Source: Deltaproteobacteria bacterium
GTDB taxonomy: Bacteria; Myxococcota_A; UBA796; SXON01
Direction: 5' to 3'
NCBI GenBank assembly: GCA_947490345.1
Contig: CANLGL010000007.1
Coordinates: 1 to 64,000, forward strand
DNA length: 64,000 nt
Made by a program: the position numbers and the translations under genes. Positions 1-64,000 of the stretch are shown here, one piece after another. How positions within the stretch are numbered: position 1 is the stretch's first letter; each line of letters begins with the position of its first letter. The notes under the pieces were generated by a model. The model made no database searches and was not told where the DNA came from. It was given only the letters and a program-made list of their open reading frames with translations.

Positions 1-652
1 CGTCCGGACTCCACAGGTGCCATCCGTCGCCCTGAGGGCGCGGTTGGGTGAGCGCCGACCACAGATCCTTGCAGAGCGGAGCGAGTTCGCCCTCGGAGGT
101 ATTCACCAGCTTTCCAACCCACTCCTCGATGAACCGGAGGGGGTGTGCCACGCCGACATCACGCGCCAGGACCACCAGCAGCGCGTCCAACGGGTCCGGC
201 GTCGTTTCGAGTGTAGTGACGGCGCGGAACGAGTCGAGGCCTGTCGATGGTTGTGCCGGGGTCCAAGCATTCAGGACAGTCGAAGCGTCCGCAAGTTCCC
301 ATCGGGCACATCGCACTCGGAACCGAAGTTGGCGTAGGAGGTCCGGCGTATGGCGTGCCGCCAGCTCATGGATCGACCAGAGTTCCTCGAGCGCCTCGCG
401 AAGACGAGAGCTGGTTCCCGTGCGCTTGACTTGAGTGATGACGATCTCACCGTAGCGAATACCCACGATGTCCGAGAGCTTCTCGACGAAGAAGTTCGGG
501 ATCTCGCGTGGCGTCTCCACCCACGCACAGACGGCATCGCGCAGGGCGCAGAGCAATTGGAATCTGAAGCCCCGCAAAGCGTAGATGCCGCCACTGGCGT
601 GCCTCGGAAACTCGCGCTTCCACGCGACGACAAGGGCATCCAGATCGCTCAT
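1..652 (-). CDS. DUF4297-like PD-(D/E)xK nuclease, N-terminal part
   Basis: This frame is open from the ATG at 652 to the left edge (217 residues), so the gene is cut by the window. Residues 28-77 contain GFRFQLLCALRDA, then FFVEKLSDI and VITQVK, giving Q32, E57, D61 and Q74-V-K76. This is the E...D...QxK order of the PD-(D/E)xK fold seen in DUF4297/Cap4-type nucleases of anti-phage systems. The rest of the visible protein is helical and unrecognised. A TA-rich hexamer lies just before the ATG. If the family call is right, it would cut DNA as the effector of a defence system whose other genes lie to the left. The fold call is a motif reading; the C-terminal half and partners are not visible. 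Confidence 0.6.
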   Translation of the reverse strand, partial: MSDLDALVVAWKREFPRHASGGIYALRGFRFQLLCALRDAVCAWVETPREIPNFFVEKLSDIVGIRYGEIVITQVKRTGTSSRLREALEELWSIHELAARHTPDLLRQLRFRVRCARWELADASTVLNAWTPAQPSTGLDSFRAVTTLETTPDPLDALLVVLARDVGVAHPLRFIEEWVGKLVNTSEGELAPLCKDLWSALTQPRPQGDGWHLWSPD

Positions 653-712
653 GCGAGATCCCCTATCCCCGACTCGCGGGCCACCCGAGCTACGCCGCCC
701 ACCCCTCGCCTC

Positions 713-1819
713 CTACCCCCGCCTCACGACGGTCTCCACCCCCACCCTCGCCTCCGCCGGCGCCATCTCCAGCCCGTCGCCGCGCTCCAGCTCACCAAAG
801 GCGGCGTTCGCCGCGCTGGCGTGCTTCTCCAGCCGGTCCACCCAGCGCAGGGTGCTCCCATCGGGGAACGCCCCGCACAATTGCCGCTCCTTCCGACCGC
901 GCGAGTCACGCAGCGGCGCGACCACACGGAAGCTCGGCGTTGGCTCTGCCTGCCGCGTCAGGATCAGCCGTGCGAAGGTGAGCCCCTGCCAACGAAGTCC
1001 GGCCGCGCGTGCCAGCGGCTGCACCCAGACCGGCAGATCGATGGGGAGATCGTCGTGGCACCAGTCCTTCTTCACGTCGAGCATCGCGCAGCGACCCACG
1101 TGGGTGCAGGGCGCCAACACCGGCACTCCTCCCGCGAGCAGGCGATCACGCACCCGCATCAGGCGCCGCGTGGGGTCACGCAGCGCCGGCTCCACGACCA
1201 CCACGCGCCCGCCTGGCGAGAGCCGCCCCACGGCGTCTTGCAAGCGGCCTACGCAGCGCCCGTCGCCAGCCTCCTCCGTCACGCCCGCCGCCACTTCGAG
1301 CAACACCGCTGCGAACACGATGAGATCGGCCTCGTCGGGCAGGGCCGTCACCACCTCGACGCGCACACCGTCGCATCGGGCAAGCACATCCTTGGCCACC
1401 GACAGCGCGACCGCATCGGAGTCGAGGAGCGACACCGACAAGGCCCGGGTCACCCCCTTCGCCCGGAGCGCGCGCACCGCGCCGAGCGCGCTGGCCCCGA
1501 TGCCGGCGCCGACGTCCACGATGACCAGCGCCCGCCCTTCGCCCAGCCACAGGGGCGGAACCGCGACATCGCGGAGCGCCGCGACCACCTTGGCCTGGTC
1601 GCGGGGCAGGAAGAAGTGCAGCCGCGCGGCAAGGCGCTCCGGCGTCCACGGCAGCGAGAAGTTGCCGCTGTTGTAGGCTTCAGAGACCTCGCGTAGCGGC
1701 AGCGCCAGCTTCACCACGTGTCCGCTCGACAAGAGGCGCCGCGACGACGCCAGCTCGTCGAGGTGGGCCCGCCATGCCAGCGGTAGGGTAGCGATACTCA
1801 ATACATCTCCCGCATCCAC
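713..1819 (-). CDS. Rsm22-family methyltransferase-like protein
   Basis: The 368-residue protein has a Rossmann methyltransferase core near residues 90-210, with the SAM-binding loop VIVDVGAGIGASALG. A cysteine/histidine motif follows (PCTHVGRCAML, then DWCHDDLP). That pair is the hallmark of the Rsm22 family, whose eukaryotic members act in mitochondrial small-ribosomal-subunit assembly and bind an Fe-S cluster. A role in ribosome assembly or rRNA methylation is inferred from the family. The start overlaps the end of the upstream acetyltransferase gene by 22 nt, so the two are probably co-transcribed; a slightly later start is possible. Confidence 0.85.
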   Translation of the reverse strand: MDAGDVLSIATLPLAWRAHLDELASSRRLLSSGHVVKLALPLREVSEAYNSGNFSLPWTPERLAARLHFFLPRDQAKVVAALRDVAVPPLWLGEGRALVIVDVGAGIGASALGAVRALRAKGVTRALSVSLLDSDAVALSVAKDVLARCDGVRVEVVTALPDEADLIVFAAVLLEVAAGVTEEAGDGRCVGRLQDAVGRLSPGGRVVVVEPALRDPTRRLMRVRDRLLAGGVPVLAPCTHVGRCAMLDVKKDWCHDDLPIDLPVWVQPLARAAGLRWQGLTFARLILTRQAEPTPSFRVVAPLRDSRGRKERQLCGAFPDGSTLRWVDRLEKHASAANAAFGELERGDGLEMAPAEARVGVETVVRRG

Positions 1820-2949
1820 GGCGTCGGCGTCGCGAAGAGCGTGTCGGCCAGGGAAAGCGTGCTGGCGGGACCCGAAGCCAGCCCGGCCGCCACCAAGGCG
1901 GTGGCGCTCAGGTAGCCGCTATACAGCGGACCGAGCGAGCGCGCGCTGAGCTTGAGCTCGCCGCGCCCCCCCGGACGCACCACCGCATTGCCGTCCGACA
2001 CGCTGATCACCCAAGTGCCAGCGTGCTCGGGGACGAGCGCGTCCTCGACGTCGACGTGCAGCTCACCCGCCGCGCCGAGCGGCCATCCCCGGCCCACGAG
2101 CGCGGCGGGAAAGTCAACGAGGCGCAGCATCCACCGCTGGTGCTGCGCCACCGTGACTTGCGGCTCGGGCAAGAGCGTGACCAGCGCATCGGCCGGACTG
2201 CCGAACCACCGCACCTTGTCGGAGAGCGACCGATGTCCGGAAAGCAGCGACAGGATCGTGCGTCCCGCGGTCGCCGTGGGAGCGTGGAGATCGAACACCT
2301 CGATGTCCCAATGCGGGGCATCGGCGGGCGCGTGCCCGAGGATCACGTAGGCGTCATCGCCGACGAGCCACGCGTACCGTGACCCCACGTGGGGCTTGCC
2401 GAGGCGCTCCCAGATGGCCGGGCTCCGGTCGAGGTTCCCGTGAGCGGGCCGATACCGGGACGACAACGCCGCGGTTGCCTCCGGGCTGGCGGGATCGACT
2501 TGTACGACGGGGAGCTCGGCACGGAACCCAGCCAAGGCGGGGAGTGGCAGCTCCCACTGCACGCGCTCACCGGCAAGCTCGTACCCGGCGGCCCGGTACA
2601 CCTGCCACGAGGCGGGGTACAGCCCCGCGATCGGAGTGCCTGACGCACGGAGCTCCCGCAAGACCGATGTCATCATCGTCCTGGCGACGCCCTTCCCTCG
2701 CATGTCCGGTGCAACGCCCACCCCGGCGAGACCCGCCAGCGGGACCGATCGGCCCATCCAGACCTGTCCCATCCGGTAGATGCCGCAGCCGCCGACGATG
2801 CGCGCGCCGTCGCACGCCACCCGAAAGTTCTCGTCCCCGAGGCGGGCGCGGAAGCTGTCCCAGCCGGGGGCCGGAAAGTTGAAGGACTGAGCGAGGATCT
2901 CGACGAGCGCCGGCCACTCGTCGTTGGCCATCGGGCGTATGGTCACCAT
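1798..2949 (-). CDS. Eis-like GNAT acetyltransferase
   Basis: The N-terminal GNAT domain shows the acetyl-CoA loop around residues 76-90 (GVGVAPDMRGKGVAR) and the ASWQVYRAAGYE segment typical of Eis proteins. A second GNAT-like segment and a C-terminal sterol-carrier-like domain fill out 383 residues, close to the usual ~400 for Eis. Family members acetylate amines, including aminoglycosides and lysine side chains; the substrate here is unknown. Its ATG overlaps the TGA of the upstream kinase-fold gene by one nucleotide (TGATG), which implies translational coupling. Confidence 0.85.
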   Translation of the reverse strand: MVTIRPMANDEWPALVEILAQSFNFPAPGWDSFRARLGDENFRVACDGARIVGGCGIYRMGQVWMGRSVPLAGLAGVGVAPDMRGKGVARTMMTSVLRELRASGTPIAGLYPASWQVYRAAGYELAGERVQWELPLPALAGFRAELPVVQVDPASPEATAALSSRYRPAHGNLDRSPAIWERLGKPHVGSRYAWLVGDDAYVILGHAPADAPHWDIEVFDLHAPTATAGRTILSLLSGHRSLSDKVRWFGSPADALVTLLPEPQVTVAQHQRWMLRLVDFPAALVGRGWPLGAAGELHVDVEDALVPEHAGTWVISVSDGNAVVRPGGRGELKLSARSLGPLYSGYLSATALVAAGLASGPASTLSLADTLFATPTPWMREMY

Positions 2950-3749
2950 CAGTGTTTGTCCGCGAACGCCAACCAGTAGCCGCGCACTTCGCCACCTTCA
3001 TCCGGCGTGACCGCAAGTCGCCGCCGAATCTCGCGTGCCGCCCGCCTTTCGACTTCGGCCAGGTCCACGGCACGCTGGGCGACCTGGCGGTAGCCCGCGA
3101 CGAAGGCGTCCCGCGCCCGCGGATTCATGATGAAGACGCTCACCTGCATCTCGACAAAGTCCGCCTCTGGGGGTCCCCAGCGGGCGCACGTCCAGTCGAC
3201 GACCCCCGTCACCTCCCAGCCCACGCCGAGCTTGGGGCGCCCCAGCACGTTGCCAAGGTGGTAATCGAGATGAAGAAGGCGGCCGTTTCCGGAGGCGTCC
3301 ACCTCGAGCTCCGGGAGGAGCCCACCATCGCCCGTCCGCCTGACGCTGTGCAGATTGGCGAGCATGCGGCCCATCTGCACGCACACCCGCAGGAGCTGGT
3401 CCACGTCGAGCTGGCCGCGCTCGAGCGCCTGTTCGGCGGTTGAGCCCGGCAAGAAGTCCATCGTCGCACAAGGCGGCCGCGTCGTGTGGCACTGGTAATT
3501 GCCGGGCACGGGCACCTCGCGCGCGAGTCCGATGGCGACACCCTCACCGAGGAGGCGCTCGCTGCTGGTCCGGGTAGGATCGAAGGGGTCGGGTAGGCCG
3601 TCAACCCGCGGGACCTTGAGCACACGCTCCCCGCCCGCGAGCTGCACGCGGAACAGATGGTGCTCACGACCGTCGCGTAGGTGAACACACCGGGCGCCCG
3701 GCTCACCAAGCTGCTCGAGCAGTAGGCGCGCCTGCGCATCCCGGTCCAT
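2949..3749 (-). CDS. APH/choline-kinase-fold phosphotransferase
   Basis: A 266-residue aminoglycoside-phosphotransferase-fold protein. K45 (VLKV) is the likely ATP-binding lysine. HLDYHLGN at 160-167 is the catalytic Brenner motif, with D162 as base, and VVDW (D185) supplies the metal-binding aspartate. The family phosphorylates small hydroxylated molecules; the substrate cannot be read from sequence. A TACACT hexamer lies 8 nt upstream of the ATG with no Shine-Dalgarno sequence, suggesting a leaderless or near-leaderless mRNA. It heads the operon with the Eis-like and Rsm22 genes. Confidence 0.8.
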   Translation of the reverse strand: MDRDAQARLLLEQLGEPGARCVHLRDGREHHLFRVQLAGGERVLKVPRVDGLPDPFDPTRTSSERLLGEGVAIGLAREVPVPGNYQCHTTRPPCATMDFLPGSTAEQALERGQLDVDQLLRVCVQMGRMLANLHSVRRTGDGGLLPELEVDASGNGRLLHLDYHLGNVLGRPKLGVGWEVTGVVDWTCARWGPPEADFVEMQVSVFIMNPRARDAFVAGYRQVAQRAVDLAEVERRAAREIRRRLAVTPDEGGEVRGYWLAFADKH

Positions 3750-3803
3750 GCGCCGCCAGTGTAGCCCGCTGCTTCGGGCGGGCGCAGGTTAGCCCGTGCC
3801 CGA

Positions 3804-4649
3804 ATGTCCTTGTCGCTCGCTGTCGCGCGTCTGCTCACCGCCGGGGCCCTCCCGGCCGAGGAGCGCGAACGTCTCAAAGGCCTGCGATTTGCGGACGCAG
3901 GGCACGGGTTCGACGCGTTCGGAATGCACCCGGACATCGTCGCCCTGGGCGAAGTCCTGCTGGCGCCGCTGTACGACCGCTATTTCCGGGTGTCCTCCTA
4001 CGGCGCAGAAGCCGCCATCCCCACCGACGGGCCGGCCGTCATCGCGGCGAACCACTCGGGCGCGTTGCCGGTGGACGGCGCGATGCTGTGGCTCGACATC
4101 CTGCGCCACACCAGCCCGCCGCGCGTGGCACGCACCGTCGCCGACCACTTCGTGCCGATGTTGCCGGTTATCGGAACCCTGTTCGCGCGGGGCGGCATGG
4201 TGGGAGGGAGCCGGGGAAACGCGCGGGTGCTCCTGGAGGCCGGCGAGCTCCTGCTCATCTTCCCCGAGGGGGTGCCGGGCATCGCCAAACACTTTCGCGA
4301 CCGGTACAAGCTGCAGGATTGGCGGGTGGGACACGTCGAGTTGGCCATCCGCCACGGCGCGCCCGTCGTTCCCGTCGGCGTCGTCGGCGGCGAGGAGCAG
4401 ATGCCCCAGATCGGCCGCATCCCGATTCAGTTCGCCGGCGCCCCGTTCATCCCGGTGACCCTGACCCCCCTGCCGATGCCCGTTCACTACCACCTCCACT
4501 ACGGCGACCCGATCCGCACCGACCTCGACTACCGACCCGAGCACGCCGATGATCCGGCAGCGGTGCGAGAGGCGGCGGCGCGCGTCAAGTCCGCCGTCCA
4601 GGCCCTCGTCGACAAGGGCCTCGCCGAGCGTCCGGGGATCTTCGCATGA
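3804..4649 (+). CDS. PlsC-like lysophospholipid acyltransferase
   Basis: A 281-residue acyltransferase. N83-H84-S with D91 forms the catalytic motif (NHSGALPVDG, a longer His-Asp spacing than the classic HX4D). FPEG at 153-156 is the glycerol-phosphate-binding motif. There is no strong membrane segment at either end, resembling TMEM68-like members of the family. It probably transfers acyl groups to lysophospholipids or related acceptors at the membrane. The stop overlaps the start of the SDR gene by 4 nt (ATGA). Confidence 0.82.
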   Translation: MSLSLAVARLLTAGALPAEERERLKGLRFADAGHGFDAFGMHPDIVALGEVLLAPLYDRYFRVSSYGAEAAIPTDGPAVIAANHSGALPVDGAMLWLDILRHTSPPRVARTVADHFVPMLPVIGTLFARGGMVGGSRGNARVLLEAGELLLIFPEGVPGIAKHFRDRYKLQDWRVGHVELAIRHGAPVVPVGVVGGEEQMPQIGRIPIQFAGAPFIPVTLTPLPMPVHYHLHYGDPIRTDLDYRPEHADDPAAVREAAARVKSAVQALVDKGLAERPGIFA

Positions 4650-5602
4650 GCCGCGGCGTCCTCGTGACCGGAGCCGACGCGCCGATCGGGGAGCGCCTGG
4701 TCCGGACGCTGCTCGACGACGACAACGTGGGCCACGTCCTGGCGGTCGGGACTCGCCCGATGGAAGAGGCGCTCCCCTTCGCCAACGCCCGCCGACTGAC
4801 CTACCTGCCGGTGAACCTCACCCGCGAACGGCGCGTCCGCGAGCTGCTTTTCGGGCCCGCCCGCGACCTGGGCATCGACGTCATCGTGCACACGGCGATG
4901 GGCCGCGGTGCGGGCGAAGAGGGGAAGGCCGTTCACGAAGCCAACGTCAACGCCACCCGCGATTTACTCGCGCTCTGCGAGCGCCACCCCACCATCCGCA
5001 CCTTCGTCCTGCGCAGCTACGCCGAGGTCTACCAGGTGCAGGCCGATCTCCCGGTGCTCATCGGCGAAGACCATCCGATCAACCTGTCACCCAACGCCCC
5101 CCAATACGTGCGCGACCGCGTCGAAGCCGACTTGCACACCTGCGTCCACATGGGGCTGTCGCCGTTGCGCATCCTGGTGCTTCGTTGTGCGGAAGTGCTC
5201 GCGCCGGGCACGGGCTCGCAGCTCTTCGACTACCTGAGCTCGCCCGTGTGTCTCCGTCCCATGGGCTACGACCCCATGCTGAACCTGATGAGCGTGCGGG
5301 ACGCGGTCGAGGCCCTCCAAAAGGCCGTGCACGCCACCGAGCATGGCATCTTCAACATCCCCGGAAACGACACGCTCCCGCTGTCGTTGTGCATCCGGAA
5401 GTGGGGACGCCTGGCCATCCCGGTGCCGGGCGCCTGGATGACCCCGCTGTACCGGTGGCGCCGCCAACTTCGCGGCCATGATTTCAGCTACGGCATGAAC
5501 CGGCGCCGCTTCCACTACAGCGGCGTGCTCGACGGCCGGCGTGCCAAGGACATCCTCGGCTACCAGCCGAGCCACGGCATCGACTGGCCGGTGTCCGGAT
5601 GA
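4646..5602 (+). CDS. NAD-dependent epimerase/dehydratase (extended SDR)
   Basis: A 318-residue extended short-chain dehydrogenase/reductase. The nucleotide-binding loop is TGADAPIG at the N-terminus and a typical VIVHTAMG strand follows. The usual YxxxK catalytic pair is altered: the matching tyrosine lies in YVRDRVEAD, with Arg where Lys is expected. It may bind the cofactor with changed catalysis. It sits between the PlsC-like gene and a membrane protein gene with 4-nt overlaps on both sides, so a lipid or envelope substrate is likely but unproven. Confidence 0.75.
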   Translation: MSRGVLVTGADAPIGERLVRTLLDDDNVGHVLAVGTRPMEEALPFANARRLTYLPVNLTRERRVRELLFGPARDLGIDVIVHTAMGRGAGEEGKAVHEANVNATRDLLALCERHPTIRTFVLRSYAEVYQVQADLPVLIGEDHPINLSPNAPQYVRDRVEADLHTCVHMGLSPLRILVLRCAEVLAPGTGSQLFDYLSSPVCLRPMGYDPMLNLMSVRDAVEALQKAVHATEHGIFNIPGNDTLPLSLCIRKWGRLAIPVPGAWMTPLYRWRRQLRGHDFSYGMNRRRFHYSGVLDGRRAKDILGYQPSHGIDWPVSG

Positions 5603-6237
5603 GCGAGCCGGGCGAGCATCCCCCCACCGGAGGCGTCACCCCGTTTGCGAGCCCGCGGGCGTGGAGCTTGCTCGTGCCCATCGTCTTCGCGGGCATGATG
5701 CTGGTCGGCGGCGTCGGCTGGGTGGCGACGGTGTTTTCCACGTCCGGGACCGCCACCGGACCCGTGGTGGAGGTGCGGTTCGACCGGGCGTGCGCCGCAG
5801 AAACCATCTCAGCTCGGCTTGCCGACTACGGCCTCCCCGGCCAGTGGACCGGGACGACGCTCCGCCTGACGCTGGCAGGCGTGCCCGGTGATGACGCCGT
5901 TCCCGCCGCGCTCGCAGCGACGGGCAAGCTCGTCATGACTGCCGACGGGAAGATCCTTGAGCGCGTCCTCACCAACGCCGGCGTGCAGATCAGCGTGCAG
6001 GGTGTCTCGGTGTCGCCCTTCACCTTCGACGCGGCGCTGCCGGAAGACGACCTCGCCGTGACCCTCGACGGCGTCGGCATGGAGATCGAGAGCGTCAACG
6101 GCCACGAGCTGATGCTCGCCTCACGCGCAGCGCACTCTACCGAGGCCCTGCGTGTCGCGACCGATCGAGTCGTCCAGGTGCGGCACCCCCTTCCTTGCGA
6201 GGTGCGCGTGGAGTCGGTGACGCCGGTCGGCGGTTAG
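5599..6237 (+). CDS. Single-pass membrane protein of unknown function
   Basis: A 212-residue protein not recognised as a family. A Pro-rich cytoplasmic N-terminus precedes one strong transmembrane segment near residues 22-46. The remainder is a beta-rich extracytoplasmic domain with two cysteines (VRFDRACAAE and LPCEVRVESV) that could form a disulfide. It overlaps the SDR gene by 4 nt, so it belongs to the PlsC-SDR operon and may place those enzymes at the membrane. Confidence 0.65.
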   Translation: MSEPGEHPPTGGVTPFASPRAWSLLVPIVFAGMMLVGGVGWVATVFSTSGTATGPVVEVRFDRACAAETISARLADYGLPGQWTGTTLRLTLAGVPGDDAVPAALAATGKLVMTADGKILERVLTNAGVQISVQGVSVSPFTFDAALPEDDLAVTLDGVGMEIESVNGHELMLASRAAHSTEALRVATDRVVQVRHPLPCEVRVESVTPVGG

Positions 6238-6265
6238 TTCGCCATGGCGCGGCGCGCCGTCAGGC

Positions 6266-6982
6266 TCAGGAGCCGGTGAGCTTGGCCAAGGTCTCTTCAT
6301 CCAGCCGACCCGGGTGGCCGCGCCAGATCACCTTGCCATCTTTGACCAGGGCCGCGGCCGGAATGCCGGAGACGTTGAACGCCTTGGACATGCTGCCGTC
6401 CTTTTCCTTGGCCATCGGGTACTTGATCTTGTGTTCCTTGATGAACTCGGCGACCTTCTCGTCGGTTGCAGACTTGGTGACCTTGGTGAAGCCCACGATC
6501 TGAATGCCTTTCTTCTTGAGTTCGGCTTCCCGCTCGGCCAACTCCGGCATCTCCTTCTTGCAGTGGGGACACCAGATTTCCCAGAAGACCATGAGCGTGA
6601 CCGGGGCGGCGCTGTAATCGCCCTTGCCCTGGTACCAGCTTGCCGCCTCGATCGCGGCGGCGGGGGTGCCGATCAGGCCGACTTCCTTGTACTGGCGATC
6701 GGCGGCCTTGCCGGCCTTGGTATCGCCGTAGTCCTTGATCAGCTGCTCGAGCTTGGGCTTGGCGGCGGCGTAGTCGTTGACCTTGAGGAGCTCGGAGGCC
6801 TCCTTCATGAGCACCCCCGCGGCTTCTTCCTTGACGGGGTCGGCGGCGACCTGGCCCGCGGGGCCAGCGGGACGCTTTTCAAGGGTGACGACCTTTTCTT
6901 CGAGGGCGACGACGCGAGCGGTGAGCGCGTCCACATCGGTCTTCTGGGCACAACCGAGCAGGGCGAGAGTGAGAGCGAGCAT
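6266..6982 (-). CDS. TlpA-like thioredoxin-fold lipoprotein
   Basis: A 238-residue lipoprotein with a lipobox ending at C11 (LALLGC). A short coiled-coil or helical-repeat segment (residues 18-100) is followed by a TlpA/ResA-type thioredoxin domain with the active site WCPHC (C138, C141) and a cis-proline loop VSGIPAAA. It likely reduces or shuffles disulfides in periplasmic proteins. A GGAG Shine-Dalgarno precedes the ATG. The gene is convergent with the operon on its left. Confidence 0.85.
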   Translation of the reverse strand: MLALTLALLGCAQKTDVDALTARVVALEEKVVTLEKRPAGPAGQVAADPVKEEAAGVLMKEASELLKVNDYAAAKPKLEQLIKDYGDTKAGKAADRQYKEVGLIGTPAAAIEAASWYQGKGDYSAAPVTLMVFWEIWCPHCKKEMPELAEREAELKKKGIQIVGFTKVTKSATDEKVAEFIKEHKIKYPMAKEKDGSMSKAFNVSGIPAAALVKDGKVIWRGHPGRLDEETLAKLTGS

Positions 6983-7064
6983 TGGGTTCTCCGGATTTGA
7001 GGGCGCGGTCCTAACCGGTTGCGGTCAGGCCGGAAGGGTCGCGGCGGGATAGCCGCGCCGGACC

Positions 7065-8732
7065 ATGGCCCACCAGTACATTTATGTCATGAAGCAGCTT
7101 CGCAAAGCCTTCCCCGGAGGGCGCGAAGTGCTGAAGGGAATCTGGCTTTCGTTCTATCCGGGCGCGAAGATCGGCGTCCTCGGCAACAACGGCGCCGGAA
7201 AGTCAACGTTGCTCCGGGTGATGGCGGGGGTGGACACCGATTTCACCGGCGAGGCCTGGGCCGCCGCGGGCACCCGCATCGGCTACCTGCCCCAAGAGCC
7301 CAAGCTCGACGAAACGGGGACCGTACGCGACGAAATCGAGTCGGCTGTAAAGGATGTCCGCGGCCTGCTGTTGCGCTTTGAAGAGGTCTCCAACGCCATG
7401 GGCGACGAGGACGCCGACTTCGACGCGCTGATGGAGGAGCAAGCCCTACTCCAAGACAAGATCGATGCCTGCAACGCCTGGGAGCTTGACCGGCGACTCG
7501 AAATCGCGATGGACGCCTTGCGGGTGCCGCCTGCCGACCAGAAGATCGCGACGCTGTCGGGCGGAGAGCGACGCCGCGTCGCCTTGTGCAAGTTGCTCCT
7601 GCAACCCACGGACATGCTCCTCCTGGACGAGCCCACCAACCACCTCGACGCCGAAAGCGTCGCGTGGCTGGAGCGTACGCTACACGAATACAAGGGCACC
7701 GTCGTGGCGATCACTCACGATCGCTATTTCCTCGACAACGTGGCCGGCTGGATCCTTGAGCTCGATCAAGGCCACGGCATCCCATGGGAAGGCAACTACT
7801 CCTCGTGGCTGGAGCAGAAGGCCAAGCGCCTGGAGCAGGAGGAGAAGTCCGCCGGAGCCCGCCAGAAAACGCTGGAGCGCGAGTTGGAGTGGGTCCGGAT
7901 GTCGCCGCGCGCTCGCCAGGCGAAGTCAAAGGCGCGCATCGCCGCCTACGAAAGCCTGCTCGACGCGGAGCCCGAGGAGCGGCGCGGGAAAGCCGACATC
8001 GTGATCCCCGCCGGCCCTCGCCTCGGCAATGTCGTTTTGCGTGCGAAGGGATTGACCAAGGGCTTTGGTGACCGGCTCCTGTTCGAAGGTGTCGACTTCG
8101 ACCTGCCGCCCGGCGGCATCGTCGGCGTGATCGGCCCCAACGGCGCCGGGAAGTCCACGCTCTTCAAGCTCATCACGGGTCATGAAAAGCCCGACGGCGG
8201 CGAGCTGATCGTGGGCGACACCGTAAAGCTCTCGTCGGTGGAGCAGACCCGCAACTTCGATCCCAACAAGAGCGTTTTCGAGACCATCGGCGGCGGTCGC
8301 GACGTCATCAAGGTGGGCAACCGGGAGATCAACACTCGCGCGTACTGCGGTGCCTTCAATTTCAAAGGCACCGACCAGCAACAGAAGGTCGGAACCCTGT
8401 CCGGTGGTGAGCGCAATCGTCTGCAGCTCGCGACGATGTTGCAGACCGGCGGCAACGTGGTGCTCCTCGACGAGCCGACCAACGATCTGGACGTCGATAC
8501 CCTTCGCGCCCTCGAGGACGCGCTGCTGGGCTTCGGCGGATGCGCGCTGGTGACGAGTCACGACCGCTGGTTCCTCGACCGGATCGCCACCCACATCCTC
8601 GCGTTCGAGGGTGACAGCCGGGTCGTCTGGTTCGAAGGAAACTACGACGACTACGAGCGCGACCGAAAGAAGCGCCTCGGCGCCGAAGCGGACCAGCCCC
8701 ACCGCATCAAGTACAAGCCCATCGCGCGCTGA
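7065..8732 (+). CDS. ettA: Energy-dependent translational throttle protein EttA (ABC-F)
   Basis: A 555-residue soluble ABC-F ATPase with two nucleotide-binding domains. Walker A motifs are GNNGAGKST (40-48) and GPNGAGKST; signatures are [11 protein letters not shown] and [12 protein letters not shown]. The N-terminus [20 protein letters not shown] and the arm insertion after the first Walker A match EttA closely. EttA binds the ribosomal E site and gates entry into elongation according to the ATP/ADP ratio. The gene stands alone on the plus strand, with the next gene 2 nt downstream. Confidence 0.93.
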
Positions 8733-8734
8733 CC

Positions 8735-9754
8735 ATGCGCCGCGTCAGGCCCTGGCTCCGCATTCTCCTCGTGCCCGCCCTCGCGTTGTTCGGGTCCCTC
8801 CTTGGATGGCTGGCGGACGGGAGCCTCGTCGCGAGCCTTGTCCTGCTCGTGGAGCCGGTACTGTGGGTTGGGGCCTGTTGGCTGGCCTACGCGGCACTTC
8901 TGCGCCGCGACACCGCCTTGGCGCTGCGAATCCTCTTCGGGGCCGTCGCCGCCGCGGCCAGCGCGCGGATTCCAAGGCCGCCTGCGGAACCCGCCGGGGT
9001 TGATGCCGCGCCCTTTGCCGAGCGGACGCGGGCGTGTGCCCGAGGGCTGCCGCTGCCCACACGCACGGTGCGCGTGCTGCAGTGGACGCTGTCTGCTGAC
9101 CACGAAGGCGTCGTCGCCGCGGTGACGGAGGCCGCGCCCGACCTTGCGGTGGTGCGGGGGGCGCTCAGTGGTGGAGAAGTCGAGGCGCTCGCCGCCGCCG
9201 TCGGCGGCGAGGTCCTGAGCCTGGCGCAGGAGCCCCCAATTCACGTCTTTTCGCGCGGGAGCTTCGATCTCTGCGGCGAGGCCGATTCCTGGAACGATGC
9301 CCCAGCACCGGGGACCGCGCTCGGACTGGCATTCGTGGCAGTCCCGGGCGCCACCCTGCCGCTGGTCACCGCCAGTCTCCCCGAGCTGGGCGCGGTGCGG
9401 AATTGGGAGGCGTCGCTGCGAACCGCGCGGGCCGCACTCCGCAGCACGGTGGACAGCCTGGGCTCGTCGCTGCTCTTGGTCTCGATCGACGCGCCACTGC
9501 CGCTGGCCGGCCCGCGGCTGGCGTCGACGCTGCGTTCGGTGCAGCTGCTGCCCGCCTCGCGCGCGCCGAACTGGCCCGCCTGGCCTCTGCCGCTGCACAC
9601 GTGGGATCAACTCTGGGTCGCCGAAGCGTGGCGCGGGGCGCCGATGAAGGCGGTCAGAGCGCGCGGTCCCACCCGAGCGGGCATGCTCGTCGAGTTCGCG
9701 CCGCGGTGGCCGGTGGTGCTACCAACGCCCGGAGACGACGACCCCGTTCGGTAG
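8735..9754 (+). CDS. Membrane protein with degenerate EEP (DNase I-like) domain
   Basis: A 339-residue protein with three N-terminal membrane helices (to about residue 75), followed by a globular domain beginning VRVLQWTLS and EAAPDLAVV. That layout resembles YafD-type endonuclease/exonuclease/phosphatase proteins. The usual catalytic Asn, Glu, Asp and His residues are not evident: the first strand ends WTLS rather than an N-containing N-T/W motif, and no GDFN or SDH motif is seen. It may be a non-enzymatic relative. Its 3' end overlaps the convergent gene on the minus strand by 36 nt. Confidence 0.5.
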   Translation: MRRVRPWLRILLVPALALFGSLLGWLADGSLVASLVLLVEPVLWVGACWLAYAALLRRDTALALRILFGAVAAAASARIPRPPAEPAGVDAAPFAERTRACARGLPLPTRTVRVLQWTLSADHEGVVAAVTEAAPDLAVVRGALSGGEVEALAAAVGGEVLSLAQEPPIHVFSRGSFDLCGEADSWNDAPAPGTALGLAFVAVPGATLPLVTASLPELGAVRNWEASLRTARAALRSTVDSLGSSLLLVSIDAPLPLAGPRLASTLRSVQLLPASRAPNWPAWPLPLHTWDQLWVAEAWRGAPMKAVRARGPTRAGMLVEFAPRWPVVLPTPGDDDPVR

Positions 9755-11131
9755 AATCATCACCGGGGCGTCGATGACCTGCAGCACCACGCCGGCACCG
9801 AGGAGCGCCACACCGCCGCCCACCATCGCCATGGTGCTGTAACGACCGATGTCGAAGCGGCCTTCCCATGCGGTCGCGGAGTCGCGCGACATGGACCCAG
9901 GCGAAGCGTTGGCCTCGCTGATCGCGGCGTAGGCCGGCTCGACCACGGTGAAGTTCATCGCGGCGCCGCCGAGCAGCAGGCCACCCCCGGCGGACATCAG
10001 GATGATGGCAGGGAGGTCAGGACCCGACGGACGCGTCACCTTGGCCGTGCTCGCCGCCAACGCCTTGTCAGCGGCGGCCTTGTCAGCCGCGGCCTTGTCG
10101 GCGGCGGCCTTGTCCGTTGACTTTGCGGCCAGGGCCTTGTCGGCAGCAGCCTTGTCGGCAGCAGCCTTGTCGGCAGCAGCCTTGTCGGCCGTAGCCTTGT
10201 CCGCCGCGGCCTTGTCCGTTGCCGCCTTGTCCGTCGACTTTGCGGCCAGGGCCTTGTCGGCGGTGGCCTTGTCGGCGGTGGCCTTGTCGGCGGCGGCCTT
10301 GTCGGCGGCGGCCTTGTCGGCGGTGGCCTTGTCGGCGGCGGCCTTGTCGGCGGCGGCCTTGTCCGTCGACTTTGCGGCCAGGGCCTGGTCGGCGAGCGCC
10401 TTCTTTTCTGCGTCCGCCTTGGCCTTTTCCGCGACCTTGGCGTCGGCGAGCGCCTTCTTTTCTGCGTCCGCCTTGGCCTTTTCGGCGACCTTGGCGTCGG
10501 CGAGCGTCTTTCGCTTTTCAGCCTCTATCCTAGCCTTCTCGGCCTTGGGGTCGGGCTTTCCGCCGAGTTGACCGCCGGAGCACAACACGAGGTAATCAAC
10601 CGGCGGCGCGCCGTAGTCGTACCAAGAGCCGGCAAACTCACCGCCTTCGCATCGGATCTGGACCAGGTGCCGTCCTTTGATCAGCATGTCCTCGGCGGCC
10701 ATCCGCTTGCCGTCGATGAAGATCAGCGCGTCACCCGAGTCCTCCGGAAGCCCCGTAGGAAACTGGTCGTAGTTGCGCACCTCGCCCCGGAGGGCGTACA
10801 TGACGTCTTGCGCATCGACCTCCGGCAAGAGTGCGGGATCGGGCTCGAACTGCGGGGAGATTATGAGAACGCGCCGCCAGTGATCGAGCGCGGCCTTGTC
10901 CTTGTCGCCGCTGCGCCACTCCACCAGCCCACGGAAGAAGTGCAGCTTGGCCAGGTCCGCCTCGGCCAAGGGTGAGCTCGAGGTGGGCGCCGCCGCCTCC
11001 GCCGCCGTGAGCAGCGTCTTCGCCGTCTTGTAGTCCTTGGCGAGAAGCGCCTCACGGGCCTGCTGGACGATGGCCACGTAGCCGAAATCCTGCGCCCAGC
11101 CGCCAGCAACGAGAAGCAGGATCAGCGACAT
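9719..11131 (-). CDS. Envelope protein with TPR-like region and Ala/Lys/Asp repeats
   Basis: The ATG at 11131 overlaps the end of the kinase gene by 10 nt and gives a clean signal peptide (MSLILLLVAGGWAQ). Residues ~15-110 look like a TPR-type helical repeat. Then comes a PEGA-like beta segment (DALIFIDGKRMAAEDM) and a long stretch of AADKA-type repeats that would form an extended charged helix. Two membrane segments follow near the C-terminus. The architecture suggests an envelope-spanning or surface protein. Its position at the end of the kinase operon suggests it is a target or assembly partner of that system (inference). Confidence 0.65.
   Translation of the reverse strand: MSLILLLVAGGWAQDFGYVAIVQQAREALLAKDYKTAKTLLTAAEAAAPTSSSPLAEADLAKLHFFRGLVEWRSGDKDKAALDHWRRVLIISPQFEPDPALLPEVDAQDVMYALRGEVRNYDQFPTGLPEDSGDALIFIDGKRMAAEDMLIKGRHLVQIRCEGGEFAGSWYDYGAPPVDYLVLCSGGQLGGKPDPKAEKARIEAEKRKTLADAKVAEKAKADAEKKALADAKVAEKAKADAEKKALADQALAAKSTDKAAADKAAADKATADKAAADKAAADKATADKATADKALAAKSTDKAATDKAAADKATADKAAADKAAADKAAADKALAAKSTDKAAADKAAADKAAADKALAASTAKVTRPSGPDLPAIILMSAGGGLLLGGAAMNFTVVEPAYAAISEANASPGSMSRDSATAWEGRFDIGRYSTMAMVGGGVALLGAGVVLQVIDAPVMILPNGVVVSGRW
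10060..10395. repeat. In-frame minisatellite encoding AADKA repeats
   Basis: Tandem 15-nt-type units (plus strand gcggcggccttgtcg and variants), interrupted three times by a ctttgcggccagggcc unit encoding ALAAKSTDK. Two longer imperfect units encoding ADAKVAEKAKADAEKK lie next to it at about 10396-10510. The unit length is a multiple of three, so copy-number changes would keep frame and change the length of the rod. Confidence 0.8.
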
Positions 11132-12924
11132 TCGCCACGCTCCCAAGCACCGCTGCGCCAAGTCAGCAGGCACGTCTGATCGGCTGCGACCGGGAAGTCC
11201 GTGAGCTTTGTGCCCGAGCTGAGCTTGAGCTTTGCCCGGGCGCTACCCGGTTCGAGGTCCTTGAGTCGGAGGTTCATCGAGCCGTCCCACTCCTGACGGA
11301 AGCCGCTGCTCGTGGTGATCACGACCTCGCTGGCCCCATCGGGAACACGGAGTATCGCGCCGCCCTTCCCCTTGGCGTTCGGCGCCCAGTCAACGTCTGA
11401 TCTGCCTGGAGGCATCTTCGTAGTCGGGGCCCCTGCCACGACGGTCGGGGTGGAGGACGAAGTACCGATGGCGACGAGACCGAGCGCGAGGGCGGCCACC
11501 ACGCCAAGCACCGCCAGCACGGCCAAAGCCACCCCGTACTTCCAGAACCCGCCCGACGGGGCCGCTTCGCCGGCCGTCCCCGACGAAGTCGATAGCGTCG
11601 CGAGTGTGGGCGCGCTGTGGGTCAGCGGCCCTGAGGTGGTCGCAGGCTTGGCCCGAGGACCCGACCGTTGGCCGGTGTCGACGGCGGAGAGCGGCGGCCA
11701 GGTTGCGTTGGGGCCTGGGATAGCGCCGGAATCGAGCGCCGGCGCGGGGGCGGCCGGAAGGAAGCTGGCGACGCGAGGGGGGGCGGGCGGGCTGGCGTAG
11801 GCGGCGGACGCCCCCGCCGCGGCGGCTGGGCTGCCGCTGGGCAGATCGACCGGCAGGTCCGCCAGCTCGGGCGGAACCTGGAACTCGTCGTCGCCGCGGG
11901 GCGCACCCACAGGGTCGGCCGTACGCGCTTCGCTGACGCCGGTGACGTCCTCGAAGATCATCGCGCCGGTGTAGGGATCGTTGGGGTCCTGATCAGGACT
12001 CCAGGCATCACACGCCTTCTTAACCAATTCCCGCGAGAACCGCTTCAGGCCGGCGTCACTGGCCAGATCGGCGAGCGCCTCCATCTCGTCGATCACCTGC
12101 GCCGCGCTCGGCCGCGCCTCGGGCTCGTAGGAGAGCATCCGCCGCAAGCAGGAAAGCACGCCGTCGCGACCGGCCGGCGACATGTCGGCGAGATCGAGCG
12201 CGTCGAGCCGCGCCGAAACCGTCGGCTCGTACCGTTCCTGGCGAAGCGGGATCTTGCCGAAGGTGTCGAGGGTGATGCACTCGTAGAGGGTGATGCCGAG
12301 GCTGAAGATGTCGCCCGAAGGGGCGTCAGCCTCGCCCAACATGCGCTCTGGAGCCATGTAGGCCTGGCTGCCGAAAGCGAGGACCTGCGTCTTCGCTTCG
12401 CGCTCTTCGAAGGTGGCCCGGGCGGTGCCAAAGTCCAGCACCTTGACATCGCCTTCGACGGTGATCATGGCGTTGGACGGCTTGATGTCGCGGTGAATGA
12501 CCTGCAGCGCTTCCCCGCCCTGGAGGGGCCGGTGGGTGTAGGCCGCATCCAGCGCCGCCGCGATCGCCCCGATGGCCTCGATGGCGGCCTTCCGTGGAAA
12601 GGCGCGCTCCTGCTCCTTGAGGGCCACGGTGACGGACTTGAGGTCCATGCCCTGGAGATACTCCATGACAATCGCGCACTGACCGCCGATGGAGGTCAGG
12701 TCCTCGACCCGGACGATGTTGCGGTGCCGGAGCCGGCCGAGCAGCCGCGCCTCGTCCCGGGACCGCATGACGATTTCGTCGTTGCTAAGCCACTTCCCGT
12801 GGAGCAACTTGATGGCGACCACCGAGGAGAAGTTTTCCCCGGTAATCATTTCCGCCAGATACACCTTCCCGAACCCGCCCTGTGCGAGCTCCTTGAGGAA
12901 CTTGAATCGTCGGCGGGGTTCCAT
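11122..12924 (-). CDS. Transmembrane Ser/Thr protein kinase
   Basis: A 600-residue Hanks-type kinase from the ATG at 12924. All key residues are present: glycine loop AQGGFGKVY, K39 (VAIK), HRDIKPSN with D146, DFG (D164), and APE (191-193). A Pro/Ala-rich linker leads to one membrane helix at about 465-490, then an extracytoplasmic beta domain. It should phosphorylate Ser/Thr in the cytoplasm in response to an envelope cue. A TATAGT box lies upstream of the start, inside the intergenic gap. The neighbouring FHA protein is the obvious phosphothreonine reader. Confidence 0.88.
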   Translation of the reverse strand: MEPRRRFKFLKELAQGGFGKVYLAEMITGENFSSVVAIKLLHGKWLSNDEIVMRSRDEARLLGRLRHRNIVRVEDLTSIGGQCAIVMEYLQGMDLKSVTVALKEQERAFPRKAAIEAIGAIAAALDAAYTHRPLQGGEALQVIHRDIKPSNAMITVEGDVKVLDFGTARATFEEREAKTQVLAFGSQAYMAPERMLGEADAPSGDIFSLGITLYECITLDTFGKIPLRQERYEPTVSARLDALDLADMSPAGRDGVLSCLRRMLSYEPEARPSAAQVIDEMEALADLASDAGLKRFSRELVKKACDAWSPDQDPNDPYTGAMIFEDVTGVSEARTADPVGAPRGDDEFQVPPELADLPVDLPSGSPAAAAGASAAYASPPAPPRVASFLPAAPAPALDSGAIPGPNATWPPLSAVDTGQRSGPRAKPATTSGPLTHSAPTLATLSTSSGTAGEAAPSGGFWKYGVALAVLAVLGVVAALALGLVAIGTSSSTPTVVAGAPTTKMPPGRSDVDWAPNAKGKGGAILRVPDGASEVVITTSSGFRQEWDGSMNLRLKDLEPGSARAKLKLSSGTKLTDFPVAADQTCLLTWRSGAWERGECR

Positions 12925-12958
12925 CCTTCCAGGGCGGCCGACTATAGCGCACTGATCG

Positions 12959-13690
12959 TCAATCTGTGCGGCATAGACCACCGTCGCCGGTCACATTCTC
13001 CAGCGTCAAGTGCAGGAGCGCAGCGTACGCCTGGACTTTTCCGTCCACCCCCCGCCACTTGTCTTTTACCCCGTCCCACGACCAGTTCTTGAATAGGGCC
13101 GGGCCCCACGGCCGCTTCCGCTCCAGCACCATCGGCACCTGACGTGCGAACACCGCCCCGAAGCCCATTCGGGTCGCGTCGGCCTCGCGGTTTTCGACCA
13201 GCTCGATGGCGGTGATCAGAGCGAATGGACGGTCGCGACTGTACCAATCCTGGACTTCGAAATTCGGCATGCCCGTCAGGTCACGCACGACCAACTCTTC
13301 CCCGCTCTCTTCCACGAGTAACTGGAGCGCAGTGTAGCGTGCCGGACTGGCGCGCCCGCACAGTCCGTTTTCCAGGATTGTGGGGTCGTCGGTCTGATCG
13401 ATCAACGCGCGAATGGTATCGAGCGCCGGCTCCCCGATGTTGAGACGCTTCGTCAGCGTCTCAACTCGGGTGAGGATCTCCGCCACCTCTTTGGCGTCGA
13501 AGCCCATCGCGGCGAAGTTCGTCTCGCGCTGGCCGGGCACGAATTTCAGGTCCGCGAGCGGATCACCGATCGCGATGGCCGCGTCGGCCACGTCAGTGCG
13601 GGCGGCGATCTTCTCGTCGTACAAGAGCCCGCCGGTCACCGGAACCAGGACCATCAAGGCGACGAGCGCGGCGATGAGGCGACCGTTCAC
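12959..13690 (-). CDS. Membrane-anchored periplasmic protein of unknown function
   Basis: A 243-residue protein. The GTG at 13690 overlaps the TGA of the transglycosylase gene (GTGA), which fixes the start. One N-terminal membrane helix (about residues 4-23) anchors a helical extracytoplasmic domain with two cysteines (ENGLCG and GGLCRT). No family is recognised. The strict coupling with the FHA-transglycosylase gene suggests it works with that protein at the cell wall. Confidence 0.65.
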   Translation of the reverse strand: MNGRLIAALVALMVLVPVTGGLLYDEKIAARTDVADAAIAIGDPLADLKFVPGQRETNFAAMGFDAKEVAEILTRVETLTKRLNIGEPALDTIRALIDQTDDPTILENGLCGRASPARYTALQLLVEESGEELVVRDLTGMPNFEVQDWYSRDRPFALITAIELVENREADATRMGFGAVFARQVPMVLERKRPWGPALFKNWSWDGVKDKWRGVDGKVQAYAALLHLTLENVTGDGGLCRTD

Positions 13691-15333
13691 TTCTTGGCGC
13701 CCCCTTTCCGTGCCCGGACCGCCTCGGGCGTCGGTACGCCGATCCGTGAGCAATACCCGACCGTGTACTTGGCGTACGGCGCAAATTCTGGCATTTCGCT
13801 ATAGTTCTGTCCGTAATAACAAACGGCGAGCATGTGCTGGGCGATGACGTACGGCACGTAGGTCTGGGTGACGCTGGGCAGGTACCCGCCGCAGCCTGCA
13901 TTGAAGTCCTTCAGGTCGAGCTTGCCCCCCTCGGTGGCGCTACGACAGGTGATGTTCCGTCCGATAAAGTCCGGCGCCCGCTTGAGGTTGTTATTTGTCA
14001 GATAAGCCGCGTATGCCCTCGCGATATTCGTTCGACTCACCTGCCCGTTCGACCGCCACTTCGCATCATCGTAGCCGGCGTTGTGAGTGGCGATCAGCAT
14101 CTGGACCATCGCCCCCGAGCTCCGAAACGCCGGGTCATTCCATGGCTCTTCGAAGTTACGAATCGCCGCGTCGGTGGCGCGCTCCGGGTCGTCGCGCTCG
14201 TCCTCGTCGCAGGTGCTGATGGTGCACCGTCGGTCCAGCACGTACTCGGCCTTTTCGATGGCGTTGACCGGGAGCGCCTTCTCGGTCGGGGCCCACAAGA
14301 GTCCGCCGGTTTTGCTGTTGTGGCAGCCGCTGACCTTGAGCCCGTTCCGGACCGCGATCTCTGGCTGAAACTGCCACATTCCGTACGCGCAAAGCATGTG
14401 GTCCTTTGCTGCGGGGTTGTAGCCCGACTCCTGGAAGGGTACGCCGGCCAGCACCTCCGGCATGCGCTTGGCGCGCAGTTTCCGAACGACCATCGCGTAC
14501 CGATCGACGGCATCGTCGAGCTTCTTCCAAAAGGCCCAGCCCCCGATGTACATCTGCTGTGACTTCGTCACCCACAAGAGCAGATTGGGATCGGCCTTCT
14601 CCGGGTCTGTCAACGAATCGTCATTGGCGAGGCCGGCGTTGATCGAGGTGACGAAGTCCTTCATCCCATCCCCGGAGTTGGCGGCGCGTAGGCCTGCGTC
14701 CACCTCGGTGATCTCGAAGACGTCCCCGTAGTCATAGTAGTCCTTGCCCTCGCTCTTGGGGCCGAGCGGCTCGACCTCGTTCTGGACGATGACGAGCACC
14801 AGAAGCGTGATCACCCCCAGCGTGCCGAAGGCCATCGCCGCGATCCCAGGCAGGAACCACCAGGGAATCCGACGTCGAAGGTCGAGCTGCTTGACCGCGC
14901 CAGCGTTGCCCTCGGCCCCCGCCACCTGATCGGTCACCTCAGACTGGATGGCCTGGGCCTGCCAAACGCCGAGGCGGCGACATTCCACGAAGGTGAACGT
15001 CGCCCCCCGTCCGGGGGGACCAAGGTGCACGGCGGCGCCATCGGACAGGAATACTGGGCCTCGCAGCGGTTGGATGGTGCCCCAGTCCACGTTTTCGTGC
15101 GGCGCCATCCGCACCTGGTTGGGTCCGACCTGCGCAATCTGCACGGTGCCGCCCTGGTAGGCGCTGATGACCGCGTGACGGTCGTCCAGCGCGCGGTAGC
15201 CTTCGAGCTTGAGGCCGCCAGGGCCGGGATTGCTTCCGATCCGCACGACCGGCCCGCGAAGCACGAGATCACCCTGGTAGGCCAGGGGCCCGTCCAGAAA
15301 ACGCAGGACGACGTCCCAACGTTCCTGACTCAC
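13687..15333 (-). CDS. FHA-like domain, TM helix and lytic transglycosylase-like domain
   Basis: A 548-residue bitopic protein. Residues 1-115 form an FHA-like beta sandwich (VRIGSNPG and DDRHAVI, a weakened S-x-x-H). A membrane helix spans ~158-184. The extracytoplasmic part has an SLT-type signature PFQESGYNPAAK with candidate catalytic E302, then AYGMWQFQPE and a later HNAGYDDAKW. It would cleave peptidoglycan glycan strands outside while sensing phosphorylation inside, a rare arrangement. GTG starts overlap stops on both sides by 4 nt. Confidence 0.75.
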   Translation of the reverse strand: MSQERWDVVLRFLDGPLAYQGDLVLRGPVVRIGSNPGPGGLKLEGYRALDDRHAVISAYQGGTVQIAQVGPNQVRMAPHENVDWGTIQPLRGPVFLSDGAAVHLGPPGRGATFTFVECRRLGVWQAQAIQSEVTDQVAGAEGNAGAVKQLDLRRRIPWWFLPGIAAMAFGTLGVITLLVLVIVQNEVEPLGPKSEGKDYYDYGDVFEITEVDAGLRAANSGDGMKDFVTSINAGLANDDSLTDPEKADPNLLLWVTKSQQMYIGGWAFWKKLDDAVDRYAMVVRKLRAKRMPEVLAGVPFQESGYNPAAKDHMLCAYGMWQFQPEIAVRNGLKVSGCHNSKTGGLLWAPTEKALPVNAIEKAEYVLDRRCTISTCDEDERDDPERATDAAIRNFEEPWNDPAFRSSGAMVQMLIATHNAGYDDAKWRSNGQVSRTNIARAYAAYLTNNNLKRAPDFIGRNITCRSATEGGKLDLKDFNAGCGGYLPSVTQTYVPYVIAQHMLAVCYYGQNYSEMPEFAPYAKYTVGYCSRIGVPTPEAVRARKGGAKK

Positions 15334-17894
15334 CCCGGGACCCCGCGCCGAATGGCGAGCCGACTCGTATCGGTGAGCTCATGGTCGGCCAGGATGTGGA
15401 AGTCATCAAGGACCACCCCATCCAGCGAAAGCTGCCAGGGCTCGTCCGCGAGGCCGAACTGCATCGCGAACGCGTCAACCAGCGAGACGATGGGCACTGC
15501 CAATCCGAGCATCTGACCCACCGAACGGCCATCGACATCGACCGACATCCACACGGCGTTGTTCTCCACGAAGTGCAAGGAGCAGGTCTCCTCGTCGTCC
15601 AGCTCGCCCACGGTCAGGTCGACGGGCAGGGGGCCCAGCTCATTGCCGAGTCGATACCACCCGAGCAGGCGGCCGTCCGGCGAGCACCGCAGCGGAACGA
15701 GAACGCCCACAAGTTGGTGAGCCGCCTGGGCGAGCGTGGTGTCGGCTGGGAGCCGCTGCCGGTGCCCGCGAACGCCGGGGGCGCGGGCGAAACGGACGGC
15801 GACGGGCTCGCCCCGCGCCGCCTGGCGGACCTGGATGGGCACCCTGCGTGCCCGCGATGGCGAGGGAGTCGGACCCTCGGCCGCGGAATGCGGCGGGGCC
15901 AGGGCGGGAGCCGCCGAACGTACCGGCGGCGGCGGGGGTGGAGCGGGAGCCGGCGGTGGCGAAGCACGAGGCGGCGCGGGGGGCGGCGCGGGGGGCGGCG
16001 CGGGTGGGGCGGGCGCAGGCGCGGGAGTGGGCGCAGGCGACGGGGCGGGCGCAGGCGACGGGGGGAGCGCAGGCGACGGGGGGGGCGCAGGCGACGGGGG
16101 GGGCGATGCAGTCGGCGGTGGCGGCGCTACCGGGCGCGGGCCTGAGGCGCTCGGGCCGGTTGGATGCTCGTCATCGTCGTCGCCTTCCGGCCGGGGGGCC
16201 GGCGGCGGGGGCGGGAGCGAGCGCGGAGGGGCGACCACGACGGGGGCCGCCGTTGCCCCGGGGGCGGCCACTTCGACCGGGACGAAGTCACCGAGAGAGG
16301 ACGCTGCGGCGGCCGGTCCCGGGACTACCACCGGCGGCGGAGGGGTGACTCGCGGGGTCGCGATGGGCCCACTCCCGGAAGCCCGCATCGCACGTTCCAC
16401 GCGGTCGCGAATCGCTGCGACGCCGCTGCCGCCGCTCTGAGAGAGGATCTCCTCCACCATCGACTTGGGGTCATCCGCCGGGCGGCCGTCTGTGGGCGAC
16501 GCCTGGGGCGGGCGCCGCCCCGGAGGGAGGCGCGCGGCGCCGAAGGGGCTTGCCGGCCGCGCGGCCGCGGGCGGAGGCGGTGCGAGTTCCGGTGGGGGCA
16601 GATCGACCGGCGGCGCAGCGCGGCCGCGGGTCGGGACCGAGGTGATCACCGAGGGTGCCGGCGGCGGCGCGGGCGCTTCCGGCGCCAGGGTCGCAAGGCG
16701 TGGCGGCCGTCGACCAGAGGGAAGTCCGCCCCCCCCTGCAGAGCTGACGAGGACGTCCGCCGGTGCCGCAGGAGCGGAAGGCGGCGTCGATCTGGCCAGC
16801 GCTGGCGCGACCAGCGCCGCGGGAGCGGCCAGGGCTTCCGGTGAGGGTGAGGGCGCGCGGGCCGGCGGGGAGCGCGACGGAGCAGCAAATTCCTGCCGGC
16901 CAGATGGGGCCGACGTGAGTGGACCCTCATCCTCCGCGAGGCGGCGCAACTCCTCCTTCGAGAGCATCGATGTCCGCCCCGGATCGAGCTCCTGCCGCGC
17001 GCGCGGCTGGTGCCGTGCCACGCGGGCCATGACCTCCCGTAGCGAGGGGCCGGTGAGGGCTGGGTCACTGATGGCGGCCGAGACCGCGTCGATGAACTGC
17101 TGGCCGCTCCCAAATCGATCGCGGAATTCGGGACGCAACGTCGTCGTGAGCACATCGCGCACGGACCCAGGCAGCGTATCCTTGAACTGCTGCAGGCGGC
17201 GGCTCGTCTCTCCCCGCGCGGCCTTGGTCCGGATCTCATTGATCAGTCCGTCGTACACGGGACGGCCGGTCATGAGCTCGAAGCAGATCAACCCGAGCCC
17301 GAACAGGTCCGAGGTGAAGTTCTCCCGCCGAGCGTCCATGCGTTCGGGGGGGCAGTAGCGGAACGCGTCCTCCCGGGGGATCCGGCCAGGCTCGTCGTGG
17401 AAAACAAGTATTTCCACCTGAGGCAGGGCGTATCCGATGAGGTTGACCCGCCCCTCACCATCCAACATCACCCGCCAGGGTGTCAATCCACCGTGGCTGT
17501 ACACCCCCGCGCCTTCGCCAGTTTCCGCCGCTTCGACGAGAATAGTCCCGGTCTGCAGCAGTAGTTCGAGTCCGGCGCGCGGGCCCCCGCTCTCGCCCAG
17601 ATCGCTGAGCGTGCGGATGACTTCGGCGACACTCCACACCTGCCCGGTGTTGTACAAAAACGCGGCCTGGTCGCGCTCGTGGCGCACGAGCTCCGCCAGC
17701 CCGGGGACCATCGGTGACTCGAGGAACCCATAGACCACGTGCAGGGCGGCATTGATGGCGTTATGACCCCGGTACTCCGGGTGAAAGACCACCGCCGTGA
17801 ACCGAGCGCCGTCCCCGCCTTGGAGCTCGATGAGATCAGAGCCGGGGCCGAGAAGCTGCCGCCCGGTCCGCGCGTAGCCGCCGATCACTTCCAT
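15330..17894 (-). CDS. Pseudokinase with Pro-rich linker and C-terminal beta-grasp domains
   Basis: An 854-residue protein. Residues ~1-290 follow a protein-kinase fold without catalytic motifs: SHGGLTPWRVML (133-144) replaces the HRD loop, IGY (153-155) replaces DFG, and CPPER (181-185) plus SDLFGLG mark the C-lobe. A Pro/Ala-rich linker runs from ~340 to ~690. The last ~160 residues look like two ubiquitin-like domains (LLGWYRLGNELG and LSLDGVVLDDFHILAD). It should be a cytoplasmic scaffold. TAGCTT lies 6 nt before the ATG with no Shine-Dalgarno, so the operon mRNA may be leaderless. Confidence 0.65.
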   Translation of the reverse strand: MEVIGGYARTGRQLLGPGSDLIELQGGDGARFTAVVFHPEYRGHNAINAALHVVYGFLESPMVPGLAELVRHERDQAAFLYNTGQVWSVAEVIRTLSDLGESGGPRAGLELLLQTGTILVEAAETGEGAGVYSHGGLTPWRVMLDGEGRVNLIGYALPQVEILVFHDEPGRIPREDAFRYCPPERMDARRENFTSDLFGLGLICFELMTGRPVYDGLINEIRTKAARGETSRRLQQFKDTLPGSVRDVLTTTLRPEFRDRFGSGQQFIDAVSAAISDPALTGPSLREVMARVARHQPRARQELDPGRTSMLSKEELRRLAEDEGPLTSAPSGRQEFAAPSRSPPARAPSPSPEALAAPAALVAPALARSTPPSAPAAPADVLVSSAGGGGLPSGRRPPRLATLAPEAPAPPPAPSVITSVPTRGRAAPPVDLPPPELAPPPPAAARPASPFGAARLPPGRRPPQASPTDGRPADDPKSMVEEILSQSGGSGVAAIRDRVERAMRASGSGPIATPRVTPPPPVVVPGPAAAASSLGDFVPVEVAAPGATAAPVVVAPPRSLPPPPPAPRPEGDDDDEHPTGPSASGPRPVAPPPPTASPPPSPAPPPSPALPPSPAPAPSPAPTPAPAPAPPAPPPAPPPAPPRASPPPAPAPPPPPPVRSAAPALAPPHSAAEGPTPSPSRARRVPIQVRQAARGEPVAVRFARAPGVRGHRQRLPADTTLAQAAHQLVGVLVPLRCSPDGRLLGWYRLGNELGPLPVDLTVGELDDEETCSLHFVENNAVWMSVDVDGRSVGQMLGLAVPIVSLVDAFAMQFGLADEPWQLSLDGVVLDDFHILADHELTDTSRLAIRRGVPG

Positions 17895-17947
17895 CTATCG
17901 AAGCTATCATGCCGCGCGGGGCGCCAACCAAGGCGCCCCCGCTGCCA

Positions 17948-18424
17948 CTACCAGGGCGACTCGTCGTCCCGACGACCCCGGCCGCCACCGGGACCACCGG
18001 CACCGCCACCGCCGCGACCACCACCGCCACCGCCAAAGCCGCCGCCACCGCCGCGACCACCGCCGCCACCGCCGAAGCCACCGCCGCGACCACCACCACC
18101 GCCGCCGAAGCCGCCGCCACCACCGCGACCGCCGCCACCACCACCGCCGAAGCCACCACCACCACCGCCACCCTCACGCCGGTCTTCGGCGGGGTTGACA
18201 CGGAGGGCGCGGCCGTCGAGCTCAGCGCCGTTCCACTGCTGGATCGCGGCTTCTGCCGCCTCGGCGGTCGCCATGTCGACGAAGGCGAAGCCGCGGCTGC
18301 GACCCGTTTCGCGGTCGAGCATCAGGCGGACGCCAGTGACTTCGCCATTCTGGGAGAATGCGGCGCGCAGGGAGTCTTCAAGGGTGCGGAAGGAAAGGTT
18401 GCCCACAAACAGACGGTTGCTCAT
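17948..18424 (-). CDS. RRM RNA-binding protein with Gly/Arg-rich tail
   Basis: A 158-residue protein. An RNA recognition motif at residues 1-85 has RNP2 LFVGNL and RNP1 RGFAFVDM. A tail of about 65 residues built of GGGGFGG and GGRGG repeats follows, ending DDESPW. It resembles the cold-induced glycine-rich RNA-binding proteins of cyanobacteria and deltaproteobacteria. It probably binds RNA as a chaperone, and the tail could drive condensation. The tail is encoded by a low-complexity DNA tract at 17960-18165. Confidence 0.88.
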
Positions 18425-18582
18425 CTCACTACTCACTGTCGAATCGTTTCCGCCCACCCCGGGAATCCGGGCAAGGGCCGGCGGGGGCTATATCGGGCGC
18501 CAGAAGCCCGCAAGGCGATCGCGCAATTCAGCAGTTTTCGATCCCGCCAACGGTTGGCGCGGTCCGCGGATAGGCGGGCCGG

Positions 18583-20925
18583 GTGTTGGTTGAAGTCGCC
18601 GTCCCGCTCCCCGTACACGGGCATTTTTCGTGGAACGCGCCCCGTCCGCTGGCGCCGGGAACGCCGGTGGTGGTCCCCTACGGTAGGCGTGAGCTCGTGG
18701 GCTGGGTCGTGGGCCCGGGCCAGGCGCCTCCCGACGGCGTCGCTGTTCGCGAAATTCGAGATGTTCTGAGCGAAGAGCCCGTGTTTGACGCAGATCAACT
18801 CAGCTTCTACCGGTGGATGTCGGACTACTATTTGGCGCCGCTCGGCGAGGTCATCGCCTCGGCCACACCAGCGGACACGGTGGCGACCACCCGGCGCACC
18901 TACCAGCCGACCGGCGAGGGAATCGAGCGCCTGGCGCTAGACCCCCCGACGGGAGGGCGCGGGAGCCTCCTTCGCGAGGTGGTTCAGCGGCCGGGGCTGA
19001 CGCGCGCGGCGTTGGAACGGCGCCTGCATGGCGAGGTGGCGGATGTCGCGGGCGCCCTGGGTGCGCTCCAGGCCGGCAGGCTCGTTCGTGGTGAGGACGT
19101 CGTGGTACGCGGCGTGCGCGACGAGGAGGTCTGGGCGGTCGCGACGGGTCAAAATCAGGAACGAGTGCGCTCTGGGCGAGGCGCGGACGTGCTCGCGGCG
19201 TTGCCGGCGCGCGCGGCCGACCTGCCGCCCGGGGTCCTGGCCACCTTGGTCAAGCACGGGGCAGCGCGCAAGGAGCGGCGCTCTCGAACGACTCAGAATG
19301 TCGCGACTGAACGTCCGAGCCGACCCCCAACGCTCACCGCCGCACAACGCGCCGCCGTGGACGCCGCCGCTGCGCCCGGAGTCCATCTGCTCCACGGCGT
19401 GACGGGGTCAGGAAAAACAGAGGTATATCTAGCACTAACTGCGCTCGCCTGCTCCGAGGGCGGCCAAGCCCTGATCCTGGTGCCCGAAATCGCCCTCACT
19501 CCCCAACTCTGCTCACGTTTCGAGGCGCGATTCCCCGGGCAGGTTGCAGTGCTCCATAGTGGACTGGCTGCTGGCGAAAAACTCCGGGAGTGGCGTCGGG
19601 TACGCGCCGGTGCCGCCTCGGTCGTGGTCGGCGCCCGCAGCGCGGTATTCGCGCCGTTTTCCCGACTGAGGCTGGTGGTCGTCGACGAGGAGCACGACGA
19701 TTCGTACAAACAAGATGAGGGGGTTCGTTACCACGGGCGGGACCTTGCCGTGGTGCGGGCCACGCGCGCCGGGTGCCCCTGCGTGCTCGGTTCGGCAACC
19801 CCCTCCCTGGAGTCGTGGCACAACGCGCATATGGGTCGTTATCGCCTGCTCCAATTGCTAGAGCGGGCAACGCCGAGTCCGGTGCCCGTGGTTGAGTGCG
19901 TCGACATGCGCGCCGCGGCGCGTGCCAACGCGGGGAAAGCGCCTCTGCTCGCGCCGGAAGTGCACGGCGCAATCGACGAGGCGTTGCGTACCGGAGGGAA
20001 GGCGATTCTGCTGTACAACCGGCGCGGGTACGCGACCTTCGTGGAGTGCCCCGGGTGCGGCGGCAGCTATGACTGCCCAAGCTGCGGGGTGGCGCTCATC
20101 TACCATCAGGCCATCAACCGGATGGACTGTCATTACTGCGGCTTTCATCGTGTTTTTCCGGGCGATTGTCCGAAGTGTGCGGTCCCCTTGGAGCTTTTGG
20201 GGCGGGGCACTGAACGCATCGAATCGCAGCTTGTCGAGCTTTTTCCGGGGACGCCGGTCGGCCGAATGGACGCCGACACCACGCGCGGAAAGGGTGCACA
20301 CGCCCGGATCCTGGACGAGTTCCGCGAGGGCCGCACCCGCTTGCTGATCGGGACACAGCTCGTCGCCAAGGGGCATGACTTTCCTGACGTCACGGTGGCG
20401 GCGGTGCTCGGCGCTGACCACATCCTGGGCATGCCGGATTTCCGAAGTGCGGAACGCACCTGGGCGCTGGTCACGCAGCTGTGCGGGCGGGCGGGCCGAG
20501 GCGCTGCTGCCGGCCGGGTTTTCGTGCAGACCCACCAGGCGGACCACCCCATCTTTTCGTGTGTCGGCGACATGGCCGCCTTCGCCAAAGACGAGCTCTC
20601 GCTCCGATCGATGCTCGGATATCCGCCATTTTCCAACCTGGTCATGGTGCGCATCGAAGCGGCGGAGCGCGCGGATGCTCGATCCGCGGCGCTGTCGTTC
20701 GTGCAGCAGGTGCGTGACCAGGCGCGGGCGTTCCCTGGGGTGGATGTACTCGGTCCGGCCGCGGCTCCGCTGCCCCGCCTCGTCGGCCGATATCGCTTCC
20801 AAGCGGTTCTTCGCGGCCGAGACCGCCGCAGCTTCCGGGCCTTCCTCGCTGCACACCACACCGGCTGGAAGCTTGCGGCAGGGGTGCGGAGGATCATCGA
20901 CGTCGACCCACGCTCGATGATGTAG
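18583..20925 (+). CDS. priA: Primosomal protein N' (replication restart helicase PriA)
   Basis: A 780-residue helicase starting at a GTG. The N-terminal 3'-binding domain (LVEVAVPLPVHGHFSW) is followed by Walker A GVTGSGKTEVYL, Walker B DEEH, and two zinc-binding clusters (CPGCGGSYDCPSCG and CHYCGFHRVFPGDCPKC). The C-terminal helicase motifs include GTQLVAKGHDFPDV. PriA reloads the replicative helicase at stalled forks. The length is in the family range. The gene is divergent from the RRM gene. Confidence 0.95.
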   Translation: MLVEVAVPLPVHGHFSWNAPRPLAPGTPVVVPYGRRELVGWVVGPGQAPPDGVAVREIRDVLSEEPVFDADQLSFYRWMSDYYLAPLGEVIASATPADTVATTRRTYQPTGEGIERLALDPPTGGRGSLLREVVQRPGLTRAALERRLHGEVADVAGALGALQAGRLVRGEDVVVRGVRDEEVWAVATGQNQERVRSGRGADVLAALPARAADLPPGVLATLVKHGAARKERRSRTTQNVATERPSRPPTLTAAQRAAVDAAAAPGVHLLHGVTGSGKTEVYLALTALACSEGGQALILVPEIALTPQLCSRFEARFPGQVAVLHSGLAAGEKLREWRRVRAGAASVVVGARSAVFAPFSRLRLVVVDEEHDDSYKQDEGVRYHGRDLAVVRATRAGCPCVLGSATPSLESWHNAHMGRYRLLQLLERATPSPVPVVECVDMRAAARANAGKAPLLAPEVHGAIDEALRTGGKAILLYNRRGYATFVECPGCGGSYDCPSCGVALIYHQAINRMDCHYCGFHRVFPGDCPKCAVPLELLGRGTERIESQLVELFPGTPVGRMDADTTRGKGAHARILDEFREGRTRLLIGTQLVAKGHDFPDVTVAAVLGADHILGMPDFRSAERTWALVTQLCGRAGRGAAAGRVFVQTHQADHPIFSCVGDMAAFAKDELSLRSMLGYPPFSNLVMVRIEAAERADARSAALSFVQQVRDQARAFPGVDVLGPAAAPLPRLVGRYRFQAVLRGRDRRSFRAFLAAHHTGWKLAAGVRRIIDVDPRSMM

Positions 20926-20948
20926 CCAGCGGTGCTAAGCTCGCCCCG

Positions 20949-21902
20949 ATGTTCGGACGCCCCCAGCGTTTCCCGGTGATTCCCCCAATCGCGTTTCCCA
21001 GCCGCCCGCGGCACGTGGACGCCGCCGTTTTCGCCGGGCTGGCGTGCGTTCTGGCCATTATTGGCTGGGCCGATCCGAGCGGCGCCACGGCGGCCCGATT
21101 CCGATTCGTGGGGCGGGCCGGGGTTTGGCCCGACGCCCTCTACGACGTCGGCGCCCCCCCGCTGGATGGCTACCCGCTCGATGCGGTTATGACCCTGCCG
21201 GTGTGGTGGTCCGGCGCCACGTGGCCACAGGCCGCCGCGGTTTTCTGGCTTTTCCTGGCCGGGCTGTCGATGGCGTGGTTGTCGCAGCAGTGGTGGGGTT
21301 CGCCCTGGTCCGGACTCATCGCCGGCGCGGCGTGGCAGCTCGTCCTTTGGCCAGCCCTGCCCGAGGGCGGGACCGCATCGCTGGCCGCCTTGGCGCTGCT
21401 TCCTCTTGCGTGGGGCCTGACCCTGCGTGCGCTCCAGGCTGGCGGGGTGGCACTCGCGGCAGCGGCCGCCCTGTTGGCGGCGATCCATGCGGTGTCTGCT
21501 GCCGAATCAAGAGGGCTACTGGTGCTGCTCTGCGGCGCGGCCGGCGTCGCAGCACGACTTGACGACGCCCGGGAGGTGCTGGCGCGTTTGGTGCTGCTGA
21601 TCGGCGCCGCGCTGGTGGCTTGCAGCCCGATAGTCGCGTTTCGTCTCACGACGAACGCACCGCTTTTGGCCGGCCCGAACCTACTGTCCGGCGCGGCGCT
21701 CCTTCTGCCCGTCGCGGTGATTGGTGCATTTGCGCTACGACGACGGCCTCACACCCTGCTGCTGCCGGGACTTGCCCTGCTCGGCGGGATCGGCCCGGAC
21801 GCGAGCACCGGTTCGGCCGCTTTGGGGGTGGTTCTATTGGCTGGTGCGGCGCCGCTGTTGTTGTCCGCCGGCCCAATCCCGTTCGCTCAACGGGCGGGGT
21901 AA
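20949..21902 (+). CDS. Polytopic membrane protein (GT-C-like, short)
   Basis: A 317-residue integral membrane protein with about eight hydrophobic segments and no catalytic domain outside the membrane. The N-terminal arrangement (a helix, then a loop with DALYDVGAPPLDGYPLD) recalls the first loop of GT-C-type glycosyl/lipid transferases, where an acidic pair binds metal. It may be a shortened member of the polytopic family found four more times in the window. TAAGCT lies just before the ATG. The 3' end overlaps the convergent minus-strand gene by 16 nt. Confidence 0.55.
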   Translation: MFGRPQRFPVIPPIAFPSRPRHVDAAVFAGLACVLAIIGWADPSGATAARFRFVGRAGVWPDALYDVGAPPLDGYPLDAVMTLPVWWSGATWPQAAAVFWLFLAGLSMAWLSQQWWGSPWSGLIAGAAWQLVLWPALPEGGTASLAALALLPLAWGLTLRALQAGGVALAAAAALLAAIHAVSAAESRGLLVLLCGAAGVAARLDDAREVLARLVLLIGAALVACSPIVAFRLTTNAPLLAGPNLLSGAALLLPVAVIGAFALRRRPHTLLLPGLALLGGIGPDASTGSAALGVVLLAGAAPLLLSAGPIPFAQRAG

Positions 21903-22939
21903 ACGAACGCTGTCCCCCCTCGTGGGAGCGCTCGGCCCAACTCGTCCAAGGCGGCGGTGCCGCGGGCCCCGGTCCGCCCCATGAGCTCACCCACCACCAC
22001 GAGCACCAAGGGGGGACCGTTCCCATCGAGGTGCCGGAGCATTGCCACCACCTCATCGATCGAGACGGCGCCGGGGCCCATCGCGAAGACCGTGCCTGCG
22101 GGCACCGGCCCCGGATCGGCCCCCCCCACCAGAAGGATGCGGTAGGGACCGGCGAAGGCGCGCACGGCAGGGCGCCAATCGGCGTCGCGGAGGATGACGC
22201 CCTTGCCGCCGAGCTCGGGCAGGCGCCCCGGGAGGGGCTCCAGCGCGGCGGCCGTGAAGCGCCGCGCGCCGGCCAGCACCCACCCGGCACCGAGGACAAC
22301 GGCAAGCCAGGCCGCTGCAAGGCCGACATCGGTGCTCCCAGCGGCCCCGCCGTCCGTTGCGGCTTCCGGGGAGGCCCCGCCGCCCGGATCCCCCGACTTG
22401 GCTCCCGGGTCGCCTTGCTCGCCGCCGGGCGCACCCGGAGGAGCCGCCTTTGGCACGCCTTCCTGGGCGCCGGGATCGCCCGGACCGGCATCTCCAGGAC
22501 CAGGCGCCGATGCCGCAGGATCGCCGGAGAGCGGCGGAGGCGCAGTCGTGGAGGAGGCAGCCGCGACGGCGGCCGCAGTGAACGGCAGCGCGCCGGACGC
22601 CAGTTCGACCACCGCACCGCCCTCAGCGAGGGCAAGCTGAATCGAGGCCGGGTCTCCGCTGGCCGCGTAGCTCCCCTTCCACACCCGCTGATCCCCGCCG
22701 TCGGTGACCATCAGCGTGTACGGACCCGGGCCGAGCGAGGTCGCCGAGCCGGTCCACGTCTTGTCGCTCGCGACGGCGTCAGGAGCGCCGCCTCCATCCT
22801 GCATGTCAACCTGCGCCACGGCGCCCGCGGCATCCGTCACCGTCACCCGCGGTACGGCACCTGAAAACGCCGCGGCGTCCTCTCGCAAGACCACCACCAG
22901 AGGCGCCGCGAACGCGGTTGCCAACATCAACAAGCTCAC
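21887..22939 (-). CDS. Module 1 gene C: beta-sandwich, TM, cytoplasmic alpha/beta protein
   Basis: A 350-residue protein from a GTG coupled to the upstream stop (GTGA). A signal peptide leads to a beta-sandwich of ~100 residues (TWTGSATSLGPGPYTLMV), a Pro/Gly-rich linker, one membrane helix near 205-225, and a cytoplasmic alpha/beta domain of ~120 residues with strands VILRDAD, RILLVGG and LVLVVVG. The function is unknown. The same layout recurs in two genes of the second module (40349-43964), so this is a paralogous family. Confidence 0.65.
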   Translation of the reverse strand: MSLLMLATAFAAPLVVVLREDAAAFSGAVPRVTVTDAAGAVAQVDMQDGGGAPDAVASDKTWTGSATSLGPGPYTLMVTDGGDQRVWKGSYAASGDPASIQLALAEGGAVVELASGALPFTAAAVAAASSTTAPPPLSGDPAASAPGPGDAGPGDPGAQEGVPKAAPPGAPGGEQGDPGAKSGDPGGGASPEAATDGGAAGSTDVGLAAAWLAVVLGAGWVLAGARRFTAAALEPLPGRLPELGGKGVILRDADWRPAVRAFAGPYRILLVGGADPGPVPAGTVFAMGPGAVSIDEVVAMLRHLDGNGPPLVLVVVGELMGRTGARGTAALDELGRALPRGGTAFVYPAR

Positions 22940-24540
22940 GACGATCCGCCGATTTGGTAGGCGATCACGTGATCACCGGCGTCGGTCGACTCCGCGGGAG
23001 CCGCGTCCAGCTCCGAAAGCGCGGCGCCCAGAACTTCGCGAGCCGCCCCGCCGAACAGGTCCGGATGCCAGGCGACCGTGACAAACTGACGATCCACCAG
23101 CCGCTGCCGGACGTCCGCGACGCGACCCGCAAACAGCATGTCGGTGACCCATGCGCCCAACACCACCCTGGGGCTCTGCACGCCCGGCGAGAGCAGACAG
23201 ATGTCGGCGATCGGGCGGCGGTGGGAGGCCTGATAGAAACACCCGGTGTTGGTGATCCGCAAGTCCCACCCAGGCGCCGGGGAGAGGTCTTCGGGCCATA
23301 GGTCGAGCACCGCTCCCTCGGCGGCGCTGTAGGCCGCGGGCGCGGAGCCGGGCGTCCTGACCTGCCGGCCGGGGTGTCCCAAGACGACAAAACACTCCAA
23401 AACCGCCACGGCGAGCAGCGGGGAGGCCAGCCGCCCGTGGCGTTCCACCAGCTCGGTCAGGGTTCGGGCCGCCACGACGGCGCCCGCAAGTAGCGCCGCC
23501 CAGCCCAGACGCTCCGGGAAGCGCCCCAAGGCCGATCGCAGCGTGGCGAGCGCGCCTGAGGGGGCGGCAGGCACGTAGGTGTCCAGCCACGACCAGGGGA
23601 TCGGTACGACGGCCAGGATCAAGGACATCGCCGCGACCCCGACCAACGCCCGCACTTTCCAGTCCCGGCCAAGGAGCACCGGGGCAACCAGGGCCAACGC
23701 CAAGGCGACGGAGGAGAACCACGCAGTCTGACTGCGCGCGTCCACGTCGATCGACAGCCCCGGAGCGCTGTGGAGCAGCACCCGGCTCAGCAGATCGGCC
23801 CGCCCACCCACGCCACCCGGCACCGCAACCTCGGTGCTCCCACCAGAACCCACCGCGGCCAGCGCCACGAGCGCAGCCACCCCGAGCAATGCCACCGCCG
23901 CAAGCACCGGTCGAGCGCGGACCCGGTGGCCGGAACGGGCCCCCACCAGCACGCCCAAAACCAGGAGTGCCCCCGCCAGACCGTGCCACGCCGACGTCAA
24001 TACCGTCAGGATCAACGCGCCCGCCGCAAGGAGCCCATCGCGAGGCGAACCGTCGCGATCAACCGCACGAATCCACCACAACCCGCAGAGCGGCAGCCAC
24101 GGGTCGGCGAGATGGTACGGATACCCTTCGATGAAGGCGGTGCTCCCGAGGCCGGAGAGGGCGTAGCCGATGCCCGCGAGCATCGACCAGGGCGAGCGGG
24201 CGCCCACGCTGCGGGCCAGCGCCTCGGCAGCCCAGGCGGAGAAAAAAACGCCGAGCACCGCCACGAGCCCGACGACCCTGGCGGCGGGAAGCCAGCCAGA
24301 AACCGCGCCCACGCCGATGAGCGTCCAGCTGTCCGGGCGGAGGTAGTCGGCCCCTTCCGGCCAGCCCGTGAGCGGATCGTGGAGCCCCATCGCGAGTCGA
24401 CCCGCGGCCGAGACGAACCATCCGGTCCCGAGCGCGTCCGCGCGCCCGCCGAGCAGGTCGGCCGTGACCAAGGCGGGCCAGGTCCACGCAATCGCGACGC
24501 CCAACAGACACGCGGGAGTCCACCAGGAGCGCCAGGTCAT
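22936..24540 (-). CDS. Module 1 gene B: GT-C-like polytopic membrane protein
   Basis: A 534-residue protein with ~11 membrane segments and a C-terminal extracytoplasmic domain ending AYQIGGSS. Loop 1 carries RADALGTGWF and DPLTGWPEGADYLRPD, in the position where GT-C enzymes place their catalytic acidic residues. No donor or acceptor can be assigned; a polyprenyl-linked sugar is the usual donor for such proteins. ATGA coupling to the upstream gene fixes the start at 24540, and GTGA coupling joins it to the downstream gene. Confidence 0.6.
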   Translation of the reverse strand: MTWRSWWTPACLLGVAIAWTWPALVTADLLGGRADALGTGWFVSAAGRLAMGLHDPLTGWPEGADYLRPDSWTLIGVGAVSGWLPAARVVGLVAVLGVFFSAWAAEALARSVGARSPWSMLAGIGYALSGLGSTAFIEGYPYHLADPWLPLCGLWWIRAVDRDGSPRDGLLAAGALILTVLTSAWHGLAGALLVLGVLVGARSGHRVRARPVLAAVALLGVAALVALAAVGSGGSTEVAVPGGVGGRADLLSRVLLHSAPGLSIDVDARSQTAWFSSVALALALVAPVLLGRDWKVRALVGVAAMSLILAVVPIPWSWLDTYVPAAPSGALATLRSALGRFPERLGWAALLAGAVVAARTLTELVERHGRLASPLLAVAVLECFVVLGHPGRQVRTPGSAPAAYSAAEGAVLDLWPEDLSPAPGWDLRITNTGCFYQASHRRPIADICLLSPGVQSPRVVLGAWVTDMLFAGRVADVRQRLVDRQFVTVAWHPDLFGGAAREVLGAALSELDAAPAESTDAGDHVIAYQIGGSS

Positions 24541-25031
24541 GGTCGCGCCGGGGTCCGCCCGACCAGCCACGCCACGTAGGCCAGCACCAAACCAGCCCAG
24601 CCGACTCCCGCGCTCACGCGAACGAGGTCCGACACCTCCGCAGCGCGGGAGGAGCCCGCCAGCGCGACGCGGCGCGCCGATTGAGGGGTGCCCAGCTCTA
24701 CCGCGTAGGCAAGGTCGGTCTCGCCGCTGCCGAGGACTTCGTTGTACACGCCGATCGTCGTGAGCGATCCCGTGGAGGAGCGCACGGACAGCCGGACCGG
24801 GAGCACGCGCACGGTTGCCCCCGACCAGTGTCCCGAAAACACGCCGTCCCCGACCAGATCACCCGCGACTGAACCGTCGTCAGTCAACACGACGGTACGG
24901 TCTTCACCGAGCCAGGTGGTCGACGCCAACAGCTCCGTTCCGGCCGGCGCGCCGCGCACCTGCACCGAAAGCTGCACCGCCTGCTGGTCTTCGGCCCGCG
25001 CCAGCGCGGCGATCAGTAGCAGGAGTCCCAC
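24537..25031 (-). CDS. Module 1 gene A: short beta-sandwich protein with C-terminal TM
   Basis: A 164-residue protein with a signal peptide (GLLLLIAALARA), a beta-sandwich domain (DGVFSGHWSGATVRVLPVRL) and a C-terminal membrane helix ending GRTPARP. The beta domain resembles those of the two larger paralogues in module 2, but the cytoplasmic alpha/beta part is missing. It starts with GTG and heads the three-gene unit, divergent from the SGNH hydrolase gene. Confidence 0.65.
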   Translation of the reverse strand: MGLLLLIAALARAEDQQAVQLSVQVRGAPAGTELLASTTWLGEDRTVVLTDDGSVAGDLVGDGVFSGHWSGATVRVLPVRLSVRSSTGSLTTIGVYNEVLGSGETDLAYAVELGTPQSARRVALAGSSRAAEVSDLVRVSAGVGWAGLVLAYVAWLVGRTPARP

Positions 25032-25079
25032 GCGCGGATGCTACCACGAGCGCCCCCAACCGCATGCTACCTTCGGCCA

Positions 25080-26108
25080 ATGGCCGCGCCCGCCCGCCGA
25101 AGCCGACGTCGCCGTACCCGCGCCCGCAGCCTCCTCTTCGGGCTTGCCGTGGCCGCGATCTTGATCTGGCTGGGCGAGATCGGGCTGCGCCTGGGCGGGG
25201 TGCAACCCGCCTACACCGCGGATGCCGTCGGCGGCTGGCGGATGCAACCGAAGGCGGACGCGGAGACAATCAAGACGCGGGAGGGAAACAGCTTCGTGCT
25301 GACCACCAATGCCGACGGACTGCGCACCAGCGCGCGGAAGGCCCGCCTCCCGGGGATCCGACGGGTGGTCATCATGGGCGACTCCACGGTTTTTGGGTGG
25401 GGGGTCAGCGACGGCGAGACCTTCCCCGACGCCCTCGGGGTGGCGCTGGGACCGGGAGTTGAGGTGATCAACGCCGGGCAACCTGGATACTCCACGACGC
25501 AGATGGTGGCGCTCTTCGAACGCAGCATTGCCGCGTTTTCGCCGGACGTGCTCGTGGTTTTTGTACCGATGCACGACGACAATCGGGTGCTGGTGTCCGA
25601 CCGGGAGCACCTTGACGGCGCGCGCGGCCTCGGTCACGCGCGGGTGCTCCTGGCGAACCATTCTCGGCTGTACCAGTTGCTGCGTAGTCAGATATTTCCG
25701 TTCGCAAACGAGGCTTATCTGGTTCCTGGGCGCGATCGCTCCCCGGAGCCACGCGTCCCGCGGGTCTCCGACACCGAGCGCGTGGAGAACTTCGACCGCA
25801 TCCGAGAACCGCTCCTCGCCGCCGGTGGAAAACTCGCCGTCGGGCACCTCCCTTTTTTGGCCGACCTGCTCGGTGAGATGCGCGATGAGCGCTTTTCAGG
25901 GCCTTGGGCGCGCGACTATGAGGCCGCTACCGGCACCCCGATCGTCGATCTTCGGGGATGCTGCGCCGGCCAGGGTGGGGAGGCGTTGGTGCTCCCGACC
26001 GATCCGGGTCACCTCAACACGGAAGGAAACCAGCTGGTCGGGCGGGCGGCGGCGCCGGTGATCGCGGCGCTTCTGGCTCACCAGCCGGGACGTCGCGCCG
26101 GTCAGTAA
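25080..26108 (+). CDS. Membrane-anchored SGNH/GDSL hydrolase
   Basis: A 342-residue protein. A basic N-terminus and one membrane helix (about 18-36) precede an SGNH domain. Block I is GDSTVFGWG with nucleophile S102, block II is NAGQPGYST, and the catalytic Asp-His pair lies in DPGHLN near residue 310. Family members de-esterify lipids or O-acetylated sugars. TACCTT lies 7 nt before the ATG without a Shine-Dalgarno. It is divergent from the three-gene membrane module, and a second SGNH gene borders the other module. Confidence 0.82.
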   Translation: MAAPARRSRRRRTRARSLLFGLAVAAILIWLGEIGLRLGGVQPAYTADAVGGWRMQPKADAETIKTREGNSFVLTTNADGLRTSARKARLPGIRRVVIMGDSTVFGWGVSDGETFPDALGVALGPGVEVINAGQPGYSTTQMVALFERSIAAFSPDVLVVFVPMHDDNRVLVSDREHLDGARGLGHARVLLANHSRLYQLLRSQIFPFANEAYLVPGRDRSPEPRVPRVSDTERVENFDRIREPLLAAGGKLAVGHLPFLADLLGEMRDERFSGPWARDYEAATGTPIVDLRGCCAGQGGEALVLPTDPGHLNTEGNQLVGRAAAPVIAALLAHQPGRRAGQ

Positions 26109-27472
26109 CAGTAGCCCATCGATCCGCTGCAGGTGAACGTGGCGCCGCTGCCGTAGCCGGCCTCGCTCGCGAAGGCCCAAGCGAGGTACACGTCATCGGC
26201 CACATTGTCGTCGGCGCCGCTGCCCCACTCGCAATTGTCAGACGAGACGCCGCCGAAGTAGTTGATGTAGGCGCCGCCGCCGGAGGTCGACGCGGTGTTG
26301 CCCCACACTCCGCCCGCGGTAGCGCAGACCACGGCCGTCGTCCCCCAGTAGCCGAAGATGCCACCCCCATACGCCGCGGAGTTGTCGAAGATCTCGGTGT
26401 CGAGGATGTAGGAGCTGTTGTAGTTGGTGTACACACCGCCACCGTAGGCCGCCGTGTTGCCGCTGATCGTGGAGCTCTCCACCCGGATAACGGGGTAGTA
26501 GGTGTAGATTCCCCCTCCCGACGTCGCGGAGTTGTTGGTAAAGCTGCTCGTCGTGACCGTGAGCCACGGCGAGCTGTCGTAGGCCACGCCGCCGATGGCG
26601 ATGCCGCCGCCGTTCAGCCCGGCCACGTTCCCATCGAAGCTCGAGCCGGCCACGGTGCCCCACGCCAGCGTGCCGGTGTAGAGGCCCGCGCCGTCGGACG
26701 TCGCGGTGTTCGCCGAGAAGGTGGAGTCGGATATGGTGTAGAGGCCGCTCGCGAAGTAGATCGCCGCACCGTAGGCTGCGGTGTTGCCCGACAGGGTTGC
26801 CGCGCTCACGTCAAGCCTGCTGTCCACACCCGAGATGGCGAGTGCGCCGCCGTTTGTGCCACTCCCGCCGGTGAGCGTGAGGCCCGTCACGGCCAGCGCG
26901 GCATAGTCCAGCGCCGAAGTGAGCACCGCGCCCGAGCCGCCGGCGTCCAGGATCGTCGTCGCGGCTCCGTCCACCGAGTCGACCGTCAGCTCGGCCGCTT
27001 CCGAGGTGAGCTGGGTGTACCAGGTGCCGGCGCAGAAGGTGAGCGTACCGTCCTGGGTGAGCGTGTAGGCGACAGGACTGGCGGCGGTGCCCGCCGCGAA
27101 TGTGGCGCTGAGATCGGTCTTCGCGCCCGCACCGTCGAGGAAGGACACGCCCGTGCTGTCGAGGCCATCGCAATCCTGGTCGATGCCGTCGCAGGGGAGC
27201 TCGTCGGCGCCGGGGTAGCGGCTGGCGTCGGTGGGAGCGCAGTCCTCGTCGTCCGCGGTGCCGTCGAGGTCGGTGTCGGCGCTCGTGTCGGCGGTGTCGG
27301 CGCTCGTGTCGGCGCTGTCGGCCGCGGTGTCGTCACCGGTGTCGGCACCGGTGTCGGCGCTCGTGTCGGCGCCGGTGCCGGCGCTCGTGTCGGCGCCGGT
27401 GTCGGCCGGCGAGTCCACGCGTTTGGCGCTTTCTGGGCAGCCGGCGAGGAGCAGCGCGAGCAGTGGAGACAT
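26102..27472 (-). CDS. DTG-stalk lipoprotein with right-handed beta-helix
   Basis: A 456-residue lipoprotein from the ATG at 27472 (lipobox LLLAGC). An Asp-Thr-Gly/Ala stalk spans ~residues 20-68. It is followed by a MopE-type metal-binding motif (DLDGTADDEDC, then CDGIDQDCDG). The rest is a beta-helix with many SGNTAAYGAAIYF-type repeats, as in polymorphic outer-membrane proteins and pectate-lyase folds. It should sit on the outer surface as an adhesin-like or polysaccharide-binding protein. The 3' end overlaps the SGNH gene by 7 nt. Confidence 0.78.
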   Translation of the reverse strand: MSPLLALLLAGCPESAKRVDSPADTGADTSAGTGADTSADTGADTGDDTAADSADTSADTADTSADTDLDGTADDEDCAPTDASRYPGADELPCDGIDQDCDGLDSTGVSFLDGAGAKTDLSATFAAGTAASPVAYTLTQDGTLTFCAGTWYTQLTSEAAELTVDSVDGAATTILDAGGSGAVLTSALDYAALAVTGLTLTGGSGTNGGALAISGVDSRLDVSAATLSGNTAAYGAAIYFASGLYTISDSTFSANTATSDGAGLYTGTLAWGTVAGSSFDGNVAGLNGGGIAIGGVAYDSSPWLTVTTSSFTNNSATSGGGIYTYYPVIRVESSTISGNTAAYGGGVYTNYNSSYILDTEIFDNSAAYGGGIFGYWGTTAVVCATAGGVWGNTASTSGGGAYINYFGGVSSDNCEWGSGADDNVADDVYLAWAFASEAGYGSGATFTCSGSMGYCY

Positions 27473-27587
27473 CGGACTCGTGTAACCCCAGGGCGCGCAG
27501 CCGCCTCTCGTCCGCGCTGCACGCGAGGGGCGCGGCAGGCCTCGGGCCGCTACATCGTCGGGGCGGCCTCTACGCTTTCGGGCCGGA

Positions 27588-28874
27588 TCACTCCAAAGTC
27601 GCCCTCCAAGCCAGCTCCACCTCATCGAGCGTGAGCCCCAGCTCCTCCTCCACAGCAAGCCCAAAATCCTCCGCCACGTAGAGCGACTTCAGCACCTCCA
27701 ACCCCCAGGTATCATAGACAAATCGAACAAAGAGGCCCGCTGCCCGATAGTTGACCTCCGGATACGAGTCCCAATCGTCGATCAGTTGGCTCAGCGGCGG
27801 GACTACGGCCTCGCCTCCGGCATCTTCAAGCAGTTCGCGTACGTGTTCAGGATGTTCAAAGAACGTCGTCATCACTGCCAAACCCTCGCCCACCACCGCA
27901 AAGGATGCAGGGCCGATCTGGTGGTCTGCAAGCACGTGTGTGTCCTCGTGCGGGCCCATCGCGAGGTCCCAGGTGACGTGCACTTCGAAGTTGTCGGGAC
28001 GTGCATCGCCTGAGTTTTTGCTTCCCATCGCGGAAATCTTGGAGCTCGGATCGTCATATAAATACCATTGAACGGGCCTGTCCAGCGCCGGAATGTCGAG
28101 GATCTCCAAGACATCGGCGTACGCGGCTTCCTGGTAGGCCATCAAGGCGTCGATCTGCGCGGCGACCGTACTGCCCGCCTCGAATCGGTACCGGTGGTGG
28201 GCCGACGCTGATTCTGCGCTTTTGGCCTCCCAGGCGTCCAACGCCAGCAATGCATCGTCGGCCCAGGGCGGGTAGAACCCCCAGATGTCGGTTCCATCGT
28301 GGCAAAGGTGTCCTTCCTGGTGCCGCCCGAAGCTCCCGTCAACGGTCCAGAACTCGGCGTCGTCATCCGCCAAGGCCCAAAACGCCTTCCAAACCGCTAT
28401 GGCGGAATTACCCGCCGTGACCAACACCTTCCGCTGGGCCGTGAACGGGCTGGGATGGATTAGCGCGATCCCATCGGCGTAGCCGTCGTACACGTGGTCA
28501 CCGAAGCTGAACGTGTGGTCATCAAACCACACCGGCAGCCCCCCGTTGAGCTCCGCGAGCACCGGATTGCCAGACGGCGTGCCGAGGATCCACAGGTGCT
28601 CCCATCGGTCTTCGTCGCTCAGCTCCGACGCGGCGCGCAACTCATACGGGTAGCCGTGATTGGCGTACACTTCGTGCGCCAAAGCCAGGTCATCGGCGGT
28701 ATCCCCGTAAACGATGAGCACCTTCTTGCCGTCGTTCCAGTCGCTCACGTCGGTGGGCGCGCGCTCCGCGTCACACTGGCGCACAACCCCCCAACCCGGC
28801 TCGGTCGGGACTCCCGAAAGTTCGCGCGGACTGGCCAGATCGGCCTCGCACCCAAGGAGCACGAACGCGATCAT
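27588..28874 (-). CDS. Lipoprotein with gluzincin-like (HExxH) peptidase domain
   Basis: A 428-residue lipoprotein (lipobox FVLLGC). An N-terminal alpha/beta half (KKVLIVYGDTADDLALAHE) is followed by a peptidase-like half. HEDTH with a downstream GEGLAV resembles the zinc-binding HExxH and third-ligand glutamate of MA-like gluzincins. AAGLFVRFVYDTWG follows, as in those folds. It probably acts on peptides at the cell surface. The ATG at 28874 is preferred over a GTG 6 nt earlier because AAGG lies at Shine-Dalgarno distance. Confidence 0.65.
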   Translation of the reverse strand: MIAFVLLGCEADLASPRELSGVPTEPGWGVVRQCDAERAPTDVSDWNDGKKVLIVYGDTADDLALAHEVYANHGYPYELRAASELSDEDRWEHLWILGTPSGNPVLAELNGGLPVWFDDHTFSFGDHVYDGYADGIALIHPSPFTAQRKVLVTAGNSAIAVWKAFWALADDDAEFWTVDGSFGRHQEGHLCHDGTDIWGFYPPWADDALLALDAWEAKSAESASAHHRYRFEAGSTVAAQIDALMAYQEAAYADVLEILDIPALDRPVQWYLYDDPSSKISAMGSKNSGDARPDNFEVHVTWDLAMGPHEDTHVLADHQIGPASFAVVGEGLAVMTTFFEHPEHVRELLEDAGGEAVVPPLSQLIDDWDSYPEVNYRAAGLFVRFVYDTWGLEVLKSLYVAEDFGLAVEEELGLTLDEVELAWRATLE

Positions 28875-28950
28875 CGACACCTTGCTTCCAGTGCGCCCCG
28901 TTCCATGCCACCAACACTATCTCACTCCGTCGCCCAGCGTACACGACCCA

Positions 28951-29199
28951 GGCGCGCGGGAGCCGCGCCGCGCCATCGTGAGCCGGACGTAGGGCTGCTT
29001 CACCAACTACAAAATCTCTGTCGCGACCCCGATCGGCAGCACGGCCTCGTCCAGGCGTAAGATCCGCAAGCTCACCCTCGTGGACGGGCGTGGCGGTCAG
29101 GTCGAGGAACTCTTCCACCTTCTTCCGGACTGCGGCTGGGTAGACGTCCTGGTGGACCACGATCCATCGCATGCCCGCCTCGATGAGCGCGGCGCGACC
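28951..29199 (-). pseudogene. Duplicated 3' fragment of the polytopic gene at 32670 (direct repeat copy 1)
   Basis: About 249 bp nearly identical to 32614-32864, in the same orientation. On the minus strand it encodes RAALIEAGMRWIVVHQD and AAVRKKVEEFLDLTATPVH, the C-terminus of the polytopic protein whose intact gene starts at 34367. Here the frame is broken after HEGE and no 5' part exists, so it is a non-functional remnant. The rest of 28875-29299 holds no gene; the stretch 29220-29299 is AT-richer and carries a plausible promoter for the next gene. Confidence 0.85.
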
Positions 29200-29299
29200 G
29201 AAATGCGTCACCGTCGCGACAAACATGAACTTGTCAAGAAAACGTCAACACGTTGGATAGAGAGAGAGAGGGAGAGTACGCGAACGGTCGAGGGGTACG

Positions 29300-29701
29300 A
29301 TGGTTCGTCGAGGCTTTAGTCCCTTTGCATGTGTGTTCACCCGCGCCGACAAGACCGACCAGACGGGTTGGCGATTCTTCCCGCTGACGACGGCCCGAGG
29401 CACCGCCGACATCAAGGCGGTGCGCGCGATGATCGAGGTCGTGAACATGACCGCCGACTGTCGCTTTCAGTTCGCCTTCCGCGAGGGCGACGACCCCGAC
29501 GCCTTCACGGGCGACGGTGTGGTGATCGACAACAGTTTCGCGAAGACGACGGACGGCTTCGACGGCACCACCGGGTACGTGGCGATCACGCTCACTAAGG
29601 CCTACGCGCAGTTCGGGATCCGCATCCGGAACGACGCGGCACAGACCCCCAAGATCGAGCTCGCCTGGGTCTCGACGCGCTTCGACACCCGGGCCTGCTG
29701 A
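29300..29701 (+). CDS. Small beta-rich protein of unknown function
   Basis: A 133-residue protein without a signal peptide or membrane segment, predicted mostly beta strand (YVAITLTKAYAQFGIRIRND). GAGG lies at Shine-Dalgarno distance before the ATG, and TTGTCA with GGATAG about 17 nt apart is a possible promoter at 29230-29260. No family is recognised. It is the first gene of the cassette bounded by the 250-bp direct repeats and is 7 nt from the next gene. Confidence 0.65.
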   Translation: MVRRGFSPFACVFTRADKTDQTGWRFFPLTTARGTADIKAVRAMIEVVNMTADCRFQFAFREGDDPDAFTGDGVVIDNSFAKTTDGFDGTTGYVAITLTKAYAQFGIRIRNDAAQTPKIELAWVSTRFDTRAC

Positions 29702-29708
29702 GCCGCAC

Positions 29709-31235
29709 GTGGCGTTCCCGGTTCCGACCATCGCCCTGCCGACCGACCAGTGGACTGCGGGCGGGTCCGCGGTCAACGTGCGAGACGGCGCCACGCTGTA
29801 CGGGGGCGTGGTGACCACGTCGAACTCTACCGTCTGTGTACCCGATGTTCCGAACGGGATGATCGCCATCGTCAATCGGCTGTGGATGTATGGCATCGGC
29901 GTGGGCAGCCTGGTCATCGACGCCTGGGGCAACAGCGTACCGGTGTTGGCCCAGACCGCCAACGTGGTGTTGTCCTACCTGCCAACCGCCTACGGAACTC
30001 AAAACAACATCGCGTATGTCCAGTCGAATTCGGTCGACTTCACTGCCCCGGCCTCCGACTACGTCTTCGATCTGGACCTGGCGAGCGACCCCGAGCCGCT
30101 GAAGAGCACCGGCATCCCGCACCAGGTGGAGCGTAGAATGCTGGACGGATACGAATCGATGTCGGTCTACAAGGACCCGCATGTCCTGAAGCTGAAGGAT
30201 GGGAAGGGTTGGCTGATGCTGTTGGCGCGGTACCATTCGCCCGACGGCCCCGGGGTGGTGTTCGGGCCGGGCCGTGGCGCCGTCGAGCCAACCGAAACCA
30301 ACAGTGTCGCCGCCATCGTCGGCTACTGGTGTGACGAGCCCACGTTCACGTCGGATGTCAAGGGTCCCTACTTCCTGGTCGGCCGATTCCACACGTTCAC
30401 GGAGGCCAGGGTTGACTTCACCGCGCCGCTGTGGCTGGGCGTGCCGGCGGCCTGCGAGCTGCAGGTCGACAACGTAGACTGGTTGTACATCTACTACACC
30501 GGCCAGAGCACCGACGTCGACCCTGAAGGGTGGGTGGCCTCGACGCTGTCGTCCTTTCGGGCAGGCACGCATGTGACGCGGATCGACACCCGGTTCCTGC
30601 CCTGGGGCAATTCTTTCGGGCTCGCCTTCGACAACCGCTTCACCTCGGCGTCGACCGACGAGGAGCGCTGGAACAGCGCCCGCTACGACGAGTTGGTGTG
30701 GGGCGAGTACCTTGGCAAGGTCAACATCTGGGTGGGGAATGGGAAACGATGGAAGTCCGGCGGCAACCCGGCGGCTGAAGGCAACGACCTCATCTGGGAC
30801 GTGTACGACTCCCTGAAGGACGTCGATGCGGTGCCCATGGTCTTCGACGACGGCGTGGCCCTGTACTTCGCGGCCAATGACAACGGCGCCGCGCCTGCGG
30901 GCGGGACCCACGCCTGGGGCCTGTGGCGAAGCGTGCTCGGGCCCGCGGTCCGGTCGCGCACCTACGGAATGGACTTCGTGGTGCGCCCGGTCGACGATGC
31001 CAACCTCGGCGGCAACGAGGACCTGATCGCCCGCTCAAATCCTGATGACCAATCGGGAGACCGGTACGACGACCGTACCAAAATGCGCCTCGACCCGGAC
31101 CCGGTGCGCCTGCCCTCCGGGGAGTGGGTGGTGTTCACCGGCGCCAGCGCCGAGGGAGGGAGCCCGCTATTCGCGCACGAACGCTACGAGGCCGACCAGA
31201 ACACCGCCGAATCGCAGTTCAAGTTTTCCTTTTGA
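29709..31235 (+). CDS. Possible GH43/GH32-like beta-propeller protein
   Basis: A 508-residue protein from a GTG, with no obvious signal peptide. Blade-like segments start with DPHVLKLKDGKGWLMLLARY and recur to DPDPVRLPSGEWVVFTG, as in five-bladed glycosidase propellers. An N-terminal ~150-residue beta domain resembles the preceding small protein in composition. Whether catalytic acids are conserved cannot be decided. It overlaps the next gene by 4 nt (TTGA), so the three genes form one transcription unit. Confidence 0.5.
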   Translation: MAFPVPTIALPTDQWTAGGSAVNVRDGATLYGGVVTTSNSTVCVPDVPNGMIAIVNRLWMYGIGVGSLVIDAWGNSVPVLAQTANVVLSYLPTAYGTQNNIAYVQSNSVDFTAPASDYVFDLDLASDPEPLKSTGIPHQVERRMLDGYESMSVYKDPHVLKLKDGKGWLMLLARYHSPDGPGVVFGPGRGAVEPTETNSVAAIVGYWCDEPTFTSDVKGPYFLVGRFHTFTEARVDFTAPLWLGVPAACELQVDNVDWLYIYYTGQSTDVDPEGWVASTLSSFRAGTHVTRIDTRFLPWGNSFGLAFDNRFTSASTDEERWNSARYDELVWGEYLGKVNIWVGNGKRWKSGGNPAAEGNDLIWDVYDSLKDVDAVPMVFDDGVALYFAANDNGAAPAGGTHAWGLWRSVLGPAVRSRTYGMDFVVRPVDDANLGGNEDLIARSNPDDQSGDRYDDRTKMRLDPDPVRLPSGEWVVFTGASAEGGSPLFAHERYEADQNTAESQFKFSF

Positions 31236-32605
31236 CCACGCTCCTGCTCATCCTCGGCTGTGCGACGTCGGCGGCGGACTCGGGTCACACCGGCAGCGAG
31301 ACCGCTGACACCGGCAGCGCCGAAACCGGTGAGGTGGACACCGCGCCCACCGACAACGACGGTGACGGCTGGATGACCCCGGAGGACTGCGACGATGGCG
31401 ACGCCGAAGTCTATCCGGGCGCGTTCGACTCCTGGCGGGCCGAAGACGGCGATGCCGACTGCAACGGCGAGGACGGCCCGTTTCAGTTCGATCTCGGCTA
31501 CGATGGGGAAACGGCGATGGTGGGCTTGGCCTCGGGCGGTGACGTCGATGGCGACGGCCTGCCCGAGCTTGCCACCCACACCTTCAACGCCGTCGTGGAA
31601 GTCTACAGCTTCCTTCGCATGAGTACGTCGGTGTCAGCTACCTTCGTGCTGGGCGCCGCCGGCAGCGCCCGGGGGGTCGGCGACCTCGACGGCGACAGTC
31701 TGGGCGAGGTGGTCACCTACTGCGAATACGCCAATTTTGACCTGTGTGTCTTCGACGGCGCACGGTTGATGGACGATTTCAACCTCATCGACGGCGGCGA
31801 TCGACACGTCGTCAGCTCGGAGGCCATCCTCACCTTCCCCCTCTCGGGTACCACCCACCCGATGAACCTGTTGGGTGACGTCGATGGCGACGGCAGCCCA
31901 GAACTCCAGGTGGGCGAGTACCTCGTGCCCACCGCGACCCTGCTGGACGCGGCGCTGGTGGTCGCCGACGCCCCCTGGCGTTTTCCCGAGCTGCCCTACG
32001 CCCAGTATCCCAACCTCACCGCCGGCCACCTCCGCAGCGGCGACGTCGATGGCGACGGCCTCGCCGACGTGCTTGCCAACGATGTGTTGTTCATCGGGGC
32101 CACGCTCGGGGCGGGCGGTACGTTCTCCTGGGCAGACGGCATCGGCGTCTCAGGGCTGCGCGGTTTCGTCGGCGACGTCTCCGGCGATGGTCGCGACGAC
32201 GTCTGGGCATACCAGCCGGCCGGCGCCGGCGCCGTCCTCCTGGTCAGCGACCCGCTGGAGGATGGCGCCACGCCCGCTCCCTTCGCCACCATCATCGGCT
32301 CCGCGACCACGGGGATGCCGGAGGGAGCCGGCGGGCTCGGCGACGCCGATGGCGACGGCTACGCCGACGTGGGCGTGGCAGCGAACCCTCCCGACACCGA
32401 CGACGACGAAGCACGGCTGTTCCGCGGCTCTCGCGTCGCCGGCACCGTGGACATCGACGACGCCGACCGCCGGGTCGGGTTTCCCGCGCAGTTCTTCGAG
32501 CACATCGATCTCGACGGCGACGCCATCGACGAGGTCGTACTCACCCACAACCCCGTCTGGAAGGTCCCATACGGGGGGGTGCTCGGCGGTACGCTGTTTC
32601 CCTGA
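31232..32605 (+). CDS. FG-GAP/integrin-like beta-propeller lipoprotein with DTG stalk
   Basis: A 457-residue lipoprotein. The TTG at 31232 overlaps the previous stop (TTGA) and gives the lipobox LLLILGC. A short DTG stalk and a MopE-type motif (DNDGDGWMTPEDCDDGD) are followed by about seven FG-GAP-type calcium loops such as GDVDGDGLPELAT and GDADGDGYADVG. This count fits a seven-bladed integrin-alpha-like propeller. It is likely a calcium-dependent surface binding protein. It ends 8 nt before the second copy of the direct repeat. Confidence 0.82.
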   Translation: MTTLLLILGCATSAADSGHTGSETADTGSAETGEVDTAPTDNDGDGWMTPEDCDDGDAEVYPGAFDSWRAEDGDADCNGEDGPFQFDLGYDGETAMVGLASGGDVDGDGLPELATHTFNAVVEVYSFLRMSTSVSATFVLGAAGSARGVGDLDGDSLGEVVTYCEYANFDLCVFDGARLMDDFNLIDGGDRHVVSSEAILTFPLSGTTHPMNLLGDVDGDGSPELQVGEYLVPTATLLDAALVVADAPWRFPELPYAQYPNLTAGHLRSGDVDGDGLADVLANDVLFIGATLGAGGTFSWADGIGVSGLRGFVGDVSGDGRDDVWAYQPAGAGAVLLVSDPLEDGATPAPFATIIGSATTGMPEGAGGLGDADGDGYADVGVAANPPDTDDDEARLFRGSRVAGTVDIDDADRRVGFPAQFFEHIDLDGDAIDEVVLTHNPVWKVPYGGVLGGTLFP

Positions 32606-32613
32606 GCCCCCCG

Positions 32614-32864
32614 GGCGCGCGGGAGCAGCGCCGCGCCATCGTGAGCCGGACGTAGGGCTGCTTCACCAACTACAAATTCTCTGTCGCGACCCCGATCGGC
32701 AGCACGGCCTCGTCCAGGCGATAGATCCGCAAGCCCTCCCCCTCGTGGACGGGCGTGGCGGTCAGATCGAGGAACTCTTCCACCTTCTTCCGGACTGCGG
32801 CTGGGTAATCGTCCTGGTGGACCACAATCCAGCGCATGCCCGCTTCGATGAGCGCGGCGCGACC
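32614..32864. repeat. 250-bp direct repeat, copy 2 (within and after the 3' end of the polytopic gene)
   Basis: This segment matches 28951-29199 almost base for base, with a few substitutions and small indels. Copy 2 includes the 3' end of the intact polytopic gene (stop at 32670) and its 3' flank. The two copies lie about 3.66 kb apart in the same orientation and bracket the 29300-32605 cassette. Confidence 0.9.
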
Positions 32865-34367
32865 AAGCTCGATGTCCAGGTAGGGCCGGGCGTCGGGCAG
32901 CACGCTGACGGCGCTGCGCTCCAGCTCGAGCAGGTACCCGGTGTAGTGGTTGCGATACAACAGCGCCGGGGTGGGCTCGTTGAGCCCGAAAGGCACGGGC
33001 TGCCCGTGGACGAGCTGCGTCAGCAAGAACCGCGACCGCGCTAGGATCGGCACGCCGACTGGTAGATCGAGCACCGCACCGCCTTCGAGCCGCGCCAGAA
33101 CCGCGGGCGGAGCGACCAGCGTGGTGACGATCGGAAAGGGCGCCGACGACGCGAGCGTGGTTTCAAGGAGGCGAAAGACGGCCACCGACACCACGAAAAC
33201 GGGAACGTCCCAGCCGCGTTGACGCGCGACCCTGACGCTCATTGCCACCAGCATCGAAAGCGCCAAGGACAGGCCAATCACAAATCGGTACGCATGGGAG
33301 ATGCGCGAGAACATCGGGAACCACTTGAACAACGCCAGGAAGGGAAGCGGAACCCAGCCGCCGGCCACCTGCACGTAGTCACCGCCCGCGTACAGGAAGG
33401 GACCGAGCGAAAAGAGGAGAAAGACCCCGCTCATCACGACCCAGAAGCGCGCCTGGCCGCGGCTGGCGTACCAGGCACCCATCGCGGCTGGCACCAGTAG
33501 CGCGAAGCCCAGGTACACCACGACGATCAGGTCCTCGCCAAAGACCAGCTTCAGGTCCGGGGAGTAGAAGCGTCCGGGGTGGAGGAGCGCCTCAACGTCG
33601 GTCATGTTGTGCAGGATCAGCGTCTTCCAGTTGAACGCGGCGTCGCGCGTGACCAGCGCGTCATCGGCCGCCATGGTCGCAGCGAAGACCGAAAACGGAG
33701 GAGCGGCCAAAACCAGGGTCAGCACGCTCGCTAACAGCAAGGGTCCCGCCAGCACCCTTACCGAGGGGCCGTGGCCCGACCGCGACCTGGCCAGGAAACG
33801 AACGCCGAGTCCGATGCAAAAGATCGCGGCAAACAATCCATAATACCAGTTGGCGACGGCAGTCACCGCCAAGAGCGTGCCCGCAAGCACGGCGCGACGG
33901 ACACTCGGAGCCTCCAAAAGCGCATCGACCGCCGCGATCGAAAGGGGCAGCCATCCGACCGCCAACGTCTCCGAAATGCCGTTGTAGGCTTGCCCCAAGA
34001 GCTGCGGCGTCGCCATGAAACACACCCCGGCGAGCCAACCGCCCAGGCGGGTGCCTGCCACGCGGGTGCCAAGCACACACGCCCCCACCCCCGCCAGCCA
34101 AAAATTGAACCAATATCCGGCATTGTAGGCTGCAACTGGCCCCCAAAGCGCGTTGATGGGCAAGGTGACCAGCGCGCCAAAGGTGTCGATGAACCACAAC
34201 GACCCGCCTTCCGGCCACGACAGGAGCGCGGTGTGGTCAGGCAGCTGGCCGGCCTGAACCTTCGCGGCCACCCACGCGTAGCCCCAGACGTGGTTGCCGA
34301 CGTCGTTCCCGGCGTGGCCCAACGCCAGGTGCGCGGGGTCGGCAACGACCGGCCACACGAACCACAA
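32670..34367 (-). CDS. GT-C-like polytopic membrane protein
   Basis: A 565-residue protein with ~12 membrane segments and an extracytoplasmic C-terminal domain. Loop 1 holds HAGNDVGNHVWGYAW and a later SWPEGGSLW, matching the D...G.P.G pattern of GT-C transferases and of the polytopic genes at 22936 and 50388. It may transfer a sugar or phospholipid-type group; the donor is unknown. The start is uncertain: only TTG (34367) fits before a stop. The 3' part has been duplicated at 28951. Confidence 0.6.
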   Translation of the reverse strand: MWFVWPVVADPAHLALGHAGNDVGNHVWGYAWVAAKVQAGQLPDHTALLSWPEGGSLWFIDTFGALVTLPINALWGPVAAYNAGYWFNFWLAGVGACVLGTRVAGTRLGGWLAGVCFMATPQLLGQAYNGISETLAVGWLPLSIAAVDALLEAPSVRRAVLAGTLLAVTAVANWYYGLFAAIFCIGLGVRFLARSRSGHGPSVRVLAGPLLLASVLTLVLAAPPFSVFAATMAADDALVTRDAAFNWKTLILHNMTDVEALLHPGRFYSPDLKLVFGEDLIVVVYLGFALLVPAAMGAWYASRGQARFWVVMSGVFLLFSLGPFLYAGGDYVQVAGGWVPLPFLALFKWFPMFSRISHAYRFVIGLSLALSMLVAMSVRVARQRGWDVPVFVVSVAVFRLLETTLASSAPFPIVTTLVAPPAVLARLEGGAVLDLPVGVPILARSRFLLTQLVHGQPVPFGLNEPTPALLYRNHYTGYLLELERSAVSVLPDARPYLDIELGRAALIEAGMRWIVVHQDDYPAAVRKKVEEFLDLTATPVHEGEGLRIYRLDEAVLPIGVATENL

Positions 34368-34443
34368 CGCCAGGAGCGCGTAGCTCAGCCAGGGGAGGAG
34401 CAGTGGCCGGATCCACGCGATGGCCGCATGCTACCATGCACGC

Positions 34444-35298
34444 GTGCGCCTCCTTCCGCTGTTGTCCCTCGTGCTCGGCTGCATGGTCTCGGCCGGGGAC
34501 CTCTCCGCGGTTCCCACCCTCCCTGCCACCGCGTTCGAGGCACCGCCGCCCAAGGCGGATAGCGCCGAGCAGGAGCGCCTCTTTCAGGTCCTGTACGCGG
34601 GTGAGGTCGGCGACCCGAGCTTCGAGGCGGGGCAGCGCGTCCGCGTGCGCGCGTGGCTGGCCTCGATGGGTTTCACCGCGCTCGAGCGGGAATCGCTCAC
34701 CGTAGCGGCAGCGGCGGTCGCAAAAGAGTTCGAGCTGTCCAACCAGGAAGAACGGGCCTTTGCAGAGGCTGAGTCGGCCGTTCTGGTGCCGATCTACGCC
34801 GAGATGGAGACTCGGTACACCAGCGGTCAGCAGGTGACCGAAGACGAGATGGCGACGTGGGCCAAACGGCTGACGGCGGCGCGCGTCACGGCCTACGGCG
34901 AAGGCACCCCGGCCTCGGTTCGACAGGCGAGGGTCCGGTCCACGCTGGACGCGGTGGCGCCATTTGTGAGCCAGTTGTCCGAGGATGGGCGATTGCGGAT
35001 GACCGCGGCGCGCTTCTTCCTCGTGCGGCGGGCCAGCCCCTTCGGTCGGGTGGGCGCGTACCACGCCCTGGTGGGCCTGGACTGGGACGGCGGCGAGTTC
35101 CCCCAGCTGGAAGTCGACACCACGAGCCTCGAACAGCCTCACATGGACATCGGCGGCTTGTGGGCGTTGGAGAAGCTGCGCGGTGCGCCGGCCGGCCAGT
35201 ACCTGACGGGGCGGCAAGTGCAGGCGATCGTGGTGATGGCGTGCCTGGAGCCAGCGCTGATCGAGGCGCTGGGCCCGCTTGCCCCGGTTGCGGAATAG
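34444..35298 (+). CDS. Helical lipoprotein of unknown function
   Basis: A 284-residue protein from the GTG at 34444, which is preferred to an in-frame ATG 24 nt earlier because TACCAT lies 6 nt before the GTG. The lipobox is LLSLVLGC. The mature protein is helical and charged, with no recognised family (ERLFQVLYAGEVGDPSFE). It is divergent from the polytopic gene and 9 nt from the CotH gene, so it may be co-expressed with CotH. Confidence 0.6.
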   Translation: MRLLPLLSLVLGCMVSAGDLSAVPTLPATAFEAPPPKADSAEQERLFQVLYAGEVGDPSFEAGQRVRVRAWLASMGFTALERESLTVAAAAVAKEFELSNQEERAFAEAESAVLVPIYAEMETRYTSGQQVTEDEMATWAKRLTAARVTAYGEGTPASVRQARVRSTLDAVAPFVSQLSEDGRLRMTAARFFLVRRASPFGRVGAYHALVGLDWDGGEFPQLEVDTTSLEQPHMDIGGLWALEKLRGAPAGQYLTGRQVQAIVVMACLEPALIEALGPLAPVAE

Positions 35299-35307
35299 CC
35301 CGCGCCG

Positions 35308-36954
35308 ATGTGGACCCTCCTGCTCGGCTGCACCGGAACCACCACCATCATCGGTGGCGACGCGCACGACACCGGCGAGTCCGCGCCCCTCGACACGGCC
35401 GACAGCGGCCCCGACAGCGCCGAGGAGCTCCCCTCCCCCGAGACCCTCGGCAAGATCACCTTTGAGCCCGATGGTGGCAGCTTCGTAGAGGTGGTCACGG
35501 TGAGCCTGTCGATCGAGGACGGCGGCGGCACGCTCGAGTACTGCCTGTCCGATCCGAGCACGACGCGGTGCACCTGGGAGCCCTACGTGGCGCCCATCCA
35601 GGTGACCGTATCGGCGATCGTTCGCGCCCGGGTGACGCTCAACGCACAGTCAGAGATCGAAGGCCGATCGTTCGTGGAGCTCGAGCCCGAGTTGAGCACC
35701 TTCGAGAGCCCGATTCCGGTCCTGATTTTCTGGACGGACGACAGCGCGCCGGACTCTACCAGCGACGTTGCGCTGGGGCTCACCGTGTACGAACCGACAG
35801 ACGGTGTGCCGACTTCGCTCTTGAGCGCCCCCACCGACTCCGGCCGGGCCCGCTTGCACGTCCGCGGCTCCTCCAGCGCCGGCTTCGAAAAGAAGGCGTT
35901 TGACATGGAGTTGTGGGAGGCCGACGACGACGCCGACCGCAGGACTCCCCTTTTGGGCCTCCCGGACAACGGCGACTGGGTGCTGTATGCGCCCTACTAC
36001 TTCGACGAAGCGCTGATTCGCAATCCACTGGCGTTTACCCTAAGCAATGCCATTGGTCGATACGCGCCTCGCACCCGCATGGTCGAGGTCTTCATCGCCG
36101 AGCGGGGCCGCGCGGCCAACGAGGACGACTACCTCGGCGTGTACGTGCTGATCGAAGAGATCGAGGTCGATGCCGATCGGGTCGCGATCACGCCGATCCT
36201 GGCCACCGACGTCGACGAGCCGGAGCTCACCGGCGGCTACCTCTTCAAGATCGACCGCACCGGCAGCGGCGAGAGCGGGTTCTACGCGGGCAACGCCGGC
36301 GGCCGCTTCGACTTCCAGCAGGGCTTTGTCGCGGTCGAACCGGCCGAGAACGAACTGGAGCGCGAGCAACAGGACTACCTCCAAGACCACCTCGACGCGC
36401 TCGGTTGGGCCGTGGACGGGCTCGACGGCTACGAGGCCATCCTCGACGTCGACTCGTTCATCGACCACCACATCCTGAACCTGGTCATGAAAAACCCCGA
36501 CTCGTTCCGGCTGTCCGGGTACATGTTCCAGGATCGTGGTGGACTCTTGCAGGCCGGCCCGGTCTGGGATTTCGATCGTTCGGCCGGCTCGCTGGACTCC
36601 CGATCCTTCGACCCGACGTGGTGGGACAATCAGAACGAGACCCCCGACTGCACCCCGGTTTTCACGTTCGGCTGGTACGCCGGTCTCTTCGAAGACCCTA
36701 CGTTCAGCGCCCGTTACTGGGAGCGCTTCGAGGCGCTGTTGCAGGCCGAGCTGAGCGCGGAGGCGCTCGACGCCGCCATCCTCACCTTGGCGACCGACCT
36801 CGACGAACCCGCCGCTCGCGACACCGCGCGGTGGAACCAGGCGGAATTCTCGGGGGAGCTCGCGGAGCTGCGCGCATGGATGGCGGATCGGCACGCGTGG
36901 ATGAGCGCCTGTATCGCCGTAGAACCCGACCCCCGCACCTGCCGGGGACGCTGA
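35308..36954 (+). CDS. CotH-kinase family lipoprotein
   Basis: A 548-residue lipoprotein (WTLLLGC), with a short DTG stalk, a beta domain (FEPDGGSFVEVVTVSLSI), and a CotH domain. The CotH signature motifs are RGSSSAGFEKKAFDMEL, SNAIGRYAPRT, YLGVYVLIEEIE and GPVWDFDRSAGS. Spore-coat CotH phosphorylates secreted proteins with ATP; family members outside spore formers are usually surface proteins of unclear substrate. A surface location with no evident ATP source is unexplained. TAGCCC lies 8 nt before the ATG. Confidence 0.88.
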   Translation: MWTLLLGCTGTTTIIGGDAHDTGESAPLDTADSGPDSAEELPSPETLGKITFEPDGGSFVEVVTVSLSIEDGGGTLEYCLSDPSTTRCTWEPYVAPIQVTVSAIVRARVTLNAQSEIEGRSFVELEPELSTFESPIPVLIFWTDDSAPDSTSDVALGLTVYEPTDGVPTSLLSAPTDSGRARLHVRGSSSAGFEKKAFDMELWEADDDADRRTPLLGLPDNGDWVLYAPYYFDEALIRNPLAFTLSNAIGRYAPRTRMVEVFIAERGRAANEDDYLGVYVLIEEIEVDADRVAITPILATDVDEPELTGGYLFKIDRTGSGESGFYAGNAGGRFDFQQGFVAVEPAENELEREQQDYLQDHLDALGWAVDGLDGYEAILDVDSFIDHHILNLVMKNPDSFRLSGYMFQDRGGLLQAGPVWDFDRSAGSLDSRSFDPTWWDNQNETPDCTPVFTFGWYAGLFEDPTFSARYWERFEALLQAELSAEALDAAILTLATDLDEPAARDTARWNQAEFSGELAELRAWMADRHAWMSACIAVEPDPRTCRGR

Positions 36955-36960
36955 GGCTCC

Positions 36961-37446
36961 CTACTTCGAGATCCCCAGCTTGCCGGCCGGCGCGTCCTGC
37001 AGACCAGCGAAGCGGCGAACAGTGACGGGGTGACGTTTCGGCTCCGCATCCGCGCTGGGGAGCGCGGGCGGGCCGGACAAAGCGCGGCCCCACATGCCTT
37101 CGATCACGACCGCGCACCGCAGTCCGGGCGGGCAGTGCTTGCGGAGGTGATCGAGGAGCGCCACGCCCATCTGGCCGTCCTCGAGTTTGAGCAGCACCGC
37201 CGCCTCCGGCGCGTTCCCAGCGTGATCACCGAGCCAGGCCTTACCTACACCGAGGCGATGCTCGTCACTGAACTCGACCACGACCGGCAAGCGCAGCATG
37301 GCTCGTTGGCTACCCTCCAGCCAAACCAGCGCGCCCGGATCCGACCAGACCGGGCCGTCCGAAAAGGTGAGCGCTGGCGTGGGCGTCATGGGCGTCAGCA
37401 AGGCGGGCTCCGAGGCCAAAGAAACTGCGAAGAAGAAGGAGATCAC
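36961..37446 (-). CDS. Secreted partner of the DUF4157 protein
   Basis: A 161-residue protein from a GTG that overlaps the stop of the DUF4157 gene (GTGA). It has an N-terminal signal peptide ([12 protein letters not shown]), then a beta-rich domain (AMLRLPVVVEFSDEHRLGVG) and a C-terminal segment with two cysteines (HCPPGLRCAVVIEG). No family is recognised. Tight coupling to a probable toxin suggests an immunity protein or a chaperone, and the signal peptide would place immunity in the periplasm. This is inference. Confidence 0.55.
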   Translation of the reverse strand: MISFFFAVSLASEPALLTPMTPTPALTFSDGPVWSDPGALVWLEGSQRAMLRLPVVVEFSDEHRLGVGKAWLGDHAGNAPEAAVLLKLEDGQMGVALLDHLRKHCPPGLRCAVVIEGMWGRALSGPPALPSADAEPKRHPVTVRRFAGLQDAPAGKLGISK

Positions 37447-38675
37447 GGCTCGGACTGGTAGTCGTACTCGGTGCTGGCCGTGGGGGCGTGCCGCCAGATC
37501 CAAGGATGGGCGCCGTTTTCACGGGACGTCCCCTCCTTGAGCTGCTTCTCGGTGTCCGCCTCGCTCATCTTCTGCTTGATCATCTCCAGCCCCTTGGCGC
37601 TGAGCTTCAGCCCCCGGGCGATGACCTCCTTCACATTCTCGCCGCTTGCACGCTCGCTCTGGCGCACGTTGAGCTTGGTCTTGTCCGCCACGAAGGCGAA
37701 GTGATCTTCCCAAAGGCAAGCCGTCGCGGCGGTGGGCCACGGGTCACAGACGGCCAGGGAGTTGTCCGCCTCGGTCTTGATGTCACCCATGATCACAAAG
37801 GCGTGGTCCAAGCCCTCTTTGTCGCACTGACTCACCGTCTCGCCCGGCATCGTGGCGCAGAGATAGTCGTAGCCGATCTGGGCGTGCTCACCGCAGTTGC
37901 CGCCGCCCGCAAGGTCCGCCATGGCCGCAGTCAGCGCGTTGGGGTGTTTGTTCGCGAGCTGGCGAACCGAGGAGTCCAACTCCCAGCACTCCATGTCCCG
38001 CATCGCCTGCATGCGGTAGTAGCTGTTGAAATTGGACGCCTTGAGCGCCTCGTACTGATTGCCAGCGCCGAAGCTGATGACCGACTTGGTGTGGGCGATC
38101 GCTTCTTTTGCCTTTTCGATTCGCTTCATTGCGCCGGCGTTGACCTTCTTCGCCTGCGGATCATCCCACCGCATCTGGACCAGGTTCCCCGTAGCCTTCT
38201 GCTTGATCGGCCCCGGCCTGCCCACCATCTGGTCGAGCACACTCACCGCACTCTTCCCCGAGACGACAAGGTCAGCGACCTGGTCGGCCTGGGCCTCGTG
38301 CTGGGCGGTGGCGGTGGTCGCGCCGCTGCGCTGCTGAACCACGTGCGCGGCTTCATGCGCCGCGGTGTGCACGTCGGGCGTGCGCGCAAACACGATGGAA
38401 TCGCCCGTTGCGTAGGCCGCCGCACCCATTTCGCTGGCCGTGCCGCCCCCGGAACCACCTACCGAAGCCGTGACTCCCGAGATGTCGTGATGGCCGAAGG
38501 CCTTCTGGATGCGCTCAAGGTGAGGGAGAGGACCGCCCCCTGCCCCGGCGCCCTTGGCGGCCATCTTTTCGATCATCGCGGCGTTGGACTTGCCCACTCG
38601 CTCTTGATCAGGACCTGGGGAGACGGTGGCCGAGGTGTCCGAACCGGCGTGCGGACGTGCCGAATGCTGTTGCAC
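37443..38675 (-). CDS. DUF4157 (eCIS core-like) protein with papain-like C-terminal domain
   Basis: A 410-residue protein from a GTG with GGAGG at Shine-Dalgarno distance. The N-terminal DUF4157 domain has [13 protein letters not shown] (H107, E108, H111), the metallo-type motif common in cargo of extracellular contractile injection systems. The C-terminal half has [13 protein letters not shown] (C261), DHAFVIMGD (H291) and AVCDPWP (D311), a Cys-His-Asp order typical of papain-fold proteases or deamidases. It is most likely a toxin or effector delivered to another cell. No injection-system structural genes are in the window. Confidence 0.72.
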
Positions 38676-38730
38676 GAGCCCTCCAGAGGCGAATGGAAAG
38701 CATACTCCCGGCCGCTGAAAAGCGCCACGA

Positions 38731-40188
38731 CTACGGGCGGATGTCGAGCCGCAGTTCCCCCGAGCTCGGCGTCGCCTCCTCAATCACACGGCCCCCCGCC
38801 GCCATGGCCTCCACGCGCACCCGTGCGTGCCCCGCCGGAATCTCAAAGCTGTAGGAGGTCTGCCCCCGAAGGACGACCGCGCCGAGCTTCTCATCGGCGA
38901 CGCTCCGCACCGTGACCTCGACGGGGCCCGGTGGCGCGTGCGCGGTGCCCGCCAAGATCCAGGCGGCGGTCTCGTCGCGACCCACGGCGGCCTTGGTTCC
39001 TTCTGAGAACTCGACGGCGGCGAGCGCGCGGTTGCCGGCGGGAAACAGATTCACCTGCGGCGACATCGACCCCGGCGACGCGCCGCGCCCAGCTTCGGCG
39101 CTGTCGGCGATCGCCGCCGCATCGAAGGCGTCAGCACGACCAACCAGCCGCGAGGTCGGCCATCCCGCGGCCACCAAGCCGTCGACCATCGCCCCGGCCA
39201 GCACCGCGTTTCCCGCCGCGGAAGGATGCAAGTCGTCCAGGAAGAGCTGATCAGGGCCGAGAAGCGCCGCCGCCGCCGCGAACGCGGGCCCGGTCTCGAT
39301 CAACGGGACGCCGTGCCAGGCGGCCACCGCGGCCTGGGCGTCGAAATACGGCGCGCGCACGTCCGCGCCCGAGTCGTCCCCTCGCGCCATGTCGCGGTTG
39401 GTGGGCCGCAAGAAAACCACGCCGATTCCGCGCGCCGCGGCGTCCCGCGCGATGCGGTCCAGGTTTTCGGCAAAGCGCCGCGCCGAAACCCGGCGCACGC
39501 CGGACTCCGGCCAGGTGCTGTGCTGCGTCCAGGTCACCACGTGCGCGCCCTCGCCGCCCCGGAGGGAATCCCCCCACCCCGCTGCGAGGCGAAACAGTGC
39601 CGACCGCGCCAGCAGCCCCCGGCCGAAAAGCGCCTGGGTCCGCAACAGGTCCTGATCGCGGAAGTGGTCGAAGTTGTAGTCGCTCCAGACGTTGCACACG
39701 ACGAGAAGCGTGGGCTCGGTCGCCCACCCGATCTCGTCGAGCAACAACCGCGTCTGCTCTGTGGAGTAGCCAGGGACGGCGCCGTTGACGGTGTCCACGT
39801 CGAGACCGTGGCCGCGCAGTGCGGCCCCGACCAGCACCGCCGGCGTCGCGTCGTCCGCTACCCCGTGCCCGAAGAAACTGGAGTCGCCGGTGACCAGCAC
39901 CCGAGCGCGCGCGACTGGACGGGGCATGCGCGGCATGTCGCCCCGGAGCCCGAGGGCATTGATGGTCGCGATGCTTCCGGCGTTGGAACGCTTCCCCTCG
40001 CCCATCCCCCACAGGCGCGTCGGGTGCCCGACCATGATGACGTCACCGGGGTCGCGGGCCTGCCAGGCCGGGGCGACGATGCCCAGTCCGCGTGCGAAAC
40101 CCTCCCCCACGAAGAGCGCCGCGACGAGGACCAGCCCGGCCGCGGCGGCGCGAAAGAGGAGCGTCTGCCGGCGGCCGCGACGGGTCAC
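38731..40188 (-). CDS. SGNH/GDSL hydrolase with C-terminal beta domain
   Basis: A 485-residue protein from a GTG. A membrane helix (about 12-30) leads to an SGNH domain: VTGDSSFFGHGV (nucleophile Ser), GAVPGYSTEQ, and DDLHPSAAGN with the catalytic Asp-His pair. The last ~110 residues form a separate beta domain (PVEVTVRSVADEKLGA). It is longer than the other SGNH protein (342 residues). It lies directly downstream of the second three-gene membrane module. Confidence 0.8.
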   Translation of the reverse strand: MTRRGRRQTLLFRAAAAGLVLVAALFVGEGFARGLGIVAPAWQARDPGDVIMVGHPTRLWGMGEGKRSNAGSIATINALGLRGDMPRMPRPVARARVLVTGDSSFFGHGVADDATPAVLVGAALRGHGLDVDTVNGAVPGYSTEQTRLLLDEIGWATEPTLLVVCNVWSDYNFDHFRDQDLLRTQALFGRGLLARSALFRLAAGWGDSLRGGEGAHVVTWTQHSTWPESGVRRVSARRFAENLDRIARDAAARGIGVVFLRPTNRDMARGDDSGADVRAPYFDAQAAVAAWHGVPLIETGPAFAAAAALLGPDQLFLDDLHPSAAGNAVLAGAMVDGLVAAGWPTSRLVGRADAFDAAAIADSAEAGRGASPGSMSPQVNLFPAGNRALAAVEFSEGTKAAVGRDETAAWILAGTAHAPPGPVEVTVRSVADEKLGAVVLRGQTSYSFEIPAGHARVRVEAMAAGGRVIEEATPSSGELRLDIRP

Positions 40189-40200
40189 TACGATCCAAGG

Positions 40201-40325
40201 GGGGAAAGGCCGCGACGGCCTCTCCCCCTACCGCGCCATACCCTCCGGCCTCCAACCTGCGGTTTCCGGCCTGCGGCGCCCAACGCGCTGAATAGCGCGC
40301 CGTGCGTGTCGCTCTCCCCCTCTCT
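40201..40325 (-). repeat. Structured intergenic repeat, copy 3
   Basis: Read on the minus strand this copy has gggggagag, an inverted-repeat arm pair with different bases from the other copies, gcaggccggaaa, ttggaggccggagg, and a closing hairpin ggggga/tcccccc. It lacks the first hairpin of copies 1 and 2. It lies between the SGNH gene and the module 2 gene ending at 40349. Confidence 0.7.
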
Positions 40326-40348
40326 GCGACTACACCACATCGAGTTGA

Positions 40349-41461
40349 CTAGACCACATCGAGTCCACGAGCCGAAGTGGCGACCGTGATCGTGGTCGCG
40401 CCATGCTGCAACGACCACCCCTCGGACACGACGCCGACAACGACCGTGGGCAAGCCCGAATTGACCGCCTTTCCGAGGAGCACCAGCCCCCCGACGTCCT
40501 GCGGGAGCAGGTCCCGATAGTCGCGCAGCGCATCTTCGACGGCTTCGTCGAGCACCAAGAGCACGCAGAGAGGCGGCCCTGGCTCACGGCCGAGTGACTC
40601 GGCCACGTCCCCGACGAGGCTGGGCCGCACCCCCAAGATGCGGTACACCGGACCACCGGCCACCGGCCGGAGCTCGACGTCGGCCGCCGCCGCGACGAGA
40701 ACCCGGTGCCGATCGGCGAGGTGGCGCAGCAGCGGCTCAAGAATGCCGCGCGCTTCGCCGGGGGCCACCCACGCGGCGAGACCGTCGGACAAGCTCGGGA
40801 AGCTCGGCGCCAACAGGCCCGGCTCAGGCACGACCTGCACCTCGGCCGAGCGCGACGTCGGCGCCGCGCGCCACCGCCGCCACAACCAGCCGGCGCCGAG
40901 CAACGCCAACAAACCAACGCCGACACCGATGAACAACAAGCCGTCCCCGGAGTCCCCGGTCGGGAACGTGACCGGCTGCGGCGAGGCCTCGCCGCCGGCG
41001 CCGACGAACCCGCCGCCACCGCCCCCCGCGACCGGGGGCCCGCCGGGACTGCCGACGGGCGCCGGCTCGCCCGACCCAGCTGGGGGAGCCGCGCCGCTCG
41101 GATCCGGCGGCGCCGACACCGACACGGTCAGCTCACCCGCCGACATCGAGACGTCTACGTCATGGGGCGCGGTCGGGTCCGTGAACTCCACCGGCGCGCT
41201 CCCGAGCTCGACACCGCCGGCCGACAAGATCAGGGTGAGCTTGCCGCCGGAGAAGTCCGAGCCACCGGCGAAGCGGCTGTCTTCCTTGGCGAAATCGGGG
41301 CGCTCGCCGTCGTCGCGCAGCGCAATCTCGGTACGGGTCTCGCCGACGACGAGGATGGCGAGCAGCGGTTCGGCGGGAGCGGCGCCCGCCGAGTCGAACC
41401 GAACCACCAGCGGCGACGCTGCAGCCAAAGGGGAGAACAGGGCGAGCAGGAGTACGATCAC
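40349..41461 (-). CDS. Module 2 gene C: beta-sandwich, TM, cytoplasmic alpha/beta protein
   Basis: A 370-residue protein from a GTG coupled to the upstream stop (GTGA). A signal peptide, a beta-sandwich (SRFAGGSDFSGGKLTLIL), a Pro/Gly linker, one membrane helix near 200-220 (GLLFIGVGVGLLALLGAGW) and a cytoplasmic alpha/beta domain with strands HRVLVAA, LCVLLVLDE and GLVLLG. It is the counterpart of the gene at 21887. The role is unknown; the layout suggests a link between an outer ligand and a cytoplasmic partner. Confidence 0.65.
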   Translation of the reverse strand: MIVLLLALFSPLAAASPLVVRFDSAGAAPAEPLLAILVVGETRTEIALRDDGERPDFAKEDSRFAGGSDFSGGKLTLILSAGGVELGSAPVEFTDPTAPHDVDVSMSAGELTVSVSAPPDPSGAAPPAGSGEPAPVGSPGGPPVAGGGGGGFVGAGGEASPQPVTFPTGDSGDGLLFIGVGVGLLALLGAGWLWRRWRAAPTSRSAEVQVVPEPGLLAPSFPSLSDGLAAWVAPGEARGILEPLLRHLADRHRVLVAAAADVELRPVAGGPVYRILGVRPSLVGDVAESLGREPGPPLCVLLVLDEAVEDALRDYRDLLPQDVGGLVLLGKAVNSGLPTVVVGVVSEGWSLQHGATTITVATSARGLDVV

Positions 41462-43116
41462 CGGGACGACGTATCGCGCGCGACGGCGAGAAGCGTGAAC
41501 GACACCGTCGGCGTCGCCCAAGCGGCCACCGGCGGGTGTCGCTCGGACAGCCAGGCGTCCAGCGCCACCACCGGGGCAGAGCGGTCGTCGGGATTGCGCT
41601 CCACGACGATGTAGGGGGCCGTCCCGCCGCCCGCACATTCGCTGAGCAACGCGTCGACGCAACTCCGGATATCTGCGGCCAGCGCCCTGACCGGACACTG
41701 CCGCGACGGACACGCATGGCCGCCGGCGAGCGCGACCAGCTCCGGTGTGCCGCCAGCGATGGCCGGGTCGGGCGGCAGCAAGTCCCGCAGCTCATTTGCC
41801 GCCTGCAGAGTGGCAAGGTCGGCGGGGTCGATCGGTCGGGCAACCGTCATCGGCCGCCCAACGCCGAGCGCTGCCGCGAGGGCCAGCGCCCCGCATGCAG
41901 CGAAGATGCCGCTCCGCACACGCACACCGCGTGCGCCGAGGAACGCCTCTGCCAGGGCGCCGACGCTCACGGCGCCGCGCCCCACCAGCAGCACGGCGAC
42001 GGGCAGAAGCGTGTCGGCATACCGTTTTGGTGCCCCGACCAGGAAAAGCGCCGCCACCGGCGCAAGGACCGCCAACAGCGCGAAACCGGCCCCCGAGCCG
42101 CGGATGCCCGCGTCGACGGCCACTCGGATCGGCCGGGGCGCCCATCGCGCGAGCCTGGTCAGGTGATCCGATCGAGGGCTGAGTCCCAGGCCCAGAACCC
42201 CGAGGCTGCCGAAGGCAATCAGCAGCCAGGGAGAAAACCGCCCCGCGCCGACCCCCTCGACCAGCCAGAGCCGGAACTGCGGCCAGAGGTTTCCCACCTG
42301 CGCGGCCATCACCGCGGCCACGCGCGCGGTCTCCGCACCACTGGCCGTGGGCGCGGGCCCACCGGTAGCGACCCCCGCCGAGAGCGTGCCGCCAAGCATC
42401 GACAACGGGAGCGGAGGAAACACCTGAAACACCGACCACAGCGTCATTCCGGAGGCAGCGACAAACGCCGCCGACGTCGGGAGTCGACGCCCGGTCGGTG
42501 CCGCCAGCAGCAGGAGGGCGGCGGCCGGCAGGAACACCACCACGGTCGTCAGGTGCGTCACCGCCGTAAACGCGGTCAGCACCCCAGCGACGGTCGCCGT
42601 TCCCAGGCTACGGGCAAGCAGGGCCGGGGCCGCGATTGCCACCAGCCACGCCAGGGTGACCGTGGTGTCGACGGTGAAGCGCGCCGCGTTGTCGCCGACC
42701 GTCGGGAGAGTGACGATGACCGCGGCGATCGCCGCCGCCGCGACGCTGCCGAGGCCCACGCCGCGGCCGGCCAGCATCGCGACCGGGCCGATGAGGAGAC
42801 GGAGGAGGTGGTTGGTGAGATGGCCGGCCAACGGCACGGACAGGTCGAGGCTTCTGGCCAGGGCAGCGGTGAGGATCGTCCAAGTCGGGAGGCGGTGCGG
42901 GTCGAGACGCTCGGGGTGCCCACCGACCAGGGCCAGTGCCTGGCCCGCCCAGCGCCCAGCGTCCGGACCGTCCAAGAGCTGATCTGCCACGCCTGCCCAG
43001 GCCGGCAGACCATCGACTGGCGTGGCAGGGGACCCAGGAGCCGGCCAGGTGACGAGCGCGAGGGCGCCCACCGCCACCAGAAGGACAACGTCGAGCGCGA
43101 GCTCGCGTCTCGTCAT
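41458..43116 (-). CDS. Module 2 gene B: GT-C-like polytopic membrane protein
   Basis: A 552-residue protein with about 11 membrane segments, coupled at both ends (ATGA and GTGA). Loop 1 includes DQLLDGPDAGRWAGQ, an acidic loop in the position expected of GT-C enzymes. The C-terminal ~110 residues are extracytoplasmic and Cys-containing (HACPSRQCPV). It corresponds to the polytopic gene of module 1, with low sequence identity by eye. Confidence 0.6.
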   Translation of the reverse strand: MTRRELALDVVLLVAVGALALVTWPAPGSPATPVDGLPAWAGVADQLLDGPDAGRWAGQALALVGGHPERLDPHRLPTWTILTAALARSLDLSVPLAGHLTNHLLRLLIGPVAMLAGRGVGLGSVAAAAIAAVIVTLPTVGDNAARFTVDTTVTLAWLVAIAAPALLARSLGTATVAGVLTAFTAVTHLTTVVVFLPAAALLLLAAPTGRRLPTSAAFVAASGMTLWSVFQVFPPLPLSMLGGTLSAGVATGGPAPTASGAETARVAAVMAAQVGNLWPQFRLWLVEGVGAGRFSPWLLIAFGSLGVLGLGLSPRSDHLTRLARWAPRPIRVAVDAGIRGSGAGFALLAVLAPVAALFLVGAPKRYADTLLPVAVLLVGRGAVSVGALAEAFLGARGVRVRSGIFAACGALALAAALGVGRPMTVARPIDPADLATLQAANELRDLLPPDPAIAGGTPELVALAGGHACPSRQCPVRALAADIRSCVDALLSECAGGGTAPYIVVERNPDDRSAPVVALDAWLSERHPPVAAWATPTVSFTLLAVARDTSSR

Positions 43117-43964
43117 ACCAGCACAAGCTCCGGCGCGTCCGTGCCAGCGGGCACCAGCACGAAGAAAGGCACGTCGATCGGGAGATCGTCGGCGAGCGCG
43201 GCCCAATCCTGAGCCTCTTCCGGTGCCGGCACGATGACCACCGCGAGATTCTCTCCAGGGCGGGATCGCAGGATCGCGGCGAGGCGGTCAGGGTTCTCCG
43301 GGACCAGCCGCACCACCCGCCCGGGCGCACACCCCGGCAGGGAAAGCCGCCCCGCCACAAACACGGTGTAGCCCTCCGCGAGCCGCCCGACCAAGAACGT
43401 GGCGGCCTCGGCAGGCTCCGCGACACGCACCATGCCTCGGGCTCGCCCACCCCCCGGGACGAGGTGGGGCGCGGGTACGCGGCGCAGCCCGGCTGAATGC
43501 CTTGCGCTCGACCACTCGAAGAGGCCGATGGCGCCAACCAAAGCCGCGAAAGCGGCGAACCACGGGCCCCCCGCCCATCGCGCGGCTGGCGCGGGCTCGT
43601 CGCCCGCCGCCCCCGCCGCCAGCGTCGACGCGATCTGCGTGTAGCTGCCCTTGACCACGACGCGCACCCGGCGTGCGCCGGGCTCGGCCCAGGACACCGA
43701 GCCACCCCCAAAGGTGCGCCGGCCAGCGCTGAGCGCCAGCCCGGCGCGATCGCCCTGCATCTCGCCGCGCCCCGTCCATGTCCCATCGACGGCGCGCGCG
43801 TCGGGCCCGCGGCCGCTGTCGACCGCAGCGATTTCGACAACGCGGCCGTCGTCCTCGGTGAGCGAAACGAGGATCGTCTCGGTGGCGGGAATCCCGGCAC
43901 CGGAGACCCGCACCTCGACCGGCGTGACGGCAAGTGCGGGAACCAGGAGCAGCGCGGCGAGCAC
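43113..43964 (-). CDS. Module 2 gene A: beta-sandwich, TM, cytoplasmic alpha/beta protein
   Basis: A 283-residue protein. The GTG at 43964 gives a signal peptide (LAALLLVPALA) and has TATAGG 7 nt upstream. The beta-sandwich (GTWTGRGEMQGDRAGLALSA) is followed by a membrane helix and a cytoplasmic alpha/beta domain with YTVFVAGRL, NLAVVIVPAPEE and FFVLVPAG. Unlike gene A of module 1 it has the cytoplasmic domain. The module appears to need two beta-sandwich proteins and one polytopic protein. Confidence 0.62.
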   Translation of the reverse strand: MLAALLLVPALAVTPVEVRVSGAGIPATETILVSLTEDDGRVVEIAAVDSGRGPDARAVDGTWTGRGEMQGDRAGLALSAGRRTFGGGSVSWAEPGARRVRVVVKGSYTQIASTLAAGAAGDEPAPAARWAGGPWFAAFAALVGAIGLFEWSSARHSAGLRRVPAPHLVPGGGRARGMVRVAEPAEAATFLVGRLAEGYTVFVAGRLSLPGCAPGRVVRLVPENPDRLAAILRSRPGENLAVVIVPAPEEAQDWAALADDLPIDVPFFVLVPAGTDAPELVLV

Positions 43965-43999
43965 GGCGTCCCCTATACCGGTATCAGCTGGTGAGTTAC

Positions 44000-44203
44000 C
44001 CATGCCGCCCGCAGGTCGGCTCCATGAGTCATGAAACGCCACGAGCGGCATGGGTGTCGCGCGAAGCGAGGTGGGGGAGAGTCGCCCGGCGGTCGGGTTA
44101 TCCAACCCGACCGCCGCCGTAGGCCGGAAAGCCTAGCTTGGAGGCTGGAGGGTAGGCGACGGTAGGGGGAGGACGCGGCGGGCGTCCTCCCCCCCGATTC
44201 GGA
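44000..44203 (+). repeat. Structured intergenic repeat, copy 1
   Basis: About 200 bp with ordered inverted repeats: atgccgc/gcggcat around 44001-44050, then gggggagagtcg, a perfect hairpin cggcggtcgggtt/aacccgaccgccg, gtaggccggaaagc, and a final hairpin gggggaggacgc/gcgtcctccccc. It fills most of the gap between module 2 and the sulfatase-fold gene. No ORF is supported here. Confidence 0.85.
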
Positions 44204-44238
44204 TTCGCCGTCAGCGTTCAGCCGTCAGCCGTCGCTTT

Positions 44239-45669
44239 CTACCAGTATCCCTCCTTCTTGAGCGCCTCCAACTCCGCCTTCGTCGGCGCGCGCGGCGCGC
44301 CGTGGGGAGCTGCAGACCCGATGCGAGCGTCCAGCAGCGCGCCCAGCAGCGCGGCGCGAGGGGCGTCATCGACCTCGACCCCGCCGCGCAGCAGACGGTC
44401 ACGCCCCGCGGCCCGCAAAAGCCGATCGTCCCCGTCACGGAGCACGCGGTCCACGCGGTTGGGCCCGCCCGCGTCACGGGACTCGGCCTCGGCCACGAGC
44501 ACCCGCCCCTCGGGCTCCTCTCCCCGCAGTGCGGCGACCAGACTGCGGCCGCCGATGTCGGCCGGCACAACCGCTCCGGCCAACTCGGCGATCGTTGGGA
44601 AGAAGTCCAACAGACTCACCGGCGCTTCCAGGACCCGGCCGCCGCCGGTGCCACCAGGGGGGCGCACCACGAACGGGACCCGAAGGACCTCCTCGTCCAA
44701 AAAACCCTGATGCCCCACACGTCCGTGCTCGCCGAGCGCCTCACCGTGATCCCCGACCACCACCACCACCGTGCGCTCCAGAAGGCCCCGCGCCCGGGCG
44801 CCCGCGAGAATCGTGCCCATGTTCGCGTCGGCCGCGGTGACCGCCGCCGCATACAGCGCGTGAAGTTCAATCGCGACATCGGGATCATCGGCGATTGCTT
44901 TCAGCAGCCCGGCGTCGGGGTCAGTGGAGCCGTCGGACGCCATGGCACCCTCGGCCCACGCACGGATCGCCGGCGAGACCGCATCCAAGGAGACGTTGTA
45001 TGGCCGATGGGCCTCCTTGAGGTGGGCCACCAAAAGCCAGGGCTCCGACGCCTTGTCGATGGGCTCCCATAGGTCGAGCGGCTCGACCCGCCCCGTCGCG
45101 CCCTCCTCGAAGTGGTCGAAGCCCTGCTCCAACCCTTCCCCTGCCCGGAAACTCGCCCGACTGGCGACGGGCGCGTAGGCGAAGGTGGAGTAGCCGTACA
45201 ATTTCAGCAGCTCCGGCAGCGTGGTGTATTCGCCAGCCAACGTGTCGCGAGGGGTGACGACCCCTACGGTCGAAGCGAGGCGCCCGGTAAGCAACGCCAC
45301 ATGGCTGGGCAGGGTGTAGGTCGCAGTGGTCCAGGCCTCGGCAAAGCGGACCCCGTCCGCCGCGAGCGCGTCCAGAACTGGCGTGGAGGCACCCTGACCC
45401 CCGTAGGCACCGATGGCGTCAGCCCGAACCGAGCACAAGGTCACGACGAGGATGTTGGGGCGCTTGTCGTCGCCGTCGCGCTCACGGACAAGCGATACGG
45501 GTGTCGCCGACACCACCGCCGATGCCTGCCAGGCGCCGACGCCCGCAAGCGTCACACCCGCGACGAACATCAAGCCCAGACCGGCGAAGGCGAACGTGCC
45601 GAGCGCGGGCGCGCCCGGGCTGCTGGCGCTCGGTTGCCGGACCCTGATCTCGACGCGCCGTGAGGACAT
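44239..45669 (-). CDS. Sulfatase-fold membrane enzyme without the formylglycine cysteine
   Basis: A 476-residue protein. An N-terminal membrane helix (about 23-45) is followed by the alkaline-phosphatase-superfamily core: PNILVVTLCSVRADAIGAYG, then TATYTLPSHVALLTG, and VVVVVGDHGEALGEHG. The CxPxR formylglycine motif is absent; the LPSH motif is preceded by Thr, as in threonine-nucleophile phosphotransferases and phosphonate-type hydrolases. It may transfer or remove a phosphate-type group in the envelope. TACAGA and GCGGG lie before the ATG. Confidence 0.75.
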   Translation of the reverse strand: MSSRRVEIRVRQPSASSPGAPALGTFAFAGLGLMFVAGVTLAGVGAWQASAVVSATPVSLVRERDGDDKRPNILVVTLCSVRADAIGAYGGQGASTPVLDALAADGVRFAEAWTTATYTLPSHVALLTGRLASTVGVVTPRDTLAGEYTTLPELLKLYGYSTFAYAPVASRASFRAGEGLEQGFDHFEEGATGRVEPLDLWEPIDKASEPWLLVAHLKEAHRPYNVSLDAVSPAIRAWAEGAMASDGSTDPDAGLLKAIADDPDVAIELHALYAAAVTAADANMGTILAGARARGLLERTVVVVVGDHGEALGEHGRVGHQGFLDEEVLRVPFVVRPPGGTGGGRVLEAPVSLLDFFPTIAELAGAVVPADIGGRSLVAALRGEEPEGRVLVAEAESRDAGGPNRVDRVLRDGDDRLLRAAGRDRLLRGGVEVDDAPRAALLGALLDARIGSAAPHGAPRAPTKAELEALKKEGYW

Positions 45670-45733
45670 CCCGCTCTGTATGCTTCCCCGGAGGGCAGGC
45701 CGATCCCTTCCCGAGCGCCCTTTCACAAGCGAT

Positions 45734-46264
45734 TTACTGAACGGAGAAGAACACCGTGGCCGTCGTCTGAGCTGCCTCGGACCGCGCCGAAATCTGGTAT
45801 GTGTCCTCGTCGAGAATGCCCCAATCCGCCAAAACAGAGGTGCCCTCTCCAACTTCTAGCGTCCACACCGTTTCGCCAGCGACACAATTACCCGAAAAGC
45901 TGGTGTCGTCGCCGGAGCCGGCGGCAAGCGTCCAGGCGTCGATGAGGCAGGAAGTAGGGGTACTAAAGCGCAGGGTTCCGCTGCAAGGATTGACGAACAG
46001 CGCCCTCGCGGTGATCTCCGCCGGCCACGAAAAGGCGGTGGCCTGCTCGCCGGCGGCGTCCTCGACCACCAACTCAAAGTCGAGGTCAAGCGCACCGCAG
46101 ACGGCCTCGTCGGTGTCGCCAGCGGTGTCCGCCTCCCCGGTGTCGCCGAGGTCCGTGTCGTCTGCCCCGCTGCCGGCCCCACCGACCGGGTCGCCCCGTT
46201 CTCCCCCGCCGGCAAAGTCCGGCTCGCTCAGATTCCCACACGCAGCCATGAGTAAAAGGAGCAT
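45734..46264 (-). CDS. DTG-stalk lipoprotein with BsuPI-like beta domain (paralogue 2)
   Basis: A 176-residue lipoprotein (LLLLMAAC) with a short acidic DTG stalk and a beta-sandwich domain (FVNPCSGTLRFSTPTSCLIDAW, with W and G-Y-type strands) that recalls the BsuPI inhibitor fold. Its ATG overlaps the upstream stop by one nucleotide (TGATG). The same domain is encoded just upstream, so the two genes are a tandem duplication. Confidence 0.65.
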   Translation of the reverse strand: MLLLLMAACGNLSEPDFAGGGERGDPVGGAGSGADDTDLGDTGEADTAGDTDEAVCGALDLDFELVVEDAAGEQATAFSWPAEITARALFVNPCSGTLRFSTPTSCLIDAWTLAAGSGDDTSFSGNCVAGETVWTLEVGEGTSVLADWGILDEDTYQISARSEAAQTTATVFFSVQ

Positions 46265-46941
46265 CAGAGCACGGTGAAGGCGAGGCTGGCGCTGCCGCCT
46301 GGCACATCGGCCTGTACCGTCAGCACGTAGCTGTCGACGCTCAGGGAACCCCAGGACTGGGCCTCTTCTGTCGAGGCCCCCGCAGCCAACGTCCACGAGG
46401 TGATGACCGAGGCGCAGGCCACCGCCACCCCCATGCCCATGCCGCTGCTGCTGCTGGTCTCCCAGCCGGTGAACAGGCAGCTGGTGGCGGTCTCGAAGGT
46501 GACGTCAGCGGCGCACGGGTTGGTGAGGATGGCAACCATCTCCAAGCTGTCGCGCGGGCCGAAGCTCGTGGCGGAGACACCGCCGGTGCGGGCCTCGGCG
46601 GTCAGCACCAGATCGGCGTCCGTGCAGGCTTCGGAACCGGTGTCCGCAGTGTCCTCGGTGCCGGTGTCGGCGGTGTCCTCCGTCCCGGTGTCGGCGGTGT
46701 CCTCGCCACCCGTGTCGGCGGTGTCTTCGGTCCCGGTGTCCGCGGTGTCCTCCGTCCCGGTGTCGGCAGTGTCCTCGCCACCCGTGTCGGCGGTGTCTTC
46801 GGTCCCGGTGTCCGCGGTGTCCTCGCCACCGGTGTCGGTGTCGGTGTCGGTGTCCCCGCCGGTGTCGACCGGGTCACCACTGTCCTTGCCGGCGATCGGG
46901 CAGGCGAACAGAAGCAGGAGCGGAAGGCTGTACAGGCGCAT
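46264..46941 (-). CDS. DTG-stalk lipoprotein with BsuPI-like beta domain (paralogue 1)
   Basis: A 225-residue lipoprotein (LLLLFACP). A long stalk of EDTADTGTEDTADTGG-type repeats (~residues 20-100) precedes the beta-sandwich domain (LTNPCAADVTFETATSC). The ATG at 46941 has GAGG at Shine-Dalgarno distance. The Cys pairs of the beta domains are conserved between this protein and its downstream paralogue. The stalk DNA (46630-46870) is a direct-repeat tract that could change length by slippage. Confidence 0.68.
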   Translation of the reverse strand: MRLYSLPLLLLFACPIAGKDSGDPVDTGGDTDTDTDTGGEDTADTGTEDTADTGGEDTADTGTEDTADTGTEDTADTGGEDTADTGTEDTADTGTEDTADTGSEACTDADLVLTAEARTGGVSATSFGPRDSLEMVAILTNPCAADVTFETATSCLFTGWETSSSSGMGMGVAVACASVITSWTLAAGASTEEAQSWGSLSVDSYVLTVQADVPGGSASLAFTVL

Positions 46942-47046
46942 GGAGTCCTCGATCTCGGACTCAACATAGGCCCAGCCGCATGGACTTACAACAACCAAAC
47001 GCGGCGACGTGACCTTCGTGGCGACTGGGCCGTCCTGATAGATACC

Positions 47047-47260
47047 CATGCCGCGGCGACGCGCCGGCTCACCGAGCCATGAAACTGCTGCGGCATGGTT
47101 GACGCCCAGGTGGGGGAGAGTCGCCCGGCGGTCGGGTTATCCAACCCGACCGCCGCCGCAGGCCGGAAAGCGTAGCTTGGAGGCCGGAGCGGAGGCGACG
47201 GTAGGGGGAGGACGCGCCGGGAAAAGTCCGGGGCGCGACCGTCTTCCCCCGTTGCATGAG
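47047..47260 (+). repeat. Structured intergenic repeat, copy 2
   Basis: Matches copy 1 in order: atgccgc/gcggcat, ggctc/gagcc, conserved catgaaac, gggggagagtcg, the same 13-bp hairpin, gcaggccggaaagc, and a final hairpin gggggaggacg/cgtcttccccc with a longer apical part than copy 1. It fills 46942-47265 together with a promoter-like TATGTT upstream of the 46941 start; no other gene is seen there. Confidence 0.85.
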
Positions 47261-47265
47261 TTCAG

Positions 47266-48114
47266 CTACTCGCACGAGCAGGGTTCGAACGCGGGGCCGC
47301 CCATGGGGCTCGCGTCCAGTGCTTTGGACGAGCGCACGGCGTCCATCGCGAAACGGATCCCTGCGCCGCCTACGCTGGCCTGGCCCGGCTGGGCGCTCGA
47401 TCCGCTGCTCGCGGTGCCCGACGCGCACACTTCGCCGCGGTGCGGTGTCGTGGCGCCGAACTCGATTTTCAGCGGCGCGACGCCCGAAACGTGCTCCCAC
47501 CTTGACCCGCGGCGTACCCATCCGTCCACGGCTCCGTCGTAAGCCTGGACACTCGCCCATCCCGGGATGTCGAGCGTAGCGCCGTTGTAGGCGGCCAGGG
47601 TGTCCACGGTTACGGTGCCCGCGACCTCGGCGCCGCCACCCGGCACTGCCCATTCCCACTTCGCCGAGAAGCTGGCGCCGCCACCGCCATCTACGCCGAT
47701 GGTGCCGGTGTTCCCGGCCTCGGCGCGGGTGACGGCGTGACCGGTGGCGCTGGCGGCGAGTTGGGTCGGAGCGACTTGTGCGGTGCTGCCGGTGTCGACA
47801 TAACCGTCCGCCCAGATCGTCGCGACACAGGTTCCCTCGCCCGGGATCGAGTCGACGGCGATCATCTGCGGGGACCACCGACGGGTGGCACCGCCGACCC
47901 CGTCCTTGGCATCACACATGTCCTCCTCGCGCCGAGGCTGGAAGCGGCGCACCGTGGAGCTCGTGGCGGAAAAAGTCCCCCGCTTGGCCGAGTCGACACC
48001 GTCGGTGTCACGGGCTTCGACGATCGTCCAACCGGCGTTCGCGGAGGACACCGCCTCCGTGGCGGCACAGACGTTCCACGCGCTGGCAGCGGCCAACGAG
48101 ATGAGAATGAGCAT
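47266..48114 (-). CDS. Secreted beta-rich protein of unknown function
   Basis: A 282-residue protein from the ATG at 48114, which has AGGAGAGG at Shine-Dalgarno distance. The signal peptide is MLILISLAAASA. The mature part is beta-rich with a Gly-rich middle (GVDGGGGASFSAKWEWAV) and several cysteines, ending in PCSCE. No family is recognised. It precedes the repeat element and stands alone. Confidence 0.6.
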   Translation of the reverse strand: MLILISLAAASAWNVCAATEAVSSANAGWTIVEARDTDGVDSAKRGTFSATSSTVRRFQPRREEDMCDAKDGVGGATRRWSPQMIAVDSIPGEGTCVATIWADGYVDTGSTAQVAPTQLAASATGHAVTRAEAGNTGTIGVDGGGGASFSAKWEWAVPGGGAEVAGTVTVDTLAAYNGATLDIPGWASVQAYDGAVDGWVRRGSRWEHVSGVAPLKIEFGATTPHRGEVCASGTASSGSSAQPGQASVGGAGIRFAMDAVRSSKALDASPMGGPAFEPCSCE

Positions 48115-48181
48115 GGGGGACCTCTCCTGATTCACAGAACGGATCGCAGCGCGGGATCTGTGAGCGGTATCAGCGCGTGAA

Positions 48182-49372
48182 TCAGCGCAGGGGTAGGGCC
48201 CAGACGCGCTCCCGCCCGCCAATCCACAGCTGATCGGCGGCTGCGCACAGGGCCCAGGGCCGGTCCAAAACAATGGGAATTGCGATGGCCCCCCGCCGCG
48301 TCCAGACGTAGAGCTTGCCCTCGGCGAGCATCCACATCCGCCCGCGCCGATCGACCGTGAACGCCGTCGGCTCGGGCTCCGAGCTCGCCCAGCGCGCGCC
48401 ATCAAACCGGTGGTGCCGCTCGCCCGCGGCCACGTGCAGCTCGCCATCAGCGAAGGCGAGATGGCGAATCGGCCCCCCGCACCGCCGCACCGCCCCACCC
48501 CCGAGAATGTGGAGCTCGCCGCCGGCCGTGCCGGCGTACACGACGCCCCCGGGCGCCCCCGCAAGCGCGAAGACCTCGGGAAGTCCCACGCGGTCGGCGC
48601 CATCAACGAGGCCGGTTCGGAACCCGCGCAGGAGCCCGGCCGGCGTGGAGAGGAGGCAACGAAGCTCGTCCCAGCCCTCCTCCCGGTCGGCGCCGTGTTT
48701 CTTCACCGTGGGCTCGGCGCGGAAGTCCCACCGGACCAGACTCTGTGACGTCGCGACCCATAACGAGCCCTGGTGTACCGCCATCGCCTCGACGCGACGG
48801 GCCTCACGGCGGGCTCCCGCCGGCCACGGAAAGGGTCGGAAGCGCTCGCCCTCCCACAGGGTGAGGCCGTAGTCGGAGCCCAGCGCGACGCCCCCGGGGA
48901 TCTCGACCGCGCACCGTACGGTCGCGATGCCTTCGTCGCCCAGTTCCCGGGTACTCCAACTGCGGATGGCGCCCCATCCCGGCGGCGGCGGAGGCTCGGC
49001 GCGCGGGAAGCGGAGGCAGCCGAAGCGCGCGTCGTCGATGGGCACGGCCCGCGCCCGCGGTCCCGGGAGGCGCCCGGCGAAGAGCCCCCACAGCCCGGGG
49101 AGCGGAGACTCCGCGCCGACGGCCGCGGCGAATAGCACCCGGTCGGCCTCGTCGGCGTCCAGCGTCGCACCAGCGGCTGGCTCGATCCCGGCCTCGTCAC
49201 CGAGCGCGATGCGGCCGCCCAGCGCCGCGCGCAAGGCGAAGGGGTCAGGGGCGCCCAGCCGCGCGGCCAACCGGGCACGCGTCAACCCGAGCGCGTTGGC
49301 GTCCAGGTGAGCGAGGAGCGCCGACGGGCTGCCGCCTGGGTGCGCGTACCGGGTGGGCGGCAGGGGCACCAC
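48182..49372 (-). CDS. Beta-propeller-like protein with N-terminal helical domain
   Basis: A 396-residue cytoplasmic protein (no signal peptide). After ~130 mostly helical residues comes a series of blade-like segments ending in GSLWVATSQSLVRW, GELHVAAGERHHRF and DQLWIGGRERVWAL, as in two-component-regulator or NHL-type propellers. It probably acts as a protein-binding platform. It starts with GTG a few nucleotides after the upstream lipoprotein gene and is likely co-transcribed. Confidence 0.6.
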   Translation of the reverse strand: MVPLPPTRYAHPGGSPSALLAHLDANALGLTRARLAARLGAPDPFALRAALGGRIALGDEAGIEPAAGATLDADEADRVLFAAAVGAESPLPGLWGLFAGRLPGPRARAVPIDDARFGCLRFPRAEPPPPPGWGAIRSWSTRELGDEGIATVRCAVEIPGGVALGSDYGLTLWEGERFRPFPWPAGARREARRVEAMAVHQGSLWVATSQSLVRWDFRAEPTVKKHGADREEGWDELRCLLSTPAGLLRGFRTGLVDGADRVGLPEVFALAGAPGGVVYAGTAGGELHILGGGAVRRCGGPIRHLAFADGELHVAAGERHHRFDGARWASSEPEPTAFTVDRRGRMWMLAEGKLYVWTRRGAIAIPIVLDRPWALCAAADQLWIGGRERVWALPLR

Positions 49373-49378
49373 GCCCAG

Positions 49379-49915
49379 CTACTCGGCCGTGTCGCCCGTA
49401 TCCGCGGTGTCGCCGGTGTCGCCCGTGTCGCCGCCGTCGCCGGTGTCCTCGCCACCGACCTCGGCGGGGCAGGACTCCGTGAAGTCCTTGGAGACCGCGC
49501 AGAGGGTGATGTACAGCGTGGGAGTGACCGGGTCGTTGGACTCGATCCGGATCGCACCCTCCACCATTCCGGCCGCCGGGAGCGTTGCGGCAACCTGCCA
49601 CTCCTGCTTGTCGCCAGTGACGATGTCGGTCTGGGTGCGCGCCTCGAAGGTGAAGACGGCGTCGGGGTTGGCCACGAGCTTCGCATCGTAGATCGTGAGG
49701 TTGTCCTCACCCACCGAGTTCACGGTGAACGGTGCGGACTGGGTGTAATCCAGGACGAGCGCGTCAAAGATGATCCGCTCCGTACTGACGGTCAAGGCCC
49801 CGTTGGTGAGGTCGGCGATGTCGTTGCCACCATCCGAGAAGCCTGAATCAACGTCACATGCCGCCAGGAAGAGGGGGGCACTCAGGGTGGCACTGAGAGT
49901 GGCCAGGCAGCGCAT
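49379..49915 (-). CDS. Lipoprotein with HYDIN/choice-of-anchor-D-like domain and DTG tail
   Basis: A 178-residue lipoprotein (LFLAAC). Residues ~40-140 form an ASH/HYDIN-like beta sandwich (FDALVLDYTQSAPFTVNSVG, then IRIESNDPVTPTLYITL). Here the DTG repeat is at the C-terminus rather than next to the lipid anchor. TACAAT sits upstream with GGAG before the ATG. The domain is common in surface and ciliary adhesion proteins. Confidence 0.7.
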   Translation of the reverse strand: MRCLATLSATLSAPLFLAACDVDSGFSDGGNDIADLTNGALTVSTERIIFDALVLDYTQSAPFTVNSVGEDNLTIYDAKLVANPDAVFTFEARTQTDIVTGDKQEWQVAATLPAAGMVEGAIRIESNDPVTPTLYITLCAVSKDFTESCPAEVGGEDTGDGGDTGDTGDTADTGDTAE

Positions 49916-49965
49916 GTGGAGTCTCCGCCGCCATTGTACCCCGGCCCGACCGATTAGGAAGCCCG

Positions 49966-50379
49966 ATGCGGGTGGTCGAGGTGGTCATCGAAGTGCCCAA
50001 GGGCAGCTTCGTCAAGCGCGAGCTTGGGCGTGGCGTCGAGTATGTCTCGCCGATCCCGTGCCCGTTCAACTATGGGTGCGTTCCCGCCGAGCTCGCAGAG
50101 GACGGCGACCCCGCGGACGCGCTGGTCCTGGGGCCGCGCCTCGCCGCCGGGGCCAGCGTCACGACCACCGCGTGGCTGCGGGTGCGCTTCATCGACGACG
50201 GCGCCGTAGATGACAAGCTGGTGTGCGGCGAACGTCCACCCAGCGAGCGGGAGCGCGTTCAGGTCGAGCGTTTTTTCACCGTCTATGCGGTCGCGCGCAC
50301 CGCGCTGAACCGGCTCCGCGGCCGCGGAGCCGCCCGCTGTCTCGGCATCGCGCCGCTCACGGGCGCCACCATCGGATAA
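49966..50379 (+). CDS. Inorganic pyrophosphatase family protein
   Basis: A 137-residue protein with class-A pyrophosphatase motifs: EVPKGSFVKRE, PCPFNYGCVPAE, and DGDPADALVLG (the metal-binding D-G-D-P-x-D). It is shorter than the usual ~175 residues and lacks part of the C-terminal helix. It should hydrolyse PPi to phosphate, driving polymerisation and sugar-activation reactions. AGGAAG lies at Shine-Dalgarno distance. The polytopic gene starts 8 nt downstream. Confidence 0.82.
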   Translation: MRVVEVVIEVPKGSFVKRELGRGVEYVSPIPCPFNYGCVPAELAEDGDPADALVLGPRLAAGASVTTTAWLRVRFIDDGAVDDKLVCGERPPSERERVQVERFFTVYAVARTALNRLRGRGAARCLGIAPLTGATIG

Positions 50380-50387
50380 GCGGCCTA

Positions 50388-52091
50388 GTGCGCCTTCGAT
50401 ACACGGCCGTCCTGCTCGTCATGCTCGTGGCATGGTTGCACTGGCCGCTGGCAGACGGCGGCCTGCTCGGCGCGCCCGGGACCGACGTGTACCGGGCGGT
50501 ATGGGGCTTCGACCACCAGGCGCGCGGCCTACCGCTCCCGTTCTGGACGGATCGGGTCGGGTTTCCGGCCGGCGAGAAGCTGGTCATCCTCCCCTTCGCC
50601 TCCTCCCTCCTCGGCGCCCCGCTGCACGCGCTCTTTGGGGCGTGGGCTGGCTACAACCTGTGGATGATCGCGCTGGTCGCGGCGGGGGGTATCGCCGCCG
50701 CTTGGTGGGTTGGCGAGACGAGTCGCAGCCCCGCGGCCGGACTCATGGCCGGCGTCGGCATGGTCACCCAGCCGTCCATCCTCCTCGCGCTCACCGACGG
50801 CACCCCTGAGCACGCCGCTTTTTGGGCGCTGCCCGCCACCTTCGCCGCGCTGTGGGCCGCCAGCCGAAGCCCGCTCCGGGTCTGGCCGTTTCTGGCCGGC
50901 TGCTTGGCCACCGTGGTCGCCCTGGACAGCCCCTACCACGCGATCTTCGCGGTCCCGATCGTACCTGGGCTCCTGTGGCGATGCTCGCCGCGGGGCCGCT
51001 TGCGCTTCATCGGCACCGCCCTCGCCGGAGCCGCGGTGGTGGCGCTCCTGTACTACAAGCTCCCGCTCGCCGGCCCCTTGGACAACCGCTGGGAAAACGC
51101 CGTTCGCCTTTCGACCTGGTGGCGATGGGATCTGCGGCGGGTGGCCACCGCGTGGGACCAGACCTACACCCCAGCTTTCATCCCCATCTTCACGATCCTC
51201 GCCTCGCTCGGGCTCGCGATTCTACGGCCCGCTCGCACCTGGCCCTGGCTGCTGGCGGCGCTCGTCAGCCTGCTCTCCGCCTTAGGCGCAAACCGCGAAA
51301 ACGCGGTCGTCCTGGAGGGCTGGCTGCCCTCGATCGGCGGTCGGTTGGCAGGGGGAATCACCTGGTTCAACGAACAACTTGCTCCCGACGCCATCCGCTT
51401 CCCCCGCCGATGGCTCGTCCCGGCGGCGCTGTGCCTGTGGACCGCGGCCGGGATCGGTCTGTCGCGACTGCCGGCGGAGTGGATGCGGCTGTTGGTCGCC
51501 GTGCCCGTCGCCGCCGGTACCGTCTGGCTCACCCTCGACCGCACCGGCTACCGGGAAAGGTTCCCCGAGCTTCAGGTGCCGACGCCGGCTTTCGCGGCGT
51601 TCGTCCACGCCCACCCGACCGCCGGGGCCGCGTTGATCCTGCCCACGATCCGCGGGGCCAACCGCAAACACGAGCGCTTCGAGCTCCCGATCTACGCCAA
51701 CCTCGACGACGGAATCCGCTCGGCCGACCTGCCCTTCCTCCAGGTCGCCCTCGGCAGGGCTCTCGTCAACGCCCCCGACGGGCTGTTCACCATGATCCCG
51801 CGGCAGAAGCAAAGCGCGCGGGTGACGCGGATGGTGCAAGACCTCAACGATCTATGCACGCCGCAAACAACAGGAAACCCGATCGCCCCGTCGGCAACGC
51901 AAGAGCCCGCCCAGCGCGCCGACGTCGGCGACTACCTCGTCGAGAAGGGGCTGAGGTTCGTGATCCTCGATGACGAAGCCTACGCGGAGGAGGGGCTGGC
52001 GCTCGCGCGGCTGCCCTTCGCGCGACACGTCGCCGAAGAACTTCGTTTTGCCGATGGCACCGGGATCACCGTCTTCGTCCTCAAGCCATGA
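50388..52091 (+). CDS. GT-C-like polytopic membrane protein
   Basis: A 567-residue protein with ~11 membrane segments and an extracytoplasmic C-terminal domain. Loop 1 reads GAPGTDVYRAVWGFDHQARG, with GFPAGEK later, matching the family pattern at 22936 and 32670. A GTG start sits close to TAAGCG. It lies next to the pyrophosphatase gene, which would suit a sugar- or lipid-transfer function that releases PPi upstream (inference). Confidence 0.6.
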   Translation: MRLRYTAVLLVMLVAWLHWPLADGGLLGAPGTDVYRAVWGFDHQARGLPLPFWTDRVGFPAGEKLVILPFASSLLGAPLHALFGAWAGYNLWMIALVAAGGIAAAWWVGETSRSPAAGLMAGVGMVTQPSILLALTDGTPEHAAFWALPATFAALWAASRSPLRVWPFLAGCLATVVALDSPYHAIFAVPIVPGLLWRCSPRGRLRFIGTALAGAAVVALLYYKLPLAGPLDNRWENAVRLSTWWRWDLRRVATAWDQTYTPAFIPIFTILASLGLAILRPARTWPWLLAALVSLLSALGANRENAVVLEGWLPSIGGRLAGGITWFNEQLAPDAIRFPRRWLVPAALCLWTAAGIGLSRLPAEWMRLLVAVPVAAGTVWLTLDRTGYRERFPELQVPTPAFAAFVHAHPTAGAALILPTIRGANRKHERFELPIYANLDDGIRSADLPFLQVALGRALVNAPDGLFTMIPRQKQSARVTRMVQDLNDLCTPQTTGNPIAPSATQEPAQRADVGDYLVEKGLRFVILDDEAYAEEGLALARLPFARHVAEELRFADGTGITVFVLKP

Positions 52092-52121
52092 CCTGAGCGG
52101 CCGACCCCGTTACCTGCACAG

Positions 52122-53363
52122 ATGCATCGCAAAACCCGCGACAAAGACCTGACCTGTTCCTTCTGCGGCAAGTCCCAACGGGACGTCCGCAAGCTCATCG
52201 CCGGACCCAGCGTCTACGTGTGCGACGAGTGTGTCGAGCTGTGCAACGACATCATCACCGAGGAATACGAACGCGAGGACTTCCAAGCCTCGCGGGCGTT
52301 GGTTCCACGCCCCATCGAAATCGCGCGTCACCTCGACGATTACGTCGTGGGGCAGACGCGGGCCAAGAAGGTGCTCTCCGTCGCGGTCCACAACCACTAC
52401 AAGCGCATCGATGCGCGGGCCACTCGCGACGATGTCGAGCTCCAAAAGAGCAACATCCTCCTCATCGGGCCCACCGGCACCGGAAAGACGCTGCTGGCGC
52501 AAACGCTGGCTCGCAAGCTCAACGTCCCGTTCACCATCTGTGATGCGACGTCGTTGACCGAGGCTGGCTACGTCGGTGAGGACGTTGAGAACGTGGTCCT
52601 CAGCCTGTTCCAGGCCGCGGAGTACAACGTCGAGCGCACGATCAAGGGCATCATCTACATCGACGAGATCGACAAGGTGGCCCGAAAGGGCGAGAACCCG
52701 AGCATCACCCGCGATGTCAGTGGCGAGGGCGTGCAACAGGCCCTGCTCAAGATCATCGAAGGCACCGTCGCCAACGTGCCCCCCAAGGGCGGCCGAAAGC
52801 ATCCGCAGCAGGAATTCCTGCAGATCGACACCACCAACATCCTGTTCATCTGCGGGGGCGCCTTCGTCGGCCTGGACAAGATTGTCGAGCAACGGATCAA
52901 CAAGTCTGGCATGGGCTTCGGCGGTAACGTCCGCGAACGTGCCAAGCTCAACACCGGCGAGCTCCTGGCGCAGGTCGAGACCGAGGACATCTTGCGTTTC
53001 GGCATGATCCCGGAATTCATCGGCCGACTGCCCGTGGTCGCGACGCTCGAAGATCTCGACGAACAAGCGCTCATCGACATCCTCGTCCGTCCAAAGAACG
53101 CGCTGGTCAAGCAATACCAGAAGCTCTTCGACATGGAGGGTGTCTCCCTGCGCTTCACCGACAGCGCCCTCAAAGAGATCGCGAAAGAAGCCGTCAAGCG
53201 TAAGACTGGCGCCCGCGGCCTGCGGGCCATCGTCGAAGACCTCATGCTCGACGTGATGTACGACCTCCCCGGGAAGACCGGCGTCCGCGAGTGTGTCGTC
53301 ACCGACGAAGTGGTGTCGCGGAAGAAGGACCCCATCCTGGTGTACGAGAACGAAGCGGTCTAG
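52122..53363 (+). CDS. clpX: ATP-dependent Clp protease ATP-binding subunit ClpX
   Basis: A 413-residue AAA+ unfoldase. The N-terminal zinc-binding domain has CSFCGKSQ and CDECVELC. Walker A is [15 protein letters not shown], Walker [10 protein letters not shown], the pore loop GYVGEDVEN, and the C-terminal domain has the expected GFGGN and arginine-finger regions. It unfolds substrates for ClpP. No clpP is adjacent; lon follows 8 nt downstream. Confidence 0.97.
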
Positions 53364-53371
53364 GAGACTCG

Positions 53372-55816
<2,445 letters not shown>

Positions 55817-55878
55817 GGCGTGTCGAGCTTGACACCTGCAGGGGCCCACACTAAACGTGCGGGGCCGCCGGGGAAGCC

Positions 55879-55951
55879 GGGCGGATAGCTCAGTCGGAAG
55901 AGCAGGAGCCTTACAAGCTCCGGGTCGCAGGTTCGAGCCCTGTTCCGCCCA
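55879..55951 (+). tRNA. tRNA-Val (UAC anticodon)
   Basis: A complete cloverleaf: acceptor GGGCGGA/TCCGCCC, anticodon loop CTTACAA (anticodon TAC), and the T-arm GGTTCGAGCCC. The 3' CCA is not encoded (ACCC follows). It lies 22 nt upstream of tRNA-Asp. Confidence 0.92.
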
Positions 55952-55972
55952 CCCTTCCCCGAAAGCTCACTT

Positions 55973-56049
55973 GGAGTGGTAGTTAAGTCGGTTATAACGC
56001 TAGCCTGTCACGCTAGAGGCCGCGGGTTCGAGTCCCGTCCGCTCCGCCA
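55973..56049 (+). tRNA. tRNA-Asp (GUC anticodon)
   Basis: Acceptor GGAGTGG/CCGCTCC, anticodon loop CTGTCAC (GTC), T-arm GGTTCGAGTCC and encoded CCA. Its 3' end plus the first bases of its terminator (ctccgccatcttgaaccc) recur downstream, so it may be an integration site for the island on its right. Confidence 0.95.
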
Positions 56050-56053
56050 TCTT

Positions 56054-56095
56054 GAACCCCTCTTCAGAAATGGAGAGGGGTTCTTGGTTTTTGGG
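56054..56095 (+). terminator. Intrinsic terminator of the tRNA pair
   Basis: A 9-bp stem gaacccctc/gaggggttc followed by a T-rich tract (ttggttttt). The same stem-loop form with a changed sequence is reused in the repeated elements of the island. Confidence 0.85.
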
Positions 56096-56277
56096 TGGCG
56101 GGCGCGCCGGTGGGTGTAGGTGACGGAACGGGGCCGCGGGTGAAAGTCGGCATTGTCTACGCCGTCTATGGACAGTTCGAGCGCCGGAAGTCGCGAGGAT
56201 ACCACGGTCAGCCACCCGATTCGCTGGCGCCCGGCAGGTGTCGATACCCGCTGGCCGTCGATCGGCTACGCAGAGAC

Positions 56278-57132
56278 ATGTCACCGGTTGGCGCTCCCGC
56301 TCCCTCGCTCTCAGCCCGGGCCTTCCTGCTCCGCGCGATGCTCTGGCACACGGTCACCTACCTCGCGGCCGGGCTTGTGGCGTCCCGACTCCTCGACTAC
56401 GCCTGGGCCTTCGAACAGCCGGTCATCCGCGACTATATGAAAGGCTTCGACGCGTCCGCCGTGGGCCTCGGACCTTGGTTCCAACCCATCCGCGGGCTCA
56501 TCTTCGGCGTGGTGCTGCTCCCGATTCGCGGCGTGCTCGCGGCGCAGCCGCGCGGCTGGCTATGGCTCTGGGGTCTGCTGGTCGGCATTGGCATCCTCGG
56601 CACTCCCGCGGCGGCGCCGGCGTCGATCGAAGGCGTGATCTACTCGCGGCTGCCGCTCTGGTACCACCTGTTCGGCCTCCCCGAAATGGGCGTGCAGACC
56701 TTGGCGTTCAGCGTGCTTCTCCACCGCTCGCTGCGCCCGCAGGATGCAGCCACCAAGCCCCGGTGGTTGCAGCGCCTCGTGAGCGCGGGCGTGGGCGCGT
56801 CGTTCGCGTTCATCGGCTATGCGGTCGTGTCCATCGCGTTCGCGTTCGCGGTCGGCGAGGGCTTCCGCACTGAGGGCGCCCTGACCCTGCGGACCCAGGG
56901 CCTGTTCATCGCGCCGCTGCTCCTCCTGTCGGCCCTGGTCTACCTCGGGAAGGCCGGCACCCGGCCGCTCGACCGTTGGCCCGTGGTGGCCGCCCTCGCG
57001 TGGTCGACCAACGTCGTGGCCATCCTCGTCTGGCAGGTGTGGGTCATGGGCGAGCCCGGAGTGGTCTACGCGCTCCTCGCGCCGCTGCTCCCTGCCGCGA
57101 TCACGGCGTTCCTGGGCCGGCCTGCCGGGTGA
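56278..57132 (+). CDS. Polytopic membrane protein of unknown function
   Basis: A 284-residue protein with about seven membrane helices from the ATG at 56278. No family is recognised. Segments such as EGVIYSRLPLWYHLFGLPEMG and repeated Phe/Ala-rich helices suggest an integral membrane protein with no large extramembrane domain. It is the first gene after the tRNA-Asp terminator and may belong to the first island unit. Confidence 0.6.
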   Translation: MSPVGAPAPSLSARAFLLRAMLWHTVTYLAAGLVASRLLDYAWAFEQPVIRDYMKGFDASAVGLGPWFQPIRGLIFGVVLLPIRGVLAAQPRGWLWLWGLLVGIGILGTPAAAPASIEGVIYSRLPLWYHLFGLPEMGVQTLAFSVLLHRSLRPQDAATKPRWLQRLVSAGVGASFAFIGYAVVSIAFAFAVGEGFRTEGALTLRTQGLFIAPLLLLSALVYLGKAGTRPLDRWPVVAALAWSTNVVAILVWQVWVMGEPGVVYALLAPLLPAAITAFLGRPAG

Positions 57133-57219
57133 AGCTGTTGCGACGGTCCGTCCGGCTCCGGGGGAACCCCTGGTTCACCGGGAGGTCCGCGCCCCGCGCC
57201 TTCCGAGGCGACACCGGTG

Positions 57220-57690
57220 CCTGCGGTCTACCGCCCCCGACCCCGAGCCGTCGCCCATGCGTAGCCTTCGAGATGACGAGCGCCAGCACGCGGAGCGAAC
57301 GGTCCGTCCGAGCATTCTCCCGGAACCGGTGAAGGATCTCTCCATCGCTGAAGCCTGCCTCTGAGGCCTCCATCGCCCTCTGGAGGCCGGCCAGCACGCG
57401 GGGGGTGGCGGGCGCCCGGATCACGATCGTGCGCAGCTCATCGTCCCGGCGTAGAGACAGCGCCATATGCGAGACGATGTGATCGCATCGGCGGCCGTCG
57501 CCTGCACCGCTGCGATCAGATCGTCTCGCTTCGCATCCCGCTCTCGAGCCGGGTCGGGCACGCCTCCAGCCTGAACCGGCACCCGCGGTTCCCGGACGAG
57601 CCGTTCTCGGGGGCCGTCGCCGCGCGTCGGCCCACTCCGCCCTCGATCGCCACCCCCGACGACCTGAACGCCCGCTGCCCGCGCCACGCT
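57220..57690 (-). pseudogene. Degraded small gene, probably frameshifted
   Basis: On the minus strand two frames together look like one protein: AKRDDLIAAVQATAADAI and, in another frame, SHMALSLRRDDELRTIVI through HRFRENARTDRSLRVLALVI. The seam at 57470-57500 has no in-frame start that makes a normal protein. The rest of 57133-58035 contains only repeated elements and no gene is supported there. Confidence 0.4.
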
Positions 57691-57920
57691 GCGGGCTATG
57701 ACGAGTCCGTTGCCCCTCTGCCGCCCCGTGGGTTACGGAGACTGCGAACTTCAGAACCCCGGCTTTTCTGCGAGAGCAGCCTTCGAGAAGACGAGCTTGT
57801 ACTGACTCATTTGAACCCTCACCTCGGGCTCCGGGGTGAGGCAAAAAGTTCTAGCTGTTTCCAGTACACCCCGCCATCTTGAACCCTCCAGTGAAAACAC
57901 TGGAGGGTTCTCGGTTTTTG
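57652..57920 (-). repeat. Island element copy 1 (terminator, hairpin, gtaaccc...ggggcaacgg box)
   Basis: Read on the minus strand: intrinsic terminator stem gaaccctccagtg/cactggagggttc (57881-57910), hairpin gtactg...cagtac with a variable inner stem, a short frame coding MSQYKLVFSKAALAE, then gtaaccc...ggggcaacgg and a second related box atagcccgc...gcgggcgttcaggtc. About 270 bp in total. Confidence 0.75.
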
Positions 57921-58035
57921 GGTTCGAGCGGGGTGGTGGAAGGGCGTCATGGGCTGGGCCCGCGACGCAACATCGACCGGTTGAAAGGTACCTCCGACGA
58001 GTTCGAGCCTCGGCTGCACCTTCAGCCATTCGCGT

Positions 58036-58575
58036 TCACGCCGACGCCTCGGCTTGGGACGCCGCTTCCAGCCTGAAGAGCCAAAGGCCCGCCGCGGCGA
58101 ACACAGGCGCGCCGAGGACCACAGTCACCGCTTCGGCGGCGAGCCAGACGGGAGCCAGCCCCCAGGCGACGTCCACAGCTTCGCCGCGGTCGCCCAGAGC
58201 CGCACTGGCAAGGGCCAGCATCGCGATGGCGGGTACGTAGAGCGCGGCTCCGAAACTGAGCACGGCTACCGCCCGAATCGCGGACTTCGGTGCCGTCTCC
58301 GGAACTCCGATCCGGCTCGACCACAACAGTCGGGCGGCGATCCCCGTCACCACCGGGGCGGGCACCCAGGCGTGGAAAAAGGCTGTCCAGGCGCGAGTGA
58401 TCTCGTAGTGGGCGCCGGAGGGTGCGTCCAGCATCCGGTCGGGGGCAATGTCCATCCCGGCGAAAATTCCGGTGAGATGGCCCCAGAGCGCGGCCGCCGG
58501 AAACGCCACGAGCGCAGAGCAGATCGCGAACACCATGATGACCCGACCTCGCCGGGGGGCAGGAACCTGCGGCAT
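58036..58575 (-). CDS. Four-helix membrane protein of unknown function
   Basis: A 179-residue protein with four predicted membrane helices from the ATG at 58575. No family is recognised. It lies between the first repeated element and the VapBC module, in the island. Confidence 0.55.
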   Translation of the reverse strand: MPQVPAPRRGRVIMVFAICSALVAFPAAALWGHLTGIFAGMDIAPDRMLDAPSGAHYEITRAWTAFFHAWVPAPVVTGIAARLLWSSRIGVPETAPKSAIRAVAVLSFGAALYVPAIAMLALASAALGDRGEAVDVAWGLAPVWLAAEAVTVVLGAPVFAAAGLWLFRLEAASQAEASA

Positions 58576-58614
58576 CAGGGTCCGATCATCACAGGCGTTG
58601 CCGTGTCGCACGCT

Positions 58615-59016
58615 CTACGGTTCCGCGAACCTATGCAGTCCAAGGAGCGCCCGATCGAAGGTGTAGAGCGCCGATGCGCCCGCCGTCCGCGCCTGATCCG
58701 CGATGACGTGGTCGGCGAAGTCGCCCTTGTTCGTCTCGAAAACCGCGATTGCTCGCTGTACGATCTCTCGGTCGCCCACCTCGATCCCCCGCGCGTGCAG
58801 GAGGCCGCGGATGGTACGGGCGATCTCGTCGCGGCCGAACCCGCCGGCGCGGCGGAGCACCCAGACCGTCTCCACGAGCGCGACGAGTGGGATCAGTACC
58901 GGCTCCCCGCGGGCGATGGCGGCGCCGACGAGGGCGCGCGCCCGGGTCGACTGCGAGGGCTCGTCTGCGCTGTCGACCAGGAAGCGCACCAGCACGTTCG
59001 TGTCGAGCCCGATCAC
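58615..59016 (-). CDS. vapC: PIN-domain toxin VapC (module 1)
   Basis: A 133-residue PIN-domain ribonuclease toxin. The metal-binding acidic residues are in MIGLDTNVLVRF, ALVETVWVL, and GDFADHVIADQA. Toxic PIN proteins cleave specific tRNAs or rRNA and are silenced by VapB. The GTG start overlaps the VapB stop (GTGA), so toxin translation follows antitoxin translation. Confidence 0.88.
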   Translation of the reverse strand: MIGLDTNVLVRFLVDSADEPSQSTRARALVGAAIARGEPVLIPLVALVETVWVLRRAGGFGRDEIARTIRGLLHARGIEVGDREIVQRAIAVFETNKGDFADHVIADQARTAGASALYTFDRALLGLHRFAEP

Positions 59017-59249
59017 TGACCGGTGGCTCCGGCGGCGATGGCCTCCTCCATGTCCTCCAGCGAGATGGACCGCGCCGACTTCAGCGAACCAGCCAAAGAC
59101 ATCGCGTCGACCGTGCGGGCCTCAAGGAGTAGGCCGCGTTGGCCGACGACGCTAAGCTCGATCTGATCTCCCGGTTTCAGGTGGAGCTGCGCCCGCAGCT
59201 CTTCGGGAAGGTGAACGTCGCCAGATGCGGTCAGAACGGCTCGTACCAT
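59013..59249 (-). CDS. vapB: AbrB/MazE-type antitoxin VapB (module 1)
   Basis: A 78-residue swapped-hairpin AbrB-like antitoxin (GDVHLPEELRAQLHLKPGDQ), with a C-terminal toxin-binding tail (SARSISLEDMEEAIAAGA). It binds the promoter and neutralises VapC. TATACT lies 6 nt before the ATG (59256-59261) with no Shine-Dalgarno, so translation may be leaderless. The promoter is 25 nt from the island element. Confidence 0.88.
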   Translation of the reverse strand: MVRAVLTASGDVHLPEELRAQLHLKPGDQIELSVVGQRGLLLEARTVDAMSLAGSLKSARSISLEDMEEAIAAGATGQ

Positions 59250-59284
59250 GAGGGCAGTATAGCCACGCTCGGGCGCCGGCGCGC

Positions 59285-59345
59285 GTCCAGACGACCTGAA
59301 CACCCGTTGCCCCGGCCACACCTCGCGGGTAAGGTCAAGCCTCGA
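59285..59345 (-). repeat. Island element, short form
   Basis: On the minus strand: gatcgaggcttgacc, ttacccgcgag, then ggggcaacgggtgttcaggtc. It corresponds to the last ~60 bp of the full elements at 57652, 60053 and 62288. It lies just upstream of the VapBC promoter. Confidence 0.75.
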
Positions 59346-59490
59346 TCGCGGCATCGTGGGCGTCGGGGTCAACTCCGGCCGGCACATCCCCGCCGCCTGC
59401 AGTGGAAAGGAACGCCACGTGGCCATCGGCATCGACAGCGAGCCAGTCAAACTCGAGACCACGCAGGTCGTCCACGGTGGTGGCGGGCAC
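59335..59490 (-). pseudogene. Truncated conserved small protein
   Basis: A 51-residue frame (DLRGLEFDWLAVDADGHVAF, then STAGGGDVP) that resembles the start of longer conserved proteins. Its frame ends within the island element, as if the element replaced the rest of the gene. It begins inside the end of the ParE gene. Confidence 0.45.
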
Positions 59491-59491
59491 G

Positions 59492-59803
59492 CTACCGGCT
59501 TCGCGTCGGCGCCCGTTCGCGCCAGTAGTGCGGCCGTCGCCGACCATGCGCGACAGCGAGAACGAGCAGCTCACCAGCCTCGACGACGTAGAACACGCCG
59601 TATGGAAAGCGGCGCACGATCACGCGCCGGACGCCCTCGTGGACTTCCACGTAGGCATCGGGCTGGCGCGCCGCCTTGCCGATCGCCGCCTCGACGCAGG
59701 CAGCGAGATCGTCGCCGAGTCCCGGCCGCTGCTCCTCGTACCACGCCCAGGCCTCCACCAACTCCGCCCGCGCTTCCGGGCGGAAGGTGATCGGCAGGCT
59801 CAC
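59492..59803 (-). CDS. RelE/ParE-family toxin
   Basis: A 103-residue toxin (ITFRPEARAELVEAWAWYEE, RRFPYGVFYVVEAGELLVLA) with the ParE/RelE fold. It would inhibit gyrase or cleave mRNA; the family does not decide between them. A GTG start overlaps the antitoxin stop (GTGA). Confidence 0.85.
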   Translation of the reverse strand: MSLPITFRPEARAELVEAWAWYEEQRPGLGDDLAACVEAAIGKAARQPDAYVEVHEGVRRVIVRRFPYGVFYVVEAGELLVLAVAHGRRRPHYWRERAPTRSR

Positions 59804-60009
59804 TGCCGGCGCCGCAACTCTGCTTTCACCTGTTCCCAGGGGATCGCGGTGGACGGGTCGGCGCGGTGCGCAGCCAGCCGGCGATCCAGTTCGGCCTTCA
59901 TCTCGGCCGAGACGGGCACACCCTCCGGGTGCTCGGCGATGTGGTCCCACAGATCCTGGACGTGCTGGATCTGTTCGGAGGGGGTCATCTTCTCGAAGGA
60001 GGGGTCCAT
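59800..60009 (-). CDS. Addiction-module antitoxin
   Basis: A 69-residue protein of the TIGR02574-like addiction-module family (PSEQIQHVQDLWDHIAEHPE, then DPSTAIPWEQVKAEL), a typical partner of RelE/ParE toxins. TATGCT (60016-60021) lies 6 nt before the ATG without a Shine-Dalgarno, again a leaderless layout. Confidence 0.82.
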   Translation of the reverse strand: MDPSFEKMTPSEQIQHVQDLWDHIAEHPEGVPVSAEMKAELDRRLAAHRADPSTAIPWEQVKAELRRRQ

Positions 60010-60052
60010 CTGAGAAGCATAGCCCCGCGGTTCGCGGGCGGCGACGACGGCG

Positions 60053-60290
60053 CACCTGAACACCCGTTGCCCCGCGCTCGCCGCGCGGGTTACGTCGACC
60101 TCGATCCTCAACGACCTGGCGTTTCTGCGAGAGCGGCCTTCGAGATGACGAGCTTGTACTGACTCATCTGAACGCGAACCTCGGGCTCCGGCGCGAGGCA
60201 GAAAGTTCTAGCTGTTTCCAGTACACCCCGCCAGTACGCTCCGCCATCTTGAACCCTCCAGTGAAAACACTGGAGGGTTCTTGGCTTTTG
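60053..60290 (-). repeat. Island element copy 2
   Basis: The complete element. On the minus strand: terminator stem as in copy 1 (60251-60280), gctccgcca identical to the tRNA-Asp 3' end, the gtactg...cagtac hairpin, the frame MSQYKLVISKAALAE, then gtaacccgcgc...gcgcggggcaacgggtgttcaggt. It lies 44 nt upstream of the antitoxin start. Confidence 0.8.
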
Positions 60291-60414
60291 GGGTTCGAGC
60301 GAATGCGGGGACGGAGCCGTTGGATGGACTCCCCGTGTTAACTCAGAAGGTTGAAGGCTATGCTTCGCGGGTTCGAGCGGGCGCGTCGAGGTTGACCCCC
60401 GACATCGAATCGCC

Positions 60415-60443
60415 TTGACGGATCCGGCCGTCGTTTCTATACT
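60415..60443 (+). promoter_or_regulatory. Sigma-70-type promoter for the 60451 gene pair
   Basis: TTGACG (60415-60420) and TATACT (60438-60443) are separated by 17 nt. The start codon follows 7 nt after the -10 box. This is the clearest canonical promoter in the window. Confidence 0.75.
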
Positions 60444-60450
60444 GAAAGTC

Positions 60451-60879
60451 ATGCCTGCGCCGCCGCTTCCCGAACTCCACACCGCCCTCGGCGCCGGACC
60501 ACCCGCCGGCGCGCTTCAGATCACGGTGTTCATCCCCAGCGTCGACCGACACGGCCAGCCGATCGACCAGATGGGTTGGCGCGAGGAGACGCTTCGGGTG
60601 CTCGGCCGCCTCTTTCGAGGAGCAACTGCCTTTCCTCCCGGACGCGGCGTGTGGCGCGACGACAAGACGTCCGGGCTGGTCTTCGACGACACCGTCATGG
60701 TCACCTGCTACGTCCCGACGGCCGCGTTCGACCCACAGGCAATGGCGGCCCTTCGCGCGTTCCTTCATCGCCTTGGCCGGGAAGGAAAGCAGGGCGAGGT
60801 CGGCGTCGTCGTCGGGAGCGAGTATTTCGGAATCACCGAGTTTGATCAAGAGGAGGTACGGCATGGGGCATCCCGATAG
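60451..60879 (+). CDS. Accessory protein of unknown function
   Basis: A 142-residue protein (ITVFIPSVDRHGQPIDQ, then DDTVMVTCYVPTAAFD) from the ATG after the TATACT promoter. No family is recognised. The next gene overlaps it by 17 nt, a two-gene unit transcribed opposite to the neighbouring toxin-antitoxin genes. Confidence 0.6.
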   Translation: MPAPPLPELHTALGAGPPAGALQITVFIPSVDRHGQPIDQMGWREETLRVLGRLFRGATAFPPGRGVWRDDKTSGLVFDDTVMVTCYVPTAAFDPQAMAALRAFLHRLGREGKQGEVGVVVGSEYFGITEFDQEEVRHGASR

Positions 60880-61231
60880 CAAGCCCGCCGGGGCAGACAT
60901 CGCCGAGGCGCTCGGCGCAAGCCGCCGCGTTCCCGTCAGCACCGACGCGCAGGGACCGCTCGGTCTGGTCCAGCTCCGCTCGGAGTTGGCGCTCCGGCTC
61001 CAGTCCGATGGCGGAAGGCCCACCGATCCTGCCTGGACCGTTCGGCGGATCGTACCGTTTCGGCCCGCAGGTTGGGCGGAGCTCCAGGACTTCGCGGCTC
61101 GGCTGACGGCCCAGGGCCGGTCGGTGAGTCCCGCGCAACTCGCGGCCCTGTTGATCGAGCGCGGCCTTGCTCAGCTTGAGGAGGGAGTCGCCCGTGAGGG
61201 GGACTCGGCGCTGCGTACGGTAGTCGGCTAG
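60863..61231 (+). CDS. Accessory protein of unknown function
   Basis: A 122-residue protein from an ATG with GAGGAGG at Shine-Dalgarno distance. The middle is helical (WAELQDFAARLTAQGRSVSP). It is probably the partner of the preceding protein; the pair could be another two-component module, but no toxin or antitoxin motif is seen. The 344 bases that follow (61232-61575) contain no supported gene. Confidence 0.55.
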   Translation: MGHPDSKPAGADIAEALGASRRVPVSTDAQGPLGLVQLRSELALRLQSDGGRPTDPAWTVRRIVPFRPAGWAELQDFAARLTAQGRSVSPAQLAALLIERGLAQLEEGVAREGDSALRTVVG

Positions 61232-61575
61232 TGGCAGCGAGGGTGAGCCAGTGCGGGCTCGGATGATCGAGGATCATTCAGGCGACTCGAGCGGTGTGCT
61301 ACGCCGGTGGAACGAGAATATCCTCGGCTCTGCGCCTGGCCCAGCGGCTGCATCGACACCGAGACGATGCGGATCCCGGAGGATCCCGAGCCGGTGTGCG
61401 GCCACGTTGAGGTCGACTCGGAGGAGGCGATGGGCGCCTCCGCACGCCAGTTCGAGGCGCGAGTCCGCGGACTGCTGGGCCGATGACGTGACCTCAGGCC
61501 TGGGATCGTGAGATCAGCTCTTTGTAGGCAACGATCTGAACCCTTCCCGTACAGCCGCGACGGCAGCCCAGGCGG

Positions 61576-61998
61576 TCAGGTCCCCGGCTCCACCAGCAAA
61601 TCGAACACTCTCCGCCGCTGCCAGCGATACGTCCGAAAATCCGTGTCGAGGGTCAGGATACGCGGCGTGTCGACGATCTCGGCAAGTCGTACAAGGCAGG
61701 CATCGGCAAGGTCCATCGGCACATCGGCGTAGCGCCCCATCAACGTCGCCACGTCACTCGCCTCAGTAGTAAGCTGGAATGGAACCTGAAATATGCCTTT
61801 CCCGACGTTGGCGAGCACGGCCGCGGGGGCCCCTGGCACGCCCCGCAGTAGGTAGCAGGCCTCCGCCACCACCGCCTCGCAGGTGATCAATGTCGCGCCG
61901 AGCCCCTGGATCGCACGAGCGCAATCCGCGTGGCGCCGCTCGCTGCGGTCGAGCAGCGCGACGATCACGCCCGTGTCGAGAAGGACCGACTGGCTCAC
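61576..61998 (-). CDS. vapC: PIN-domain toxin VapC (module 2)
   Basis: A 140-residue PIN-domain toxin (SVLLDTGVIVALLDRSE, AEACYLLRG, MDLADACLVRLAE, ILTLDTDFR). It is only distantly related to module 1 VapC. A GTG start overlaps the VapB stop (GTGA). Confidence 0.85.
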   Translation of the reverse strand: MSQSVLLDTGVIVALLDRSERRHADCARAIQGLGATLITCEAVVAEACYLLRGVPGAPAAVLANVGKGIFQVPFQLTTEASDVATLMGRYADVPMDLADACLVRLAEIVDTPRILTLDTDFRTYRWQRRRVFDLLVEPGT

Positions 61999-62225
61999 CG
62001 CCCGAACCCTCGAAGGTGTGCCTTGTTCGACCCCAGGTCGGGCTTTCCCGACTCAAACGCGCCGAGTCCCACGACTTCGGGCGTGCCCGCCGACGGGGTT
62101 GCTGCAGCGACGAGACGGAGCCCTTCGCGCACCAGTTCGGAGGGCGAGCGACCGGTCTCCCGGGTCAACCGGTCGAGGATGGCCTCCGATGGGGGGTCAA
62201 GGCGAATATGGGCGACGCGCGACAT
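61995..62225 (-). CDS. vapB: Ribbon-helix-helix antitoxin VapB (module 2)
   Basis: A 76-residue ribbon-helix-helix protein (VAHIRLDPPSEAILDRLTRE, then TGRSPSELVREGLRL). It differs in fold from module 1 VapB. It has AGGAG at Shine-Dalgarno distance and an operator directly upstream. Confidence 0.82.
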   Translation of the reverse strand: MSRVAHIRLDPPSEAILDRLTRETGRSPSELVREGLRLVAAATPSAGTPEVVGLGAFESGKPDLGSNKAHLRGFGR

Positions 62226-62235
62226 GATGACTCCT

Positions 62236-62255
62236 ATACACCGTATACATTGTAT
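62236..62255. promoter_or_regulatory. Operator with two overlapping palindromes
   Basis: ATACACCGTAT (62236-62246) and ATACATTGTAT (62245-62255) share two bases, form two-fold symmetric sites and lie just upstream of the VapB Shine-Dalgarno. This fits two dimers of a ribbon-helix-helix repressor. Confidence 0.7.
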
Positions 62256-62287
62256 CACAGGCTCGAAGACCGGCCATCGGTCAACGA

Positions 62288-62520
62288 CCTGGACGCCCGT
62301 TGCCCCATCCGCCCCCCGCGGGTAATGTCGACCTCGATCCCCAGCGACCTAGCGTTTCTGCGGGAGCGGCCTTCGAGATGACGAGCTTGTACTGACTCAT
62401 TTGAACGCGAACCTCGGGCTCCGGCGCGAGCCAGAAAGTTCTAGCTGTTTCCAGTACACCCCGCCATCAAGCAAACGCCCACTTTCGACTTGTTCGAGAG
62501 TGGGCGTTTCGCGTTTTTGG
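62288..62520 (-). repeat. Island element copy 3
   Basis: Same order as copy 2: a terminator with a new stem aaacgcccact/agtgggcgttt, then cgccatcaag, the gtactg...cagtac hairpin, a MSQYKLVISKAAPAE frame, and attacccgcgg...ggggcaacgggcgtccaggtc. The stem sequence changed while pairing was kept. Confidence 0.78.
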
Positions 62521-62563
62521 GCTCGGGATGCGGACTTCGGGAGTTCAAGCGCGGGAGGGCGGA

Positions 62564-62989
62564 TCAGCCGATTCCCATCCCCCGGTCCTCGCCGGGGATC
62601 ACCCAGCCGTAGCCGCCGCAACCGCAGATTAAGGGCTCCTTGATCCGCCCTGTACCCGAGCACACGTCGCATGTGACGGCCTCGTCCGGGCGCTGGGGCA
62701 ACGTCGCTTCGAGTTCATCGCAAGCCAAGGAGGCCCTCCTGAGCGCCATCCGGCGCAGGAAGGGCGAGGCCGGCGACCAACCGGTGCTCCACTCGATGTC
62801 ATACAGCCAGAGTTCGCCGCTCTCGCGGGCGAACACCACCGCGGTCCACCCGAGGTAGAGCGGCACCGCCCGATGTTCGTGCGCAAGGGGGCGGACCCAC
62901 TCGGCCTCGGTGGCAAGCCAAGGCAGCGGTGAAGTCGGCGACCCGAGCCAAGTCCTCACGAACGCCGCGATCACTTCCTCACCCGGCAA
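62564..62989 (-). CDS. Small protein with DnaJ-type Cys-rich motif
   Basis: A 141-residue protein. The C-terminal part has CDVCSGTG and CGCGG, a CxxCxGxG-like zinc-binding pattern. The rest is helical (YDIEWSTGWSPASPFLRRMA). The start is uncertain: TTG at 62989 or GTG at 62974. It follows the XRE gene and is probably in its operon. Confidence 0.5.
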   Translation of the reverse strand: MPGEEVIAAFVRTWLGSPTSPLPWLATEAEWVRPLAHEHRAVPLYLGWTAVVFARESGELWLYDIEWSTGWSPASPFLRRMALRRASLACDELEATLPQRPDEAVTCDVCSGTGRIKEPLICGCGGYGWVIPGEDRGMGIG

Positions 62990-62992
62990 CCG

Positions 62993-63502
62993 TCAGGCCC
63001 CGTCGAACTGCGCGAGCACGAAGTCCTCCTCGCCGACGTGCGCCCTCAGTTCGAGGCTGCCGCCGAGGGCTCGGACGTACGCCCGAAGGGTCGAGAGGCC
63101 CACGTCGCGGCGCCGCTCTACTTTCGATACGGCGGCCTGGCCCACACCGAGTCGACCCGCTACGACCTCCTGCGAAAGTCCTGCCGCGAGGCGGAGTTCA
63201 CGCAGCATGACATGACGCGGTGGCAGCGTGATGCCGCCTTCTTGGAGCAGCGCCAGCACCCGGGAAGCCGCCTCCCCCCGGTCGTTCGTGACCTCGTCGG
63301 GCCCTTCCCCATAGGCGACCTCGCCGCCGGCGGCGATGCCGAAGCCGACCTGCGGTCGCCACTCGACAAGAACGACGTGGGTCCCCGCCGCCAACCTGGC
63401 GAACGTGCTCCCGGCAACGTCGGCAACGGGGGCGTCGACGTCCACCTGGACCGTAGGCAGGCGCTTCTTGATCGCCTTGAGAAACCAGTCGAATTCACTC
63501 AT
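62993..63502 (-). CDS. XRE-family DNA-binding regulator
   Basis: A 169-residue protein with a C-terminal helix-turn-helix (LRELRLAAGLSQEVVAGRLG, then VGQAAVSKVERRR). The N-terminal half resembles no known family. As the second gene in a coupled pair it may be an antitoxin-type regulator of the damaged gene upstream. Confidence 0.75.
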   Translation of the reverse strand: MSEFDWFLKAIKKRLPTVQVDVDAPVADVAGSTFARLAAGTHVVLVEWRPQVGFGIAAGGEVAYGEGPDEVTNDRGEAASRVLALLQEGGITLPPRHVMLRELRLAAGLSQEVVAGRLGVGQAAVSKVERRRDVGLSTLRAYVRALGGSLELRAHVGEEDFVLAQFDGA

Positions 63503-63852
63503 CCCACACTCCTCGTCCGGCTGTGCCGGTCTTGGTGAACACGACCTCGCCCGTGGCGCGGTCCTTGATCTCGATGCTCCCGTTCGCGGCCACGAACGTC
63601 AGATGACGAACATGGTGAAGGCAGGACACGCCGAGGCGACCCGGTACACTCCGAATTCGGTCCGCCAACGCCGGGTACATTCGACCGTCCGTCTGCCAAC
63701 TGTCTGGGTTGAAGCTCACTCCGGAGTGCTCGTCCTCCACGGCGTTCAAGGTAGATGCGAGCAGATTCACGGCCTCGTCGAGCCGGAGCAGCCAGCGTCA
63801 GCCGCCGAAAGAACTCGGCCAGGCGATTGCTCTTGGTCCATGGCTCCGACAC
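63495..63852 (-). pseudogene. Frameshifted small gene upstream of the XRE gene
   Basis: Two frames join near 63775: SEPWTKSNRLAEFFRRLTLA from the GTG at 63852, and, one base out of frame, RLDEAVNLLASTLNAVEDE through the stop at 63495. Together they make a ~117-residue protein with a helical N-terminus and a beta-rich C-terminus (HLTFVAANGSIEIKDRATGE). A single-base indel explains the break. It could be an inactivated toxin or a sequencing error. Confidence 0.55.
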
Positions 63853-63957
63853 GCAGCATCAGTATTCCGTTGATGGCATAGTGCCCACGGTTTCCACCCA
63901 CGTCAACCGCGGCCGCCCGGCCACCGAGCGACTGCGCGCGGTCACGCGGCACGCCCC

Positions 63958-64000
63958 CCTCGCCAACCTGAACAGCCGTTGCCCCCTCCGCGTCCCGCGG
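63958..64000 (-). repeat. Island element, cut by the right edge
   Basis: On the minus strand ccgcgggac, then ggggcaacggctgttcaggttgg: the terminal part of the same element, continuing past the window. Confidence 0.65.

Follow-up and report, generated by a model that had tools for sequence, protein, structure and literature searches.

The window analysed in our study, a stretch of 64,000 nucleotides, carries a real operon of five open reading frames on the minus strand, all of them verified, between positions 9719 and 17894. The earlier note had described genes that share 4-nt GTGA overlaps or lie closely spaced, and this is what we found: the pseudokinase and FHA genes overlap by a GTGA at 15330-15333, the FHA gene and the gene of a small transmembrane (TM) protein do so at 13687-13690, and, with starts chosen by comparison with homologues (12959-13690 for the TM gene, 11122-12924 for the kinase gene and 9719-11131 for the envelope gene), a gap of 34 nt separates the TM gene from the kinase gene and an overlap of 10 nt joins the kinase gene to that of the envelope protein. 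The features, with UBL standing for ubiquitin-like, are these:

15330..17894, minus strand: pseudokinase-linker-UBL-UBL protein, 854 aa, no clear TM helix
16995..17894, minus strand: pseudokinase domain, aa 1-300, catalytic motifs lost
15561..15815, minus strand: possible first UBL-like domain, weakly supported, from profile searches
15333..15560, minus strand: probable second UBL domain, supported by homologues and not by the window sequence alone
13687..15333, minus strand: FHA-like - TM - lytic transglycosylase protein, 548 aa
14950..15333, minus strand: FHA-like domain, aa 1-128, putative fold, phosphothreonine residues absent
14773..14859, minus strand: transmembrane helix of the FHA-TM-SLT protein, aa 159-187, by hydropathy
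13699..14721, minus strand: SLT domain region with a conserved Cys, presumably periplasmic
14428-14430, minus strand: catalytic Glu E302 of the SLT domain
12959..13690, minus strand: membrane-anchored protein with one N-terminal TM, GTG start at 13690
11122..12924, minus strand: predicted active Ser/Thr kinase with one TM (aa 477-511 in the numbering of the longer ORF), ATG start at 12924
9719..11131, minus strand: envelope protein, ATG start at 11131

Folds were assessed by profile searches against the PDB, Pfam scans of homologues and hhalign. The pseudokinase domain has a kinase fold by profile, its C-lobe matching bacterial Ser/Thr kinases (best 4eqm, E 5e-13; also StkP and PknB), and it lacks the catalytic Lys, the HRD Asp and the DFG Asp, with SHGGLTPWR in place of an HRDLKPSN-type loop and GYA in place of DFG. 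All three catalytic motifs are lost in the homologues too (the HRD Asp is retained in 1 of 20 and the DFG Asp in 0 of 20), so the domain is, judged by its residues, dead, as had been claimed. Two ubiquitin folds had been proposed for the C-terminus of the same protein. Taken alone, the window sequence hits none of the Pfam UBL families; homologues lend support to the second domain, and the case for the first is weak. Searched against the PDB, the homologue profile of the second domain matches a redesigned ubiquitin (2mlb, E 3e-5) and ISG15 (E 0.009), higher polyubiquitin scores being sums over weak repeats, and Pfam finds Rad60-SLD in six, YukD in four and ubiquitin in four of 32 homologues (best E 0.0019-0.0095). 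For the first, YukD matches in 2 of 32 homologues (best E 0.007), with no convincing match in the PDB profile search. An hhalign probability of 91% between the two domains was discarded as an artefact, the only matching stretch being one common to both alignments, and comparison of both with the UBL encoded in the contractile injection system (CIS) clusters described below gave negligible values (probability 0.2-3%, P 0.016-0.26).

The SLT-type domain claimed for the second protein scores over the Pfam cut-off (E 8e-7), its profile hits the LysM/transglycosylase chain 8rhe (E 2e-9), and E302 is invariant in 30 of 30 sequences; by profile and catalytic Glu it classes as a GH23/SLT lytic transglycosylase, a predicted peptidoglycan-cleaving enzyme, in line with the remodelling role put forward earlier. 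The claim of an FHA domain fared less evenly: a Pfam match appears in 3 of 33 homologues (best E 0.065) and in the window protein not at all, the PDB profile search gave none, and hhalign against canonical FHA domains returned P 0.02 at a probability of only 2%; the FHA fold of aa 1-128 is thus putative, with weak profile evidence. In the register of that weak hhalign alignment, the phosphothreonine-binding Arg and Ser are each found in 0 of 33 homologues, compared with 13 of 15 and 12 of 15 in the canonical FHA domains of the window genome. Given these missing residues, in a register that is itself a weak alignment, we reject phosphothreonine reading by this domain; the phospho-control that the earlier note had put forward is not supported as far as it would run through FHA. 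The FHA-like domain (67% conserved) and the pseudokinase domain (mean column identity 65% over 20 sequences) are the two most conserved parts and both are without active residues, which fits a mutual interface. A phosphate-free contact between them appears more likely, by analogy with what has been inferred for YukC and YukB of B. subtilis; that type VIIb work also describes contact between pseudokinase and FHA in E. coli, for which independence of phosphate was deduced (PMC9600267).

The Ser/Thr kinase, described earlier as intact, has AIK, HRDIK and DFG all present; its C-terminal domain is presumably periplasmic, and it may regulate through targets other than the FHA-like domain. Beyond its TM, the small membrane-anchored protein has no convincing family or PDB match. 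The envelope protein consists of an N-terminal signal/TM segment, a TPR-like region (E 0.004, below cut-off), the AADKA rod already reported, in which we counted 12 AADKA/ATDKA repeats, and two C-terminal hydrophobic segments; its HC2 and extensin matches look low-complexity and were set aside.

Within a single uncultured order, 58 of the 63 genomes gave a match to the FHA-like/SLT gene (a partial one in G043), with one marginal match among 314 other genomes of the phylum. A neighbourhood search for the five genes upheld their co-location in related genomes: the first four recur together, and the fifth, which encodes the envelope protein, turned up in 19 of 48 loci, none of them in family f3. 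On the operon strand, the pseudokinase or its UBL end was found in 41 of the 48 loci, and BLAST found the TM protein in 40 and the kinase in 39. All five gene kinds are present in 18 loci, 7 with the pseudokinase domain itself and 11 with a contig end inside the first gene. Loci without the full set are partly explained by contig ends or divergence. It is important to note how these samples were composed: 3 of 47 FHA-SLT ORFs were dropped (L068, L072, L074) and L066 has no clean one; alignments A1-A5 took in 33/44, 35/41, 30/43, 30/40 and 20/21 references respectively, A8 took in 21/25, A9 15/22 FHA matches, and A10 and A11 32/41, the rows left out including the divergent L066, L069 and L078.

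A tie to an export machine had been suggested, and it is found in other families of the order, where the operon adjoins CIS genes; it does not look like a stand-alone system. Of the 57 genomes having both genes, 20 carry them on one contig, and in 17, from four of six families, the FHA-SLT gene lies 3.7-10.1 kb downstream of the gene for CIS baseplate J and shares its strand, against a random expectation of about 0.05 with genomes of 6 Mb. The 17 include G046, with a distant baseplate (31%), and G057 and G060, with part of the baseplate on the contig. The two genes also tend to be absent together (Fisher p 0.001, rising to 0.009 once the incomplete G021 is left out), as in G042 (97% complete) and G053; incomplete genomes may mimic gene absence. 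We consider the link between operon and CIS strong.

The cluster genes in G022 and G023 comprise Pvc16, two sheaths, a gp19 tube, a CIS_tube/LysM protein, a GPD hub, gp25, TIGR02243 and CIS12- and CIS13-family matches; by its sheath, tube, hub/spike, gp25, Cis11/12 baseplate and cap, the machine classes as eCIS-type. The CIS of the window genome is scattered over four contigs. The cap, sheaths, Cis5 adaptor, LysM initiator, hub, gp25 and Cis11-13 all have matches there, on three contigs, and the stretches of this genome inspected gave no main tube. A further product of the CIS clusters inspected is a UBL-TM-RING-like membrane protein, whose YukD match exceeds the cut-off and whose RING match (E 0.0075-0.012) falls short of it. 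Its gene occurs in 58 of the 63 order genomes, with 3 marginal matches in the 314 others, and shows weak co-absence with the FHA gene (p 0.046). Between it and the pseudokinase gene lies a minus-strand gene with no Pfam match in two genomes and no NCBIfam match in one. In G004 a single contig carries the operon and, at a distance of about 12 kb, the UBL-TM gene, both in the company of other genes, a case not counted as CIS-near. Outside the order, three class relatives encode SLT proteins at a distance of 6-14 kb from the baseplate gene of a CIS, their N-termini FHA-like on inspection by eye only, with no Pfam FHA match, and with a TM by hydropathy in only one of the three. In sister families, a related machine stands beside a ubiquitin-like cascade (E1, E2, UBL, a RING-like membrane protein and JAB).

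Because the operon is syntenic with an eCIS-type CIS in several families, tends to come and go with it, and occurs where TssL is missing (61 of 63 genomes), we propose, with a probability of roughly 0.57, that it is the envelope-docking, wall-opening and firing-control module of the CIS in this uncultured order. The mechanism that we infer would place the FHA-like domain of the FHA-TM-transglycosylase protein in the cytoplasm, under the membrane, and the domain that cuts peptidoglycan on the other side. Binding of the FHA-like domain by the soluble pseudokinase-UBL-UBL protein would need no phosphate, as with YukC and YukB in type VIIb, and this protein would join the UBL-TM-RING-like one from the CIS cluster in holding the baseplate to the membrane. 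The transglycosylase would cut the wall at the site of tube passage, the rest of the envelope path would be formed by the small TM protein and by the one with the TPR-like region and rod, and docking or firing would be timed by the active kinase, one end of which presumably reaches the periplasm. Such a module would act like the T6SS membrane complex, with no evident homology to it. A broader idea, which we offer tentatively, as a possibility somewhat short of even odds, is that this is a separate way of mounting a CIS in a diderm envelope, with a type-VII-like pseudokinase/FHA/UBL dock at the inner membrane, its own wall-cutter and a kinase trigger, and that, as the cascade of the sister families would suggest, the UBLs were first modifiers of the machine and later turned into fixed docks of its structure in this order.

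The alternative that survives best would make the operon a release module and not an anchor: through regulated lysis the producer would breach its own wall and let completed CIS particles out, in eCIS mode. The eCIS-type parts, the wall-cutting enzyme and kinase beside the CIS, and the interpretation of Myxococcota CIS clusters as eCIS in PMC11937823 would all agree with it; however, a free endolysin would have neither the membrane anchor nor the fused cytoplasmic domain of this enzyme, the CIS13-like protein has only 311 aa and no predicted TM, no tail fibre was recognised among the part of the cluster genes scanned, and the inspected clusters hold the further UBL membrane protein, so we regard release as unlikely. 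Slightly less probable again is an independent envelope-signalling or wall-remodelling operon that lies near the CIS by chance in some families. In the window's own family the operon is near a baseplate gene in 0 of 19 genomes, the search at the operon site in genus g2 (L055-L057) gave neither the kinase gene nor the envelope gene, and G002 and G016 have a baseplate without an FHA match and G026 the reverse (genomes 80-86% complete), yet chance sits poorly with the same-strand synteny in four families, the joint absences and the SLT genes near CIS in class relatives. A literal type VII-like secretion system can scarcely be credited: a pseudokinase, a YukD-like UBL and an FHA-like domain do occur together, as the earlier note had observed, but WXG100 proteins, the substrate family, number 0 in the own genome and 1 of 63 in the order, no ATPase of this kind lies in the operon, the single FtsK_SpoIIIE match of the genome being on another contig (C1) and, we infer, the chromosomal FtsK, and what adjoins the operon in other families is a CIS.

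Among known systems, the mycobacterial control of wall synthesis by PknB, MviN and FhaA also brings a kinase, a pseudokinase domain and an FHA domain together around peptidoglycan; it is phosphothreonine-dependent and, unlike the operon here, has no CIS and no transglycosylase fusion. The type VIIb scaffold (YukC/EssB, YukB/EssC, YukD/EsaB; PMC9600267) likewise combines a dead kinase, an FHA domain without phosphothreonine residues and a UBL, whereas here the UBLs are fused to the pseudokinase and the FHA-like domain to a transglycosylase, WXG100 and a further FtsK/SpoIIIE ATPase are absent from the own genome, and a CIS is the neighbour. The T6SS phosphorylation pathway (PpkA, Fha, TssL) resembles it in placing a Ser/Thr kinase and FHA beside a contractile machine, but there FHA is reported to bind a TssL phosphothreonine (PMC3953482), while here the residues are lost and TssL/DotU occurs in 2 of 63 order genomes and not in the own one, which rules out a canonical T6SS for 61 of 63. 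In Bacteroidota T6SSiii (TssNQOPR), TssN has TM helices and a UBL-fold cytoplasmic domain and docks the contractile machine (PMC10781749); the likeness, drawn by description and not by sequence, is a membrane protein with TM and UBL beside such a machine, whereas a pseudokinase and a transglycosylase fusion lie outside its five proteins and the CIS here is eCIS-type. Streptomyces CisA, a single bitopic protein (PMC12237407), and the thylakoid-anchored CIS of Anabaena, which uses Cis12/Cis13 extensions (PMC8894136), are alike in having an eCIS-type particle that stays with the cell and a membrane factor; the word "kinase" is absent from the main texts of both. A survey of 2006 reported UBL and JAB genes beside phage tail genes and YukD beside a secretion system; a word search of its text gives no FHA and no transglycosylase, and the portion covered shows no CIS accompanied by E1, E2 and UBL (PMC1779556). 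Among the listed titles, abstract openings and passages of the open literature searched, no CIS with FHA-transglycosylase or pseudokinase-UBL parts came up.

How an eCIS-type machine acts from inside the cell and passes the wall is an open question in most lineages, and in this order the dock, the wall opener and the trigger all have conserved candidates. It ties ubiquitin-like domains to a phage-tail-derived machine, and it hints that the trio of pseudokinase, FHA and UBL known from type VII secretion may be a scaffold open to reuse elsewhere rather than a type VII speciality.

The operon proposed in the earlier note is real and spans the window's order: five tightly packed genes encode a pseudokinase with a ubiquitin-like (UBL) C-terminal region, an FHA-like protein with a transmembrane (TM) helix and a lytic transglycosylase (SLT) domain (FHA-SLT), a small TM protein, an active Ser/Thr kinase and an envelope protein with an AADKA rod. 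The GTGA overlaps described there occur at two junctions, pseudokinase/FHA-SLT and FHA-SLT/TM; with starts chosen by homologues, the others are a 34-nt gap (TM protein to kinase) and a 10-nt overlap (kinase/envelope gene).

9719-17894, minus strand: tight five-gene operon, from ORFs read in the window
FHA-SLT protein, aa 159-187: TM helix by hydropathy
Small membrane protein, aa 21-46: TM helix by hydropathy
Kinase, aa 477-511: TM helix by hydropathy

By the same measure the envelope protein has three hydrophobic segments, and the pseudokinase protein was taken as soluble because its single weak peak (aa 792-810) falls inside the second UBL. Its Pro-rich linker occupies window positions 15816-16994. 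Many homologous contigs stop within this first gene, possibly at an assembly break, which leaves the pseudokinase domain under-represented (21 of 48 loci).

The FHA-SLT protein was matched in 58 of the order's 63 genomes (only partially in G043), and the FHA-like domain profile likewise in 58, versus one marginal match (E 9.9e-4) among 314 genomes elsewhere in the phylum. Named relatives are metagenome-assembled genomes, titled mostly Deltaproteobacteria or Proteobacteria; one contig titled Klebsiella pneumoniae (L043, CAMBIK010000155.1), a title that looks mislabelled, carries an FHA-SLT gene at 68% identity. In BLAST searches of 48 loci on the operon strand, the small TM protein (40 loci) and the kinase (39) turned up about as often as the pseudokinase or its UBL end (41), the envelope gene less often (19); therefore, the common set is the first four genes. 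These searches found no envelope gene in family f3, and at the operon site of one genus (g2, L055-L057) only the first three genes, with neither kinase nor envelope gene.

The operon had been presented as a stand-alone system, which is probably wrong, since in other genomes it follows a contractile injection system (CIS) cluster. A YukD search identified a separate YukD gene in 50 of the 63 genomes, on the operon's contig in 14, and on the contigs read that carry it the CIS cluster comes first. The order, a composite over the genomes read, is cap (Pvc16), sheath, tube, second sheath, LysM tube initiator, GPD hub, gp25, baseplate J (TIGR02243), Cis12-like, Cis13-like, the YukD gene, a minus-strand gene, pseudokinase-UBL, FHA-SLT, TM protein, kinase and, in some genomes, the envelope gene. 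The YukD gene product has a RING-like Cys/His cluster (RING match below cut-off, E 0.0075-0.012) as well as a UBL and three to four predicted TM helices; this UBL-TM gene is present in 58 of 63 order genomes versus three marginal matches in 314 others. The minus-strand gene, seen in several genomes (L109:16509-18602, L106:13458-15395), encodes a 'GN.A' motif near the N-terminus and had no Pfam match in the two copies scanned.

Both FHA-SLT and baseplate J are present in 57 genomes and share a contig in 20; in 17 of these 20, FHA-SLT is downstream of the baseplate gene by 3.7-10.1 kb and on its strand. By family, out of the 57, these are f1 (the window's own family) 0/19, f2 2/2, f3 12/19, f4 1/10, f5 0/4 and f6 2/3. 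Among the 17, the baseplate is distant in G046 and partial in G057 and G060; if genes were placed at random in 6-Mb genomes, about 0.05 such cases would be expected, though related genomes are not independent. G046 has a shortened single run of tube, baseplate, a gene that is UBL-like by eye, minus-strand gene, a 430-aa SLT protein (E 4e-6) and kinase. FHA-SLT, the UBL-TM gene and a baseplate orthologue are all missing from two genomes, G042 (97% complete) and G053, which do have weak distant sheath and baseplate matches. Co-absence of FHA and baseplate has a Fisher p of 0.001 (0.009 without the 79%-complete G021); that of FHA and UBL-TM is weak (p 0.046). These results make it very probable that the operon is linked to the CIS.

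In the window genome the CIS genes and the operon are spread across four contigs or more; several other genomes hold one cluster. C7 carries the operon; C48 matches to cap, sheaths, Cis5 adaptor, LysM initiator and hub; C13 baseplate J, Cis12 and Cis13; and C11 gp25 and the following gene, whose layout recalls EccD/TssN.

L101:12525-13541: UBL-TM-RING-like membrane protein, adjoining the gp25 gene (L101:13429-13902)

No main tube gene turned up within the stretches examined. Because of this scatter, the operon in the window looks like a detached part of a machine. The CIS core also holds a 1244-aa ORF (L192:12134-15868) with no match in a Pfam scan. Elsewhere in the window, ORFs at 52122-55816, ClpX-like and Lon-like in appearance, adjoin tRNA-Val and tRNA-Asp.

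The pseudokinase profile matches bacterial Ser/Thr kinases in their C-lobe, with 4eqm first (E 5e-13), followed by StkP and PknB, and its active residues are lost: the beta-3 Lys is gone, usually replaced by Phe (17 of 20), while the HRD Asp is retained in 1/20 and the DFG Asp in 0/20; PPER, one C-lobe Asp and one Gly are invariant. In the FHA-like domain the phosphothreonine-binding Arg and Ser are each present in 0/33 (Asp at the Ser site in 30), in a register taken from a weak hhalign alignment (P 0.02, probability 2%), while canonical FHA domains of the window genome keep Arg in 13/15 and Ser in 12/15. That genome is signalling-rich, with 62 Pkinase and 22 FHA matches in 5.5 Mb. Mean column identity, drawn from differing row sets per domain, is 67% for the FHA-like domain, 65% for the pseudokinase, 46% for SLT, 42% for the UBL region and 41% for the TM protein. 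The conservation of two adjacent domains that no longer have their active residues suggests that they may bind each other. The SLT domain has 8rhe, a LysM/transglycosylase chain, as its profile match (E 2e-9) and a weak match to the NCBIfam murein transglycosylase D model (E 6e-4), with the catalytic Glu in 30/30. Two UBL folds had been predicted at the pseudokinase C-terminus: the last appears supported through homologues, and perhaps another lies ahead of it. YukD is the most frequent Pfam match over the whole UBL region (8/35 homologues, best E 6.5e-4); the window's own sequence has no Pfam UBL match there.

Outside the order, 79 of 314 genomes carry baseplate relatives (E 1e-30); therefore, the CIS has a broader distribution than the module. 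Among class relatives outside the order, three genomes encode SLT proteins at a distance of 6-14 kb from a CIS baseplate gene: G063 and G066 (family f7) and G065 (f9). Their N-termini are FHA-like by eye, with an IGR motif in G065, but Pfam reports SLT only and no FHA; a TM helix was seen by hydropathy in G065 only (the G063 ORF starts at the boundary of the stretch retrieved). In BLAST comparisons they resemble the order's proteins weakly, and mostly within the SLT region. In f7, the genes after the CIS encode ThiF (E1; E 4.5e-39 in G063, 4.5e-38 in G066), a TM protein whose end is rich in Cys and His, a UBL of 96-110 aa (in G063, YukD E 1.4e-6) and an E2 (also in G063, UQ_con E 2.3e-7); remaining members in G066 and G068 were assigned by the appearance of translated starts.

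L183:10320-13437, L184:344-15537, L185:6296-9412: f7 ubiquitin-like cascade after CIS baseplate genes, one or two members each by Pfam scan

The L183 UBL ends without Gly-Gly. A JAB protein lies farther along in G066 (L184, E 5e-15); G065 has a weaker match close to its CIS, below cut-off. A 2006 paper notes that UBL and JAB genes may accompany phage tail genes (PMC1779556).

The main rival is that the operon is a release device for extracellular CIS (eCIS) particles. A seamount study reads Myxococcota CIS clusters, mostly from UBA796 (which may or may not be the window's order), as eCIS, and reports a highly expressed CIS tube gene (PMC11937823). We favor a docking, wall-opening and firing-control module, based on association, hydropathy, and residue loss or conservation. 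In this plausible mechanism, the UBL-TM-RING-like and pseudokinase proteins would dock the CIS, the FHA-like domain would bring the pseudokinase to the transglycosylase, the latter would open the wall, and the kinase would act as trigger. Three published systems each support one step: YukC pseudokinase with YukB FHA (PMC9600267), TssN (UBL and TM) as baseplate dock with MltE as recruited transglycosylase (PMC10781749), and CisA for firing (PMC12237407). Overall, we put the probability that the operon serves the CIS as such a module at slightly under 0.6.
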